Positions 1 through 64,000 of a stretch of DNA of 64,000 nt are shown here, one piece after another. A program made the position numbers and the translations under genes. Origin of the DNA: Defluviicoccus sp. (GTDB lineage Bacteria > Pseudomonadota > Alphaproteobacteria > MPNO01); assembly GCA_028820505.1 (NCBI GenBank), contig JAPPIT010000225.1, positions 64,356 to 128,355 on the forward strand, given 5' to 3'. Below the pieces are notes generated by a model, which saw nothing but the letters and a program-made list of their open reading frames with translations, searched no databases and was not told the DNA's origin. The number at the start of each line of letters is the position of its first letter. The stretch's first letter is position 1.

Positions 1-1
1 C

Positions 2-1141
2 GGCGTCGAGGCCATCGTCACCGAGCTCGCCAACAAGATCGGCATGGACGAGCTCGACTTCCGGCTCAAGAACGCCGCCACCGAGGGCTACACCACGCTC
101 TACGGCGCAACCTTCGGGCCGATCGGCTTCGTCGAGACCCTGGAAGCGTCGAAAGAAACCGACCACTACAGGTCGCCGGTCAAGCCGGGCGAGGGGCGCG
201 GGGTCGCGGCCGGGTTCTGGTTCAACCGGGGCGGCGACACGACGGGCTCGCTCACCATCACCCCGGACGGGTCCGTCAACATCATGCTGGGGACCTCCGA
301 CGTCGCGGGCTCGCGCGTCTCGATCAGCATGATGGCGGCGGAGGAGCTCGGCGTTCCGCTCGAAAAGGTGCGCGCGAACTTCGCCGACACCAGCGCGATC
401 GGCAACAACCGGGTGACCGCCGGCAGCCGGACCACCTTTTCGTCCGGCATGGTCATCGTGGACAGCGCGAGAAAGGCGATCGACACGATGGTCGAGCGCG
501 CGGCCGAGATCTGGGGCGTCTCACCGGAGGAGGTCACCTTCGAGGACGGCCACTGCCGCCCGGCGAGCGCGAACGTGGGCGATTTCGAGCCGCTCTCCAT
601 CAAGGACATCGCGTCCCGGACCAGCGTCAGCCACGGCGCCATCGCCGGCCATTCGGAGATGAACGTGACCGGCGAGGGGCCCGGCTTCGGCGTCCATATC
701 GTCGATCTCAAGGTGGACCGCGGCACCGGCCGGGTGGACGTCACCCGCTACACCGTGATCGAGGACGCCGGCAAGGCGATCCATCCGCTCCAGGTCGAGG
801 GCCAGTATCAGGGCGGCGCGGTCCAGGGCGTGGGCTGGGCGCTCAACGAGGAGTACATCTACCGCGCGGACGGGACGCTGGATAACCCGAGCTTCCTCGA
901 CTACCGGATGCCGGTCGCCTCCGACGTCCCGATGATCGACACCGTGATCGTGGAGGTGCCCAACCCGAACCATCCCTACGGCCTCAGGGGCGTGGGCGAG
1001 GTCCCGGTGGTGCCGACGCTGGCCGCGATCGGCAACGCCATCGGCGACGCCATCGGGATCAGGCCGCAGTCGCTGCCGATGTCGCCGCCCAAGCTGCTCG
1101 AGCTGATGGACGGCGACGAAACCAGGGCGGCGGCCGAGTAG
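2..1141 (+). CDS. xanthine dehydrogenase family protein, molybdopterin-binding (large) subunit, C-terminal part (5' truncated by window)
   Basis: Open frame continues to window start; TAGSRTTFSSG..., AVQGVGWALNEE, LRGVGEVPVVPTLAAIGNAI are typical of aldehyde oxidase/xanthine dehydrogenase molybdopterin-binding domains, including the GVGE catalytic Glu. Confidence 0.9.
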   Translation, partial: GVEAIVTELANKIGMDELDFRLKNAATEGYTTLYGATFGPIGFVETLEASKETDHYRSPVKPGEGRGVAAGFWFNRGGDTTGSLTITPDGSVNIMLGTSDVAGSRVSISMMAAEELGVPLEKVRANFADTSAIGNNRVTAGSRTTFSSGMVIVDSARKAIDTMVERAAEIWGVSPEEVTFEDGHCRPASANVGDFEPLSIKDIASRTSVSHGAIAGHSEMNVTGEGPGFGVHIVDLKVDRGTGRVDVTRYTVIEDAGKAIHPLQVEGQYQGGAVQGVGWALNEEYIYRADGTLDNPSFLDYRMPVASDVPMIDTVIVEVPNPNHPYGLRGVGEVPVVPTLAAIGNAIGDAIGIRPQSLPMSPPKLLELMDGDETRAAAE

Positions 1142-1185
1142 CACGGCGCGGCCTCCGCGCAGCTGGAGAGCGGGGAGGAGAGAAG

Positions 1186-1374
1186 ATGAGACCGCTTGAG
1201 ATCATCTTCGAGGTGACCGAGGCGCCCGAAGGCGGATACGATGCCCGCGCGCTCGGCCATGCCATCTTCACGCAGGGCGATGACTGGGACGACCTGAAGG
1301 AAATGGCGCGCGACGCGGTCCTCTGCCACTTCGAGGATGACGACGCGCCGCGGGTGATAACGCTCTTCGGTTGA
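1186..1374 (+). CDS. small HicB-like antitoxin-family protein (often misannotated as 2-oxoisovalerate dehydrogenase E1 beta), apparently short at the C-terminus
   Basis: 62 aa; LEIIFEVTEAPEGGYDARALGHAIFTQGDDWDDLKEMARDAVLCHF pattern; upstream GGAGAGAAG RBS-like sequence. Confidence 0.65.
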   Translation: MRPLEIIFEVTEAPEGGYDARALGHAIFTQGDDWDDLKEMARDAVLCHFEDDDAPRVITLFG

Positions 1375-1432
1375 CCGACGGCGACGAACCTTGGTCAGCT
1401 GAACCGGCGTCCTAGGGTATCCGGTCTCGATT

Positions 1433-3541
1433 ATGTCCCTGCGGTCGGGCGCCCAGCAAAGAAGCACCGATCTTGACGGCGCGTACCGCCTGGGCGTGGA
1501 CGTGGGCGGTACGCATACCGACCTCGTCCTGGTCGACGGGTCGGGCGGAATGCGCGTCGAGAAGGTGCCGAGCACGCCCGGCAATCCCTCCATCGCCGTC
1601 CTCGAGGGAATCGGCCGGCTGATCGAGTCCGGCATCGCCCCGGACACGATAGGCTTCTTCGGCCACGGCACGACGGTGACCACCAACGCGCTCCTCGAAA
1701 TGAAGGGCGCGCGCGCCGGGCTGCTGATCAACGACGGCTTCCGCGCCGTCCAGGAGGTGCAGACCGGGGCGCGCGAGGCCAACCAGTTCGACCTCAGGTT
1801 CCGCCGCCCCGCGCCGCTGGTGCCGCAGAGCCGGACGGCGGAAATCCCGGGCCGCATCGACTATCGCGGCCGCGAGATCGAGCCGCTCGACGAGGACGCG
1901 GTGGAACGCGCCGCGAGGGCGCTGCGCCAAAAGGGCGCGGAGTCCTTCGCGGTCTGCTTCCTGTTCTCGTTCGTGAACCCGGCGCACGAGCGCCGCGCGG
2001 GCGAGATCGTCCGGGGCGTCGTCCCGGAGGCCAATGTGTCGCTCTCCTCGGACGTCCTGCCGCGGATCCGGGAATGGCCCAGATTGTCGGCCTGCCTGAT
2101 CGACGCCTATCTGGCGCCGGTGCTCACGCGTTACGTGGCCGATCTCGACGCCGGCCTCGACGCGCGTGGCATCGCGACGCGGAGCCGGTTCCTGATGCAG
2201 TCGAACGGCGGCGTGATGCCGCTCTCCGCCGCCGGCGGCAAGGGCCGCACGGTCCATACCCTGCTCTCGGGACCCGCCGCCGGGGTCAAGGCCTGCGCGT
2301 ACGTGCTCGGCGAGCGCCAGGGCCGGTCGCGGCTGATCGCAATGGATATGGGCGGGACCAGCTGCGACATCGCCTTCATCGAGGACGGGGTTCCGCTGGA
2401 GGCGACCGAAGGGACCGTGGCCGAGCGCAAGCTCGACGTGCCGGCCCTCGACATCGCGACGATCTCGGCGGGCGGCGGCACGGTGGCCCGGGTCAATGCC
2501 GCCAGCCATCTGACGGTCGGACCGGACAGTGCGGGCGCCGAGCCGGGGCCGGCGTGCTACGGCCTCGGAGGCGACCGTCCCACGGTGACCGACGCCGATC
2601 TGGTCTCGGGCTTCCTCAACCCGGACTACCTGCTCGGCGGGGCGACCGCCCTCGACGCGGAAGCGGCCGAGAGGGCGATCGAGACCGGTATCGCCCGACC
2701 GATGGGACTGTCGACGCGCGAGGCGGCGTCCGGGATCGTGCGGCTGATCAACGCGCGGATGGCCGACGAGATCCGTGTCCAGGCGGCGAAAAAGGTCGTC
2801 GATCCCGCGGCCGCGAGCCTGGTCGCGTTCGGCGGGGCGGGACCGGTGCACGCGGCGATGGTGGCCGACGAGCTCGGCATCCGCCGCGTGCTGGTGCCGC
2901 CCCGGCCAGGCGCGTTCTCGGCCCTCGGCCTGCTGTGCTCGGATGTCGTCCACGACTACATCCGTTCCGAAATCGTCGCGCTCGGCACGTTGGACGCGGA
3001 GCGGGCCGAAGGCCTCTTTCGGGCGCTCGAGGAGCAGGCGAAGCGGGAGCTCGCGGAGGAAGGGCTGGGCGGCAGCGAGCGGCAATTCGTGCGGGAGCTC
3101 GACCTCCGCTATGCCGGGCAGGGCTACGAGATCCGCACCCCGCTCGACGGGCTCGCATGGTCCCCGGTCGCCGACACCGGCATCGCCCAGGCGCGGGAGC
3201 GCTTCCATGCGCTCCATCTCCGCCTGCACGGCCACTCGGCGCCCGACTCGACGATCGAGGCGGTGAGCTTCCGCCTGCGCGTCGCCGTTCCGGTGCCCAG
3301 GCCGGCACTCGTGGACTGCGGCGCGGCCGCCGGGCCAGGGGCGAAAGCGGAGAACGTCCGGAGCGTCACGTTCGACGGGCGGATGCAAATGGAAGCGCCG
3401 GTCCGCGGCCGCGGAGACATCGGCGACGAACCGATGGCGGGCCCGCTCATCGTCGAGCAGGCGGACGCCACCACCGTCGTCCCACCCGGCTGGTCGGCGC
3501 ATCGCGACCGTTTTGGCAACATCGTCCTGGAGGCGGAATGA
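1433..3541 (+). CDS. hyuA: hydantoinase/oxoprolinase family protein, subunit A
   Basis: YRLGVDVGGTHTDLVLVDG, GHGTTVTTNALLE, LLSGPAAGVKA, AMDMGGTSCDIAF motifs; stop overlaps start of HyuB (ATGA). Confidence 0.93.
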   Translation: MSLRSGAQQRSTDLDGAYRLGVDVGGTHTDLVLVDGSGGMRVEKVPSTPGNPSIAVLEGIGRLIESGIAPDTIGFFGHGTTVTTNALLEMKGARAGLLINDGFRAVQEVQTGAREANQFDLRFRRPAPLVPQSRTAEIPGRIDYRGREIEPLDEDAVERAARALRQKGAESFAVCFLFSFVNPAHERRAGEIVRGVVPEANVSLSSDVLPRIREWPRLSACLIDAYLAPVLTRYVADLDAGLDARGIATRSRFLMQSNGGVMPLSAAGGKGRTVHTLLSGPAAGVKACAYVLGERQGRSRLIAMDMGGTSCDIAFIEDGVPLEATEGTVAERKLDVPALDIATISAGGGTVARVNAASHLTVGPDSAGAEPGPACYGLGGDRPTVTDADLVSGFLNPDYLLGGATALDAEAAERAIETGIARPMGLSTREAASGIVRLINARMADEIRVQAAKKVVDPAAASLVAFGGAGPVHAAMVADELGIRRVLVPPRPGAFSALGLLCSDVVHDYIRSEIVALGTLDAERAEGLFRALEEQAKRELAEEGLGGSERQFVRELDLRYAGQGYEIRTPLDGLAWSPVADTGIAQARERFHALHLRLHGHSAPDSTIEAVSFRLRVAVPVPRPALVDCGAAAGPGAKAENVRSVTFDGRMQMEAPVRGRGDIGDEPMAGPLIVEQADATTVVPPGWSAHRDRFGNIVLEAE

Positions 3542-5217
3542 GCGTCGATCCGATCACCGTCGAGCTGCTGCGGAACCGCATCGCGAGCGTGATGCAGCAG
3601 ATGGACTACCACTTCTTCCGGTCGGGCTATTCCACCATCGTCCGCGAGTCGCGCGACTTCAGCTGCATCGTCGTCGACGCCGAAGGGCGGCTGGTCGTAG
3701 CGCCCTGGATGTTCTTCCACGGGCCGGTCTATTTCCACCTGGTGCAGCGCATCCTCGCCCTCTACGGGGCGGAGAATTTGCGCGAGGGGGACGTGTTCGT
3801 CACCAACCATCCCTATGAGGGGAACATGCCGCACGCCTCCGACATGGGTTTCGTGGCGCCGATCGTGCACGATGGCAGGCTGGTCTCCTTCGCCGCCACC
3901 ATCGCGCACAAGGCGGATGTCGGCGGGACGGTGCCGGGCTCCACCTACGGCCAGGCCACCGAGCTCTATCACGAGGGGATGCTGCTGCCGCCGGTCCGGA
4001 TCCACGACGCCGGCGAGCCGGACGAGGACATGATGCGGCTGATCGCCGCCAACACCCGCGCGCCCTATGTCGTGCTGGGCGACATTTCCGGACAGATCGG
4101 CGTCACCCGGATCGGGCGCGAGCACATGCACGCGATGTGCGAGCGCTATGGCACCGACACGGTGGCGGCGGCGATGCAAGCGATGATCGAGGCCTCGGCC
4201 GAGGAATTCCGCGCCGCGCTGGCATCGATCCCGGACGGCGTCGGCGAGGCGGAGGGGTTCCTCGACCATGACGGGGTGGACGATACCCGACCGGTCCGAA
4301 TCCGCGTCCGGGTTACGGTCTCGGACGGGGAGCTCGAATTCGATTTCACCGGCTGCGATCCCCAGACGAAGGGCCCGGCCAACCTCCGGATCGCGATGGT
4401 GGAGGGGTGCGTCTGGTACTGCCTGATCGGGCTGGTCGATCCGACGCTGCGGTACAGCGACGGCGCGCGCCGCCTGGTCTCGTTCAGGTTCGACGACCGC
4501 AGCGTGCTGAGCGCCGAGGCGCCGGCGCCCTGTTCGAGCTACATGAAGACCTGCCAGAAGCTGGTCGACGTAATCCTGGAGGCGCTCGACCCGTTATTGC
4601 CCGGCCGGTCGATCGCCCATTCGGGCGGCAGCGGCGGCAGCATCGTCGTCGCGCGCCCGGGCGGGAATCGTCCCGGCCGCGGAAACCAGTACGAGATCTT
4701 CGGCTCGGCATACGGGGCGGGGGAGGGGACGGACGGCGCTTCGGGCGTGACCGTGCACCTCGCCAATCTCTACGCCGCGCCGGTGGAGATCGTCGAGTCC
4801 GAGTTCCCCTGCCGGATCCGGCGCTTCGAGCTCAACCCCGACAGCGGCGGCGCCGGGGAGTTTCGCGGCGGTCTCAACTTCCGCCGGGTCTACGAGATGC
4901 TTGAGCCCGCGCAGGTCGTCTATCGCTCCGACCGCGCCTCGGTGCCGCCGGCGGGATTGCGCGGCGGCAAGCCGGGCGGACCGAGCCGCTTCGTTCTCCA
5001 TCCCGGCACCGACCGGGCGGAGGCGATGCCGTCCTCCTGCCGGCTCAGCCTCGATGCCGGTACCGTGTTCAGCGTCCAGGGCGCGGGTGGCGGCGGCTAT
5101 GGCGATCCGGCGAGGCGCTCGGCCGACCGGATCGCCCGCGACCTGGAGGAGGGTTACGTGACGGAGGACGGGGCGCGCCGGGATTACAGCATCGACCCTG
5201 ACGGGATCGGCCTCTGA
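3538..5217 (+). CDS. hyuB: hydantoinase B/oxoprolinase family protein, subunit B
   Basis: MSVDPITVELLRNRIASVMQQMDYHFFRSGYSTIVRESRDFSC; ends with GAGGGGYGDPARR; start taken at internal ATG of ORF 2074..5217. Confidence 0.93.
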   Translation: MSVDPITVELLRNRIASVMQQMDYHFFRSGYSTIVRESRDFSCIVVDAEGRLVVAPWMFFHGPVYFHLVQRILALYGAENLREGDVFVTNHPYEGNMPHASDMGFVAPIVHDGRLVSFAATIAHKADVGGTVPGSTYGQATELYHEGMLLPPVRIHDAGEPDEDMMRLIAANTRAPYVVLGDISGQIGVTRIGREHMHAMCERYGTDTVAAAMQAMIEASAEEFRAALASIPDGVGEAEGFLDHDGVDDTRPVRIRVRVTVSDGELEFDFTGCDPQTKGPANLRIAMVEGCVWYCLIGLVDPTLRYSDGARRLVSFRFDDRSVLSAEAPAPCSSYMKTCQKLVDVILEALDPLLPGRSIAHSGGSGGSIVVARPGGNRPGRGNQYEIFGSAYGAGEGTDGASGVTVHLANLYAAPVEIVESEFPCRIRRFELNPDSGGAGEFRGGLNFRRVYEMLEPAQVVYRSDRASVPPAGLRGGKPGGPSRFVLHPGTDRAEAMPSSCRLSLDAGTVFSVQGAGGGGYGDPARRSADRIARDLEEGYVTEDGARRDYSIDPDGIGL

Positions 5218-5228
5218 GCAGCCGGCGT

Positions 5229-5663
5229 CTACTCGGCCGGCACCTCTCCCGGCGCCGATTCGTTGCGACCGAGGATATAGCTTTCCACGAAGGCGAGCCT
5301 GCCCTTCAACTCGGAGACGCCCTGCTCGACCGAGCGCAGGCGTGTATCGATGCCGTCGAGCCGCCTGTCGATGCCATCGAACCGTTTGTCGATGCCGTCG
5401 AACCGTTTGTCGATATCTTCGAAGCGCTTGTCGATGCCTTCGAAGCGCTTGTCGATGCCTTCGAAGCGCTCGCCGAAGCGATTCTCGATGCCTTCGAGAC
5501 GCTCGTCGAAGCGATTCTCGATGCCAAGGAAGCGTTCTTCAAAGCGCATCTCGACGCCGTCGAACCGCTTGTCGATGTCGCGGCGCAGCGATCCGATCAT
5601 GGTCACGATCAAGGCGGCAAGCGCCGCCGCGACGCCGACGATCATGATCGAACCCTGATCCAT
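5229..5663 (-). CDS. short membrane-anchored coiled-coil protein with heptad and hendecad repeats
   Basis: N-terminal TM segment (MIVGVAAALAALIVTMIGSL) followed by (I-D-K-R-F-x-G)n heptads and three 11-residue units VEMRFEERFLG/IENRFDERLEG/IENRFGERFEG. Confidence 0.75.
   Translation of the reverse strand: MDQGSIMIVGVAAALAALIVTMIGSLRRDIDKRFDGVEMRFEERFLGIENRFDERLEGIENRFGERFEGIDKRFEGIDKRFEDIDKRFDGIDKRFDGIDRRLDGIDTRLRSVEQGVSELKGRLAFVESYILGRNESAPGEVPAE
5316..5570. repeat. tandem degenerate 21-bp/33-bp coding repeats (heptad/hendecad coiled coil)
   Basis: Repeated motif 'tcgatgccNtcgaaNcgNttg' recurs at 21-bp spacing, with intercalated 33-bp units. Confidence 0.75.
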
Positions 5664-5752
5664 TACGCGAATTCCAACTGTCCGCTACCGGTGCGTGTAG
5701 AAGGCGACTGAATACACGTTAACAGACGAAACGAATTCAGTCCACGCCGGGA

Positions 5753-6898
5753 TCAGCCCCCGAGCCGCCGGCTCGCGATCTGCGCGCCCTCGACCAGCGC
5801 CGCCAGCTTCAGGCGCGCGATGGCGGGGTCGACTTTTCCGATGCCGGCGAATGTCGCGAAGCCGCAATCGGTTCCGGCGATGACGCGGTCGCACCCCGCG
5901 ATGTCGACGAACCGGCCGACCCGCTCGGCGACCAGTTCCGGATGCTCGACATAGTTGGTCGTCGAATCGATGACGCCCGGAATCAGGATCTTGTCGTCCC
6001 AGCCGCTGCGGTCGCGGAACACGGTCCATTCGTGCGCGTGGCGCGGATTGGCGGCCTCGAACAGGAGGCCTTGCGGCTTGGCCGAGAGCAGCACGTCGGC
6101 GATCGCCTCAAGCGGGATGTCGCGGTGATGCGGCCCCTCGTAATTGCCCCAGCAGACATGGAGGCGGGCGCGGTCGGCGGGCACGTTCTCGAGCGCCGCG
6201 TTGAGGACCTCGACCTGCATGGCCGCGCGGCGGAGGAACAGCGCGTCGTCCTCTTCGCCGTAGATCACGTGGCGTCCCATGGCGAGGTCGGGACAGTCGA
6301 TCTGAAGGACCAGTCCCGCCGCCGCGATGGCCTCGTATTCCGGCTTCATCGCCCGGGCGAGCGCGCCGAGATAGGCGTCCATGTCGGAATAGAAGTCGTT
6401 CGCCTGGAAGACCGCGATCACCCCGGGCGAGGCGGCGTTCATGAAACCCTCGGCGGCCCCGGCCGCGTCGAGCGCGGCGGTGAGCCGTTCGATCTCGCGC
6501 GCGAGCGGCGCCGAGTCCCGGAGCGCGACCGGGCCGGTGCAGCGCGGACGGTGCAGCCGTCGGGTGCCGGCCGCCTGGCCCATCCGCCGGCGGTACTCGG
6601 GAAAGTCGCTGAGGTCGTCGAAGCGGAGCGACGGGCTTTCGCCCGAAAAACCGGAAAGCCGGTCCTGGATATAGGTCGCGTAGCCGGTGCGCCCGACCTC
6701 GCCGTCGTTGACGATGTCGATGCCGACGGCGCGCTGGTCCGCGACCGCATCCCGAACCGCCGCTTCGGTCAAGCGGTCGAGCGCGTCTTCGTCGTAGTCC
6801 TCGCCGTGCTCCTTCGCGAGCAGGAGCGCCGCGAGCGCATCGGGCCGCGGCAGGCTGCCGACATGGGTTGTGAGGATACGCCCGCCGCCGGTACGCAC
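5753..6898 (-). CDS. stand-alone cobalamin-independent methionine synthase (MetE) C-terminal-domain-like enzyme
   Basis: ILTTHVGSLPRP, GIDIVNDGEVGR, LHVCWGNYEGPHHRDI and GTDCGFATFAG (Zn-binding His/Cys/Cys of the UROD/MetE family) all present. Confidence 0.85.
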   Translation of the reverse strand: MRTGGGRILTTHVGSLPRPDALAALLLAKEHGEDYDEDALDRLTEAAVRDAVADQRAVGIDIVNDGEVGRTGYATYIQDRLSGFSGESPSLRFDDLSDFPEYRRRMGQAAGTRRLHRPRCTGPVALRDSAPLAREIERLTAALDAAGAAEGFMNAASPGVIAVFQANDFYSDMDAYLGALARAMKPEYEAIAAAGLVLQIDCPDLAMGRHVIYGEEDDALFLRRAAMQVEVLNAALENVPADRARLHVCWGNYEGPHHRDIPLEAIADVLLSAKPQGLLFEAANPRHAHEWTVFRDRSGWDDKILIPGVIDSTTNYVEHPELVAERVGRFVDIAGCDRVIAGTDCGFATFAGIGKVDPAIARLKLAALVEGAQIASRRLGG

Positions 6899-6902
6899 GG
6901 GG

Positions 6903-7745
6903 TCAGATGTAGTGGATCGTCTGGCCCATGAGTTCGCGCCACGCGACGGGCGCGCCCGCCTTCTCCGCCGCCTCCTCGGGCGGGATGTCGGGGTCGAACA
7001 GCGCGGCGCGAAAACGCCTTCCGCTGACCTCGTCCGTCGCGCGCGAGGCGAGCCAGACGATCGGCGCCCGCATCACCTCGGGCTGAATCAGGTATTTCCG
7101 GTCGGCGTATTTGCCGTCGGCCGGGATCATCCGCGTATTGGCCCGCCCGCCGGGAACCAGCACGTTGGCGGTGACGCCGGTCTCCTCCAGCTCGAAGGCG
7201 AGCACCGACGTCAGGGCCTCGGTCGCCGCCTTGGCGGGGCCGTAGGGGCCGAGCCCGGGGTTGATCATCGTGTCCAGGCTGGTGGTCACGTTGACGATCC
7301 GCCCCCAGTTCCGTTCCAACATGCCGGGCAGCGCCGCCTTGGTCATGATGAACGGGCCGGAGGAGTTGACCGCGACGATCTTGAGCCAAAGGTCCAGGTC
7401 GGCCTCCCAGATGGGCCGACGCGGCGCGGTGTTGGTGGGCGAGTGCTCCTGCGGTCCGAGGGCGGCGTTGTTGACCAGCACGTCGAGCTTGCCGAACGCA
7501 TCCTCGACCTCCGAGACCGCCCGCGCGGCGTCGTCGGCGCTGGTGACGTCGCCCTGGACCGCGATCGCGCGGCCGGGATCGGTGGCCGCGCCGATTTGCG
7601 CCGCCGCCGCGTCGAGCTCGGGCCGGTCGCGCTCCATCAGCGCGACGCTCGCGCCGGCCCCGGCCAGCGCGGCCGCCATCTCGCGGCCCAGGCCGCGGCC
7701 GGCGCCGGTGACGAGGATCGACGTTCCGCTCAGATCGGCGTTCAT
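6903..7745 (-). CDS. short-chain dehydrogenase/reductase (SDR)
   Basis: ILVTGAGRGLGREMAAAL (TGxxxGxG), NNAALG, YGPAKAA (YxxxK). Confidence 0.92.
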   Translation of the reverse strand: MNADLSGTSILVTGAGRGLGREMAAALAGAGASVALMERDRPELDAAAAQIGAATDPGRAIAVQGDVTSADDAARAVSEVEDAFGKLDVLVNNAALGPQEHSPTNTAPRRPIWEADLDLWLKIVAVNSSGPFIMTKAALPGMLERNWGRIVNVTTSLDTMINPGLGPYGPAKAATEALTSVLAFELEETGVTANVLVPGGRANTRMIPADGKYADRKYLIQPEVMRAPIVWLASRATDEVSGRRFRAALFDPDIPPEEAAEKAGAPVAWRELMGQTIHYI

Positions 7746-7775
7746 CCGGTTGTCTCCAATCGTGAAAGTGGGTGG

Positions 7776-8885
7776 CTACCCGGCGACGTCGAGGGCGATA
7801 TGGACGACCTCGGTGCCGTCGTCGACCTCGCGACCGAGGGCGCGCACCGCCGTATCGGTCTCCTCCAGCGGGAACATGTGCGAGCACAAGGGCTGCAGCT
7901 CGCCGCCCCGCCGCCGGAGGATGTCGAGCGAACGCTCGATCGATACCCAGCCGGCCGAAAGAAGGCCGATCAGCTGGATCTCGTTGATCACGATCTTGTC
8001 GGTGATCAGATTGCCGACCGGCTTGAAGCTCTTGAGTCCGGCGAGGACGATGCGCCCGCCGCGGCGCACCATGTCGACGGCATCGACGATGGGCTGGGTC
8101 GCCCCGGCGGAGACCTCGACCACGACATCGGCGCCGCGGCCGCCGGTCGCCTGCATGACCCGCTCGACCGGGTTCTCGCTGTCGACGTCGATCGCGATGT
8201 CGGCGCCGAGCTTGCGGGCAAGCTCAAGCCGGTGGGCGTCGTTCGCCGTGCCGGTGACGATGACCGTGCCGGCGCCGGCTTCCCGCGCGGCGACCACGCA
8301 CAAGAGCCCCCGCTGGCCGGGACCCTCGATCACCACGGTCTCGCCGATCTGGGTGTTGGGCGCCTCGTAGGCCCAGCGTACGCCGTTCGACAGCGGGTTG
8401 AACAGCGAAAGCACGTCGCGCGGGATGTCGTCGGGAGCCTTGTGAACCAGCGTGTTGGGATGGAGGTACATGTGGCTCGCATAGCCGCCCCAGAGGCCCG
8501 GCGCCTTTTCCGTGGAGGCGTAAAGGCCGTAACCCAGATTGCTCTCGCAGAGCGTCGTCTTGCCGATCGCGCACTGGAAGCAGTGGCCGCAGGGGATGAT
8601 CGATTCGACCACCACCCGGTCGCCCTCCCTGGCGCCCCAGCGCTTGGCGGCTTCCGGCCCGACGCGCTCCAGCCAGCCCATGATCTCGTGCCCCGGGATG
8701 ATCGGGGTGATGTCCCACGGCGTGCCGGCGAGGTGCCCGGTATACTGCTCGTAGTCGGTGCCGCACAGCCCCGCCGCCTCGACCCGCAGCACGCCCTCCT
8801 CGGGCCCGATGTCGGGCAGGTCGAATTCCCGGAACTCGAAACTGCGGGGACCCGTCAGAACGGCCGCATCGGCCTTGTCCGCCAT
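7776..8885 (-). CDS. zinc-binding alcohol dehydrogenase (MDR family)
   Basis: GLCGTDYEQYTG, PGHEIMGWLERVG, CGHCFQCAIGKTTLC structural zinc motif. Confidence 0.92.
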   Translation of the reverse strand: MADKADAAVLTGPRSFEFREFDLPDIGPEEGVLRVEAAGLCGTDYEQYTGHLAGTPWDITPIIPGHEIMGWLERVGPEAAKRWGAREGDRVVVESIIPCGHCFQCAIGKTTLCESNLGYGLYASTEKAPGLWGGYASHMYLHPNTLVHKAPDDIPRDVLSLFNPLSNGVRWAYEAPNTQIGETVVIEGPGQRGLLCVVAAREAGAGTVIVTGTANDAHRLELARKLGADIAIDVDSENPVERVMQATGGRGADVVVEVSAGATQPIVDAVDMVRRGGRIVLAGLKSFKPVGNLITDKIVINEIQLIGLLSAGWVSIERSLDILRRRGGELQPLCSHMFPLEETDTAVRALGREVDDGTEVVHIALDVAG

Positions 8886-8945
8886 GGTTTTCCTCCCGAG
8901 GACCGGGTCGCCGCCAATCGCAACGGCGACCCAACCCCTCCGGTA

Positions 8946-9971
8946 TCAGCCGCCCGCGTGCGACTTGGCGACCGTCTTCATCAGCTCGAACATTTCCTTG
9001 GTGTCCTTACGCTGGCCAAGGACGTCGTCGCCGATGGGCGCCACCGTCTCCATGAACTTCGTCTGGTCCGCCGCAGACAGGCGGATCACCTCGGCGCCGC
9101 CGTCGCGCCATTTCTGCTCGGCGCGCGAGCCGTAATCCTGCGCGGTCTTGAACATGAAGCCTTCGACGGCCTTTCCTGCATCCTCGACAGCTTGCTGCAA
9201 CTCGCGCGGCAGCTTGTTGTAGAACGCCATCGAGACGAAGCCGATGCAGGGTATGTAGGTGTCGTTCACCACGGTGATGAACTTGGCTTCGGTAAAGTGC
9301 TTGGTCGCCGCCATCACCGTGATGTTGGAGCGGATCCCGTCGATCAGCTTGCGCTGCAGCGCCGGCAGGGTCTCCGAATAGGGCATCGGCACGCCGGTCG
9401 CCCCGAGACGCGCCATCACCTCGGTCTCGACCTTGGTGGCGAGGACGCGGAATTTCAGACCCTTGAAGTCGCCCAGCTTGCGAACCGGGGTGAGCGAGGC
9501 GTAGGAGGTCGGGCCGTACATCCAGATGCTGACCCCCTTGACGCCCTTCTTGGTCGCCATGTTCAGGAACTTGTCGCGGAACCTGGGGTCGGTGATCGTC
9601 TTGTGGGCGTGCGCGTCGCTGTTGAACACACCCGGCACCTCCAGCACCTGGAACCGCGGATCGACGCCCTTGAGGAAGCCCGCCGGGGTCCCGAACAACT
9701 CGACGGTGCCGAGCTGGAGCCCCTCGATCAGCCGCGGAATCTTGCCGAGCTGCGCGGAAGGATAGAGCTCGGCCACGATCTTGCCGCCCGATTTCATCTC
9801 GACCTGGCGCTTGTACTCCTTGATGAACTCGTGCAGCGGGTCGTTCGCGACCACGATCGCGAGCTTCATCGTGTGCTTGCCCTGCGCCAAGGCGGGCGCG
9901 CCGCCCGCGAGAAGGGCGAAGGCGGGGAGGGCAAGTGCGAGGGCGCAAGCCCCGAAACGTCTGATCCCCAT
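8946..9971 (-). CDS. TRAP transporter substrate-binding protein (DctP family)
   Basis: Signal peptide plus TMKLAIVVANDPLHEFIKEYKRQVEMKSGGKIVAELYPSAQLG...; DctP-type pattern. Confidence 0.9.
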   Translation of the reverse strand: MGIRRFGACALALALPAFALLAGGAPALAQGKHTMKLAIVVANDPLHEFIKEYKRQVEMKSGGKIVAELYPSAQLGKIPRLIEGLQLGTVELFGTPAGFLKGVDPRFQVLEVPGVFNSDAHAHKTITDPRFRDKFLNMATKKGVKGVSIWMYGPTSYASLTPVRKLGDFKGLKFRVLATKVETEVMARLGATGVPMPYSETLPALQRKLIDGIRSNITVMAATKHFTEAKFITVVNDTYIPCIGFVSMAFYNKLPRELQQAVEDAGKAVEGFMFKTAQDYGSRAEQKWRDGGAEVIRLSAADQTKFMETVAPIGDDVLGQRKDTKEMFELMKTVAKSHAGG

Positions 9972-10079
9972 CGTGATTGTCTCCTCGATGTTGTGCGAAT
10001 TGCCCCGGCGCGCGGCGCGGGGGCGGGATTGTCGCCCAACGGCCGGGGCGTGTAAACGCGGGCGCGGCGTTTCCCGGGC

Positions 10080-10814
10080 TCAAGCGTCGCCGATCCGGGT
10101 TTTAGCAAATTCGGGGTAGGTCTCGGCGACCTGTTCGCGGACAACGCCGCGGATCAGTTCGAGCCTGCCGGGCTCGGGCGCGGGTGTCCGGGCGACGTCG
10201 GCCGGGATCTCGAAGTCGAATCCCGTGGCATCGCGGACCTCCGCAAGTTCCACGCCGGGATGCAGGCTCTGCAGCCGGAACCCGCCGGCGGCGCGATCGA
10301 ATTCCATGACGCAGAGACGGGTGACCAGCGCGTGGGGGCCGCCGGTGCGGTGGACCGCCGGCGGGCTGGTGCCGGGCGCGCTCACGAAGTCGACCTTCGG
10401 CACAAGCACGCGGCGGCTGTGTTCCTCCCGGAACAGGATCACGCGGGGAATGAGAAAGTACAGGAAAGCCGATCCGTAACCCCCTGGAAAACGGACATTT
10501 ACGCCCGGATACGAACCGGTCCCGACCAGGTTGATGTTGCCTCGCCCGTCGATCTGGCCGCCGCCGAGGAAAAACGCGTCGATCCGCCCCTGCGCGGCGC
10601 GGTCGTGGATCTCGCTGCCACCGTCGTTGAACGGGTTGTAGCGCCGGCTGCCGAGGATGCTCGCCCGGGTCCGGCCCGCGCTCTCGGTCTCGACCAGCAG
10701 CGCCGCCGTCGCCGCCACCGGCGAGCTGGTGCCGACCGCGACGTTCCTCAACCCCTCGATCGTGCGCGCCAGCACGCAGGCGAGGAACTCGTCGGCGGTG
10801 GGCGGGGCGGTCAC
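10080..10814 (-). CDS. CoA-transferase-like protein, beta subunit (GctB/IpdB-like)
   Basis: VGTSSPVAATAALLVE...GRTRASILGSRRYNPFNDGGSEIHD...FFLGGGQIDGRGNINLVGTG; GTG start overlaps the end of the alpha-subunit gene by 4 nt. Confidence 0.78.
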   Translation of the reverse strand: MTAPPTADEFLACVLARTIEGLRNVAVGTSSPVAATAALLVETESAGRTRASILGSRRYNPFNDGGSEIHDRAAQGRIDAFFLGGGQIDGRGNINLVGTGSYPGVNVRFPGGYGSAFLYFLIPRVILFREEHSRRVLVPKVDFVSAPGTSPPAVHRTGGPHALVTRLCVMEFDRAAGGFRLQSLHPGVELAEVRDATGFDFEIPADVARTPAPEPGRLELIRGVVREQVAETYPEFAKTRIGDA

Positions 10815-11647
10815 GCGGCCCGGTCGGTCCCGAGCGCGTGCCGGTCGAGCCAGGCGGCGAAGCCGTCCTCCGTCGCGGCGGCGGCGGCATACCCGGCGAG
10901 GCATTCCCGGTCCGCCGGATAGGTGCCCGGGAGGGCGAGGGGCCAGGCGCCCTTCGGCGCGTGCGCGGCGGCCTCGACATAGATAGGCGCGATGGTGCCC
11001 GCCGTCATGCGCTCGTCGTCGAGCAGGTTGCCGTCGTAATGCGCCTCGAAGGTCGCGACGGAGCCGTGTGCGGCGTGTGCCAGCACGACCGCCTCCCGGG
11101 CGTTGCCGACCCAGAGGTTGCCGAAGGAATCGCGGAGGCGCGCGTGGATCAGCGCGACGTCGGGCCGGACGGCGGGAAGGACGACCACCGGGTCCTCGTC
11201 GCCCGCGAACGGGTTCTGCATCGTCTTCCAGTCGTCGCGGTGGGCGAGAATGTCCGAGCCGATAATGCCGCGCAGCCCGACGAAGGGCATGCCCTTCTCG
11301 CCCGCCTGAACCGCGGCGTACATCGCCTGGCAGGTGCTGTCGACGACGCGCACCGTGCCGTTCTCCGCCGCCCGGCGGAAACGCGGCGCGGCGCCGAACT
11401 CGCCGAGCGAAACGCCGCTGCATTCGATCGAAGCCACGCAGCCGGCGCCGATCAGGAGGTCCGCCTGGAGCCCCGCCGCCGGCAGGCACCAGAGCCGCAA
11501 ACCCTTCGCGCCGCGCCGGATCAGCGCCCGGATCGCCGCCATCGAGGCGCCCGCGTCGGGTTTCGGCAGAGCGAGCAGGCAGCCGTCGGCGATACGTGCG
11601 GCGAGCTCGTCCACGGTCGTTTCGGGCGGTCCGGTCACGGAAGACAT
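10811..11647 (-). CDS. CoA-transferase-like protein, alpha subunit (GctA/IpdA-like)
   Basis: TVDELAARIADGCLLALP...GAGCVASIECSGVSLGEFG...; second Met of ORF 10811..11674 chosen. Confidence 0.78.
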   Translation of the reverse strand: MSSVTGPPETTVDELAARIADGCLLALPKPDAGASMAAIRALIRRGAKGLRLWCLPAAGLQADLLIGAGCVASIECSGVSLGEFGAAPRFRRAAENGTVRVVDSTCQAMYAAVQAGEKGMPFVGLRGIIGSDILAHRDDWKTMQNPFAGDEDPVVVLPAVRPDVALIHARLRDSFGNLWVGNAREAVVLAHAAHGSVATFEAHYDGNLLDDERMTAGTIAPIYVEAAAHAPKGAWPLALPGTYPADRECLAGYAAAAATEDGFAAWLDRHALGTDRAA

Positions 11648-11683
11648 AGTGCCGCCCGCCGGGCCGACAGGCAACGGCCCGCA

Positions 11684-13528
11684 TCAGGCGGGGAGGGGGG
11701 CGCCTCCCTCCGGCAGGGGAGCTTCGTCGCCCGCGTCCTGCTGCCGGGCCCACATCTGCGCGTAGGTGCCGTCCCTGGCAAGCAACGTTGCGTGGGTGCC
11801 GCGCTCGACGATGCGCCCCTGTTCGAGAACCAGGATCTCGTCGGCGTCGACCACGGTCGACAGCCGGTGGGCGATCACCAGGGTCGTGCGATCCCGCGAT
11901 ATCTCCCTGAGGGCGACCTGGATTTCCCGTTCGGTCCGGGTGTCGAGCGCGGAAGTGGCCTCGTCGAACATCAGGATCCGGGGGCGTTTCAGGATCGTCC
12001 GCGCGATCGCCACGCGCTGCTTCTCGCCGCCGGAAAGCTTGAGCCCGCGTTCGCCCACCACCGTCTGGTAGCCGTCCGGCATCGCCACGATCTGGTCGTG
12101 GATCGCGGCGGTTCGCGCCGCCGCCTCGACCTCCGCCGGCGTCGCGTCGGGCCGGCCGTAGGCGATGTTGTAATAGACGGTATCGTTGAACAGCACGGTG
12201 TCCTGCGGGACGATGCCGATCGAGGCGCGGACGCTCTCCTGGGTGACGCCCCTTATGTCCTGGCCATCGATGGTAATCTCGCCGCCCGTCACGTCGTAGA
12301 ACCGGTAGAGCAGGCGCGACAGGGTCGATTTCCCGGCCCCCGTCGGCCCGACGATGGCGACGCGGCGCCCGGCCGGCACGCTGAAGCTCACGTCGTGCAG
12401 GATGCGGCGGCGCGGATCGTACGCGAAGCGGACGTCGCGGAAGACGATATCGCCCGGCCCCTCGGCGAGCGGCGGCGCCTGCGGCGCGTCCTCGACCTCG
12501 GGCTCCACGCCGAGCAGGTAGAACATCGCCTCCATGTCGGTGAGCGACTGCTTGATCTCGCGATAGACGAAGCCGAGATAACCGAGCGGCAGGTAAAGCT
12601 GGATCAGGTAGGTGTTGACCATCACGAAGTCGCCGACGGTCATCGTGCCCCCGGCGACGCCATAGCCCGCCATCAGCATCATGCCGCTGAGGCCGGTGCC
12701 GACGATGAGCGCCTGCCCGATATTGAGCAGCGACAGCGAGGCGTTGCTGGTCACCGCGGCCCGCTCGTAACGCTGGAGCGCGGAGTCGAAGCGGCGCGCC
12801 TCGTAAACCTCGTTGCCGAAATACTTGACGGTCTCGTAGTTGAGCAGGCTGTCGATCGCCTTCGTGTTCGCTTCCTGGTCGGTCTCGTTCATCCGCCTGC
12901 GGTATTTCAGCCGCCATTCGGTGACGACCATCGTGTAGGCGACGAACCCGACGATGGTGCAGAGCGTCACCAGAGCGAACCAGAAATTGAACAGCGTCCA
13001 CAGGATGCCGCAGACCATCGCGAGCTCGAGCAGGGTCGGCAGGATGTGGAACAGGGCGAAGCGCAGCAGGAAATCGATCGCCTTGGTGCCGCGCTCGATC
13101 GCCCGCGACAGCCCGCCGGTCTGGCGATCGAGGTGGAAGCGGAGCGCGAGGCCGTGAAGATGGCGGAAGGTCGCGAGCGCGACCTGGCGGATCGCGCGCT
13201 GGCCGACCTTGGCGAAGACGGCGTCGCGGAGTTCCCCGAAGGCGGTCGCCAGCACCCGGGCGACGCCGTAGCCGAGGATCACGCCGATCGGCACCACCAC
13301 CAGCGCCTCGCCGTCCGCCCCCAGAATGTCCACCGCCTCCTTGTAGAGAACCGGGATGTAGACGGTGGCGATCTTGGCGAAGACGAGGAAGGACAGCGCC
13401 GCGACGACCCGCAGCCTGATCTCGAAGGCGCCCCGAGGCCAGAGATAGGGCAGCAGCGATGCCAGCGCGTGCCACTCGAAGCTGTCCTCGAGCTTGCGGC
13501 CCGCTCCGGTCCGCTCGGCCTCCGTCAT
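11684..13528 (-). CDS. ABC transporter, fused permease/ATP-binding protein, ATM1/HMT-type exporter
   Basis: TM domain plus VAIVGPTGAGKSTLSRLLYRFYD, LSGGEKQRVAIARTILKRPRILMFDEATSALDT. Confidence 0.92.
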   Translation of the reverse strand: MTEAERTGAGRKLEDSFEWHALASLLPYLWPRGAFEIRLRVVAALSFLVFAKIATVYIPVLYKEAVDILGADGEALVVVPIGVILGYGVARVLATAFGELRDAVFAKVGQRAIRQVALATFRHLHGLALRFHLDRQTGGLSRAIERGTKAIDFLLRFALFHILPTLLELAMVCGILWTLFNFWFALVTLCTIVGFVAYTMVVTEWRLKYRRRMNETDQEANTKAIDSLLNYETVKYFGNEVYEARRFDSALQRYERAAVTSNASLSLLNIGQALIVGTGLSGMMLMAGYGVAGGTMTVGDFVMVNTYLIQLYLPLGYLGFVYREIKQSLTDMEAMFYLLGVEPEVEDAPQAPPLAEGPGDIVFRDVRFAYDPRRRILHDVSFSVPAGRRVAIVGPTGAGKSTLSRLLYRFYDVTGGEITIDGQDIRGVTQESVRASIGIVPQDTVLFNDTVYYNIAYGRPDATPAEVEAAARTAAIHDQIVAMPDGYQTVVGERGLKLSGGEKQRVAIARTILKRPRILMFDEATSALDTRTEREIQVALREISRDRTTLVIAHRLSTVVDADEILVLEQGRIVERGTHATLLARDGTYAQMWARQQDAGDEAPLPEGGAPLPA

Positions 13529-13678
13529 GGCGAATTCGGCGAGATGTCACGCATCGCCTGTCATATAGAGGCGGGTGGCGGCGCTGGCCAGCGGGGACGG
13601 ATCGCCGTTGCCGAGTCGCCCGAACCGTGGCACTAACGCATCGGTTCGCAGCCTCTTCACGGATCCGGAAAGGGGCCG

Positions 13679-14656
13679 ATGGAATTTCGAAACGCTTGGC
13701 GGCCGCTGATTGCCGGCGTCGTTCTCGCCGCGCTGGCCTCGCCCGCCTGCGCCGATCCCGGTTTCGACGCCTGGCTGGAGGGCGTCCGCAAGGAGGCCCG
13801 CGAGCGCGGCCTCAAGGAATCGACGATCGAGTCCGCGCTCTCGGATATCCGCCCGATAAAGCGCGTCGTCGAGCTCGACCGCAGGCAGCCCGAGTTCAAG
13901 CTCACACTCGACGAATACCTGTCCCGCGTCGTGTCCGGGGCACGGATCGAAAAGGGCAGGGCGCGGCTCGCCGAGCACAGGGAAATCCTGGGGGAGGTTT
14001 CGGCGAAGTACAGGGTCCAGCCCCGCTTCATCGTGGCGCTATGGGGGATCGAGACGGATTTCGGCCGGTATCTCGGCGGGTTCGCGGTCATACCGGCGCT
14101 CGCCTCGCTCGCCTATGACGGGCGCCGGTCGGCCTATTTCCGCAAGGAGCTCTTCAACGCGCTCACCGTCATCGACCAGGGGCACATCGCGGCGAAGGAC
14201 ATGATGGGCTCGTGGGCGGGCGCGATGGGCCAGAACCAGTTCATGCCATCCTCCTTCCTGCGCTACGCGGTGGATTACGACGGGGACGGGCGGCGCGACA
14301 TCTGGGGCACGCCCGCCGACATCTTCGCCTCCAGCGCCAACTATCTGAGCAAGGTGGGCTGGCGCGGCGACCAGACCTGGGGCCGCAGGGTCCGCCTGCC
14401 CGAAGGGTTCGACCGCGCGCTGATCGGACTCAAGGTGAGGAAGGGGCTGCGCGACTGGCAGGGCCTCGGCGTGCGCAGGCCGGACGGGCGGGACCTGCCG
14501 ACGCGCAATCTGCGGTCCTCGATCCTGGAGCCGGGCGGCGCGAACGGATCGGCCTATGTCGTCTACGACAACTTCCGCGCGATACTCCGGTGGAACCGGT
14601 CCAACCTGTTCGCGACCGCGGTGGGCAGCCTCGCCGACCGCATCGCCGGCCGATAG
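13679..14656 (+). CDS. lytic murein transglycosylase (MltB family)
   Basis: FIVALWGIETDFGRYLGGF; MGSWAGAMGQNQFMPSSFLRYAVDYDGDGRRDIW; signal peptide. Confidence 0.93.
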   Translation: MEFRNAWRPLIAGVVLAALASPACADPGFDAWLEGVRKEARERGLKESTIESALSDIRPIKRVVELDRRQPEFKLTLDEYLSRVVSGARIEKGRARLAEHREILGEVSAKYRVQPRFIVALWGIETDFGRYLGGFAVIPALASLAYDGRRSAYFRKELFNALTVIDQGHIAAKDMMGSWAGAMGQNQFMPSSFLRYAVDYDGDGRRDIWGTPADIFASSANYLSKVGWRGDQTWGRRVRLPEGFDRALIGLKVRKGLRDWQGLGVRRPDGRDLPTRNLRSSILEPGGANGSAYVVYDNFRAILRWNRSNLFATAVGSLADRIAGR

Positions 14657-14668
14657 AGGCCCGAGCCC

Positions 14669-15568
14669 ATGACCGCGCGCCGCCCGCAAGACTGCGTCAT
14701 CGAAAGCCTCCGGCGACGGGCCACGGCCGGCCTTGCCGCAGTTGCGGTGCTCCTGCTGGCCGCGTGCGGCAGCAGCGAGCGCAAGACGGCCTATGTCGCG
14801 CCGCCGCCGGGCGAGGGGACCTACAAGGTCGGCAAGCCCTACGACATCGACGGAGTCACCTACCGCCCGATGATCGACGAGAGCTACGACGAGACCGGGA
14901 TCGCGTCCTGGTACGGTCCCAAGTTTCACGGCAAGCGCACCGCGAACGGCGAGTTCTTCGACATGAACGCCGTGTCCGCCGCGCACAAGACCTTGCCGAT
15001 GCCGTCGATGGTCCGTGTCACCAACCTGGACAACGGGCGTCAGATCGCGGTTCGCGTCAACGACCGGGGTCCGTTCGTGCGCGGGCGCATCATCGACATG
15101 TCGCGCCGGGGGGCTCAGCTCCTCGGGTTCCGCTACAAGGGAACGGCCCGCGTGCGCGTCCGGATCATGCCCGAGGAAAGCAGGCAGGCGGCCGCGCTCG
15201 CCAGGACGACTCCGCCGCCGGCGTCGATGCAAAGCGCGGCCGACGGCGTGGTGTTCGAGCCGCTGCCGCAAAGCACGGGGCCGGTCGAGACCGCCTCCCT
15301 GCCGGCGCCGGGGCAAGGGGCCGGGAAAGTCGTCGGCACGATCGAACGGGTCTACATACAGGCCGGAGCCTTCCTCAACCGGGAGAACGCGAACAAGCTG
15401 AAGGCGAAGCTTGCGCCGCTCGGCCGCACCGTGATCGCGCCGCGCGGCCAGGGGCCGATGCTCTACCGCGTCCTGCTCGGCCCCTATGCCGATGTGGCCC
15501 GGGCGAGGAGCCTGCTCGGCGCCGTGTCGGCGAGAAGCCGCTCCACCGCCAAGATCGTGTCCTATTGA
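14669..15568 (+). CDS. rlpA: septal ring lytic transglycosylase RlpA family lipoprotein with SPOR domain
   Basis: Lipobox LLAAC; GIASWYGPKFHGKRTANGEFFDMNAVSAAHKTLPMPSMVRVTNLDNGR (DPBB); C-terminal SPOR-like domain. Confidence 0.92.
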   Translation: MTARRPQDCVIESLRRRATAGLAAVAVLLLAACGSSERKTAYVAPPPGEGTYKVGKPYDIDGVTYRPMIDESYDETGIASWYGPKFHGKRTANGEFFDMNAVSAAHKTLPMPSMVRVTNLDNGRQIAVRVNDRGPFVRGRIIDMSRRGAQLLGFRYKGTARVRVRIMPEESRQAAALARTTPPPASMQSAADGVVFEPLPQSTGPVETASLPAPGQGAGKVVGTIERVYIQAGAFLNRENANKLKAKLAPLGRTVIAPRGQGPMLYRVLLGPYADVARARSLLGAVSARSRSTAKIVSY

Positions 15569-15581
15569 TCCGTCCGCGGGC

Positions 15582-16220
15582 ATGAAACGCGGCCGGTTCA
15601 TCACCATCGAAGGCGGCGAGGGGGCGGGCAAGTCGACCCACGCCGCGCGTCTCGCGCATAGCCTCGAACGGCGCGGCATACCCGCCCTCGTTACGCGCGA
15701 GCCCGGCGGCACCGCCGAGGCGGAACGCATCCGCGCGCTGCTGCTCGACCCCGGCGAGGCGGGCTGGGAGGCGGCGACCGAGATGCTGCTCCATTTCGCG
15801 GGACGGGCGGAGAACGTCGCGAAAACGGTGAAACCCGCCCTTGCCGCCGGGCGCGTCGTGATCTGCGACCGTTTCGCCGATTCGACGCTTGCCTATCAAG
15901 GCTACGGGTCCGGAGTGCCCCTGGCGGCGATCCGGTCCGTCGGAGAGGCGGCGCTCGACGGCTTCCGGCCCGATTTCACGGTGATTCTCGACCTGGATCC
16001 GGCGCTGGGGCTGGAGCGCGCGAGGAAACGCCGAACCGCCGCCGACCGCTACGAGAGCGAGCCGCTCGACTTTCATCGTCGGGTGAGGGACGGTTTTCTG
16101 GAAATCGCCGCCGCCGAGCCCGAACGCTGTGCGGTGATCGGCTCCGCGCAGGACGAGGACCGGGTCGCGGAGGAAATTCTCGCCGCCGTCTTGCGCCGGC
16201 TGGATGAGCCGGCGAGCTGA
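15582..16220 (+). CDS. tmk: thymidylate kinase
   Basis: MKRGRFITIEGGEGAGKSTHAARL, DRFADSTLAYQGYG; internal ATG of ORF 15486..16220. Confidence 0.95.
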   Translation: MKRGRFITIEGGEGAGKSTHAARLAHSLERRGIPALVTREPGGTAEAERIRALLLDPGEAGWEAATEMLLHFAGRAENVAKTVKPALAAGRVVICDRFADSTLAYQGYGSGVPLAAIRSVGEAALDGFRPDFTVILDLDPALGLERARKRRTAADRYESEPLDFHRRVRDGFLEIAAAEPERCAVIGSAQDEDRVAEEILAAVLRRLDEPAS

Positions 16221-16233
16221 ACGGGGACGAGGG

Positions 16234-17283
16234 ATGCCGATGCGCCCGCGCGAAAATCCGGTTCTGCTGGGCCACGAAGCGGCGGAGGCGGTCTTCCTGT
16301 CCGCCTGGCGTTCGGGACGGGTGCCGCATGCCTGGCTGATCGCGGGACCGCGAGGCATCGGCAAGGCGACGCTCGCCTTCAGGATCGCGCGTTTCGTTCT
16401 CGCCGGCGGCGACGCGGGGCAGGGCGGTTCCCTCGCGGTCGCGGAGGATCGTCCGGTGTTTCGCCGCGTCGCGTCGGGCGGTCATTCCGACCTGCTCACG
16501 CTTTCCCGAGACCTCGCGGGAGACAGGCCGAAGACATCCATCGAGGTCGACGCGGTGCGCGCGGCCGGCGACTTCGTGCATCTGACCGCGGCCGAAGGGG
16601 AATGGCGTGCGGTCGTCGTGGACAGCGCCGACGAACTCAACCTGAACGCCGCCAACGCGCTTCTCAAAATACTTGAGGAACCATCGGACAATACGCTGAT
16701 ATTACTCGTTTCCCACTCACCGGGCCGGCTGCTTCCGACGATCCGCTCGCGATGCTGCCGCCTGCCGCTCGACCGGGTTCCGGACGACGCCATGCGCGAG
16801 ATCCTGACGCGCGGCGGGGCAGGGGCCGGGCTCGGGGACCTCGCGCGGCTGCTCGCGGTCGCCGAGGGCAGCCCGGGGCGCGCGTTCGCGCTGCTGGAGG
16901 CCGGGGGACTCGAACTGCTGGACACCGTCGTCGGCTTCGCCGCCACGCTCCCCGATCTCGATCTGCCGGCGCTGCACGAATTCTCCGATCGTCTCGCGCG
17001 GCGCGACGCGGAGCCGGCCTACCGGACGGCCATGCAGCTCTTCCTGTGGTGGATCGCGCGCATCGCGCGGGCGGGCGCCGACGGCGGCCTTGCGGGCGGA
17101 GAAATCGTCGAGGGAGAAGCCGAGACCGCCTCGAAGATCGCCGCCCGCGCCGGTCTTGATCGCCTTGCCGCGCTGTGGGAGAAGTGTGCCCGGCTGATCG
17201 ACCGGGCCGAAAGCGTCAATCTCGACCGCAAGCAGGTCGTGCTGGGCGCGTTCCGGCAACTGCAATCCGCGATGCGCGTCTGA
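16234..17283 (+). CDS. holB: DNA polymerase III subunit delta'
   Basis: GPRGIGKATLAFRIARF; NAANALLKILEEPSDNTLILLVSHSPGRLLPTIRSRC. Confidence 0.93.
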   Translation: MPMRPRENPVLLGHEAAEAVFLSAWRSGRVPHAWLIAGPRGIGKATLAFRIARFVLAGGDAGQGGSLAVAEDRPVFRRVASGGHSDLLTLSRDLAGDRPKTSIEVDAVRAAGDFVHLTAAEGEWRAVVVDSADELNLNAANALLKILEEPSDNTLILLVSHSPGRLLPTIRSRCCRLPLDRVPDDAMREILTRGGAGAGLGDLARLLAVAEGSPGRAFALLEAGGLELLDTVVGFAATLPDLDLPALHEFSDRLARRDAEPAYRTAMQLFLWWIARIARAGADGGLAGGEIVEGEAETASKIAARAGLDRLAALWEKCARLIDRAESVNLDRKQVVLGAFRQLQSAMRV

Positions 17284-17308
17284 CCGCGCCCGAGCACCGG
17301 AGGGCGAG

Positions 17309-18880
17309 ATGTCCGACGACAAGCGCTTCTACCTGACAACGCCGATCTACTACGTCAACGACTCGCCGCATATCGGGCACGCCTACACCACGCTTGCCTG
17401 CGACGCGCTCGCGCGCTTCATGCGGCTCGACGGCTATGACGTGTTCTTCCTGACCGGGACGGACGAGCACGGCCAGAAGGTCGAGAAATCGGCCCAGGCG
17501 GCGGGCATCGACCCGCAGGTCTTTACCGACCGCGTGTCGGAGAATTTCCGCGAACTCGCGAAGGCGATGAATTTCTCCAACGACGCGTTCATCCGCACGA
17601 CCGAACCGCGTCATGCCCGGGCCTCGCAGGCGATCTGGCAGGCCCTGATGGACAATGGCCACATCTATCTCGGCAGCTATTCCGGCTGGTACGCGGTACG
17701 CGACGAGGCGTTCTACGACGAGAGCGAGCTCACCGAGGACGAGGAAGGGATCAAGCGCGCGCCTTCTGGCGCCGAGGCGGAGTGGGTCGAGGAACCCAGC
17801 TATTTCTTCGATCTGTCCAAGTGGCAGGACCGGCTGCTCGCGTTCTACGACGCGAATCCGGATTTCATCGCGCCGCCGTCCCGCCGCAACGAGGTGGTGA
17901 GCTTCGTCAAGGGCGGGCTCAAGGATCTCTCGGTCTCGCGCACCAGCTTCAAGTGGGGCGTGCCGGTGCCCGGCGACGCCGATCACATCATGTATGTGTG
18001 GCTCGACGCGCTGACCAACTACGCCACGGCGATCGACTACCCGGACAAGGATTCACACGCGTTTTCAAGCTATTGGCCATGCGATCTTCACATGGTGGGC
18101 AAGGATATCCTGCGCTTCCACGCGGTCTACTGGCCGGCCTTCCTGATGGGCGCCGGCATCGATCCGCCCAAGCGGGTCTTCGCGCATGGCTGGTGGACCA
18201 ACGAGGGCCAGAAGATCTCGAAATCGATCGGCAACATCATCGATCCGTTCGACGTGGTCGAGCGCTACGGCCTCGACCAGCTGCGCTACTTCCTGCTGCG
18301 CGAGGTGCCGTTCGGCAATGACGGCGACTTCTCGCACCGCGCCATGGTGAACCGCATCAACGGCGACCTCGCCAACGATCTCGGCAACCTGGTCCAGCGC
18401 GTCACATCCATGATCCACCGCTATTTCGACGGCACGATGCCGGTGCACGAGGGCGGGCACAGGGACCCCGACGGGGAACTTCTCGACGCGGCTTCCGGGC
18501 TCCTCGAAACCTGCCGCGACCGGATGCGCGCCCAGGCCTTTCACGAGGCGCTGGACGCGGTCTGGTCGGTGATCCGCCAGGCCAACGCCTATGTCGACCG
18601 TCAGGCGCCCTGGGCATCGATCAAGGAAGACAGGATTCGCACCGCCGCGGTGCTCGCGACGCTGGTCCAGACGATCCGCCGCGTCGCGATCGTGCTGCAG
18701 CCCTTCATGCCGGACTCGGCGGGCCGCATCCTCGATCAGCTGGCCGCGGACCCCGAACGCCGGACGTTCGCCAATCTGGGCTCGGCCGACAACGTGCCCG
18801 TGGGGACGGCGCTCCCCAAACCGACCCCGGTCTTTCCCCGGCTGCAGGAGGAGAAAGCCGCCGGGGAGGCGTCCGCCTGA
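17309..18880 (+). CDS. metG: methionine--tRNA ligase
   Basis: YLTTPIYYVNDSPHIGHAYTT, FLTGTDEHGQKV, GQKISKSIGN (KMSKS variant). Confidence 0.97.
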   Translation: MSDDKRFYLTTPIYYVNDSPHIGHAYTTLACDALARFMRLDGYDVFFLTGTDEHGQKVEKSAQAAGIDPQVFTDRVSENFRELAKAMNFSNDAFIRTTEPRHARASQAIWQALMDNGHIYLGSYSGWYAVRDEAFYDESELTEDEEGIKRAPSGAEAEWVEEPSYFFDLSKWQDRLLAFYDANPDFIAPPSRRNEVVSFVKGGLKDLSVSRTSFKWGVPVPGDADHIMYVWLDALTNYATAIDYPDKDSHAFSSYWPCDLHMVGKDILRFHAVYWPAFLMGAGIDPPKRVFAHGWWTNEGQKISKSIGNIIDPFDVVERYGLDQLRYFLLREVPFGNDGDFSHRAMVNRINGDLANDLGNLVQRVTSMIHRYFDGTMPVHEGGHRDPDGELLDAASGLLETCRDRMRAQAFHEALDAVWSVIRQANAYVDRQAPWASIKEDRIRTAAVLATLVQTIRRVAIVLQPFMPDSAGRILDQLAADPERRTFANLGSADNVPVGTALPKPTPVFPRLQEEKAAGEASA

Positions 18881-19668
18881 TGCTGGTCGACAGCCATTGC
18901 CACCTCGATTTCGACGCCTTCGATGGCGACCGGGCCGAGGTCCTCGAGCGGGCGTCGGCGGCGGGCGTCGGCCGCGTGGTGACGATCTGCACGCGGCTCA
19001 CCGAGTTCGAACGGGTGCGGGCGCTCGCGCGCGATCACCGGGCGGTCGACTGCTCGGTCGGCATCCATCCGCACAATGTCGAGGACGAGGGAACCGCGGA
19101 GACCGCCCGGCTGGTCGCGCTCGCCGCCGAACCCGAGGTCGTCGGTATCGGCGAGACCGGCCTCGACTTCTACTACGATCACAGCCCGCGCGAAGATCAG
19201 CGCGCCAGCTTTCGCAACCACATCGCAGCCGCGCGCGAGACCGGCCTGCCGCTGATCGTCCACACCCGGGACGCGGACGACGAAACGGCGGCGATTCTTT
19301 CGGAAGAGATGGGCGAGGGGGCATTTCCCGGGGTCATCCACTGCTTCAGCGCCGGCCCCGCGCTCGCCGAAACGGCGATCGAACTCGGGCTTTACATATC
19401 CTTTTCCGGGATCGTGACGTTCAGGAAATCGGACGAATTGCGCGGGATCGCGGCTGAAGTTCCGCTCGATCGCATGCTGGTGGAGACCGATGCGCCCTAT
19501 CTCGCGCCCGTGCCGAGGCGGGGAAAGCGAAACGAGCCCGCCTTCGTCGCCCACACCGCCGCCGCCATCGCCCAAATCAAGGGCATCGACGTGGATGCGA
19601 TTTCTCAACAAACTACAGATAACTTCTTCCGGTTGTTCAGGAAATCGGCTTTCCGCGCCGGCCTATGA
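18880..19668 (+). CDS. TatD family metal-dependent hydrolase
   Basis: MLVDSHCHLDFDAF, GIGETGLDFYYD, VIHCFSAGP, LVETDAPYLAP. Confidence 0.95.
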   Translation: MLVDSHCHLDFDAFDGDRAEVLERASAAGVGRVVTICTRLTEFERVRALARDHRAVDCSVGIHPHNVEDEGTAETARLVALAAEPEVVGIGETGLDFYYDHSPREDQRASFRNHIAAARETGLPLIVHTRDADDETAAILSEEMGEGAFPGVIHCFSAGPALAETAIELGLYISFSGIVTFRKSDELRGIAAEVPLDRMLVETDAPYLAPVPRRGKRNEPAFVAHTAAAIAQIKGIDVDAISQQTTDNFFRLFRKSAFRAGL

Positions 19669-20435
19669 AGGTCACCGTCCTCGGCTGCGGCAGCTCCCAG
19701 GGCGTGCCGATGATCGGCGGCCATTGGGGCGACTGCGACCCCGGCAACCCGCGCAACCGGAGACGACGCCCGTCGATTTTCGTGCAATGGGACGGCGTCA
19801 ACATCCTCGTCGACACGTCGCCCGACCTCCGCGCGCAGGCCCTGGACGCGGGAATCGATCGGATCGACGCCGTCCTGTTCACTCACGCCCATGCCGACCA
19901 CGTGCACGGCATCGACGACCTTCGCGGCATCTGGCGCGGCACCGGGGAGGACATCGACGTCTACGCCGAGCCGGAGGTGCTGGACGAGATCCTGGGCCGG
20001 TTTCCGTACCTGTTCCACGGAATGCGCGGGCCCGAACGCAACTATCCGCCGTTCCTGCGGCCCCACGCCATCGACGGACCGATCGAGACGCAGGGCTTGA
20101 CGATCGTCCCGTTCGAGCAGGACCACGGCATCTGTGCCTCGACGGGCTTCCGCTTCGACGGTTTCGCGTATTCGACCGACGTGGTGCGACTGTCGGAGGA
20201 AAGCCTCGACCTGATCGCCGGCATCGATACCTGGCTCGTCGATTGCCTGCGGCTGCATCGAGCGCATCCCACGCACGCGCACTGGCCGGTGACCAGCGCC
20301 TGGCTCGACCGCGTGCGCCCGCGGCGCGCGGTCCTGACCCACATGAACCATCATGCGGACTACAACGCGATGCAGGCGGCGACGCCCGACGATGTCGAGC
20401 CGGCCTACGATGGAATGCCGATTGAAGTTCCATAA
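19665..20435 (+). CDS. MBL-fold metallo-hydrolase (PhnP-like)
   Basis: MKVTVLGCGSSQGVPMIGG; FTHAHADHVHGIDDLR (HxHxDH). Confidence 0.93.
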   Translation: MKVTVLGCGSSQGVPMIGGHWGDCDPGNPRNRRRRPSIFVQWDGVNILVDTSPDLRAQALDAGIDRIDAVLFTHAHADHVHGIDDLRGIWRGTGEDIDVYAEPEVLDEILGRFPYLFHGMRGPERNYPPFLRPHAIDGPIETQGLTIVPFEQDHGICASTGFRFDGFAYSTDVVRLSEESLDLIAGIDTWLVDCLRLHRAHPTHAHWPVTSAWLDRVRPRRAVLTHMNHHADYNAMQAATPDDVEPAYDGMPIEVP

Positions 20436-20483
20436 GATATATTATGCGACAAATCAGTGCAGGTTCGACCGGGAACGCGGGCG

Positions 20484-21305
20484 ATGAATGAAGCGGACGA
20501 AAAAGAAGACCCCACCCCTATCGAAGCGCTCCTGGCGCTGATGACCCGGCTGAGGGACCGCGAGAACGGTTGCCCCTGGGACGCGGTGCAGACTTTCGCG
20601 ACGATCGCGCCGTACACGATCGAGGAAGCCTACGAGGTGGCGGACGCGATCGCCCGGGAGGATCTCACGGGTCTCGAGGAAGAGCTTGGAGACCTCCTCC
20701 TCCAGGTCGTCTTTCACGCCGAGATGGCGCGCGAGGCCGGCGCCTTCGACTTCGATTCGGTCGCCCGCAAGATCACAGACAAGATGCACCGGCGGCATCC
20801 TCACGTCTTCGGCGACGCTGCGAAGAACGGCGACCTGCGCCCGGCCTGGGAAGCGATGAAGGCACGGGAACGGCGGGACAAGGCGGGAACGAAGGCCGCG
20901 CGGTCGAGCGCGCTCGATGGGGTGGCGTTCGCCCTGCCCGCCCTGATGCGCGCCCGGAAGCTTCAGGAACGCGCGGCCCGCGTCGGTTTCGACTGGCCGG
21001 ACATGGCATCGACCCTCGCCAAGGTCGATGAAGAGCTCGACGAGTTGAAGGGTGCAATCGGTGACGATGGCGGCAAGGCCGAGCTCGCGGAGGAGATCGG
21101 CGATCTGTTATTCGCCTGCGTCAACGTCGCCCGGCGGCTCGGTATCGATCCGGAAGAGGCTCTGCGCGGCTGCAACGACAAATTCGTGCGCCGTTTCAGC
21201 TATGTAGAAGACGAACTTGCCAGAACAGGAAAGGCGCCGGAAGATTCGACGCTCGAAGAAATGGACGCGCTCTGGGAGGACGCCAAGACGCGCGAGCGCG
21301 CCTAG
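20484..21305 (+). CDS. mazG: nucleoside triphosphate pyrophosphohydrolase
   Basis: MTRLRDRENGCPWDAVQTFATIAPYTIEEAYEVADAI; EELGDLLLQVVFHAEMA. Confidence 0.95.
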   Translation: MNEADEKEDPTPIEALLALMTRLRDRENGCPWDAVQTFATIAPYTIEEAYEVADAIAREDLTGLEEELGDLLLQVVFHAEMAREAGAFDFDSVARKITDKMHRRHPHVFGDAAKNGDLRPAWEAMKARERRDKAGTKAARSSALDGVAFALPALMRARKLQERAARVGFDWPDMASTLAKVDEELDELKGAIGDDGGKAELAEEIGDLLFACVNVARRLGIDPEEALRGCNDKFVRRFSYVEDELARTGKAPEDSTLEEMDALWEDAKTRERA

Positions 21306-21317
21306 GACTCATCCCGG

Positions 21318-22190
21318 TCAGTCCTCGCTCAGCAGGATCATCAGGCTCGACGTGTCGTAGCGGTTGCCGCCGCGGGCCTGGACGTGCTTGTAAAACTGAT
21401 CGACCACCGCGGTCAGCGGAAGGCGGGCGCCGTTCCGGTCCCCCTCCTCCAGCGCGATGCCGAGATCCTTGCGCATCCAGTCGACCGCGAAGCCGTAATC
21501 GTATTTCCCGGCGAGCATCGTCGCCGCCCGGTTTTCCATCTGCCAGGACTGCGCGGCGCCGCCTGAGATGACCTCGACCGCGCGTTCGGCGTCGAGCCCC
21601 GCGCGGACCGCGAAGTTGAGGCCTTCCGACAGCCCCTGAACGATGCCCGCGATGCATATCTGGTTGACCATCTTGGTGAGCTGGCCGTTTCCGGCCGGCC
21701 CCATGTGGACGATGGTGCGTCCGTAGGCGCCCATCACGGGCTCGGCGCGGGCGAACGCCGCGTCGTCGCCGCCGACCATGATCGTCAGCACGCCGTTCTC
21801 GGCCCCCGCCTGGCCGCCGGACACCGGGGCGTCGAGAAAGCCGATGCCGGCGTCCTTCGCCGCCGCGTCGACCTCGCGCGCGACGGTCGCCGACGTCGTG
21901 GTGTGGTCGACCAGCACCGTCCCCTCGCCCATCCCGGCGAGCGCGCCGTCCGGACCCAGGATCACGGCGCGGAGGTCGTCGTCGTTGCCGACGCAGGAGA
22001 ACACGAAGTCGGCGCCGTCCGCGGCTGCCGCCGGCGTCGCGGCGCTCTTGCCCCCGTGCTGTCCGGTCCAGCTCTCCGCCTTCGCGGCGGTTCGGTTGTA
22101 GACGGTGACGTCATGGCCCTTGGCCGCCAGATGCCCGGCCATCGGAAAGCCCATCACGCCAAGCCCCAGGAATGCGACGGATGCGGTCAT
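21318..22190 (-). CDS. NAD(P)-dependent oxidoreductase, 3-hydroxyisobutyrate dehydrogenase/tartronate semialdehyde reductase family
   Basis: VAFLGLGVMGFPMAGHLAAKGHDVTVYNR; FLDAPVSGGQAGAENGVLTIMVGG; start set at internal ATG. Confidence 0.92.
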   Translation of the reverse strand: MTASVAFLGLGVMGFPMAGHLAAKGHDVTVYNRTAAKAESWTGQHGGKSAATPAAAADGADFVFSCVGNDDDLRAVILGPDGALAGMGEGTVLVDHTTTSATVAREVDAAAKDAGIGFLDAPVSGGQAGAENGVLTIMVGGDDAAFARAEPVMGAYGRTIVHMGPAGNGQLTKMVNQICIAGIVQGLSEGLNFAVRAGLDAERAVEVISGGAAQSWQMENRAATMLAGKYDYGFAVDWMRKDLGIALEEGDRNGARLPLTAVVDQFYKHVQARGGNRYDTSSLMILLSED

Positions 22191-22266
22191 CGGATGCCCT
22201 GCCCCAGTTCTTCGTGGATGCGCCGGATCATAGGGAGAGCCCGGAGGCCGGGCAATCCGGGTCGGC

Positions 22267-23061
22267 TCACATGCCGAGCGAGCGTCGAATTCGCGGCGCG
22301 AGGCCGGCCCAGATCCGCTTCGTCGGCGCCAGCAGCAGGCCCTCCTGGTTCTTGCGGCCCGGCCGGTAGGCGCTGCCGTCGACGCAGGCGCTGTAACCGC
22401 CCGCTTCGGCATGAAGGAGCTGGCCGGCCGCGTGGTCCCACGGCTTCAGGCTTCGGTAGAACGCGAAATGCGTCCGCCCCTCCCCCAGCGCCAGATAGTC
22501 GAAGCCGCAGCATTTGTTGTAGGTGCGCGCCCGGAAACGGCCGCTGAAGGTCTTGTCCTTGTTGAGGCGCCAGCCGAAGGCGCCGGTCATCTCGGCGTCC
22601 GGCACGGGTTGGGCCACGCGGAGCCGGTCTCCGTCCCGCCAGGCACCTCCCCCGCGCTCCGCCACCGCGATCGATCCGGTCACCGGATCGTATATCCATC
22701 CGGCGACGGTCTCGCCGTCGACCGCCAGCGCGATCATCACCGCGAAGCAGGCCTTCCCCTCGGAGAAATTGGCCGTGCCGTCGATCGGGTCGACCACCCA
22801 GACCGGTCCCGGCCGGTTGAGCGCATCCAGCGTTTCCGGCGCTTTTTCCGAGGCCTCCTCCGCGACGATGCCGGAGCCCGGAAGGATCGCGGCGAGCCCG
22901 TCGGAGAGCGCCGCCTCCGCTCTTTCGTCCGCCACCGTAACGACCGCGCCGGAGCGCTTCTCCCAGGACTCGCGGTCGCCGAGAGCGCGAAAGCGAGGCA
23001 GGATCTCGGCTTCCGCCACGCTGCGCATCAGTCCGGTGACGGCGTCGATGTCGACGTTCAT
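22267..23061 (-). CDS. inositol monophosphatase family protein
   Basis: GIVAEE; VWVVDPIDGTANFSEG. Confidence 0.92.
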   Translation of the reverse strand: MNVDIDAVTGLMRSVAEAEILPRFRALGDRESWEKRSGAVVTVADERAEAALSDGLAAILPGSGIVAEEASEKAPETLDALNRPGPVWVVDPIDGTANFSEGKACFAVMIALAVDGETVAGWIYDPVTGSIAVAERGGGAWRDGDRLRVAQPVPDAEMTGAFGWRLNKDKTFSGRFRARTYNKCCGFDYLALGEGRTHFAFYRSLKPWDHAAGQLLHAEAGGYSACVDGSAYRPGRKNQEGLLLAPTKRIWAGLAPRIRRSLGM

Positions 23062-23128
23062 CGGGGTACCCGGCAGGTTCGGCGACCCGAGGGTTAGTGC
23101 GGCGGCGGCGCGATGGCAACCGAATAAG

Positions 23129-23152
23129 AAGGGCCGCCCTGGGGCGGCCCTT
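23129..23152 (-). terminator. probable intrinsic terminator downstream of groEL
   Basis: 10-bp perfect inverted repeat AAGGGCCGCC-CTGG-GGCGGCCCTT, followed by TTCTTATT when read on the minus strand. Confidence 0.7.
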
Positions 23153-23199
23153 CCCTACTCCACGCCCGGCCGGTACGCGCGGCCGGCTTGAAAAGACAG

Positions 23200-24852
<1,653 letters not shown>

Positions 24853-25140
24853 TTACTCGATGATGCCCATGATGTCGGACTCCTTCATGATGAGGAGGTC
24901 CTTGCCATCGATTTTCACTTCCGTGCCGGACCACTTTCCGTAAAGGATCCGGTCGCCCGCCTTGACGTCGAGCGCGGTGACCTTGCCGTCCTCGGAGCGC
25001 GCTCCGTTCCCGGCGGCGACGATCATCCCCTCCATCGGCTTTTCCTTCGCCGTGTCGGGGATGATGATGCCGCCGGCCGTCTTCTCCTCGGCATCCAGCG
25101 GCTCAACCAGCACACGATCGTGCAGTGGCCTGAGTTTCAT
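24853..25140 (-). CDS. groES: co-chaperone GroES
   Basis: [35 protein letters not shown]; internal ATG of ORF 24853..25188. Confidence 0.97.
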
Positions 25141-25236
25141 TCCAAAACCTCCTGACTGGTCGAATGTCCCGGCGCGGCGGTAGCGCACGTCGCGCGACCC
25201 CGCATTCCGGATGAACGGAAGAGAGCGCCAACGGTG

Positions 25237-25263
25237 TTAGCACTCCCCCCTGTTGAGTGCTAA
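25237..25263 (-). promoter_or_regulatory. CIRCE element (HrcA operator)
   Basis: Exact TTAGCACTC-N9-GAGTGCTAA (TTAGCACTC CCCCCTGTT GAGTGCTAA) about 100 bp upstream of groES. Confidence 0.96.
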
Positions 25264-25327
25264 CAAACTAGGCATCCGATCGGCGCCTGTCAACGGTGTC
25301 GAGGAAATTCGCCGGCCGGTGGGAATA

Positions 25328-26665
25328 TCAGCCGTCGTCCCGGCGGAAACGCTCAAGACGTCCAAGGTGGGCGGGATCGAGCCCGACCCGGATATGCGCG
25401 CGAAGCCCGTCGTCCCTGCGGCTGAGCACCTCGCCGTAACGGTAGAGCCAGGCCAGCCGCGCGCCGTCGGCGAGGTCGACCTCGAGGTCGACGATCTTTC
25501 GCCGGGACCCGAACGCCGATTCGAGCCGATGCATCAGCCCCTCGACCCCCTCCCCCGTCAGCACCGAAACCGGGACCGCATCGTTGCGACCCGCCGCCAG
25601 ACCGGACAGGAGCGACCGCTCTTCCGGAGCGAGCTTGTCGATCTTGTTGTGCACCTCGACAAGAATTCCGTCGTCGGCGTCGATGCCGAGTTGGGAGAGC
25701 ACGTCGCCGACGTCGCGGCATTGGGCGTCGCTGTCCGGGTGGGCGACATCGCGGACATGGACGATCAGGTCGGCGTCCCGCACCTCCTCCAGGGTCGCCC
25801 GGAAGGCCGCGATCAGCATCGTCGGCAGTTGCGACACGAACCCGACGGTATCGGACAGGATGACCCGTCTTCCCGACGGCAGATCGAGTCCCCGCATGGT
25901 GGGGTCGAGGGTGGCGAAAAGGAGGTCTTCGGCGGCGACCTGCGAGTCCGTCAGACGGTTGAACAGCGTCGACTTGCCGGCGTTGGTGTAACCGACCAGC
26001 GCGGCCACCGGATACGGCACCCGGCGCCGCGCGGCGCGGTGCAGTCCCCTCGTCCGTTTCACCGTGTCCAGTTCGCGGCGGATTCGCACGATCCGCTCGT
26101 CGATCTGGCGGCGGTCCGCCTCGATCTGGGTTTCGCCGGGTCCGCCCATGAAACCGCGCCCGCCGCGCTGGCGCTCGAGATGCGTCCAGCTTCTTACAAG
26201 CCGGCTCCGCTGATAGGTCAGGTGCGCGAGCTCGACCTGGAGAACGCCCTCCCGGGTGCTCGCGCGCGCGCCGAAAATTTCGAGGATCAGCCCGGTGCGA
26301 TCGATGACCTTGCAGTGCCAGGCGCGTTCGAGATTGCGCTGCTGGACCGGGGTCAGCGCGGCATCCACGCAGATCAGATCGACCTCGAGCGCCTCGACCG
26401 TCTCGCTGAGCGCCTCCACGCTCCCGGCGCCGAAATAGGTCGACGGACGGCGCCGGGGCAGCGCGATCCGTTGGGCATGGACCACGTCCAGCCCGATCGC
26501 TCCGGCAAGACCCACCGCCTCTTCGAGCCTGGCATCGGGGCTTCGCGAATCGCCGCCGCGGCTCTTCGCATGGGGATGGATGACGACGGCGCGCCCGGTC
26601 GCCGCCGAGCCGTTTTTCCCGTCCGGACTATTCCGCAGCGTGTTCGGCCTCGCGCTTCTCGTCAT
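25328..26665 (-). CDS. hflX: GTPase HflX
   Basis: [49 protein letters not shown]; overlaps hfq. Confidence 0.95.
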
Positions 26666-26885
26666 AGAGCTGTACCGGCGCGACCGGCATCACCGTCGAA
26701 ATGGCATGCTTGTAAACAAGCTGCGAATGCCCGTCGCGGCGCAGCAGAACGCAGAAATTGTCGAACCAGGTGACTATGCCCTGCAATTTGACGCCGTTGA
26801 CCAGAAAGACCGTGACCGGCGTCTTGTTCTTCCTGATGTGGTTGAGGAACGTGTCCTGGAGGTTTTGGGATTTTTCCGATGACAT
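26628..26885 (-). CDS. hfq: RNA chaperone Hfq
   Basis: [67 protein letters not shown]. Confidence 0.97.
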
Positions 26886-27012
26886 TTTGGGTCCCGCTCT
26901 CTTCGAGTCTTGACTTCGAACCGTTGACGGCGGGACGCGACATGCGCACCCCGCCAACACACACAATCGCGGGATGATTACCGCAAAACCCGCGCGGGGG
27001 AAATAACCGTAG

Positions 27013-27672
27013 TCAAAGGCTTGCGATATGGCGGCCAAGGTCGGCGCAGCGGACGAAATGCGCATCCGGCGGAAACCCGGCGAACTCCGCGTCCCCCGGC
27101 GGCTCTTCCCGCACCAGTATTCCCGTGCAGTCGGCCCTGTGTGCGCATTCGAGGTCGATCGCGGTGTCTCCCACGAACCAGACATCGGCGCCGCGCTCCA
27201 CGCCGCTGCCCGACAGCGCGAGCTCGACGGGCTCGGTCGCGGGCTTGTCGCGCGCGGCATCGGTCGCTCCCACCAGGCGAAAAAAATGGCGGTCCCAGCC
27301 GAGATGGGCCGCCTCGCGCCGCAGATTCCGGCCCATCTTGTTGCTGACCACGCTGAGGCAGACCCCTCTGTCGACGAGCAGGACGATCAGCGCTTCCGCG
27401 CCGTCGCACACGGTCAACCGTTCCAGGTGGATCGCGTCGAAACGCCGGTAGAAGATCTCCCGCGCCTCCTCCCAGCGCGCGCCGAACAGCGGCGGAAAGG
27501 CCTCGCGGAGCGATCGTCGGACGCGTCCGCGCGTCTCTTCCGGCGACCACGGTTCATGCCCCATCGCCCGGAGCGTCTCGTTCATCGAGTCGTGGATTAC
27601 CGGCCAGGTATCGACCAGCGTGTTGTCCCAGTCGAAGATCACCGCGCGGGGAAGGCGGTCGAGCGCGCTCAT
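27013..27672 (-). CDS. HAD family hydrolase (phosphoglycolate phosphatase-like)
   Basis: [38 protein letters not shown]. Confidence 0.9.
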
Positions 27673-27681
27673 TCCGCGCGC

Positions 27682-29058
27682 TCAGAAATAGTCGGGGCGC
27701 ACCGAGAACAATCGCTCGACGTGCTTGATCGCGTTCCTCGCGACGAACATCACGATTCGGTCCTGGATTCGCAGCACGGTGGAGGCGCGCGGGATCACCA
27801 CCTTGCCGTCCCGGACGATGGCCCCGATGAGAACGTCGGAAGGCAACCCCGCGTCGCGGATGGCGTGGCCGGCGAGGTCCGAAGACTCGTGAAGCTCGGC
27901 CTCCATGATTTCGCCGATGCCCTGGGGCAGGGCGTGCACGGCGCGAATGCGGCCGCGCCGGACGTGCTGGAGGACGGTCGAGACGGTAATCGCGTGGGGA
28001 TTCACCACCACGTCCACCCCGAGCGTGCTGATCAGCGGGGCATAGTTCATGTTGTTGATCAGGGTGACCGCCCGTCCCGCGCCGTGCCGCTTGGCGAGAA
28101 GCGAAGCGAGCACATTGGTTTCGTCGTCGTTGGTGACCGCCACGATCGCCTCCGCGGTCGGCACGTTCGCCTCGTTGAGGATTTCCGGATCCAGCGCGTC
28201 GCCGTTAAGGACCGTCACCCCGCCAAGCTCCACGGCGGCGTGTTCCGCCCGGACCCTGTTCGCTTCGATGATCTTGGCCCTGACGGACGGATGTTCCTCG
28301 CGAATCAGGCCGGCGAGGAAACGGCCGACATGCCCGGCGCCCGCGATCACCATACGCCTGATCTCGGGTTCCTCGTGCCCGAACACGGTCATCGCCCGGC
28401 CGACATGGTCGTTGTCGGCGATGAAATAGACCTCGTCTCCCGCCAGCATCTGGTCGTCGGCCGTCGGCACCAGCGTCGCATCGCCCCGGTTGATTCCCAC
28501 GACGACGATGTTGAGGTCGGGAAAGATTCCGGTGAGCTGGCGCAAAGGGGTATTGATCACCGGACAGTCCTCGCCGCACCGCACGGCGATCGCCCGCACC
28601 ATGCCGTCGGCGAGCGAGATGGAATCGATCGCCCCGGGGACGAACAGGCGGCGCAGGATCGCGCGGGCGACCTCGAGCTCGGGCGAGATGATGACGTCGA
28701 TCGGCATGTGGTCGCGGCTGAACAGGTCCGCCCAGATCTGGTGCAGATAGGACTGCGCGCGAATGCGGGCGATCTTGGTCGGGACGTCGAACAGCGAATG
28801 CGCCACCTGGCAGGCCACCATGTTGACCTCGTCGGCCTGGGTGACCGCGATGATCATGTCGGAATCGCCGGCGGCCGCCCGCTCGAGAACGTCGGGATGG
28901 GACGCAAATCCGGCCAGCGTCCGTACATCCAGCGCGTTACCGACCTGGCGCGAGAGGTCCTCAGACTGGTCGATCACCGTGACGTCGTTGCCTTCGGAGG
29001 CCAGCTGGCGCGCGATGTGGTAGCCGACCTGGCCGGCGCCGCAAACGATCACCTTCAT
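27682..29058 (-). CDS. trkA: Trk system potassium transporter peripheral NAD-binding protein TrkA
   Basis: MKVIVCGAGQVGYHIARQLASEGNDVTVIDQ; two RCK_N/RCK_C modules (second begins MVIAGAGHVGRFLAG). Confidence 0.95.
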   Translation of the reverse strand: MKVIVCGAGQVGYHIARQLASEGNDVTVIDQSEDLSRQVGNALDVRTLAGFASHPDVLERAAAGDSDMIIAVTQADEVNMVACQVAHSLFDVPTKIARIRAQSYLHQIWADLFSRDHMPIDVIISPELEVARAILRRLFVPGAIDSISLADGMVRAIAVRCGEDCPVINTPLRQLTGIFPDLNIVVVGINRGDATLVPTADDQMLAGDEVYFIADNDHVGRAMTVFGHEEPEIRRMVIAGAGHVGRFLAGLIREEHPSVRAKIIEANRVRAEHAAVELGGVTVLNGDALDPEILNEANVPTAEAIVAVTNDDETNVLASLLAKRHGAGRAVTLINNMNYAPLISTLGVDVVVNPHAITVSTVLQHVRRGRIRAVHALPQGIGEIMEAELHESSDLAGHAIRDAGLPSDVLIGAIVRDGKVVIPRASTVLRIQDRIVMFVARNAIKHVERLFSVRPDYF

Positions 29059-29116
29059 CGAACTGGATTCCGACCTTCGTGGAAGGGGTTGGACGCAAGA
29101 ATTATCGCGTGCGGGT

Positions 29117-30491
<1,375 letters not shown>

Positions 30492-30502
<11 letters not shown>

Positions 30503-32750
30503 CGCTGGGTCCCCCAGGCTGTTCCTGGCCGGCCGAACGTATCAGACTGCCACCCTCCCCTTCCTTTGGGAAGACCAGACGGGCGCGCGCGCCCCCTCCC
30601 GGCGCCGCTTCGAGGGTTACGTCGCCGTTATGGTCTTCCATGATTTTCCTGACGATCGCGAGCCCCAGCCCGGTGCCCTTCTCCCGTGTCGTTACATAGG
30701 GCTCCGTCAACCGTTCGCGAGCCGCGTCGGGAAGGCCGCGACCGTTGTCCTCGACCGAGACGACGACGGAATCCCCGTGCTCCGCGACCGCGACCTCGAT
30801 CCGGCCGCGGCCCGCCCCCTCCCCGCAACCCTGGATCGCCTCGACGGCATTCTTCAGCAGATTCGAAAGCGCGCGCGCCACAAGCCCGCCGTCGCACTTC
30901 ACGACCAACGGATCCGCTGGCAGGTTCGCCTCGAAAGCTATCTCGGGATGCGCCTCCCTGTAGAGCGCAAGCTCGACACGGCACAAATCGCCGATATCGC
31001 TCGCCGCGAGGACGGCGGCCGGCATGCGCGCGAAGTCGGAGAACTCATCGACCATTCTCCCGATGTTCCCGACGTGGCGGATGATGGTTTCCGTGTAGTC
31101 GTCGAAGGACTTCGGATCGCTCTCGATTTCATCCAGGTACTTCCGGCGCAGCCGCTCGGCGGACAGCTGGATCGGCGTCAGAGGGTTCTTGATCTCGTGG
31201 GCAATGCGGCGCGCGACATCCGACCAGGCGGCCTTCCGCTGGGCGGCGAGCAGTTCGGTGATGTCGTTGAAGGTGACCACGAAGCCGACGATGGCGTCGT
31301 CCTTCAGGTCGGCGGTAACGCGGACGAAGAGGGTTCTCGCGCCCTCGTCGCGCTTCAGCTCGACCTCGGACTCCGCCATTCCGTCCGGTCTGATCCTCGC
31401 ATTCGCGAGCAGCGCGCTCATGCCCGGCACCAGCAGCGCGAGGGGCGCGCCCAGGCGTTCGTCCAAGTCCCGGGAAAGCAGTTCGGAAGCGAGTCTGTTG
31501 GCGACGTTGATCCGTCCGGAACGGTCGAGTCCCACCACGCCCGCCGAGACCCCGGACAGCACGGTCTCGATGAAATGGCGCCTCGTTTCGAGTTGGCGAT
31601 TGGCTTCGAGAAGTTCGTCTCGCTGCGTTTCGAGTTGGTCGGTCATGCGATTGAAGGCGTTGGTCAACGAGCCGATTTCGTCCCGGTCCCCGCTTTCCTC
31701 GACCCTGGTCGACAAGTCGCCGCCGCGTACGCGTTCCGCCGCCGCCGCGAGCGCCGTTACGGGTCCCGCCAGCCGGGTCGCGAAGGTAAGGCCGGCCCAG
31801 GTCGCCGCCATGAGGAGGAGAAGAGCCACGAGCACGAACATCATCGCGAACGTGATTTCGAACGTATGCCGCTGGCCTTCGAGCGACTGGTACTCGGCGA
31901 CCGCTTTCCGGGTTTGGGCGATGTGGTCCAGGACCTTCGGTTCGACGAAACGGCTGATATACAGAAATGCGTTGATCGCGCCGTCGAGCTTGACGATTGC
32001 GCGCATCCGGTCTTCCGTACCGCTCGCGAGAACCACCAGCTCACCGCGCTGCACCTTCTCCATCGCCGAGGGTGGAATCGGCGCCAGGTCGAGCACGAAG
32101 CTCAGACTCCAGCGGGCGATCACCCGTCCCGTCCCGTCGAAGACATAGGCTTCGCTAAGATTTCGCAGGAGGCCCTGCGCCGCCATCATTTCGTTGAACT
32201 TGGCGGGCTGGGCCCACAGCCTGGGCGCGGCCCGGTTGACGTCCCGCGCGATTGCCAGGATGTCGCCCTGGATCACCTTCTGGTGCTCGCGCAGATAGGA
32301 CTCCGCCACGATCGACGCCTCGTCCAGCGCGGTCTGAACGCGGTCGCTGAACCAGGCCTGGACACCCAGGCTGAAGAAGACCGCGGAAAAGACCGAGACG
32401 ATAATCGCCGGGACAAGGGCGATCAGGCTGAACCAGAGAACGAGCCGGCTGTGCAATTTGGAGCCGAGAGAACCTCGCCTACGCGCGATCCAGATCCGGG
32501 CCACGCGCCCGGCGACGATCGCTCCCAGCGCCAGGAACAGCACCAGATCGACGTTGAGCAGGATGAGCAGCGCCCGGGGATCGGCAAAAATCGGCAGCGA
32601 GCCCGTGAGCGCCGCGTAAGTCACCAGTGCGGAACCGAGCGAAGCCACGGCAAGGACCACCGCCAGCCGTCGCCCAAGCCGGTACCGTCCCGCCCATTCG
32701 ACGAGCCGCACGGCCCCGGGCGCATCCAGTGCCGCCGATTTATTCGCCAT
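30492..32750 (-). CDS. ntrY: NtrY-family sensor histidine kinase
   Basis: N-terminal TM segments, HAMP, PAS, RRIAHEIKNPLTPIQLSAERLRRKY H-box, DNGRGLPD / GTGLGLAIV ATPase motifs. Confidence 0.95.
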
Positions 32751-32805
32751 CTCGCGTCGAACCGGTTAACCGCTCCTGCCGGGGCCACGATCCCGGCGGG
32801 CCGCC

Positions 32806-33411
32806 TCATCTTAGGCCCCGCACGATGTCGATGTCGAGGTCGCGGATTTTCTTCCTCAGCGTGTTGCGGTTGAGCCCGAGAAGGGTTGCCGCCTTCAGCT
32901 GGTTGCCGCGCGTCGCGTCGAGCGCGTGGGTGATGAGAGACCTTTCGACCTCGCGCAGGACCCGGCCGTGCAAACCGGGTCCGGGAAGTCCCGGGGCGTG
33001 CGCTTCGAAATAGCGTGCCAGATGCGCTCCGACCGCGCGCGAGAGGCTGTCCTGGCCGCTTCTCGATCCTGCTTCCACGCCGTCGAAGGCGTGCCCGATC
33101 GCGTCCAGCAAGCCTTCCCCGTCGCCGGGCAGCGGGGCATGGCGGGTCGGGATAGGGAAGCGTACGGGCCCCTCTCCCCCCAGAACGACTATCGGGATCC
33201 CCGGCCGTTTCCGCTCGACCGCATCCGCGATCCGGCGAGCGGCGGCCGACAGCATTGCCGCGTCCACCACCGCGATGTCGCCGTACCCCGAGCCGAGCAC
33301 GTGAATGAGCGCGTCCGCCGTCGGAGCGAACAGGAGCGCATATCCCGCCGCCTCCAGGACCTGCCGGGTGCGATCGTCCGCGCTGGCCAGCACGACCGCC
33401 GGGGCGTTCAT
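32806..33411 (-). CDS. AAA+-less NtrC-like protein: degenerate receiver domain joined directly to NtrC Fis-type HTH
   Basis: 201 aa; [19 protein letters not shown]...[11 protein letters not shown] (receiver-like) then [79 protein letters not shown] (NtrC C-terminus); no Walker A/B or GAFTGA; sits between dusB and ntrY. Confidence 0.88.
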
Positions 33412-34409
33412 GCAGCCATGGCGGCGGTGCCCGCCAACCCGAAAAAAACCGCGATTTCGGAGCGTACGTGATGCGGGTCGGATATCGAGTTGACGGCGGC
33501 GCGAAACGCCGCGCCTCCGCGACAGGACCTGGCGTACCAGGCGAGATGCTTGCGCGCCATGCGGACACCGGTCAGCGGTCCGTAGTGGTCGATCATCGCA
33601 TCGAAATGGTCGAGCACGATGGCGGCGCGCCGCGCCGGAGGCGGATCGGGCAAGCGCGTCCCGGAACGGAGCCAGGCGATCGTCTGCCTCGGGAACCACG
33701 GCCTGCCGCAGGCGCCCCGGCCGATCATCACCCCGTCTGCGTTGGAGGCGGTCAGCGCGGCCTTAGCATCCCCGAGGTCGACGATATCTCCGTTGACGAT
33801 TACAGGGATCGAGACACTGGCCTTGACCCTGGACACGAACCGCCAGTCCGCCTGTCCCGCATAAAGCTGGTTCCTGGTCCGTCCGTGGACCGTGATCATC
33901 CGGATTCCGCAATCCTCGGCGATGGCGGCGAGCTTCGGCGCGTTGAGATTCTCGTCGTCCCATCCCAGACGCATCTTGAGGGTTACCGGAAGGTCGACCG
34001 CGGCCACCACCGCACGAAGGATCCGCGCCGCATGAGTCTCGTCCCGCATCAGGGCCGAGCCGCACATCTTCTTGACGACCTTCTTCACCGGACAGCCCAT
34101 GTTGATGTCGACGACGGCGGCGCCGCGGTCCGCGGCAATGCGCGAGGCCTCGGCCATCACGGCCGGATCGTAGCCCACCAGCTGAACCGCCATCGGAAAC
34201 TCCTCGGCGCAGTCCGCGGCGATCTTGCGGGATCCTTTTACCTGCCGGACCATCGCGTCGCTCGCGATCATCTCCGAGAACACCATTCCGGCGCCCCAAC
34301 TCTTGACCAGACGGCGGAAGGGCAGGTCGCTGATCCCCGACATCGGCGCCAGGAATACCGGGTCTGCGATCTCAACCGGGCCGATCCGGATCGGAGCGAA
34401 GACGGACAT
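33408..34409 (-). CDS. dusB: tRNA dihydrouridine synthase DusB (NifR3)
   Basis: [52 protein letters not shown]; stop overlaps NtrC-like start (ATGA). Confidence 0.95.
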
Positions 34410-34540
34410 GGAGCCTCGAACGGCGAAGACGGGAGGTACTATATCACCCCTGCGATGGACGAACATTGCGCTGAGCGAAGGCGTCCTTGGCAATCGATTC
34501 CGGGGCGATTAGGGTCTCCGCGCAACCGCACGGGTACGAT

Positions 34541-35707
34541 ATGTCGGGCTGCGTCGCTCTCATCCTCGCCGGCGGGCGCGGCACGCGCCTGGGCGCGGAA
34601 CTTCCCAAGCAATATCTGCCGCTTGGCGACGGCGTCGTCTTGCGCCATGCCGTGCGCAATTTCGTCGATCATCCGGGCGTCGACGACGTTCGAGTCGTGA
34701 TCGGCGCGGAAGACCGGGAGCGCTTCGACTCCGCCCTTGCGGGTCTCGACCTGCTTGAGCCGGTGACGGGTGGAGGCAGCCGCCAGGAATCGGCGCGCCT
34801 CGGTCTGGAAAGCCTGGTCCCCATCTCTCCGAAGAGGGTGCTCATCCATGACGCCGCCCGACCCTTCGCCGACGCCGGCACGATCGCCCGCACGCTCGCG
34901 GCGCTCGACACCCATCCGGCCGCGCTGCCCGCGCTACCCGTCAGCGACACCCTGAAGCGGGAACGGTCCGGCGACGGAGATCGGATGATCGCCGAGACCG
35001 TGGAGCGCGCCGGGCTGTGGCGGGCGCAGACGCCGCAGGGCTTTCGTTTCGCGGAGATCCTGGCGGCCCATCGCACTGCCGCCGGCCTGACGTTGACCGA
35101 CGATGCGGCCGTCGCGGAGCAAGCCGGCCTCGACGTCGCGCTGGTTTCCGGCAACGAGGAGAACGTCAAGATCACCACCGAGGAGGATCTCGACCGCGCG
35201 CGGCGCCGGCTCGAGGGTCGGCACGTCGATCTCAGGACCGGCACCGGGTTCGATGTCCACAAGTTCGGCGAAGGCGACGCCGTCACGCTTTGCGGCGTGG
35301 AAATCCCGCACGATCGGGCGCTGGCGGGGCATTCCGACGCGGATGTCGGGATGCACGCGATTACCGACGCCCTGCTCGGCGCGATCGCCGAAGGCGATAT
35401 CGGCATCCATTTCCCGCCGTCCGACCCGCGCTGGCGCGGCGAGCCATCGAGGACTTTTCTGAGCCACGCGGCGGAGCTGGTACGGCGCCGCGGAGGCTCT
35501 ATCGTCAATCTCGATCTCACCCTGATCTGCGAACGGCCCAGGATCGCGCCGCATCGCGAGTCGATGATCCGCCGTGTCGCCGAGACGCTCGGGATCGAGC
35601 CCGGACGGGTCAGCATCAAGGCGACCACGACCGAAGGGCTGGGCTTCACGGGGCGCGGCGAAGGGATCGCCGCGCAGGCGGTCGCGACCGTACGAATCCC
35701 CGCTTGA
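34541..35707 (+). CDS. ispDF: bifunctional IspD/IspF (MEP cytidylyltransferase / MECDP synthase)
   Basis: ALILAGGRGTRLGAELPKQYLPLG (IspD) fused to RTGTGFDVHKFGEGDAVTLCGVEIPHDRALAGHSDADVGMHAITDALLGA (IspF). Confidence 0.97.
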   Translation: MSGCVALILAGGRGTRLGAELPKQYLPLGDGVVLRHAVRNFVDHPGVDDVRVVIGAEDRERFDSALAGLDLLEPVTGGGSRQESARLGLESLVPISPKRVLIHDAARPFADAGTIARTLAALDTHPAALPALPVSDTLKRERSGDGDRMIAETVERAGLWRAQTPQGFRFAEILAAHRTAAGLTLTDDAAVAEQAGLDVALVSGNEENVKITTEEDLDRARRRLEGRHVDLRTGTGFDVHKFGEGDAVTLCGVEIPHDRALAGHSDADVGMHAITDALLGAIAEGDIGIHFPPSDPRWRGEPSRTFLSHAAELVRRRGGSIVNLDLTLICERPRIAPHRESMIRRVAETLGIEPGRVSIKATTTEGLGFTGRGEGIAAQAVATVRIPA

Positions 35708-35714
35708 AGCGCCC

Positions 35715-36212
35715 ATGTCGGGTCCCGCTGACAAACATGCGCCCTACTCTCCCCCGTGGCGCGACACGCCCACTTTCGTCGCGACTGTCGGCGGCGCCGG
35801 ATTGCTGCCCCATGCGCCGGGAACCTGGGGATCTCTCGCGGCGCTCCCGTTAGCCTGGCTGATACTCGAAGGTCTCGGGCCGCTGGCCTTGAGCGCGGCG
35901 GCCATCTGCGTATTTCTTCTCGGCTGGCGGGCTTCCGTCCTCGTGCTGCGGCGCACCCGGGACGACGATCCAGGCCCCGTCGTCATCGACGAGGTTGCCG
36001 GCCAGCTCACGGCCCTGATCCCCGCGGCGACCGAGTTGTGGCAGTTCGCGCTCGGCTTCGCGCTGTTCCGTATCGCCGATATTGCCAAGCCCTGGCCGGT
36101 TTCGTGGGCCGATCGCCGCATCGAGGGCGGGCTGGGTGTGATGGCGGACGACATTCTGGCGGGGCTGTACGCGTTGGCGGGACTCTTGGCTGTCCGGGAG
36201 ATGCTGACTTGA
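35715..36212 (+). CDS. pgpA: phosphatidylglycerophosphatase A
   Basis: GGAGLLPHAPGTWGSLAALPLAWL; VVIDEVAGQLTAL; FRIADIAKPWPVSWADRRIEGGLGVMADDILAGLYA. Confidence 0.94.
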   Translation: MSGPADKHAPYSPPWRDTPTFVATVGGAGLLPHAPGTWGSLAALPLAWLILEGLGPLALSAAAICVFLLGWRASVLVLRRTRDDDPGPVVIDEVAGQLTALIPAATELWQFALGFALFRIADIAKPWPVSWADRRIEGGLGVMADDILAGLYALAGLLAVREMLT

Positions 36213-36694
36213 ATGACGAAATCCTTCGCGCGTCCGAATCTCTGCTGCAGCGCTGCCGGTCGGCGGGCCTGACGGTGGCGACGGTGGAATCCTGCACCGG
36301 CGGACTTCTGGCCGGCGCGCTCACCGCGATCGCCGGCTCCTCCGACGTCGTCGAGCGCGGACTTGTCACCTACACCAACGAGGCCAAGTCCGAGCTCGCC
36401 TCCGTTCCCGCCCGGCTGATAGATACCCATGGCGCGGTGAGCGAGCCGGTGGCCCGCGCGATGGCGGAGGGCGGGCTGGCCAACAGCCGCGCCGACATCG
36501 CCGTCGGAATCACCGGGGTCGCGGGACCTGGCGGCGGTACCGAGGCCAAGCCGGTCGGCCGCGTCCACATCGCCGCCGCGCGCCGGGACGGAAGGGCCGT
36601 GCACCGGCGCTACCTGTTTTCCGGCGACCGGACAACCGTCCGGGAAGCTTCCGTGCTTGCCGCGATGGGTCTCGTCGGGCGGCTTCTGGGGTGA
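36209..36694 (+). CDS. CinA C-terminal domain protein (nicotinamide-nucleotide amidohydrolase)
   Basis: TVATVESCTGGLLAGALTAIAGSSDVVERGLVTYTNEAK; GITGVAGPGGGTEAKPVG; likely TTG start overlapping the pgpA stop (TTGA). Confidence 0.92.
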   Translation: MNDEILRASESLLQRCRSAGLTVATVESCTGGLLAGALTAIAGSSDVVERGLVTYTNEAKSELASVPARLIDTHGAVSEPVARAMAEGGLANSRADIAVGITGVAGPGGGTEAKPVGRVHIAAARRDGRAVHRRYLFSGDRTTVREASVLAAMGLVGRLLG

Positions 36695-37494
36695 CGCGCC
36701 GGCGCGTCATCGGCGTCGATTTCTCGGGTGCGCGGCAAGCGGGCGATCACATCTGGATTGCGGTCGGGACGCAGGCGAATGGCCGGCTGACGCTGGAAAG
36801 TTGTCGGCCGGCGCGCGACCTGCCCGGCGGTGCACGGGACCGCCATTCGGCGCTCGCCGCGCTCAGGGCGTTCCTGGCGGATGAGAGACGCGCCGCCGCC
36901 GGCCTCGATTTCCCTTTCAGCTTGCCGAGACCGCTGATCCCCGAGACGCGGTGGGTGTCGTTTCTTCGCGCCTTTCCCGGGCGCTATCCCGACGCGGAGT
37001 CGCTTCGCGAGGCGTGCCGCAGCGCCGCGAGGGGACGGGAACTGAAGCGGTTCACCGATATCGCGGCGAGGGTGCCGTTTTCCGCCTACAATCTCAGGCT
37101 GTACCGCCAGACCCATGCGGGAATCGCGGAGGTGCTGCTGCCGCTCGTCCAATCCGATGCCGCGAGGGTCGTCCCGATTCAGGCGCCGGCGCCGGGCAAG
37201 GTGCTGCTCGCGGAAACCTGCCCCGCCTCGCTTCTAAAGCGGCTCGATCTCTATGCGCCTTACAAAGGCCGCGAGGAGGCTTTGCGCGATAGACGTTGTG
37301 CCTTGATAAAGAAACTGGAAAACAAAGGGTTATTGACTGAACCGAATAAATCGCTTTCGGAACGCCTCGTCGACGATCGGGGCGGCGATGCGCTGGACGC
37401 GGTGCTCGCCGCCGTCGTCGCGGCGAATCTGCCCCGGCTGCGCGGGGCCGCGCGCGATCCCGTCGAGCGGATCGAGGGCCGGATCTATTTCTGA
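36691..37494 (+). CDS. DUF429 domain protein (predicted RNase H-like)
   Basis: VIGVDFSGARQAGDHIWIAVG...; AGLDFPFSLP; DDRGGDALDAVLAAVVAA acidic motifs; ATGA overlap with preceding gene. Confidence 0.75.
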   Translation: MTRRRVIGVDFSGARQAGDHIWIAVGTQANGRLTLESCRPARDLPGGARDRHSALAALRAFLADERRAAAGLDFPFSLPRPLIPETRWVSFLRAFPGRYPDAESLREACRSAARGRELKRFTDIAARVPFSAYNLRLYRQTHAGIAEVLLPLVQSDAARVVPIQAPAPGKVLLAETCPASLLKRLDLYAPYKGREEALRDRRCALIKKLENKGLLTEPNKSLSERLVDDRGGDALDAVLAAVVAANLPRLRGAARDPVERIEGRIYF

Positions 37495-37970
37495 ACCGAG
37501 GGCGAGACCATCTCGCGGATGTCTTCCCCAGCACGGTTCCCGCGTCCATACAAGAAGTCCGCGCGTCGCACGAAGGCGCCCACGCTCCGCCGGACCGCCT
37601 CGTTGAAGATCGGCCCCATGATCCTGCGCAGCAACAGCGACCGGAACTCGAAGTCGATCGAGAAATCGATCAGGCAGCCCTCCCCTTTCGGACTGAACTT
37701 CCAGCTGCTGTTCAGGTAGCGGAACGGCCCGTCGAGATAGGCGATGTCGATGCGGTCGAACGGATCGAGCGTCACCCGGGATCTGAAGCTTTCGCTAATC
37801 ATCTTGAATCCGACCTTGAGGTCGGCATGGATCACATTGTCCTCGCGCTCGCAGATCCGGCAATCGGTGCACCAGGGGAGGAAGGACGGGTAGCTCTCGA
37901 TATCCGCCACGAGGTCGAAAATCTGGGCCGGTTCGTAGTCGGCGTAACGGACTTCCGCGTGTCTCGGCAT
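37485..37970 (-). CDS. SRPBCC/COQ10-type polyketide cyclase family protein (RatA/coenzyme Q-binding)
   Basis: MPRHAEVRYADYEPAQIFDLVADIESYPSFLPWCTDCRI; last bases overlap the convergent DUF429 gene by 10 nt. Confidence 0.9.
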   Translation of the reverse strand: MPRHAEVRYADYEPAQIFDLVADIESYPSFLPWCTDCRICEREDNVIHADLKVGFKMISESFRSRVTLDPFDRIDIAYLDGPFRYLNSSWKFSPKGEGCLIDFSIDFEFRSLLLRRIMGPIFNEAVRRSVGAFVRRADFLYGRGNRAGEDIREMVSPSVQK

Positions 37971-37974
37971 GGCG

Positions 37975-38931
37975 TCAGCCCGACGCCTCCGCCCGCCGCA
38001 ACCGGCGTGCCGCCCGCAACGCCTCGAAATCCCGGTCGGCATGGTAGGAAGAGCGGGTCAGCGGCGTCGCGGAGACCATCAGGAAACCTCTGCCCCTGGC
38101 CATGCGGGCCAGCCCCTCGAACTCTTCGGGGGTCCAGAAACGTTCGATCGCGTGATGCTTCGGCGTAGGCTGGAGATACTGGCCGACGGTGAGGAAATCC
38201 ACGTCCGCGGAGCGCAAATCGTCCATCACCTGGTGAACCTCTTCCCGGCTCTCGCCGAGTCCCACCATCAGCCCGGATTTGGTGAACATCGCGGGATCGA
38301 GCTGTTTCACCCGGTCGAGCAGCCTCAGGGAATGGAAATATCGCGCCCCCGGCCGCACGGTGGGATAAAGCCTCGGCACGGTTTCGAGGTTGTGGTTGTA
38401 GACGTCCGGCCGCGCCTCGACGACCTCTTCGACAGCCCCGTCCTTTCTCAGGAAGTCGGGCGTCAGAACCTCGATCGTGGTATCGGGGTTGAGCTGTCTG
38501 ATATCGCGGATTACGCGGGCGAAATGCCCGGCACCCCCGTCGTCGAGATCGTCGCGGTCGACGGACGTGATGACGACGTGCCGCAAGCCCAACCGCGCAA
38601 CCGCCTCCGCGACCCGACGCGGCTCGTGCGGATCGACGCGGTCGGGGATTCCGGTAGCGACGTTGCAGAAGGCGCAGGCCCGGGTACAGACGCTCCCCAG
38701 GATCATCATCGTCGCATGCCGCTGGGCCCAGCACTCGCCGATGTTCGGGCAGGCCGCCTCCTCGCAGACCGTCGCAAGACCCAGGTCGCGCACCACCTTG
38801 CGCGTCTCGCCGTAAGCCGGGGAGACCGGCGCTTTCACCCGGATCCAGGGCGGCTTGCGGGGGATCGGGTTGTCCTCCCGTCCGACCTTTTCGGGATGGC
38901 GGGCTGTGGCGATTTGGCTGGCGCTGGTCAT
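37975..38931 (-). CDS. lipA: lipoyl synthase
   Basis: [41 protein letters not shown] (two Cys clusters of LipA). Confidence 0.97.
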
Positions 38932-38962
38932 CGCAAGGGTAACGGTTCCCGACCGGCTCTAC

Positions 38963-40360
38963 CTAGAAATGAAGTGCCCGCCCGTAGGCGTCAAGCACCG
39001 ACTCGTGCATCGTTTCGGACAGCGTCGGGTGCGGGAAGACCGTTTCCATGAGCTCCGCCTCGGTGGTTTCCAGCGTCCTGGCGATGGCGAAACCTTGGAT
39101 CAGCTCCGTCACCTCGGCCCCGATCATGTGCGCGCCGAGCAATGCGCCGGTCGAAGCATCGAATACCGTCTTGACCATCCCCTCGTCGTCGCCGAGGGCG
39201 ATCGCCTTGCCGTTGGCAAGGTAGGGAAATCGTCCGATCTTGACCTCGTGGCCGGCCTCTTTCGCCGCGGCCTCGGTGAGGCCGACGCTCGCGATCTGCG
39301 GCCTGCAATAGGTGCAGCCCGGGATGCCCGAAACGTCCAGCGGACGGGTCTCCATTCCCGCGATGCGCTCGACGCAGATCACCCCCTCGTGGCTTGCCTT
39401 GTGCGCCAGCCAGGGCGGGCCTACCAGGTCTCCGATCGCGTACACTCCGGCCTCCCCGGTCTCGTTCCAGGAATTCACGACGACATGGCCGCGGTCGACA
39501 TCGACGGCGGTTCCTTCGAGCCCGATGTCCTCCACGTTGCCCGCGATTCCGACCGCGAGAATGGCTTTGTCGACCTCGACCCGACGGGACTCCTCTCCGG
39601 ACTCGATCGTTGCCGCCACACCTGCGTCCTCGGGTTCAAGCGCGGTGACCGACGCTCCGGTCAGAATTTCCATACCCTGATTCTCGAAAGCTTTTCGGGC
39701 TATTGAAGAGATTTCCTCATCTTCGACGGGAAGTATGCGTTCGAGGATTTCGACGACCGTCACCTCCGCGCCGAGGTCGCGGTAGAAGCTCGCGAACTCG
39801 ATGCCGATCGCGCCCGAGCCGATCACCAGGAGAGATGACGGCATCTCGCGCGGGACCATCGCTTCCCGGTAGGTCCAGATCCGCTCGCCGTCCGGTTCGA
39901 GTCCCGGGAGCGTGCGAGCGCGCGCGCCGGTGGCGAGCACGATGTGCGGCGTCTCGATTTCCTCGGACCGTGCGCCGTCGCGTTCGACCGATAGCTTTCC
40001 CGTCCCCTCCAGCCTGCCGTGTCCCTCGATGACGGCGACCTCGTTCTTTCGAAGCAGATGACTTACCCCGGCGCTCAGGCGATCCGCCACGTTCCGCGAG
40101 CGTTCGACGATCTTTTCGAGATCGAAAGCGACGGAGTCCGCCGCGAAGCCGAAGGCGTCGAGATTGCCGAGCAGGTGATTGAGCTCGGAGGTCCGGAGCA
40201 GGGCCTTGGTCGGAATGCAGCCCCAGTTGAGGCAGATCCCGCCCAGATGTTCCCGTTCCACCACGCAGGCCTTCATGCCGAGCTGGGCCGCACGAATCGC
40301 GGCGACGTAACCTCCCGGTCCGCCGCCGAGAACGGCGATGTCGAAGGAATGCCGGGCCAC
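38963..40360 (-). CDS. lpdA: dihydrolipoyl dehydrogenase
   Basis: FDIAVLGGGPGGYVAAIRAAQLGMKACVVEREHLGGICLNWGCIPTKALL; GTG start. Confidence 0.96.
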   Translation of the reverse strand: MARHSFDIAVLGGGPGGYVAAIRAAQLGMKACVVEREHLGGICLNWGCIPTKALLRTSELNHLLGNLDAFGFAADSVAFDLEKIVERSRNVADRLSAGVSHLLRKNEVAVIEGHGRLEGTGKLSVERDGARSEEIETPHIVLATGARARTLPGLEPDGERIWTYREAMVPREMPSSLLVIGSGAIGIEFASFYRDLGAEVTVVEILERILPVEDEEISSIARKAFENQGMEILTGASVTALEPEDAGVAATIESGEESRRVEVDKAILAVGIAGNVEDIGLEGTAVDVDRGHVVVNSWNETGEAGVYAIGDLVGPPWLAHKASHEGVICVERIAGMETRPLDVSGIPGCTYCRPQIASVGLTEAAAKEAGHEVKIGRFPYLANGKAIALGDDEGMVKTVFDASTGALLGAHMIGAEVTELIQGFAIARTLETTEAELMETVFPHPTLSETMHESVLDAYGRALHF

Positions 40361-40374
40361 GGATGCCTCCCCGT

Positions 40375-41634
40375 CTAGGCCAGCATCGCCGGCGGGTATT
40401 CGATATTCCGCTTGATCGCGCCCAGCAGTTCGGCCCCGATGGCACCGTCCACCACGCGGTGGTCGACAGACAGCGTGCAGGACATGACGGTCGCCGGAAC
40501 GATCTCGCCGTCGCGTACCACCGGGCGCGGTTCCGCCGCGCCGACGGCGAGAATGCAGGCCTGCGGGGGGTTGATCACCGCATCGAAGCTCCTGACGCCG
40601 TACATGCCGAGATTGGAGATCGAAAAGCTTCCGCCCTGGTATTCGTCGGGAAGCAGCTTGCCCTCTTTCGCGCGCGCGGCGAGTTCCTTCATCTCGGCGG
40701 CGATGCCGACGAGGCCTTTCGCATCCGCGTTCCTGACGATGGGCGTCACCAGCCCGCCCGGGACGGCGACCGCGACGGATATGTCGACGGAGCCGTGCTG
40801 CTTCATCGTTCCCTCGCCCGCCCACGAAACGTTCGCCGCCGGAACCTCGCGGAGCGCGAGCGCGCAGGCGCGGATCACTATGTCGTTGACGGAAACCCGC
40901 GCGCCCTCGATCCGGTCGTTGATCTCGCGTCGGACCTTGAGCAGCTCGTCGACCTCGCAGTCCACGGTCAGATAGAAGTGCGGGACCGTCGCCTTGGATT
41001 CCGTCATCCGGTCGGCGATCACCCGCCGCATGGTCGACAGTCTGACCGTCCGGTCTTCGGCGGAGGCCGCCACGGCAGGGGCGCGCGCCGGCACACCTGT
41101 GGGAGCGGCAGCCGGGGCCGCCGCGCCGCCGGCCAGCACGGCCTCGATATCGGCCTTGACGATGCGTCCCTTCGGCCCGCTGCCCCGGATGGCCGAGAGC
41201 TCGAGCCCAGCCTGAGTCGCCATGCGCCGGGCAAGCGGGCTCGCGGCGACTCTCTCTCCCGGGACGGGCCGGGCGGGGGCCCTTTCGGCAACGCTCTCCG
41301 AAATCTTCGGCGGCGCTTCCGGCGCCGGTTCGGCCCTGGGCTCGGGCGTCTCTGCCGGGGCGGGCGCGTCCTCGATGGCGCCGGCGTCCTCACCCTCGGC
41401 GAGAAGGACTCCGATCACCGCATTGACCGCGACACCCTCGGAGCCCTCGGGCACGACGATCTTGCCCAGAACGCCCTCGTCGACCGCTTCGACCTCCATC
41501 GTCGCCTTGTCGGTCTCGATTTCGGCGATGATCTCCCCCGCCTCGACAGGATCGCCTTCGCTCTTGAGCCACTTGGCGAGGTTTCCCTCTGTCATGGTCG
41601 GCGACAGTGCCGGCATCAGGATGTTGACGGGCAT
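40375..41634 (-). CDS. pdhC: pyruvate dehydrogenase complex E2 (dihydrolipoamide acetyltransferase)
   Basis: N-terminal lipoyl domain ([15 protein letters not shown]), E3-binding domain, catalytic domain ending in [14 protein letters not shown]. Confidence 0.96.
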
Positions 41635-41666
41635 CGAATTCTATTCCTCGGGGATCGTCGGCGCGC

Positions 41667-43004
<1,338 letters not shown>

Positions 43005-43030
43005 GTCGGGCTATCTCTACCGCGCCGCTG

Positions 43031-44110
43031 TCAGGCCTCGATCAGCACATTGGTCAGCAGTTCGTCCGGATCGGGCTCCGGACTGTTCTGCGCAAACTCC
43101 GCGGCGTCGGCGACGATCGTCCTGATATCCCGGTCGATCTCCTTGAGCGAGTCCTCGTCCGCGGCGTCGAGGGCGATCAGCTGGGTCCGGAGGTTCTGGA
43201 TCGGATCGTGCTCTGTGCGCATCTCCGCGACCTCTTCCTTGCTGCGGTACTTGGCGGGATCGGACATCGAGTGACCCCGGTAACGGTAGGTCAGGGCCTC
43301 CAGCACGTATGGCCCCTCTCCGGCCCGGCAGCGGTCCATCGCGATCCTGCCCGCGTCTCTGACCGCAAGCACATCCATGCCGTCGGTCTGCGCCGACGGA
43401 ATTCCGAACGGATCTGCGACGCGATGGAGTTCCTGCAGCGCGGAAGCCCGTTCGACCGAGGTCCCCATGCCGTAGCGGTTGTTCTCGATCACGAAAACGA
43501 TCGGAAGCGACCATAGGGCGGCCAGGTTGAGCGCTTCGTGGACCTGGCCCTGGTTCAGCGCCCCGTCTCCCATATAGGCGGCGGTTACCCCGCCGTCGCC
43601 CCGGTACTTCTGCGCGAACGCGACACCCGTACCGATCGGAACCTGGGCGCCGACGATCCCGTGTCCGCCGAAAAAGTTCTTGTCCCGGCTGAACATGTGC
43701 ATCGAGCCGCCCTTGCCCTTGGAGTAGCCGCTGCGCCGGCCGGTCAGCTCCGCCATCACCCCTTTCGGGTCCATGCCGCAGGCCAGCATGTGGCCGTGGT
43801 CCCGGTAGCTCGTGATCAACGCATCCTTCGGGCCGGCTGAAGCCTGCATGCCGACGACAACGGCCTCCTGCCCGATATAGAGGTGGCAGAACCCCCCGAT
43901 CAGCCCCATGCCGTAGAGCTGGCCCGCCCGTTCCTCGAAACGGCGGATCAGCAGCATTTCGCGATAGAAGGCGAGAAGTTCGCCCGGATCGGCGTCGGGC
44001 GCCGCCGCGCCGCCATTCACGGCATTGGCGGGTCGTTCCCCTGCCGTCGACGTCGCGTTCTGGCCGGTTGCGGATTTCTTCGGCCTTGCGGCCATCAGCG
44101 ATATTCCCAT
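43031..44110 (-). CDS. pdhA: pyruvate dehydrogenase E1 alpha
   Basis: YREMLLIRRFEERAGQLYGMGLIGGFCHLYIGQEAV; YMGDGALNQGQVHEALNLAALW; YRYRGHSMSDP. Confidence 0.97.
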   Translation of the reverse strand: MGISLMAARPKKSATGQNATSTAGERPANAVNGGAAAPDADPGELLAFYREMLLIRRFEERAGQLYGMGLIGGFCHLYIGQEAVVVGMQASAGPKDALITSYRDHGHMLACGMDPKGVMAELTGRRSGYSKGKGGSMHMFSRDKNFFGGHGIVGAQVPIGTGVAFAQKYRGDGGVTAAYMGDGALNQGQVHEALNLAALWSLPIVFVIENNRYGMGTSVERASALQELHRVADPFGIPSAQTDGMDVLAVRDAGRIAMDRCRAGEGPYVLEALTYRYRGHSMSDPAKYRSKEEVAEMRTEHDPIQNLRTQLIALDAADEDSLKEIDRDIRTIVADAAEFAQNSPEPDPDELLTNVLIEA

Positions 44111-44295
44111 GCGTTTCCGAGCGATCGCACAGCGATTCGGATCAAGCGGCTACCGCCGATCCAAGGATACTAATCGACCCCGACGCCACGCAACAAACGG
44201 ATGCGTAAGTTTGTGTCGTTTTGGCAAGAGTTTGCGCAACGAACATGCGCGAGGTGACGCCGGGCGCCGCTACAGGGGCTACCGTCCGAGGGAGG

Positions 44296-44658
44296 TTAGC
44301 GGGCGATCGTGGGCGGACCGCCGACGATCGAAAAACGCCGTTTCGTCTCGGTGTCCGAAATCACGATATCGTCGGGGCGGACGAGACCGGTGACGATACG
44401 CGCCCGTTCGTCGAGATAATCTGCGTCGAGTTGCTCGTCCCTGAGCGCTTCCACGTATCGGTCGAGATGCTCGCGCTCCGCCGTCACCCTCGCGAGCGTT
44501 TGCTCCGCGCGAACGATTTCCTGTTCGAGCTGGATGATTCGCAATACGCCGCGATCGCCCTCGAAAACGCTGAAGGCGAAATAGGCGGTCAGGGCCACCC
44601 CCAGAACCGGGCCGGCCACGCTTCTGATCGCTCGACGCTTGTCCAGGCTCACAGCCAT
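44296..44658 (-). CDS. ftsB: FtsB family septum formation initiator protein
   Basis: Single TM plus coiled coil (ALTAYFAFSVFEGDRGVLRIIQLEQEIVRAEQTLARVTAEREHLDRYVEAL), between eno and pdhA as in other alphaproteobacteria. Confidence 0.82.
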   Translation of the reverse strand: MAVSLDKRRAIRSVAGPVLGVALTAYFAFSVFEGDRGVLRIIQLEQEIVRAEQTLARVTAEREHLDRYVEALRDEQLDADYLDERARIVTGLVRPDDIVISDTETKRRFSIVGGPPTIAR

Positions 44659-44747
44659 GACTTCACCCAATCACGATAAGATTCAATGAGTCAAGCCGCA
44701 AATTTCAAGTGGCGAGGGAAAGGCAGCGTGCAGCGGCCCGATAGATT

Positions 44748-46909
<2,162 letters not shown>

Positions 46910-46912
46910 CCG

Positions 46913-48541
46913 CTACACCAGGCGCGAACGCTCGATCGCGGCGCGAACGAAGGAGTCGAAGACCGGATGGGGGTCGAACGGCTTCGACTTGAGTTCGGGA
47001 TGGAACTGGACGCCGAGATACCAGGGGTGCGACGGGATTTCGACGATTTCGGGCAGCATCCCGTCCGGCGAAAGGCCCGAGAACACAAGCCCCGCCTCTT
47101 CCAGCCGGGAACGGTAGTTGATGTTGACTTCGTAGCGGTGGCGATGCCGCTCGCTGATGACGGTCCCTCCATAGATTTGCGCGGCGAGCGTGGATGCCTC
47201 CACGGCGCAGTCGTAAGCGCCGAGCCGCATCGTGCCGCCCAGATCGTCCCCGACGCCGCGCTGCTCGAGCCGGTCTCCCTTGATCCATTCGTGCAGCAGT
47301 CCGACCACGGGTTCGCGCGCAGGCCCGAATTCGGTGGATCCCGCGCCGCCGATGCCGGCGAGGTTGCGCGCCGCCTCGATCACAGCCATCTGCATACCGA
47401 AGCAGATCCCGAGATAGGGAACGTTGTGCTCGCGCGCGAAGCGGGCCGCGGCGATCTTTCCTTCCGCCCCCCGTTCGCCGAAACCGCCCGGGACGAGGAT
47501 TCCCTCGACGCCGGAAAGGTGGTGAACCGCGTCCTCGGACTCGAAGATTTCGGAATCGATCCATTCGAGACGGACCCTGACCCGATTGGCGATACCGCCG
47601 TGCTCCAGGGCCTCGGCGAGCGATTTGTACGAATCGAGGACGGTGGTGTACTTGCCGACCACCGCGATGGCGACTTCCCCTTCCGGGTTCCGGATCCGTT
47701 CGACGATTTCCACCCAGCGCGTCAGGTCGGGTCCCGGCGCATCCGAAATGCCGAAATGGCGGCAGACCTGAACGTCGAAACCGCGCTCGTGGTAGGAGAT
47801 CGGGACCTCGTAGATGGTATCCATGTCGGGTGCCGCGATCGCATTCTCCACCGGCACGTTGCAGAACAGCGCGATCTTCTTGCGGTCTTCCAGCGGCACG
47901 TCCTGCTCGCAACGGCAGAGTATGAGGTCGGGCTGGATTCCGACGCTCTGCAGTTCCTTGACGGAGTGCTGGGTCGGCTTGGTCTTCAGCTCCCTTGCGG
48001 ACTGGAGATAGGGGACGAGGGTCAGGTGCACGTTCATCGCCCGTTCGCGCCCGAGCTCGTTCGCCTTCTGCCGGATCGCCTCGAGGAACGGCAGGCTCTC
48101 GATGTCGCCCACCGTGCCGCCGATCTCGCAGAGGATGAAATCGACGTCGCCGGCATCGGCGGAGATGAACGCCTTGATTGCATCCGTCACGTGCGGGATC
48201 ACCTGAATCGTCGCACCCAGATAATCGCCCCGGCGTTCCCGTTCGATGACGTCCTGGTAGATGCGGCCCGTCGTGACGTTGTCGCTCTGGTTGGCCGGCA
48301 CGCCGGTAAACCGCTCGTAATGGCCGAGATCGAGGTCGGTTTCCGCCCCGTCGTCGGTCACGTAGACCTCGCCGTGCTGGGTGGGGCTCATCGTGCCGGG
48401 GTCGACATTCAGATAGGGGTCGAGCTTGCGGAGCCGCACCTTGTAGCCGCGCGCCTGAAGAAGTGCGCCGAGCGCCGCAGAGGCAAGACCTTTGCCGAGG
48501 GAAGAGACGACGCCGCCGGTAATGAAGATGTAGCGAGTCAT
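46913..48541 (-). CDS. pyrG: CTP synthase
   Basis: [52 protein letters not shown] glutaminase. Confidence 0.98.
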
Positions 48542-48587
48542 CGACCCTCGTCCGATGTCACGCGGCCGCGTCGATCCGCCGACCTCC

Positions 48588-48905
48588 CTAATTGGCCAGG
48601 GGAACGCTCGGTGCGCGGGGTTCCGCCGGCTGCACGGGAGCCTGCTGCACCGGCTGGTCGAGAATCGAGCGCGGTTCCTGGGTCGCGCCCGAAAGGATCG
48701 CGAGCACGATGCTGGTCGCCATGAAGCAGGCGGCCAGGACCGCGGTCACCCGGGTCAGCAGGTTGGCCGAACCGCGGGTCGTCATCAGCCCGCCCATCGT
48801 GCCGCCGCCGATGCCCAGCCCGCCGCCTTCCGACCGCTGCACAAGGACCACGCCGACCAGGGCGATGGCGATGAAGAGGTGAATCACCAGAACGATTGCG
48901 ATCAT
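48588..48905 (-). CDS. secG: preprotein translocase subunit SecG
   Basis: [44 protein letters not shown]. Confidence 0.94.
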
Positions 48906-48966
48906 GTCGCGCGTGCCTTCATGCGTTCAGCGCCGGCAAAGATGTAGCGCCATTGGGTCCGAATTG

Positions 48967-49728
48967 CTACGGACATGATTGACATATGGACCAGAATGAA
49001 GCGGCGTCGAGGCTTGCCCCGCCCACCAGGGCACCGTTCACGTCGGGTACGGAGAGTATCCAGGCGGCGTTGTCGGGTTTGACCGACCCGCCGTAGAGGA
49101 TGCGGACGCCGCCGCCGTCTTCCAGGCGGTCGCCCATCCGCGCGCGCACGAGAGCATGGATTTCGCCGATCTCCGCCTCGTCGGGCGTCCGGCCGGTGCC
49201 GATCGCCCATACCGGTTCGTATGCGATGGCGGTGTTTCGCGCGTTCGCCGCGCCCGGCAGGGAGGACTCGAGCTGTCGGGCGACGACGTCCTTGGCCCGC
49301 CCGGCATCGCGTTCCTCATGGGTCTCGCCGATGCAGACGATGGCGGTCAGTCCCGCCGCTAAGGCCGCGTCCGCCTTGGCCCTCACCGTTTCGCTGTCTT
49401 CGCCGTGGTCGGCGCGCCGCTCCGAGTGCCCCACGATCACACAGGTGCAGCCCAGATCGACGAGCATCGCGGCCGAAACGTCGCCGGTATGGGCGCCGGA
49501 TACGGCGGCGTGGCAGTCCTGCCCGCCCAACTCGATCCCGGAAACCGCTTCCATCTCCACCGCCGCGAGCGCGATATGGGGCGCCGGCGGGCAGACCACG
49601 ATGTCGCATCGCGCGGGGCCCGATTCGCGGAGGGAGGCGCGGAGCTCCGCCAGCAGGTCGCGCGTCGTTGCGCGCGAGCCGTTCATCTTCCAGTTCCCCG
49701 CGATCAGCGGGCGGAGGGACTCGGTCAT
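48967..49728 (-). CDS. tpiA: triose-phosphate isomerase
   Basis: [43 protein letters not shown]. Confidence 0.97.
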
Positions 49729-49911
49729 TGACGAAATTTTGCGGTGAGCTAGACGGCCGGGGTTCTAGCACAGCCCGCCCCCGAGCGCCAGAAACCCGGC
49801 CGGCCGAAGGGCGGGGCTCCGCCGCGGCGGTTGCGATCCGGAACGGCAGCCAATAGATATAGCCGCATGCGCCGTGCGCCGGCACGGCCGACCAGAGCGG
49901 GAACCCGGACC

Positions 49912-51816
49912 ATGCTTCAGGCGATGAAGAGCAAGGCCGCGACCTGGGTGGTACGGGTTCTCGCCGTGCTCCTGATCATCAGCTTCGCCGCCTGGGGTAT
50001 CGAGGACATGCTCAGGGCGCCGGGGCTTCCGACCGATGTGGCGGAGGTCGGCGGCACCAAGATCACCGCCAACGAGTTCGGCGCGGCCTTCCGCCGTCAG
50101 GTGGAAATGTTGCGCGGGACGCTCGGACGCGATGTCGATTCGGAGCAGGCGCGGGATCTGGGCGTGGCGGAGACGACGCTGGACGCGCTGATCTCGCAGC
50201 GTCTTCTGGACCTCTACGCGGAAGAGAACGGGATTATCGTGGGCGACGACCAGATCGTTCTGCGCCTGCACGCGGAGCCCGCCTTCCACGGCCCGGGCGG
50301 CAGTTTCGACCGGGCAATGTTCCATAGCGCGCTCTCCCGCCTCGGGATCAGCGAGCAGCGGTACGTGGAGGATTTGCGGCAGGAGATCCGGATGTCGCAT
50401 CTGACCGGCGTTCTGCGCTCGGCCAGCGTCGCTCCGGATCCGCTCGTCAGGTCGCTCTACCACTATCGCAACGACAAGCGCGTCGCGCGCTTCTCGGAAA
50501 TCCCCCGGCCCCCCGAAAGCACGCTGTCGCCGCCGGGCGACAGCACGCTGACGGACTTTCACAAGGACAATGCGGCGGCTTTCACGGCGCCGGAGCGCCG
50601 GGATCTGACGGCGCTCCACCTCGATCCGAAGGATGTGGCGGCGGAAATCGAACCGTCGGAAGAAGAGTTGCGCGACGAGTACGAGAACCGCCTCCAGCAA
50701 CTCTCCGTCCCCGAGCGCCGCAACATCAGCCAGATCGTCGTCGGAGACGAAACCGCTGCGCGGCGCGCTCTGGAGGCGCTGAGAGGCGGCCGCGCGATCG
50801 CCGACGTCGCAAAGGCGGTCGCCGGTATGGACGAGGAAGCGGTCTCGCTCGGCCTTCTGGCAAAACAGGATCTGCCGCAGGAAATCGCCGACGCGGCATT
50901 CGCGCTGCAGGCCAATATCCCGAGCGAGCCGGTGCGTTCTCCCGTCGGCTGGCACATTCTCCTGGTCGACCGGATCGAGCCGGGCCGGACGCCGAGCTTC
51001 GCGGAGACCCGGGCAAAGATCCGCGAGGACCTTGCCCGGGAGCAGGCGGTCGACGCCGTCGTCAAACTCGCCAATCAGGTCGAGGATACGCTGGCGGGAG
51101 GGGCGACGCTCGAGGAGGCGGCGCGCCAGGTGAACGCCAGACTGCTGCGGTTCCGAAGCGTGGAGCAAAGCGGTAGATCGGCCGACGGCGATCCGGAAGA
51201 CGGGCTTCTCGTACTTCGTCGTTTTCTCCAGGCGGCATTCGAGACCAACGCCACGGAGGTCAGCGACCTGATCGAGACGTCGCTCGGAGGTTACTTCCTC
51301 GTCCGGGTCGACCGGGTCGTCCCTCCGGCGCTGGAGCCATTCGACAAGGTCAGGAAAGAGGTTGCCGCAGCCTGGCGGTTGGATCGCCTGAACGCTGCAG
51401 CGAAGCAAAAGGCGGAGAAGCTGCTTGGCGAGGTAAAGTCGGGCCGGAGCTTCCCAACCGCCGCCAGGGAGTTGGGATTGGCGGTGAAGACCTCGTCCCC
51501 GTTCACGCGGTTCGATCAACGGGGCGATGTCCCCCTGCCCCCGTCGCTCGCCGCCGCGTTGTTCCGGGCAAAACAGGGCGAGGCGGCGCTCGGCGCGACC
51601 GGGGCCGGCTATGCGGTCGCCGTTCTGCATCGGGTAGAGCCGGCCAACCCCGCGTCCGACAAGGAGGCGTTCGATGAGATGCGCAGCGAGGTCGCGACGG
51701 CGATGGGTGCCGATATGCTTTCGCAATATGCCGGTGCGCTGCGCGAAATTTACCCGGTGTCGGTGAATTCGGGGGCTCTCGACCGCCTGTTCGATGAGGG
51801 CGCGATTCGTCCCTAA
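49912..51816 (+). CDS. PpiD/SurA-type peptidylprolyl isomerase (SurA N-terminal domain-containing)
   Basis: Single N-terminal TM (WVVRVLAVLLIISFAAWGIEDML), parvulin-like RRNISQIVVGDE...SPVGWHILLVDRIEPGRTPSF. Confidence 0.9.
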   Translation: MLQAMKSKAATWVVRVLAVLLIISFAAWGIEDMLRAPGLPTDVAEVGGTKITANEFGAAFRRQVEMLRGTLGRDVDSEQARDLGVAETTLDALISQRLLDLYAEENGIIVGDDQIVLRLHAEPAFHGPGGSFDRAMFHSALSRLGISEQRYVEDLRQEIRMSHLTGVLRSASVAPDPLVRSLYHYRNDKRVARFSEIPRPPESTLSPPGDSTLTDFHKDNAAAFTAPERRDLTALHLDPKDVAAEIEPSEEELRDEYENRLQQLSVPERRNISQIVVGDETAARRALEALRGGRAIADVAKAVAGMDEEAVSLGLLAKQDLPQEIADAAFALQANIPSEPVRSPVGWHILLVDRIEPGRTPSFAETRAKIREDLAREQAVDAVVKLANQVEDTLAGGATLEEAARQVNARLLRFRSVEQSGRSADGDPEDGLLVLRRFLQAAFETNATEVSDLIETSLGGYFLVRVDRVVPPALEPFDKVRKEVAAAWRLDRLNAAAKQKAEKLLGEVKSGRSFPTAARELGLAVKTSSPFTRFDQRGDVPLPPSLAAALFRAKQGEAALGATGAGYAVAVLHRVEPANPASDKEAFDEMRSEVATAMGADMLSQYAGALREIYPVSVNSGALDRLFDEGAIRP

Positions 51817-51981
51817 GTCCGTTCGGGGCAAATCGCGCGGCAGGCCCGCCCGCGGCTTTCCGGTCCGCTATGAGGCGAAACACATCGCTGGTATAACGAG
51901 ACGGCAAGAGTTGCGGTGGTACTTTAGAAGGGGTGCCTAACTAATTATTCTTTTTGTCTTTCTGAAAGCGATTCCGCGACC

Positions 51982-53046
51982 ATGAGTGAAGATTTCGACG
52001 CCTTCAAGGGGGTGCTTGGCCGTGTCGCCGACGGCCATCGGTTGAGCGAGCGGGAGGCCGAGAGCGCATTCGACACGATCATGACCGGCAACGCGACGCC
52101 GGCGCAGATCGGCGCGTTCCTGATGGCGCTCCGGTTGCGCGGGGAGACCGTCGACGAGATCACCGGGGCGGCCAGGACGATGCGCGACAAGGCGGCTCGG
52201 ATCGACGCCCCGGCCGGGGCCATCGACGTTGTCGGCACCGGCGGCGACGGCGCCGGCACCCTGAACATTTCGACCGCGGCGGCGCTGCTCGTCGCGGGCT
52301 GCGGAATACCCGTCGCAAAGCACGGAAATCGGGCTCTCTCGTCGAGAGCGGGCGCGGCCGACGTGCTGACCGCGCTCGGGGTCAATATCGACGCTTCCTT
52401 TCCGTTGATCGAGAAGTCGATCCGCGAGGCGGGAATCGGATTCATGATGGCGCCGCGCCATCACAGCGCGACCCGCCATGTGGCGGGCCCGCGGGTCGAG
52501 CTTGCGGTCCGAACGGTCTTCAACCTTCTCGGACCCCTATCCAACCCCGCCTTCGTGCGCAGGCTGCTGGTCGGCGTATTCGCACCGGAGTGGCTGGAGC
52601 CGCTGGCGGAAGTGCTGGGCCGTCTGGGTTCCGAGCGTGCCTGGGTGGTGCACGGCGCGGGCGGGCTCGACGAGTTGACCTCCTTCGGCGAGACGATGGT
52701 GGCCGAATGGTCCGGCGGCACCGTGCGGAGTTTTACCGTGACGGCCTCCGACGCCGGGCTTTCGGAGGGCCGGTTCGAGGACCTCAAGGGCGGCACCGGC
52801 GCCTATAACGCGGAGCGGCTCCGCGCCCTGCTCAACGGCGAGCCGGGCACTTACCGGGACAGCGCGATCATGACCGCCGCCGGTTCGCTGGTCGTGGCGG
52901 GGACGGCGGAGGACCTGGCCGAAGGCGCCGCGCTTGCCGCCCGCTCGATCGACGGTGGCGGGGCGCGAGCGGCGCTTGCGCGCATGGTCGAAATCTCGAA
53001 CGAGGGCACTCCGCCCGCCGGCGGTCCGGAGACCGGGGACGGATGA
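51982..53046 (+). CDS. trpD: anthranilate phosphoribosyltransferase
   Basis: VVGTGGDGAGTLNISTAAALLVAGCGIPVAKHGNRALSSRAGAADVL. Confidence 0.97.
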   Translation: MSEDFDAFKGVLGRVADGHRLSEREAESAFDTIMTGNATPAQIGAFLMALRLRGETVDEITGAARTMRDKAARIDAPAGAIDVVGTGGDGAGTLNISTAAALLVAGCGIPVAKHGNRALSSRAGAADVLTALGVNIDASFPLIEKSIREAGIGFMMAPRHHSATRHVAGPRVELAVRTVFNLLGPLSNPAFVRRLLVGVFAPEWLEPLAEVLGRLGSERAWVVHGAGGLDELTSFGETMVAEWSGGTVRSFTVTASDAGLSEGRFEDLKGGTGAYNAERLRALLNGEPGTYRDSAIMTAAGSLVVAGTAEDLAEGAALAARSIDGGGARAALARMVEISNEGTPPAGGPETGDG

Positions 53047-53843
53047 CAGACGTCCTGCAAGAGATCTGCGCCGCCAAACGGGATCACGTCGCGGCATGCA
53101 AACGACGACGGCCGATGGCGTCCGTCCTCGACGGCGCGAAGAGCGCTGCTTCTCCGCGTGGTTTTGCGGCGCGGCTCAGGCGCGCTCGGGCGGAAGGAAG
53201 ATACGGTCTCATCGCGGAAATCAAGCGAGCATCCCCGAGCAAGGGGTTGATTCGAAAGGATTTCGACCCGGAGGATCTCGCCCGGCAATATGAGGCGGGG
53301 GGCGCCACCTGCCTTTCGGTGCTCACCGATCCGCCCTATTTCAAGGGCGCGGACGAACATCTTTCCGCGGCGCGTGGATCGGTCGATCTGCCGGTCCTGC
53401 GCAAGGACTTCATGCTCGACCCCTATCAGGTGGCCGAGGCGCGGGCGATCGGCGCCGATTGTATCCTGCTGATCATGGCGGCGCTCGAGAACGACCTGGC
53501 CGGGGAGCTCGCCGACCACGCGAGGGAACTCGGGATGGATGTGCTCGTCGAGGTGCATGACGAGGAAGAGCTCGACCGCGCGCTTGCGATCGGCGGCGGT
53601 CTGGTCGGGATCAACAACCGCAACCTCAAGACCCTCAAGACGGATATCGCGACCACGCGCCGGCTGGCTCCGCTGGTTCCGCGGGACAGGCTGGTGGTCG
53701 GCGAGAGCGGGCTGTCGAGCCCGGCCGATCTTGCCTCGATGGAGGCGGCGGGCGTCACGACGTTTCTGATCGGGGAGGCGTTGATGAGCCAGAAAGACGT
53801 CAAGGCCGCGACCGAGGTCTTGCTGCGCCGCGAGGCGGCCTGA
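53043..53843 (+). CDS. trpC: indole-3-glycerol phosphate synthase
   Basis: [45 protein letters not shown] overlap with trpD. Confidence 0.97.
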
Positions 53844-53847
53844 CGCG

Positions 53848-54324
53848 ATGGCCGAATTCAGCCATCTCGACTCGGAAGGCAGGGCCGTGATGGTCGATGT
53901 CTCGGACAAGGAGGTCACCGAGCGCACGGCGACGGCACGCGGCACCGTGTCGATGGCGCCGGAGACGGTCCGCAAGATCGTCGCGGGCGGCGTCTCCAAG
54001 GGGGATGTGCTCACGGTCGCCCGGCTCGCCGGAATCATGGCGGCCAAGCGGACGGCCGAACTGATCCCGCTCTGTCATCCCCTGGCGCTCACGGCGATCA
54101 ATGTCGATTTGCGTTGCGACGAACCGGGCGGCGCCGTCGATATCGAGGCGACCTGCCGACTCGCCGGACGGACCGGCGTGGAGATGGAAGCGTTGACGGC
54201 GGTCGGCGTCGCCGCGCTCACCGTCTACGACATGTGCAAGGCGGTGGACCGCGGCATGCGGATCGGCGACATACGCCTCGTCCACAAGGCGGGCGGCCGG
54301 TCCGGCACGTTCGAAGCCCGCTGA
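53848..54324 (+). CDS. moaC: cyclic pyranopterin monophosphate synthase
   Basis: [68 protein letters not shown]. Confidence 0.97.
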
Positions 54325-55544
54325 TGATCTCGGTCGCCGAAGCGCGCGAACGTATCCTGGCCGCGCTCGAGCCGATGCCGGCGGAGCAGGTGGGGCTCGG
54401 CTGGGCGCTGGGGCGCGTTCTCGCCGAGGACGCGGCGGCGCGCCGCACGCAGCCGCCGCTCGCCGTCTCCGCGATGGACGGCTACGCGGTGCGCGCCGAC
54501 GACGTGGGCACCCTCCCCGCCCGGCTCAAGGTCGTCGGCTATGCGCCCGCGGGCCACGCTTTCGAAGGCACGGTCGGAACCGGGGAAGCGGTCCGCATCT
54601 TCACCGGCGCGCCGGTGCCGGACGGCGCCGATGCCATCGTGATCCAGGAAAACACCAGGGAAGCGGATGGCGGGTGCATCGAGGTCGTCGACGGGAAGGC
54701 TCCCGAGGGCCGCTATGTGCGCCCCGCCGGCCTCGACTTCCAGGAGGGCGATGTGCTGCTGAAGGCGGGCCGGGTATTGACGGCGCGCGATGTCGGGCTG
54801 GCGGCCGGCATGAATCTTCCGTGGCTCAAGGTGCGGCGCAAACCGCGCGTGGCGATCCTCGCGACGGGCGACGAGATCGTCATGCCGGGCGAACCGATCG
54901 GGCCCGACCAGATCGTCAGCTCCAATGCGCTGGCGCTGGCCGGTCTGGTGACCGCTCTGGGTGCCATTCCGGTCGATCTCGGTATCGCGCCCGATACGGC
55001 GGAGTCGCTTAGAGCAATGGCGGCGGGCGCGCGCGGCACCGATCTCGTTCTGACCACAGGCGGCGCCTCCGTCGGCGACCACGACCTGGTGCGGAGCGTC
55101 CTTGGCGAGGCCGGTCTCAAAGTCGATTTCTGGCGCATCGCGATGCGGCCCGGAAAGCCGCTGATATTCGGCCGTTTGAACGAAACCCCGTTGCTCGGGC
55201 TTCCCGGCAACCCGGTTTCCTCGATGGTCTGCGCGATGATTTTCCTGAGGCCGGCGCTGCGTGCCCTGTCGGCCGCGGCGTCTCCCCCGGATGATAGCGA
55301 GCCCGCGCGGCTCGGCGCCGATCTCGGCGGGAACGACGAGCGCGAGGATTATCTGAGAGCCTCGCTCGCGGCGGACGCGCAGGGCGGCCTGACGGCGACT
55401 CCGTTCGACATTCAGGACAGCTCCATGTTCGCGAACATGGCCCGTGCCGACTGCCTGATCGTCCGCGAGCCCTTCGCGCCCGCCGCGCCGAAGGGTGCGC
55501 CGGTTCGGGTCTTGCGGCTACAGGGCGGCGTCGTGGGCATCTGA
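54324..55544 (+). CDS. moeA: molybdopterin molybdenumtransferase
   Basis: PPLAVSAMDGYAVRADD; IFTGAPVPDGADAIVIQE; LTTGGASVGDHD; start ATG overlaps moaC stop. Confidence 0.96.
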   Translation: MISVAEARERILAALEPMPAEQVGLGWALGRVLAEDAAARRTQPPLAVSAMDGYAVRADDVGTLPARLKVVGYAPAGHAFEGTVGTGEAVRIFTGAPVPDGADAIVIQENTREADGGCIEVVDGKAPEGRYVRPAGLDFQEGDVLLKAGRVLTARDVGLAAGMNLPWLKVRRKPRVAILATGDEIVMPGEPIGPDQIVSSNALALAGLVTALGAIPVDLGIAPDTAESLRAMAAGARGTDLVLTTGGASVGDHDLVRSVLGEAGLKVDFWRIAMRPGKPLIFGRLNETPLLGLPGNPVSSMVCAMIFLRPALRALSAAASPPDDSEPARLGADLGGNDEREDYLRASLAADAQGGLTATPFDIQDSSMFANMARADCLIVREPFAPAAPKGAPVRVLRLQGGVVGI

Positions 55545-55586
55545 GGAACGAATCGGTATCCGCATCGGGCTGTTGACCGGAAACCG

Positions 55587-55601
55587 GAACTTTACTAGAA
55601 C
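55587..55601. promoter_or_regulatory. LexA (SOS) box
   Basis: Exact GAAC-N7-GAAC (GAAC TTTACTA GAAC), i.e. GTTC-N7-GTTC on the other strand, 60 bp upstream of the lexA start. Confidence 0.88.
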
Positions 55602-55660
55602 ATGTGTCGATGTTTATGTTTCGTTCCATATCTGGTAGCGATACAGCCGAACGGTGACCC

Positions 55661-56362
55661 ATGCTGACGCCCAAGCAATACGAGCTTCTGGCCTATGTCG
55701 ACACCTTCATCGGCCAGCACGGAGTTTCGCCCTCCTTCGACGAGATGAAGGAGGCGCTTAACCTCAAGTCGAAGTCGGGCATCCACCGCCTGATCGTCGC
55801 CCTCGAGGAGCGCGGCTTCATCCGCCGCCTGCCCCACCGGGCACGCGCGTTGGAGGTGCTGCGCCGGCCGGAGAAGATGGCGGAATCGGCCCCCAAGCGG
55901 AGCGGCATGTTCGCCCCCCGGGTGATCGAGGGGGACTTCTCCAACGAACTTGGCGGAACCAGCGGCGGCGACGGCCAGGAGATGATCGAGATGCCGCTTT
56001 ACGGTCGTATCGCCGCGGGCGTCCCCATCGAAGCGCTGCGCGACAACACGCGCAGCTTCTCCATGCCGCAATCGCTGCTGGGTTCGGGAGAACATTACGC
56101 CCTCGAAGTGGAGGGCGATTCCATGATCGAGGCCGGGATCCACGATGGCGACTTCGCGGTGATCCGGCGCGGCGACACGGCGGAGAACGGCAATATCGTC
56201 GTCGCGCTGCTGGGCGATGAAGAGGTCACGCTCAAGCGGTTTCGCCGCCGTGGCGATTCGATCGCGCTCGAACCCGCCAACCCCAAGCACGAAACCCGGA
56301 TCTTCGGTCCCGACCAGGTAAAGGTTCAGGGCCGTCTCGTCTGTCTGTTCCGCCAGTACTGA
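55661..56362 (+). CDS. lexA: LexA repressor
   Basis: [45 protein letters not shown]; cleavage site RIAAGVP, catalytic GDSM and TLKRF. Confidence 0.97.
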
Positions 56363-58446
56363 GCCACCCACGGGCGTTCGCCTCGGGCTTGGCGCGCGCT
56401 CAGGACGCGCGGCCCGTCCGGTTCGAGCCAGATCGCCAGCGCGCCCTCGCGCCGCCGCTGACGCAGATCGATCAGCGTCGCGGGTTTCGGGCATCTCTTT
56501 CGGGCAATCCGGACCGAGGCGATCAGCAATGTCGCCTTGTGGCAGTCTTCCAGAAGGGCGGCGCGGTCGAAAACGATCGCTACCGAGTCCGGGCCTCGAT
56601 TCAGAATGCATCCGATCCCGTCGCAGGCGAACGCGGCGGTCCTTGCCGCGCGCCCGCCGGGCCACGGGGCGGGTTCGGCGAGCCCGGCGCTCCTGAGCCA
56701 ATATTCGCGGGTAAACCGGCGCGTTCCGGGAGCGATCGCGAGCTCGTCCCCCAGCCGCACCGCAACCGCGCGAGGATCGAGGCCCGCCAGGATATCGGGC
56801 GGTCTCTCCCGAGCCCCCGTCAGCACGGCGGCAAGAATCGGGATCAGGCCGAGCATCCTCAACCGGCCGCGCCAAAGACAGAGCCACAATCCGCCGCAAG
56901 TGGCCAGGGCAAGGAACGCGGCCGGCATCGCGGGAACGAGGAGGACGGCTGAAGGCCATGACGACACGGCCTTCGCGATGGCGACGACCGCGGCGATTCC
57001 CCACCCCATGGGCTCCAGCCCCAGCGCTTCCAGCCCCAGCGGCATCAGCAGGAACGCGACGATGGCGCACGGCATGATCCAAAGCCCGGTGATCGGGACT
57101 GCCAGGACGTTGGCGACGATTCCAAAAACGGCGAAACGATTGAAATGGTATATCGCGTAGGGTCCCGTCGCGAGACCGGCGATCAATGTCGTCATCCCGA
57201 CGCCGAGCGCGTAGAGAGCGATGCGCCGCGCGATACCGGCATCCGCGCGCCAGCCGGCGAAACGGCCGCTGATCGCCTCGTAGAATGCGACCAGGGCAAC
57301 CACGGCCGCGAACGACATCTGAAAGCTCGCGCCCAACAGGCTTTCGGGCGCGATCAGAAGGACCACCGCCGCCGCGACGGCGACCAGCCTCATCGAAATC
57401 GCGGCACGGTCGAGCATGACCGCGAGCAGGACCACCGAGAGCATGACGAAGGCGCGCTGGGTGGGGATCGAGGCTCCCGAAATTAACAGGTAGACCAGCG
57501 CACCCGCGAGCGCGCCGGCCGCCGCCCATTTCTTGATCGGATAGCGCAGCGCAATGAAGGGGACCGCGGCGAGCGCAGCCCTCAACCCGCCGAACAGAAG
57601 GGCCGCCACGAGCGAGAAATGAAGTCCCGAGATCGCCAGCAGATGAGCGAGCCCGGCGTCGCGCATCGCGACCAGAACCGGTTCCGGAATGCCGCCGCGC
57701 TCTCCCGCGGTCAGCGCGGCGGCAATGGCGCCGTCTTCGCCCGGCAGAACGTTCGCGATCCTTTGAACGATCCTCTGGCGGAGGAGATCGATGCGGGCGC
57801 GGAGACCGGGCGGATCGCGGGCCGGCGCGATCGTCGGTCGCGATACGGCGAAACCGACCGCGCCCAGCTGCCGGTACCAGGCCCGTCGTGCGAAATCGAA
57901 CCCTCCGGGGATGACCGGCGCGAGCGGAGGCTGGAGGATTGCGCGCACCGAAAGAATTGCGCCCGGCTGGAGCCCGGCGTCGGCGGAACGAACGCCGATG
58001 CGAATGCGCCGGGGAGTCCGTTCGGCTGGAAGACCTGAAATCCGTGCCCGGGAGATCGTCACTCGCCGCGCGCCGCGCCTGTCGAGCGATACCGTCTCGA
58101 CGGTCCCGGTCACCGTTACCGGCCCGATGCGCCGTTCGAGCACCGGCGCCTCCACCGCGACCGTTCGGACCTGGGCGAGAGAGAACCCGCCGGCCAGGGC
58201 AGCGAGCCCGATCAGAACGGGGCCCCAGGGTCGGCGCCTGAGGACGAACGCGGCCGTAACCAGCGCCAGGGACGAAACGATGAGCCAGGATGCCGGCTCA
58301 TGGGGCAGGGAGAAATAGGTCGCGATCCCGAGCCCGAGCGCGACGGGAAGCCACAGAACCCAGCGATCCCGCTCGGCGGCGATGGCGGAGGGAAAACCGG
58401 ATGCGGTGCCGGTCGGGATACCCGCGTTGCCAAGCCCTCGGTTCAT
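56326..58446 (-). CDS. ComEC/Rec2 family competence/membrane protein
   Basis: DUF4131-type N-terminus, [43 protein letters not shown]; many TM helices. Confidence 0.93.
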
Positions 58447-58517
58447 CGTGTAAGCGCACGCTTGCGCCGGGGCTCTCGCGCCGCGGTACCGATGAACCGG
58501 CTCCCAGAGGATCCGCC

Positions 58518-59927
58518 ATGACGGTCGTCACCCGCTTCGCTCCCTCGCCGACCGGGTTTCTTCATATCGGCGGCGCGCGGACGGCGCTGTTCAACTGGCT
58601 GTATGCGCGCCACCACGGCGGCCGGTTCCTGCTGAGGATCGAGGATACCGACCGCCGCCGTTCCACCGACGAGGCGGTCGCGGCGATTTTCGATGGCCTG
58701 TCGTGGCTCGGGCTCGACTGGGACGATGAGCCGGTGCGCCAGTTCTCGCGTCTCCCGAGCCACGTCGAGGCGGCGCACCGCCTGCTCGATGAAGGAAAGG
58801 CCTATCGCTGTTATGCCACGCCGGAAGAGCTCGCGGACATGCGCGAGCGGGCCAAGGCCGAAGGGCGCAGGATGCTCTACGACGGGCGCTGGCGCGACCG
58901 CGATCCCGGCGACGCGCCGTCGGGCGTCGATCCGGTCATTCGCTTCAAGGCGCCTCGCGAAGGCGAAACCGTCGTCGAGGATGCCGTGCAAGGCACGGTC
59001 CGCGTGGCGAACGGCCAACTCGACGACATGGTGTTGCTCAGGAGCGACGGAACGCCGACCTACATGCTTGCGGTCGTGGTCGACGATCACGACATGGGGA
59101 TCACCCATGCGATCCGGGGCGACGATCATCTCAACAACGCCTTTCGCCAGACCCAGCTTTTTCGCGCGCTGGGCTGGGAAGCGCCGGCTTATGCCCATAT
59201 TCCCCTGATCCACGGCGCCGACGGCGCCAAGCTGTCCAAGCGGCACGGCGCGCTGGGCGTCGAAGCCTATCGCGATATGGGCATTCTTCCCGACGCGCTG
59301 GCGAACGGATTGCTGCGCCTCGGATGGAGCCATGGGGACGATGAGATAATCGCCCGGGACCAGGCGATCGAGTGGTTCGATCTCGACCGTGTCGGGCGCG
59401 GCGCGGCGCGGTTCGATCTCGACAAGTTGATGAGCCTCAACGCGCATTACATCCAGCAGACGAAGCCCCATGCGCTCGTGGAATCGATCCGACCCCACCT
59501 TGAGCGGGCTATCGGAAAGGCGCTCGGCTCGGACAACACCGATCGGCTGATACGCGCGATGCCCGGCCTCGCGCCACGCGCGAACAACCTCGTTTCTCTG
59601 GCGGAAAGCGCCGCCTTCTATGTCGCCGAGCGGCCCATAGCGGTCGACGCAAAAGCGGCGAGACAGCTGGGAGAGGACTCCAGGTCGGCGCTCTCGGAAT
59701 TGCTCGACGTATTCGACGCGCTCGACTCCTGGGAAGAGGACAAGATCGAGATGGCGGTTCGCGGCTTCGCACAGGCTCAGGGTGCCAAGCTGGGCGCTGT
59801 TGCACAACCTTTGCGGGCATGTCTTGTCGGAAAGACCGTGTCGCCCGGAATATTCGAGGTCGCCGCGGTTCTCGGACGGGAGGAGACGCTCGACCGTATC
59901 CGGGACGCTCTGGGGTCCGATGAATGA
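58518..59927 (+). CDS. gltX: glutamate--tRNA ligase
   Basis: [45 protein letters not shown]. Confidence 0.97.
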
Positions 59928-60019
59928 GAGGTGCGCAGCCCGTCAATTTGATCTGAAGGCGCGAAATCTTTAAAGTCCGGCGCCGGCGCGCCGCCGGCAA
60001 TTCATGTCAATGGGGGATT

Positions 60020-61354
60020 GTGGAGATGGGCAACGACGCCACGCGTGGCAACGACGCGCCGGAGGACAGCATCACGATCGTCAACAATGCCTCCGGCGAC
60101 AAGGTCACGTTCCCCGTCCTGCAGGGCAGCTGCGGCCCCAAGGTGATCGACATCCGCAAGCTCTACGGCGCGACGGACATGTTCACCTACGACCCGGGGT
60201 TCACCGCCACCGGGAGTTGCGAGTCCAAGATCACCTTCATCGACGGCGAGGCCGGCATCCTCCTGCATCGCGGTTATCCGATCGAGGATCTCGCCGCGCA
60301 CAGCGACTTCATGGAAGTCTGCTATCTCCTGCTATACGGGGAGCTTCCGACGCCGGAAGAGAAGGACACGTTCGTGCATTCCATCACCTTCCACACGATG
60401 GTGCACGAGCAACTCCACAAGTTCATCGACGGCTTCCGGCGCGATGCGCATCCCATGGCGATCATGTGCGGCATCGTCGGCGCGCTTTCCGCCTTCTACC
60501 ACGACAGCACCGACATCGCCGATCCCTACCAGCGCATGGTCGCGTCCTACCGCATGATCGCGAAGATGCCGACCATCGCGGCATGGGCGTTCAAATATTC
60601 TCTGGGGCAGCCGTTCATCTACCCGCGCAACGACCTGACCTATGCCGAAAATTTCATCCACATGATGTTCGCGACGCCGTGCGAGGACTACGAGATCAGC
60701 CCGGTGATCGCAAAGGCCCTCGACCGGATCCTGATCCTGCACGCCGATCATGAACAGAACGCTTCGACGTCGACGGTGCGGCTGGCCGGTTCCAGCGGCG
60801 CCAACCCGTTCGCCTGCATCGCGGCCGGCATCGCAAGCCTGTGGGGTCCCGCGCATGGCGGCGCCAACGAAGCTGTGCTCAACATGCTCAACGAGATCGG
60901 CAGTCCCAACCGGATAGGCGAGTTCGTCGACAAAGCGAAGAAGCCCGACGACCCGTTCCGCCTGATGGGTTTCGGGCACCGGGTCTACAAGAATTTCGAT
61001 CCCCGGGCGCGTCTCATGCGGGAATCCTGCCACGAGGTGCTCGACGAGCTCGGGGTCGAGAACGAGCCGCTGCTCGAGCTGGCGATGGAGCTCGAACGCA
61101 TCGCGCTGGAAGACGAGTACTTCGTCGAGCGCCGGCTCTATCCCAATGTCGACTTCTATTCCGGCATCATCTTCAAGGCGATAGGCATTCCGGTCAGCAT
61201 GTTTACCGTGCTGTTCGCCGTGGCCCGGACGGTCGGCTGGGTCGCCCAGTGGAACGAGATGGTCGAGGACCCCAACCAGAAAATCGGCCGTCCCCGCCAG
61301 CTCTATACGGGATACGAGCAGCGCCCCTATGTGCCGCTCGCGGAGCGTGCCTGA
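60020..61354 (+). CDS. gltA: citrate synthase
   Basis: [70 protein letters not shown]. Confidence 0.98.
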
Positions 61355-61362
61355 CCGAGCGC

Positions 61363-61782
61363 TCAGGAGCGCTGGATCAGTTCGATCCGGTAGCCGTCCG
61401 GGTCTTCGATAAACGCCATATGGGTCTGGCTGCCGCCGAACTTCATCGGGCCGGGGGGCCGCGGGATGGCGACCCCTTCTTTCTCCAGCACATCGCACGT
61501 CTCGTAGACGTCCGGCACCGCGACCGCGAGATGGCCGAACGCGGAGCCGAGCTCGTAGGCGTCTTCCTGGTCCCAGTTGTGGGTCAGCTCGATCACCGTG
61601 TTGTCGGTCTCCTCGCCGTAGCCGACGAAGGCCAGCGTGAAGCGACCGTCCGGGAACTCGCGCCGCCGGAGAATATTCATGCCGAGGTGGCGGGTGTAGA
61701 AGTCGAGCGACTTTTCGAGATCCCGTACCCGGATCATCGTATGAAGAAAACGATAGTTCGACTTGTCTGCGGCATCGTTCAT
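61363..61782 (-). CDS. gloA: lactoylglutathione lyase (glyoxalase I)
   Basis: FLHTMIRVRDLEKSLDFYTRHLGMNILRRREFPDGRFTLAFVGYG; VIELTHNWD; FIEDPDGYRIELIQ. Confidence 0.95.
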   Translation of the reverse strand: MNDAADKSNYRFLHTMIRVRDLEKSLDFYTRHLGMNILRRREFPDGRFTLAFVGYGEETDNTVIELTHNWDQEDAYELGSAFGHLAVAVPDVYETCDVLEKEGVAIPRPPGPMKFGGSQTHMAFIEDPDGYRIELIQRS

Positions 61783-62972
61783 CGAAAAGCTCCCTGTTCG
61801 CTCCGGGCGCCGGACCGCCGGCGCAAGACATCGAGTATCGCTTCGGCCGCCCGGACGCTCGGGCTTTTTCCCTCCGGCCGAAGTGTTTCGAGCGCGGTTG
61901 CGGCCGCTTCGCGCTGCGCCCGGCGTGCTTGCGTGTCCCGCAGGAGCCGCAATGCCGCCTCGGCGAGTCGGCCGCCCGTGCACTTCTCCTGAAGAAACTC
62001 CGGGATCGCCGGCCGGTCAAGGATCAGGTTGACGATCGTGAAATATCGGATGCGGACCATGCGCCTGACGATCGACAGGGTAAGGGGGTTCATCCTGTAG
62101 GCGACGATCATCGGCACCCCGGCGAGCGCCAGGTCGAGCGTCACACTGCCCGATGCCGCGAGCGCCACGTCGCAGGCGGCCATCGCCGCGTGACGCTGCC
62201 GGCGGTCTCCGATGACCGTGACAGGTTCGGGCCAACGAGCCACGGCGTGCCGGATCGTATCCGTATGGGCAGGCACCGCGGGAACGACGATCCGGATCCC
62301 GGGCTCGGCGGCCGCGATCCGTCGTATCGCGTCGGCGAAGACCGGCATCAGCCGGGAGATTTCCATGCGGCGGCTTCCCGGAAGCAGCCCGATCACCGGC
62401 CCCGACCCGATACCGTGGCGGGCGCGAAACGCCAGGCCTTCCCCGGTTTCGATCTCGGCTTCCAGCCCCGGATGACCGACGAAGGTGCAGTCCAGCCCTT
62501 CCGCCTCGAAATAGGGCGGTTCGAAGGGAAGCAGGACAAGCAGATGGTCGATCTTTCTTGCGAGCTTGCGTGCCCTTCCCGGGCGCCATGCCCAGACCGT
62601 CGGCGCGACATAGTGGATCAGCGGAGCATCGACTCTTCCCAGGCGGCGCCATACGCCGTTCGCGAACGCCGGTGCGTCGATCGTCACGACCGCATCGGGG
62701 GACAGGCGTCGGATCGCCCCGGCGGTCTCCGACATCCGCCGCATGATGGACAGCGCTCGCGGCAGAACTTCCACCAGCCCCATCACGGACAACTCTTCAA
62801 TGGGAAACAGGCTCTCGAGGCCTTCGGCGGCCATCGCCTCGCCGCCGACGCCGGCGAAGCGTACCTCCTCGCCGGTCAACGTCCGCAACGCCGCCATCAG
62901 CCTGCCGCCGATCTCGTCTCCCGAGGGTTCGCCGGCGACAAGGAAGATCAGCGGCGAGGTGCTGGCCTGCAT
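61779..62972 (-). CDS. lpxB: lipid-A-disaccharide synthase
   Basis: LIFLVAGEPSGDEIGGRLMAAL; FVGHPGLE; LLPGSRRMEISRLMPVF. Confidence 0.97.
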   Translation of the reverse strand: MQASTSPLIFLVAGEPSGDEIGGRLMAALRTLTGEEVRFAGVGGEAMAAEGLESLFPIEELSVMGLVEVLPRALSIMRRMSETAGAIRRLSPDAVVTIDAPAFANGVWRRLGRVDAPLIHYVAPTVWAWRPGRARKLARKIDHLLVLLPFEPPYFEAEGLDCTFVGHPGLEAEIETGEGLAFRARHGIGSGPVIGLLPGSRRMEISRLMPVFADAIRRIAAAEPGIRIVVPAVPAHTDTIRHAVARWPEPVTVIGDRRQRHAAMAACDVALAASGSVTLDLALAGVPMIVAYRMNPLTLSIVRRMVRIRYFTIVNLILDRPAIPEFLQEKCTGGRLAEAALRLLRDTQARRAQREAAATALETLRPEGKSPSVRAAEAILDVLRRRSGARSEQGAFR

Positions 62973-62988
62973 GGCTGCGCTCTGAGCG

Positions 62989-63810
62989 TCATTCGGGCTC
63001 TTCGACGCCGACGACGAAGAGCCCGGCCGCGTCCGCTTCACGGCCCACGGTCTCGGCATCGAGGATCAGCGCGCGCCCCGCTCCGACGGCGATGCCGGCA
63101 AGCCCCGCGCGGGCGGCATTGGCTACGGTACGCGGGCCGATCGTCGGAAGATCGACACGGGTGTCCTGCCCCGGCTTGCACGCCTTGACCAGAACGCCGC
63201 CCTCGCCCTCCGCAAGGAGCGGCGCGCAGCGCTCTATCAGCGCATCGGTTCCCTCCGCGGCCTCGACCCCGATAACGCGCCCCTGCTGGACGATCACCCC
63301 CTGGCCGACATCCAGAGCGCCGAGCGCGCGCGCGACTTCGAATCCTCGGCGGATATCGGCGTCCTGCGCCGGGTCGGGTCCGCGATCGCCGTAAAGCCGC
63401 GCTTCCGCGGCGAGCGATTGGGCGAAGGTCTCCGGCGCCACCACACGCAGCCCCTCCGCTTCCAGGGCCTCGGCGATCGCGTTCAGAATCGAACCGTCCC
63501 GATAGTAGGACCGTCCGATCCGGACGAGAAAGCGCGCCGTCTTCGCGTCGGGGCGGAGGGAACGGATCGGAGGCCTGGTAACGCCGCCGACCAGCACCAC
63601 CTCCTCCGCGCCGGCGGACTTGAGGAGCTCGACCCCCCTTCCGGCCTGGCCGAGCCGAATCCAGGCGTCGGGGGGGTGGGAAAACGACGCCGGATCGGCC
63701 TGATCCCGCAGCCCGATGACATAGGGGTTTCGTCCGGAGTTCCTGCAGGCCGCGATGACCCGTTCGGGCATGTCGCCCGCGCCGGCGATGACGCCGATCC
63801 TAGGGGGCAT
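62989..63810 (-). CDS. lpxI: UDP-2,3-diacylglucosamine diphosphatase LpxI (DUF1009)
   Basis: IGVIAGAGDMPERVIAACR; VGGVTRPPIRSLRPD; GQDTRVDLPTIGPRTVANAARAGLAGIAVGAGRALILD; followed by lpxB. Confidence 0.94.
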   Translation of the reverse strand: MPPRIGVIAGAGDMPERVIAACRNSGRNPYVIGLRDQADPASFSHPPDAWIRLGQAGRGVELLKSAGAEEVVLVGGVTRPPIRSLRPDAKTARFLVRIGRSYYRDGSILNAIAEALEAEGLRVVAPETFAQSLAAEARLYGDRGPDPAQDADIRRGFEVARALGALDVGQGVIVQQGRVIGVEAAEGTDALIERCAPLLAEGEGGVLVKACKPGQDTRVDLPTIGPRTVANAARAGLAGIAVGAGRALILDAETVGREADAAGLFVVGVEEPE

Positions 63811-64000
63811 TGCCCGCCTTGGGCTGGCATATCGCGCGGGCGGAATCGGCACGCATGAAAGCCACGATATCCATCACCGCAGCGTTTTCGGAATACATTT
63901 CCGCAACATCGTCGATACGCTCGGACAGCGTGCCCTCGTCCGCGAACAACAAACGGTAGGCGGTCCGCAGTGCCTGTATATCCGCGCGTGAGAAGTCCCG
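63800..64000 (-). CDS. lpxA: acyl-ACP--UDP-N-acetylglucosamine O-acyltransferase, C-terminal part (5' end beyond window)
   Basis: Hand translation of the minus strand: RDFSRADIQALRTAYRLLFADEGTLSERIDDVAEMYSENAAVMDIVAFMRADSARAICQPKAGNAP*; LpxA C-terminus, stop overlaps the lpxI start. Confidence 0.9.
   Translation of the reverse strand, partial: RDFSRADIQALRTAYRLLFADEGTLSERIDDVAEMYSENAAVMDIVAFMRADSARAICQPKAGNAP

Follow-up and report, generated by a model that had tools for sequence, protein, structure and literature searches.

A 201-residue NtrC remnant behind dusB in Defluviicoccus joins a probable pseudo-receiver to a Fis-type DNA-binding domain

In Escherichia coli and Salmonella, fis lies in the dusB–fis operon. 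An origin of Fis from NtrC was reportedly proposed by Morett and Bork in 1998 (title cited in PMC7482072), and to our knowledge intermediates between the two have so far been lacking. A receiver domain (REC) followed directly by a Fis-type helix–turn–helix (HTH), with no AAA+ domain in between, is already known as an architecture from the RegA/PrrA/ActR regulators (NF033791; about 190–200 aa). The NtrC proteins of Caulobacter and Rhodobacter capsulatus lack the GAFTGA motif, are uncoupled from sigma54 and are active at sigma70 promoters; the motif of the Caulobacter protein resembles that of Fis, and GapR, a nucleoid protein, has sites that overlap with many of its own (PMC10274813). In the open-access papers searched, we found no earlier report of an NtrC without AAA+ or, in Alphaproteobacteria, of a Fis linked to dusB, which is no proof that none exists.

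Here we describe X, a protein encoded in a 64,000-nucleotide window (the whole stretch of DNA analysed) of a Defluviicoccus sp. contig, in which the genes run in the order dusB, X, a gap of about 55 bases, ntrY, ntrX and trkA (Table 1). The initial annotation had read X as an NtrC without its AAA+ domain, a degenerate receiver being fused straight to the Fis-type HTH; the frame, start and coordinates that it gave are confirmed, as is the absence of the AAA+ domain. A longer frame of 297 aa starting from a GTG at 33699 was rejected because it overlaps dusB and because each of the five genomes of the genus shows the ATGA-coupled start behind dusB.

Table 1. Features of the dusB–X–ntrY–ntrX locus, in window coordinates
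Feature	Position	Strand	Basis or remark
X, predicted pseudo-receiver plus Fis/NtrC-type DNA-binding domain, 201 aa	32806..33411	-	stop codon included
X residues 1–110, degenerate NtrC receiver (REC)	33082..33411	-	hhalign, AlphaFold2 model, Foldseek
X D50 codon, aligned with the NtrC phospho-accepting Asp	33262..33264	-	invariant in 5 genomes
X S10–A11 codons, aligned with the NtrC acidic (Mg2+) pair D11–D12	33379..33384	-	pair lost in 5/5
X junction replacing the NtrC AAA+ domain; linker short, variable	33070..33081	-	X–NtrC alignment
X residues 115–201, complete NtrC/Fis-type DNA-binding and dimerisation domain	32809..33069	-	NtrC identity; 1ety/1ntc matches
X HTH_8 (Fis-type HTH)	32842..32958	-	Pfam
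dusB	33408..34409	-	Pfam Dus 8.3e-94; stop overlaps X start (ATGA)
ntrY, histidine kinase	30492..32750	-	Pfam NtrY_N 2e-42
ntrX, full REC–AAA+–HTH, without GAFTGA motif	29117..30502	-	NCBIfam NtrX 667 bits

A Pfam search of X finds HTH_8 (1.5e-13), no Sigma54_activat or AAA domain, and Response_reg at merely 0.21 (12 bits). The C-terminal 79 residues match positions 390–463 of the NtrC model TIGR01818 (9.4e-20, NCBIfam); in the alignment, residues 1–110 of X correspond to NtrC 1–120 and residues 111–201 to NtrC 396–482, and the segment absent from X is the AAA+ domain, about NtrC residues 121–395. X therefore has an NtrC-type C-terminal domain in an ntr locus and lacks the GAFTGA-bearing AAA+ domain of group I NtrC proteins. 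The C terminus also matches the Fis model PRK00430 (3.3e-14), at 53.4 bits against an equivalog cut-off of 99, and X is not the single domain of about 98 aa that this equivalog describes. NF033791 is not among the matches of X at E values up to 1, and the separate RegA of the genome scores 310 bits. A second full-length ntrC, for which the initial annotation had proposed to look, is not present elsewhere in the genome, since HTH_8 occurs there only in X, NtrX and one RegA/PrrA-type regulator, and NtrX is the sole strong Sigma54_activat match (the other four have E values of 5e-5 or worse).

Weak as it is in Pfam, the receiver homology is solid at the level of profiles. The five N termini of the genus aligned with nine NtrC receivers over 110 of 112 columns (hhalign; probability 96%, E = 2.7e-9), with a score of 52.8 against at most 18.4 in column-shuffled controls (n = 100). 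An N terminus unrelated to receivers, plausible from the Pfam value, is contradicted by this comparison and its controls. The AlphaFold2 model of X (mean pLDDT 72; N-terminal blocks mostly 65–84) has the topology beta1-alpha1-beta2-alpha2-beta3-alpha3-beta4-(no alpha4)-beta5-alpha5, and Foldseek matches it to receiver domains at about 3 Å over about 120 columns; the pseudo-receivers KaiA and CikA are also matched. D50, at the end of beta3 and aligned with the phospho-accepting NtrC D54, is invariant in all five genomes, as is D12. Receivers need their acidic pair, Thr/Ser and Lys for Mg2+ binding and phospho-signalling. In X, S10 and A/S11 stand at the acidic pair, G78 stands at the Thr/Ser position and the KPF lysine is missing, each loss being common to the five genomes; from the intact site (D-D, D54, T/S82, K104), only the D54 equivalent is left in 5/5. 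Helix alpha1 is shorter by about four residues (about one turn), and helix alpha4, on the output face of a receiver, is gone. The residue-level claims of the initial annotation (D50 kept, the alpha1 region shortened, the KPF lysine missing) thus proved accurate. With helix alpha4 missing and, of the phosphorylation site, nothing but D50 left in all five genomes, phosphorylation of X is unlikely, and its receiver is very probably a folded pseudo-receiver that is incapable of it.

The DNA-binding domain is complete. It shares 57–71% identity with full-length alphaproteobacterial NtrC proteins, and its structure matches include 1ety (Fis) and 1ntc (NtrC). In the model, two helices for dimerisation (122–138 and 144–166) precede the HTH (171–177 and 182–191), a predicted Fis fold in a gene that, like fis, lies behind dusB. 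Its recognition helix, NRNTLRKKI, recurs unchanged in 76 of the 82 full-length, GAFTGA-bearing NtrCs compared, and the DNA specificity of X is for this reason probably ancestral.

What the genus has lost is visible from its relatives. In the sister genus (one genome only, 79% complete) and in the other relatives checked, the order is dusB–ntrB–ntrC–ntrY–ntrX, with ntrB directly before a full NtrC that carries GAFTGA and Walker A. The sister-genus genome (G005) has two different dusB/ntrBC loci (C130 and C557; L043 and L044), one of which may be contamination. No ntrB was found in the genus of X, where the best match to the NtrB model is NtrY at 65–85 bits, compared with 190–226 bits in relatives. 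The gene for sigma54, rpoN, which occurs in the sister genus and across most of the order, is missing from 5/5 genomes of the genus. The genome of X thus holds neither the cognate NtrB nor the sigma54 of an NtrC system, and in the genus the loss of sigma54 coincides with that of the AAA+ domain.

The genus retains PII, encoded by one gene, and glnA downstream of it. Upstream of glnB, alignment by eye places a sigma54-like (-24/-12) element, TTGGCACG-N4-TATGCA, in two relatives (G009 and G011), and a sigma70-like TTGTTW-17-TATACG in all five genomes of the genus. Judged from these alignments, nitrogen control at glnBA is rewired in the genus, the promoter having passed from sigma54-like to sigma70-like with PII and glnA kept. 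Just upstream of the sigma70-like element, the five genomes share a conserved block, GCGTTGANRAAAACGCRYCGCAGYGCGY (by eye), which is no classical NtrC dyad; this strongly conserved block upstream of the -35 measures ~28 bp (L213–L217). A palindrome in the glnBA promoter, considered as a motif of the X regulon, was rejected because it has only seven matches in the whole genome, and these form no pattern of a regulon; neither the block nor the genome-wide palindrome scan gave a DNA site attributable to X.

We propose, with a probability of roughly 0.62, that X is an NtrC remnant acting as a Fis-like dimer, which binds DNA at sigma70 promoters independently of phosphorylation and of ATP. The ancestor of X would have been a sigma54-competent NtrC; the losses are seen by comparison, and we infer their direction and order. 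The kinase NtrB would have been lost, the AAA+ domain removed by an internal in-frame deletion and sigma54 also lost from the lineage, with the receiver surviving as a folded pseudo-receiver whose altered residues are observed and whose chemistry is predicted from them. Through the intact NtrC DNA-binding domain, X would dimerise constitutively in the manner of Fis and recognise NtrC/Fis-like dyads; control of sigma70 promoters would follow from occlusion, from looping or bending, or from contact with RNA polymerase. Encoded in a dusB–X–ntrY–ntrX operon, it would work in effect like Fis from the gammaproteobacterial dusB–fis. ATP independence, which the initial annotation had also put forward, follows from the missing AAA+ domain, and X cannot be an enhancer-binding activator because both that domain and sigma54 are missing. 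The initial annotation also predicted binding to NtrC boxes and suggested a repressor, nucleoid-type or sigma70-activating role for X, all of which are putative. The Caulobacter NtrC may serve as a precedent by analogy for an NtrC with a Fis-like motif at sigma70 promoters, although it depends on its ATPase: GAFTGA-less NtrCs keep the whole AAA+ domain, and that of Caulobacter needs ATP binding and hydrolysis (PMC10274813), whereas X has no AAA+ domain at all. As the Caulobacter protein requires its AAA+ and REC domains for growth on ammonium (PMC10274813), X cannot simply do the job of NtrC.

A possible, if rather unlikely, alternative is that the pseudo-receiver has been repurposed as a sensor or partner module that steers DNA binding in response to a small molecule or a protein such as NtrX or NtrY. 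Receivers without the aspartate are a precedent for modules of this kind, and the Foldseek matches to KaiA and CikA fit such a role. The N terminus is under purifying selection (dN/dS 0.18–0.26 in close pairs), and stretches of it, located on beta1, on beta2-alpha2 and in loops that surround the former active site, are invariant in the five genomes, but this constraint could reflect folding alone, and the DNA-binding domain evolves more slowly (0.06–0.14). Other lineages have dropped the receiver outright, so its retention in X suggests a use. It is improbable, by comparison, that X is a working response regulator of the RegA/PrrA/ActR type, with DNA binding switched through phosphorylation of D50 by NtrY or some other kinase. 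D50 and D12 are invariant, the gene directly precedes ntrY, and REC–Fis-HTH regulators of similar size exist, one of them in this genome; however, X has lost helix alpha4 as well as the acidic pair, the Thr/Ser and the Lys that such a protein would use, NtrX, the usual partner of NtrY, is present and complete, and the DNA-binding domain is that of NtrC rather than of RegA.

That X is a pseudogene in decay, or a remnant with a dominant-negative effect, is very unlikely, even though the motor, the kinase and the sigma factor have all been lost and the locus is reduced further in related lineages. X is present at full length and in the same position in 5/5 genomes of the genus, at 59–89% identity to the protein described here, so that the open frame, start and length have been conserved over a divergence down to 59% protein identity. 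Its whole-gene dN/dS (0.14–0.21, close pairs) equals that of dusB (0.13–0.23) and lies somewhat above that of ntrY and ntrX (0.10–0.12), in keeping with the initial claim of a selected product rather than decay. An assembly or contamination artefact, that is, a deletion in one contig of a 228-contig draft genome, can be practically dismissed, as the same gene and flanks recur on unrelated contigs of five separate genomes. X is neither an assembly error nor a pseudogene. The initial annotation had named an assembly deletion, a copy unique among close relatives with an intact ntrC at this locus and a dN/dS near 1 as outcomes that would speak against it; none was found, and the survey of dusB–ntrY intervals that it suggested returned the same REC–HTH architecture throughout the genus.

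A search for related loci with that of X returned full-length NtrC relatives only, up to 67% identical. We also surveyed 387 genomes of the class (completeness at least 90%), 320 of which have an NtrC-type domain. Frames of at most 160 aa with this domain were found in 52 of 80 genomes picked from the weaker matches, a chosen sample and not a frequency; by our own count, among the 33 short-frame loci with wide flanks, dusB is the immediate upstream neighbour in 24, and ntrY follows the frame in 23. HTH-only NtrC remnants of about 80–156 aa stand directly behind dusB in many small-genome Alphaproteobacteria, usually before ntrY–ntrX (L045–L049, L168–L170 and L176–L198; G039, G028, G046, G032, G031 and others), and amount to dusB–fis-like operons outside Gammaproteobacteria; at L183, L187, L196 and L197, ntrYX is also gone and trkA comes next. 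These remnants resemble X in their locus and in the loss of ntrB and the AAA+ domain, but have no receiver and a more variable recognition helix (NRNTLRKKI in 15/56 loci). In a tree of 86 DNA-binding domains, X forms one clade (100/99) nearest to full-length NtrCs (91/91), and a single clade of X with the HTH-only forms is rejected (AU test, p = 0.009, from 90 columns with long branches). On this phylogeny, the topology shows an origin of X independent of the HTH-only, dusB-linked remnants of ~80–115 aa. Across the class, rpoN loss and HTH-only forms are not associated (22/52 versus 8/20, p = 1); a general link between the losses of sigma54 and of the AAA+ domain is therefore unsupported, and we do not claim the former as a general cause.

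Other reductions of NtrC came to light in the same survey. Three proteins of 350–363 aa that occupy this locus position (L166, L173 and L174; G263, G081 and G184) are REC-less AAA+–HTH forms without GAFTGA in genomes with rpoN, and group in one clade of the tree. Before ntrY in G289, a 228-aa frame (L167, 4198–4884, minus strand) joins a GNAT-type acetyltransferase (rimI-like, 4.8e-8) to the NtrC/Fis DNA-binding domain; it was discarded as a second REC–HTH case because its N terminus is the acetyltransferase. Between dusB and ntrY in G042, an open frame (L204, 4115–5581, minus strand) apparently fuses an NtrB fragment (PAS and the start of HisKA) to the NtrC DNA-binding domain, in a single genome, and could be an assembly join. 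The 478-aa NtrC of L156 (G126) lacks both GAFTGA and Walker A, and its genome gave no rpoN match; nor did that of L205 (G120), at 100% completeness, which encodes a normal GAFTGA NtrC.

By these comparisons, X is neither an NtrC, nor a Fis equivalog, nor a RegA/PrrA protein, but has the architecture of RegA and, probably, the mode of action of Fis. With full-length alphaproteobacterial NtrC (TIGR01818), it shares the dusB–ntrY position, the homologous receiver and the recognition helix; it differs in having no AAA+ domain, ntrB or sigma54 and in its eroded receiver active site and missing helix alpha4. Like gammaproteobacterial Fis, it has a Fis-type dimerisation and HTH domain, directly follows dusB, lacks AAA+ and is not expected to be phosphorylated; unlike Fis, it carries a pseudo-receiver of ~110 residues, lies upstream of ntrYX and goes back to a separate, recent truncation. 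RegA-type regulators match it in size and domain order, but keep the active-site residues, have their own RegB-type kinase and use another DNA-binding domain. The initial designation of X as a candidate novel reduced regulator holds for a selected, AAA+-less NtrC and not for the REC–Fis-HTH architecture as such.

X is a selected NtrC minus its motor, kinase and sigma factor, with a receiver remnant and a Fis domain that still sit behind dusB, like fis of E. coli; as other lineages have reduced this gene differently, it may show how Fis-like proteins arise. X and the HTH-only forms are independent parallels, at the same locus, of the proposed NtrC origin of Fis. We raise only tentatively the wider reading that the dusB–ntrBC locus of Alphaproteobacteria repeatedly yields Fis-like proteins and that the genus of X preserves an intermediate stage on the path that led to Fis, in which the pseudo-receiver has become a sensor module, independent of phosphorylation, within a new nucleoid-type regulator. 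To the same tentative reading belongs the varied stripping of NtrC to REC–HTH, HTH-only, AAA+–HTH and apparent GNAT–HTH and NtrB–HTH forms, with the DNA-binding domain always kept. For annotation, the locus is a caution that ntrC-like genes beside dusB are often not NtrC. For the family, X offers a test case for the function of the NtrC DNA-binding domain in the absence of sigma54, and for the change from a dedicated enhancer-binding protein to a regulator that binds DNA more generally.
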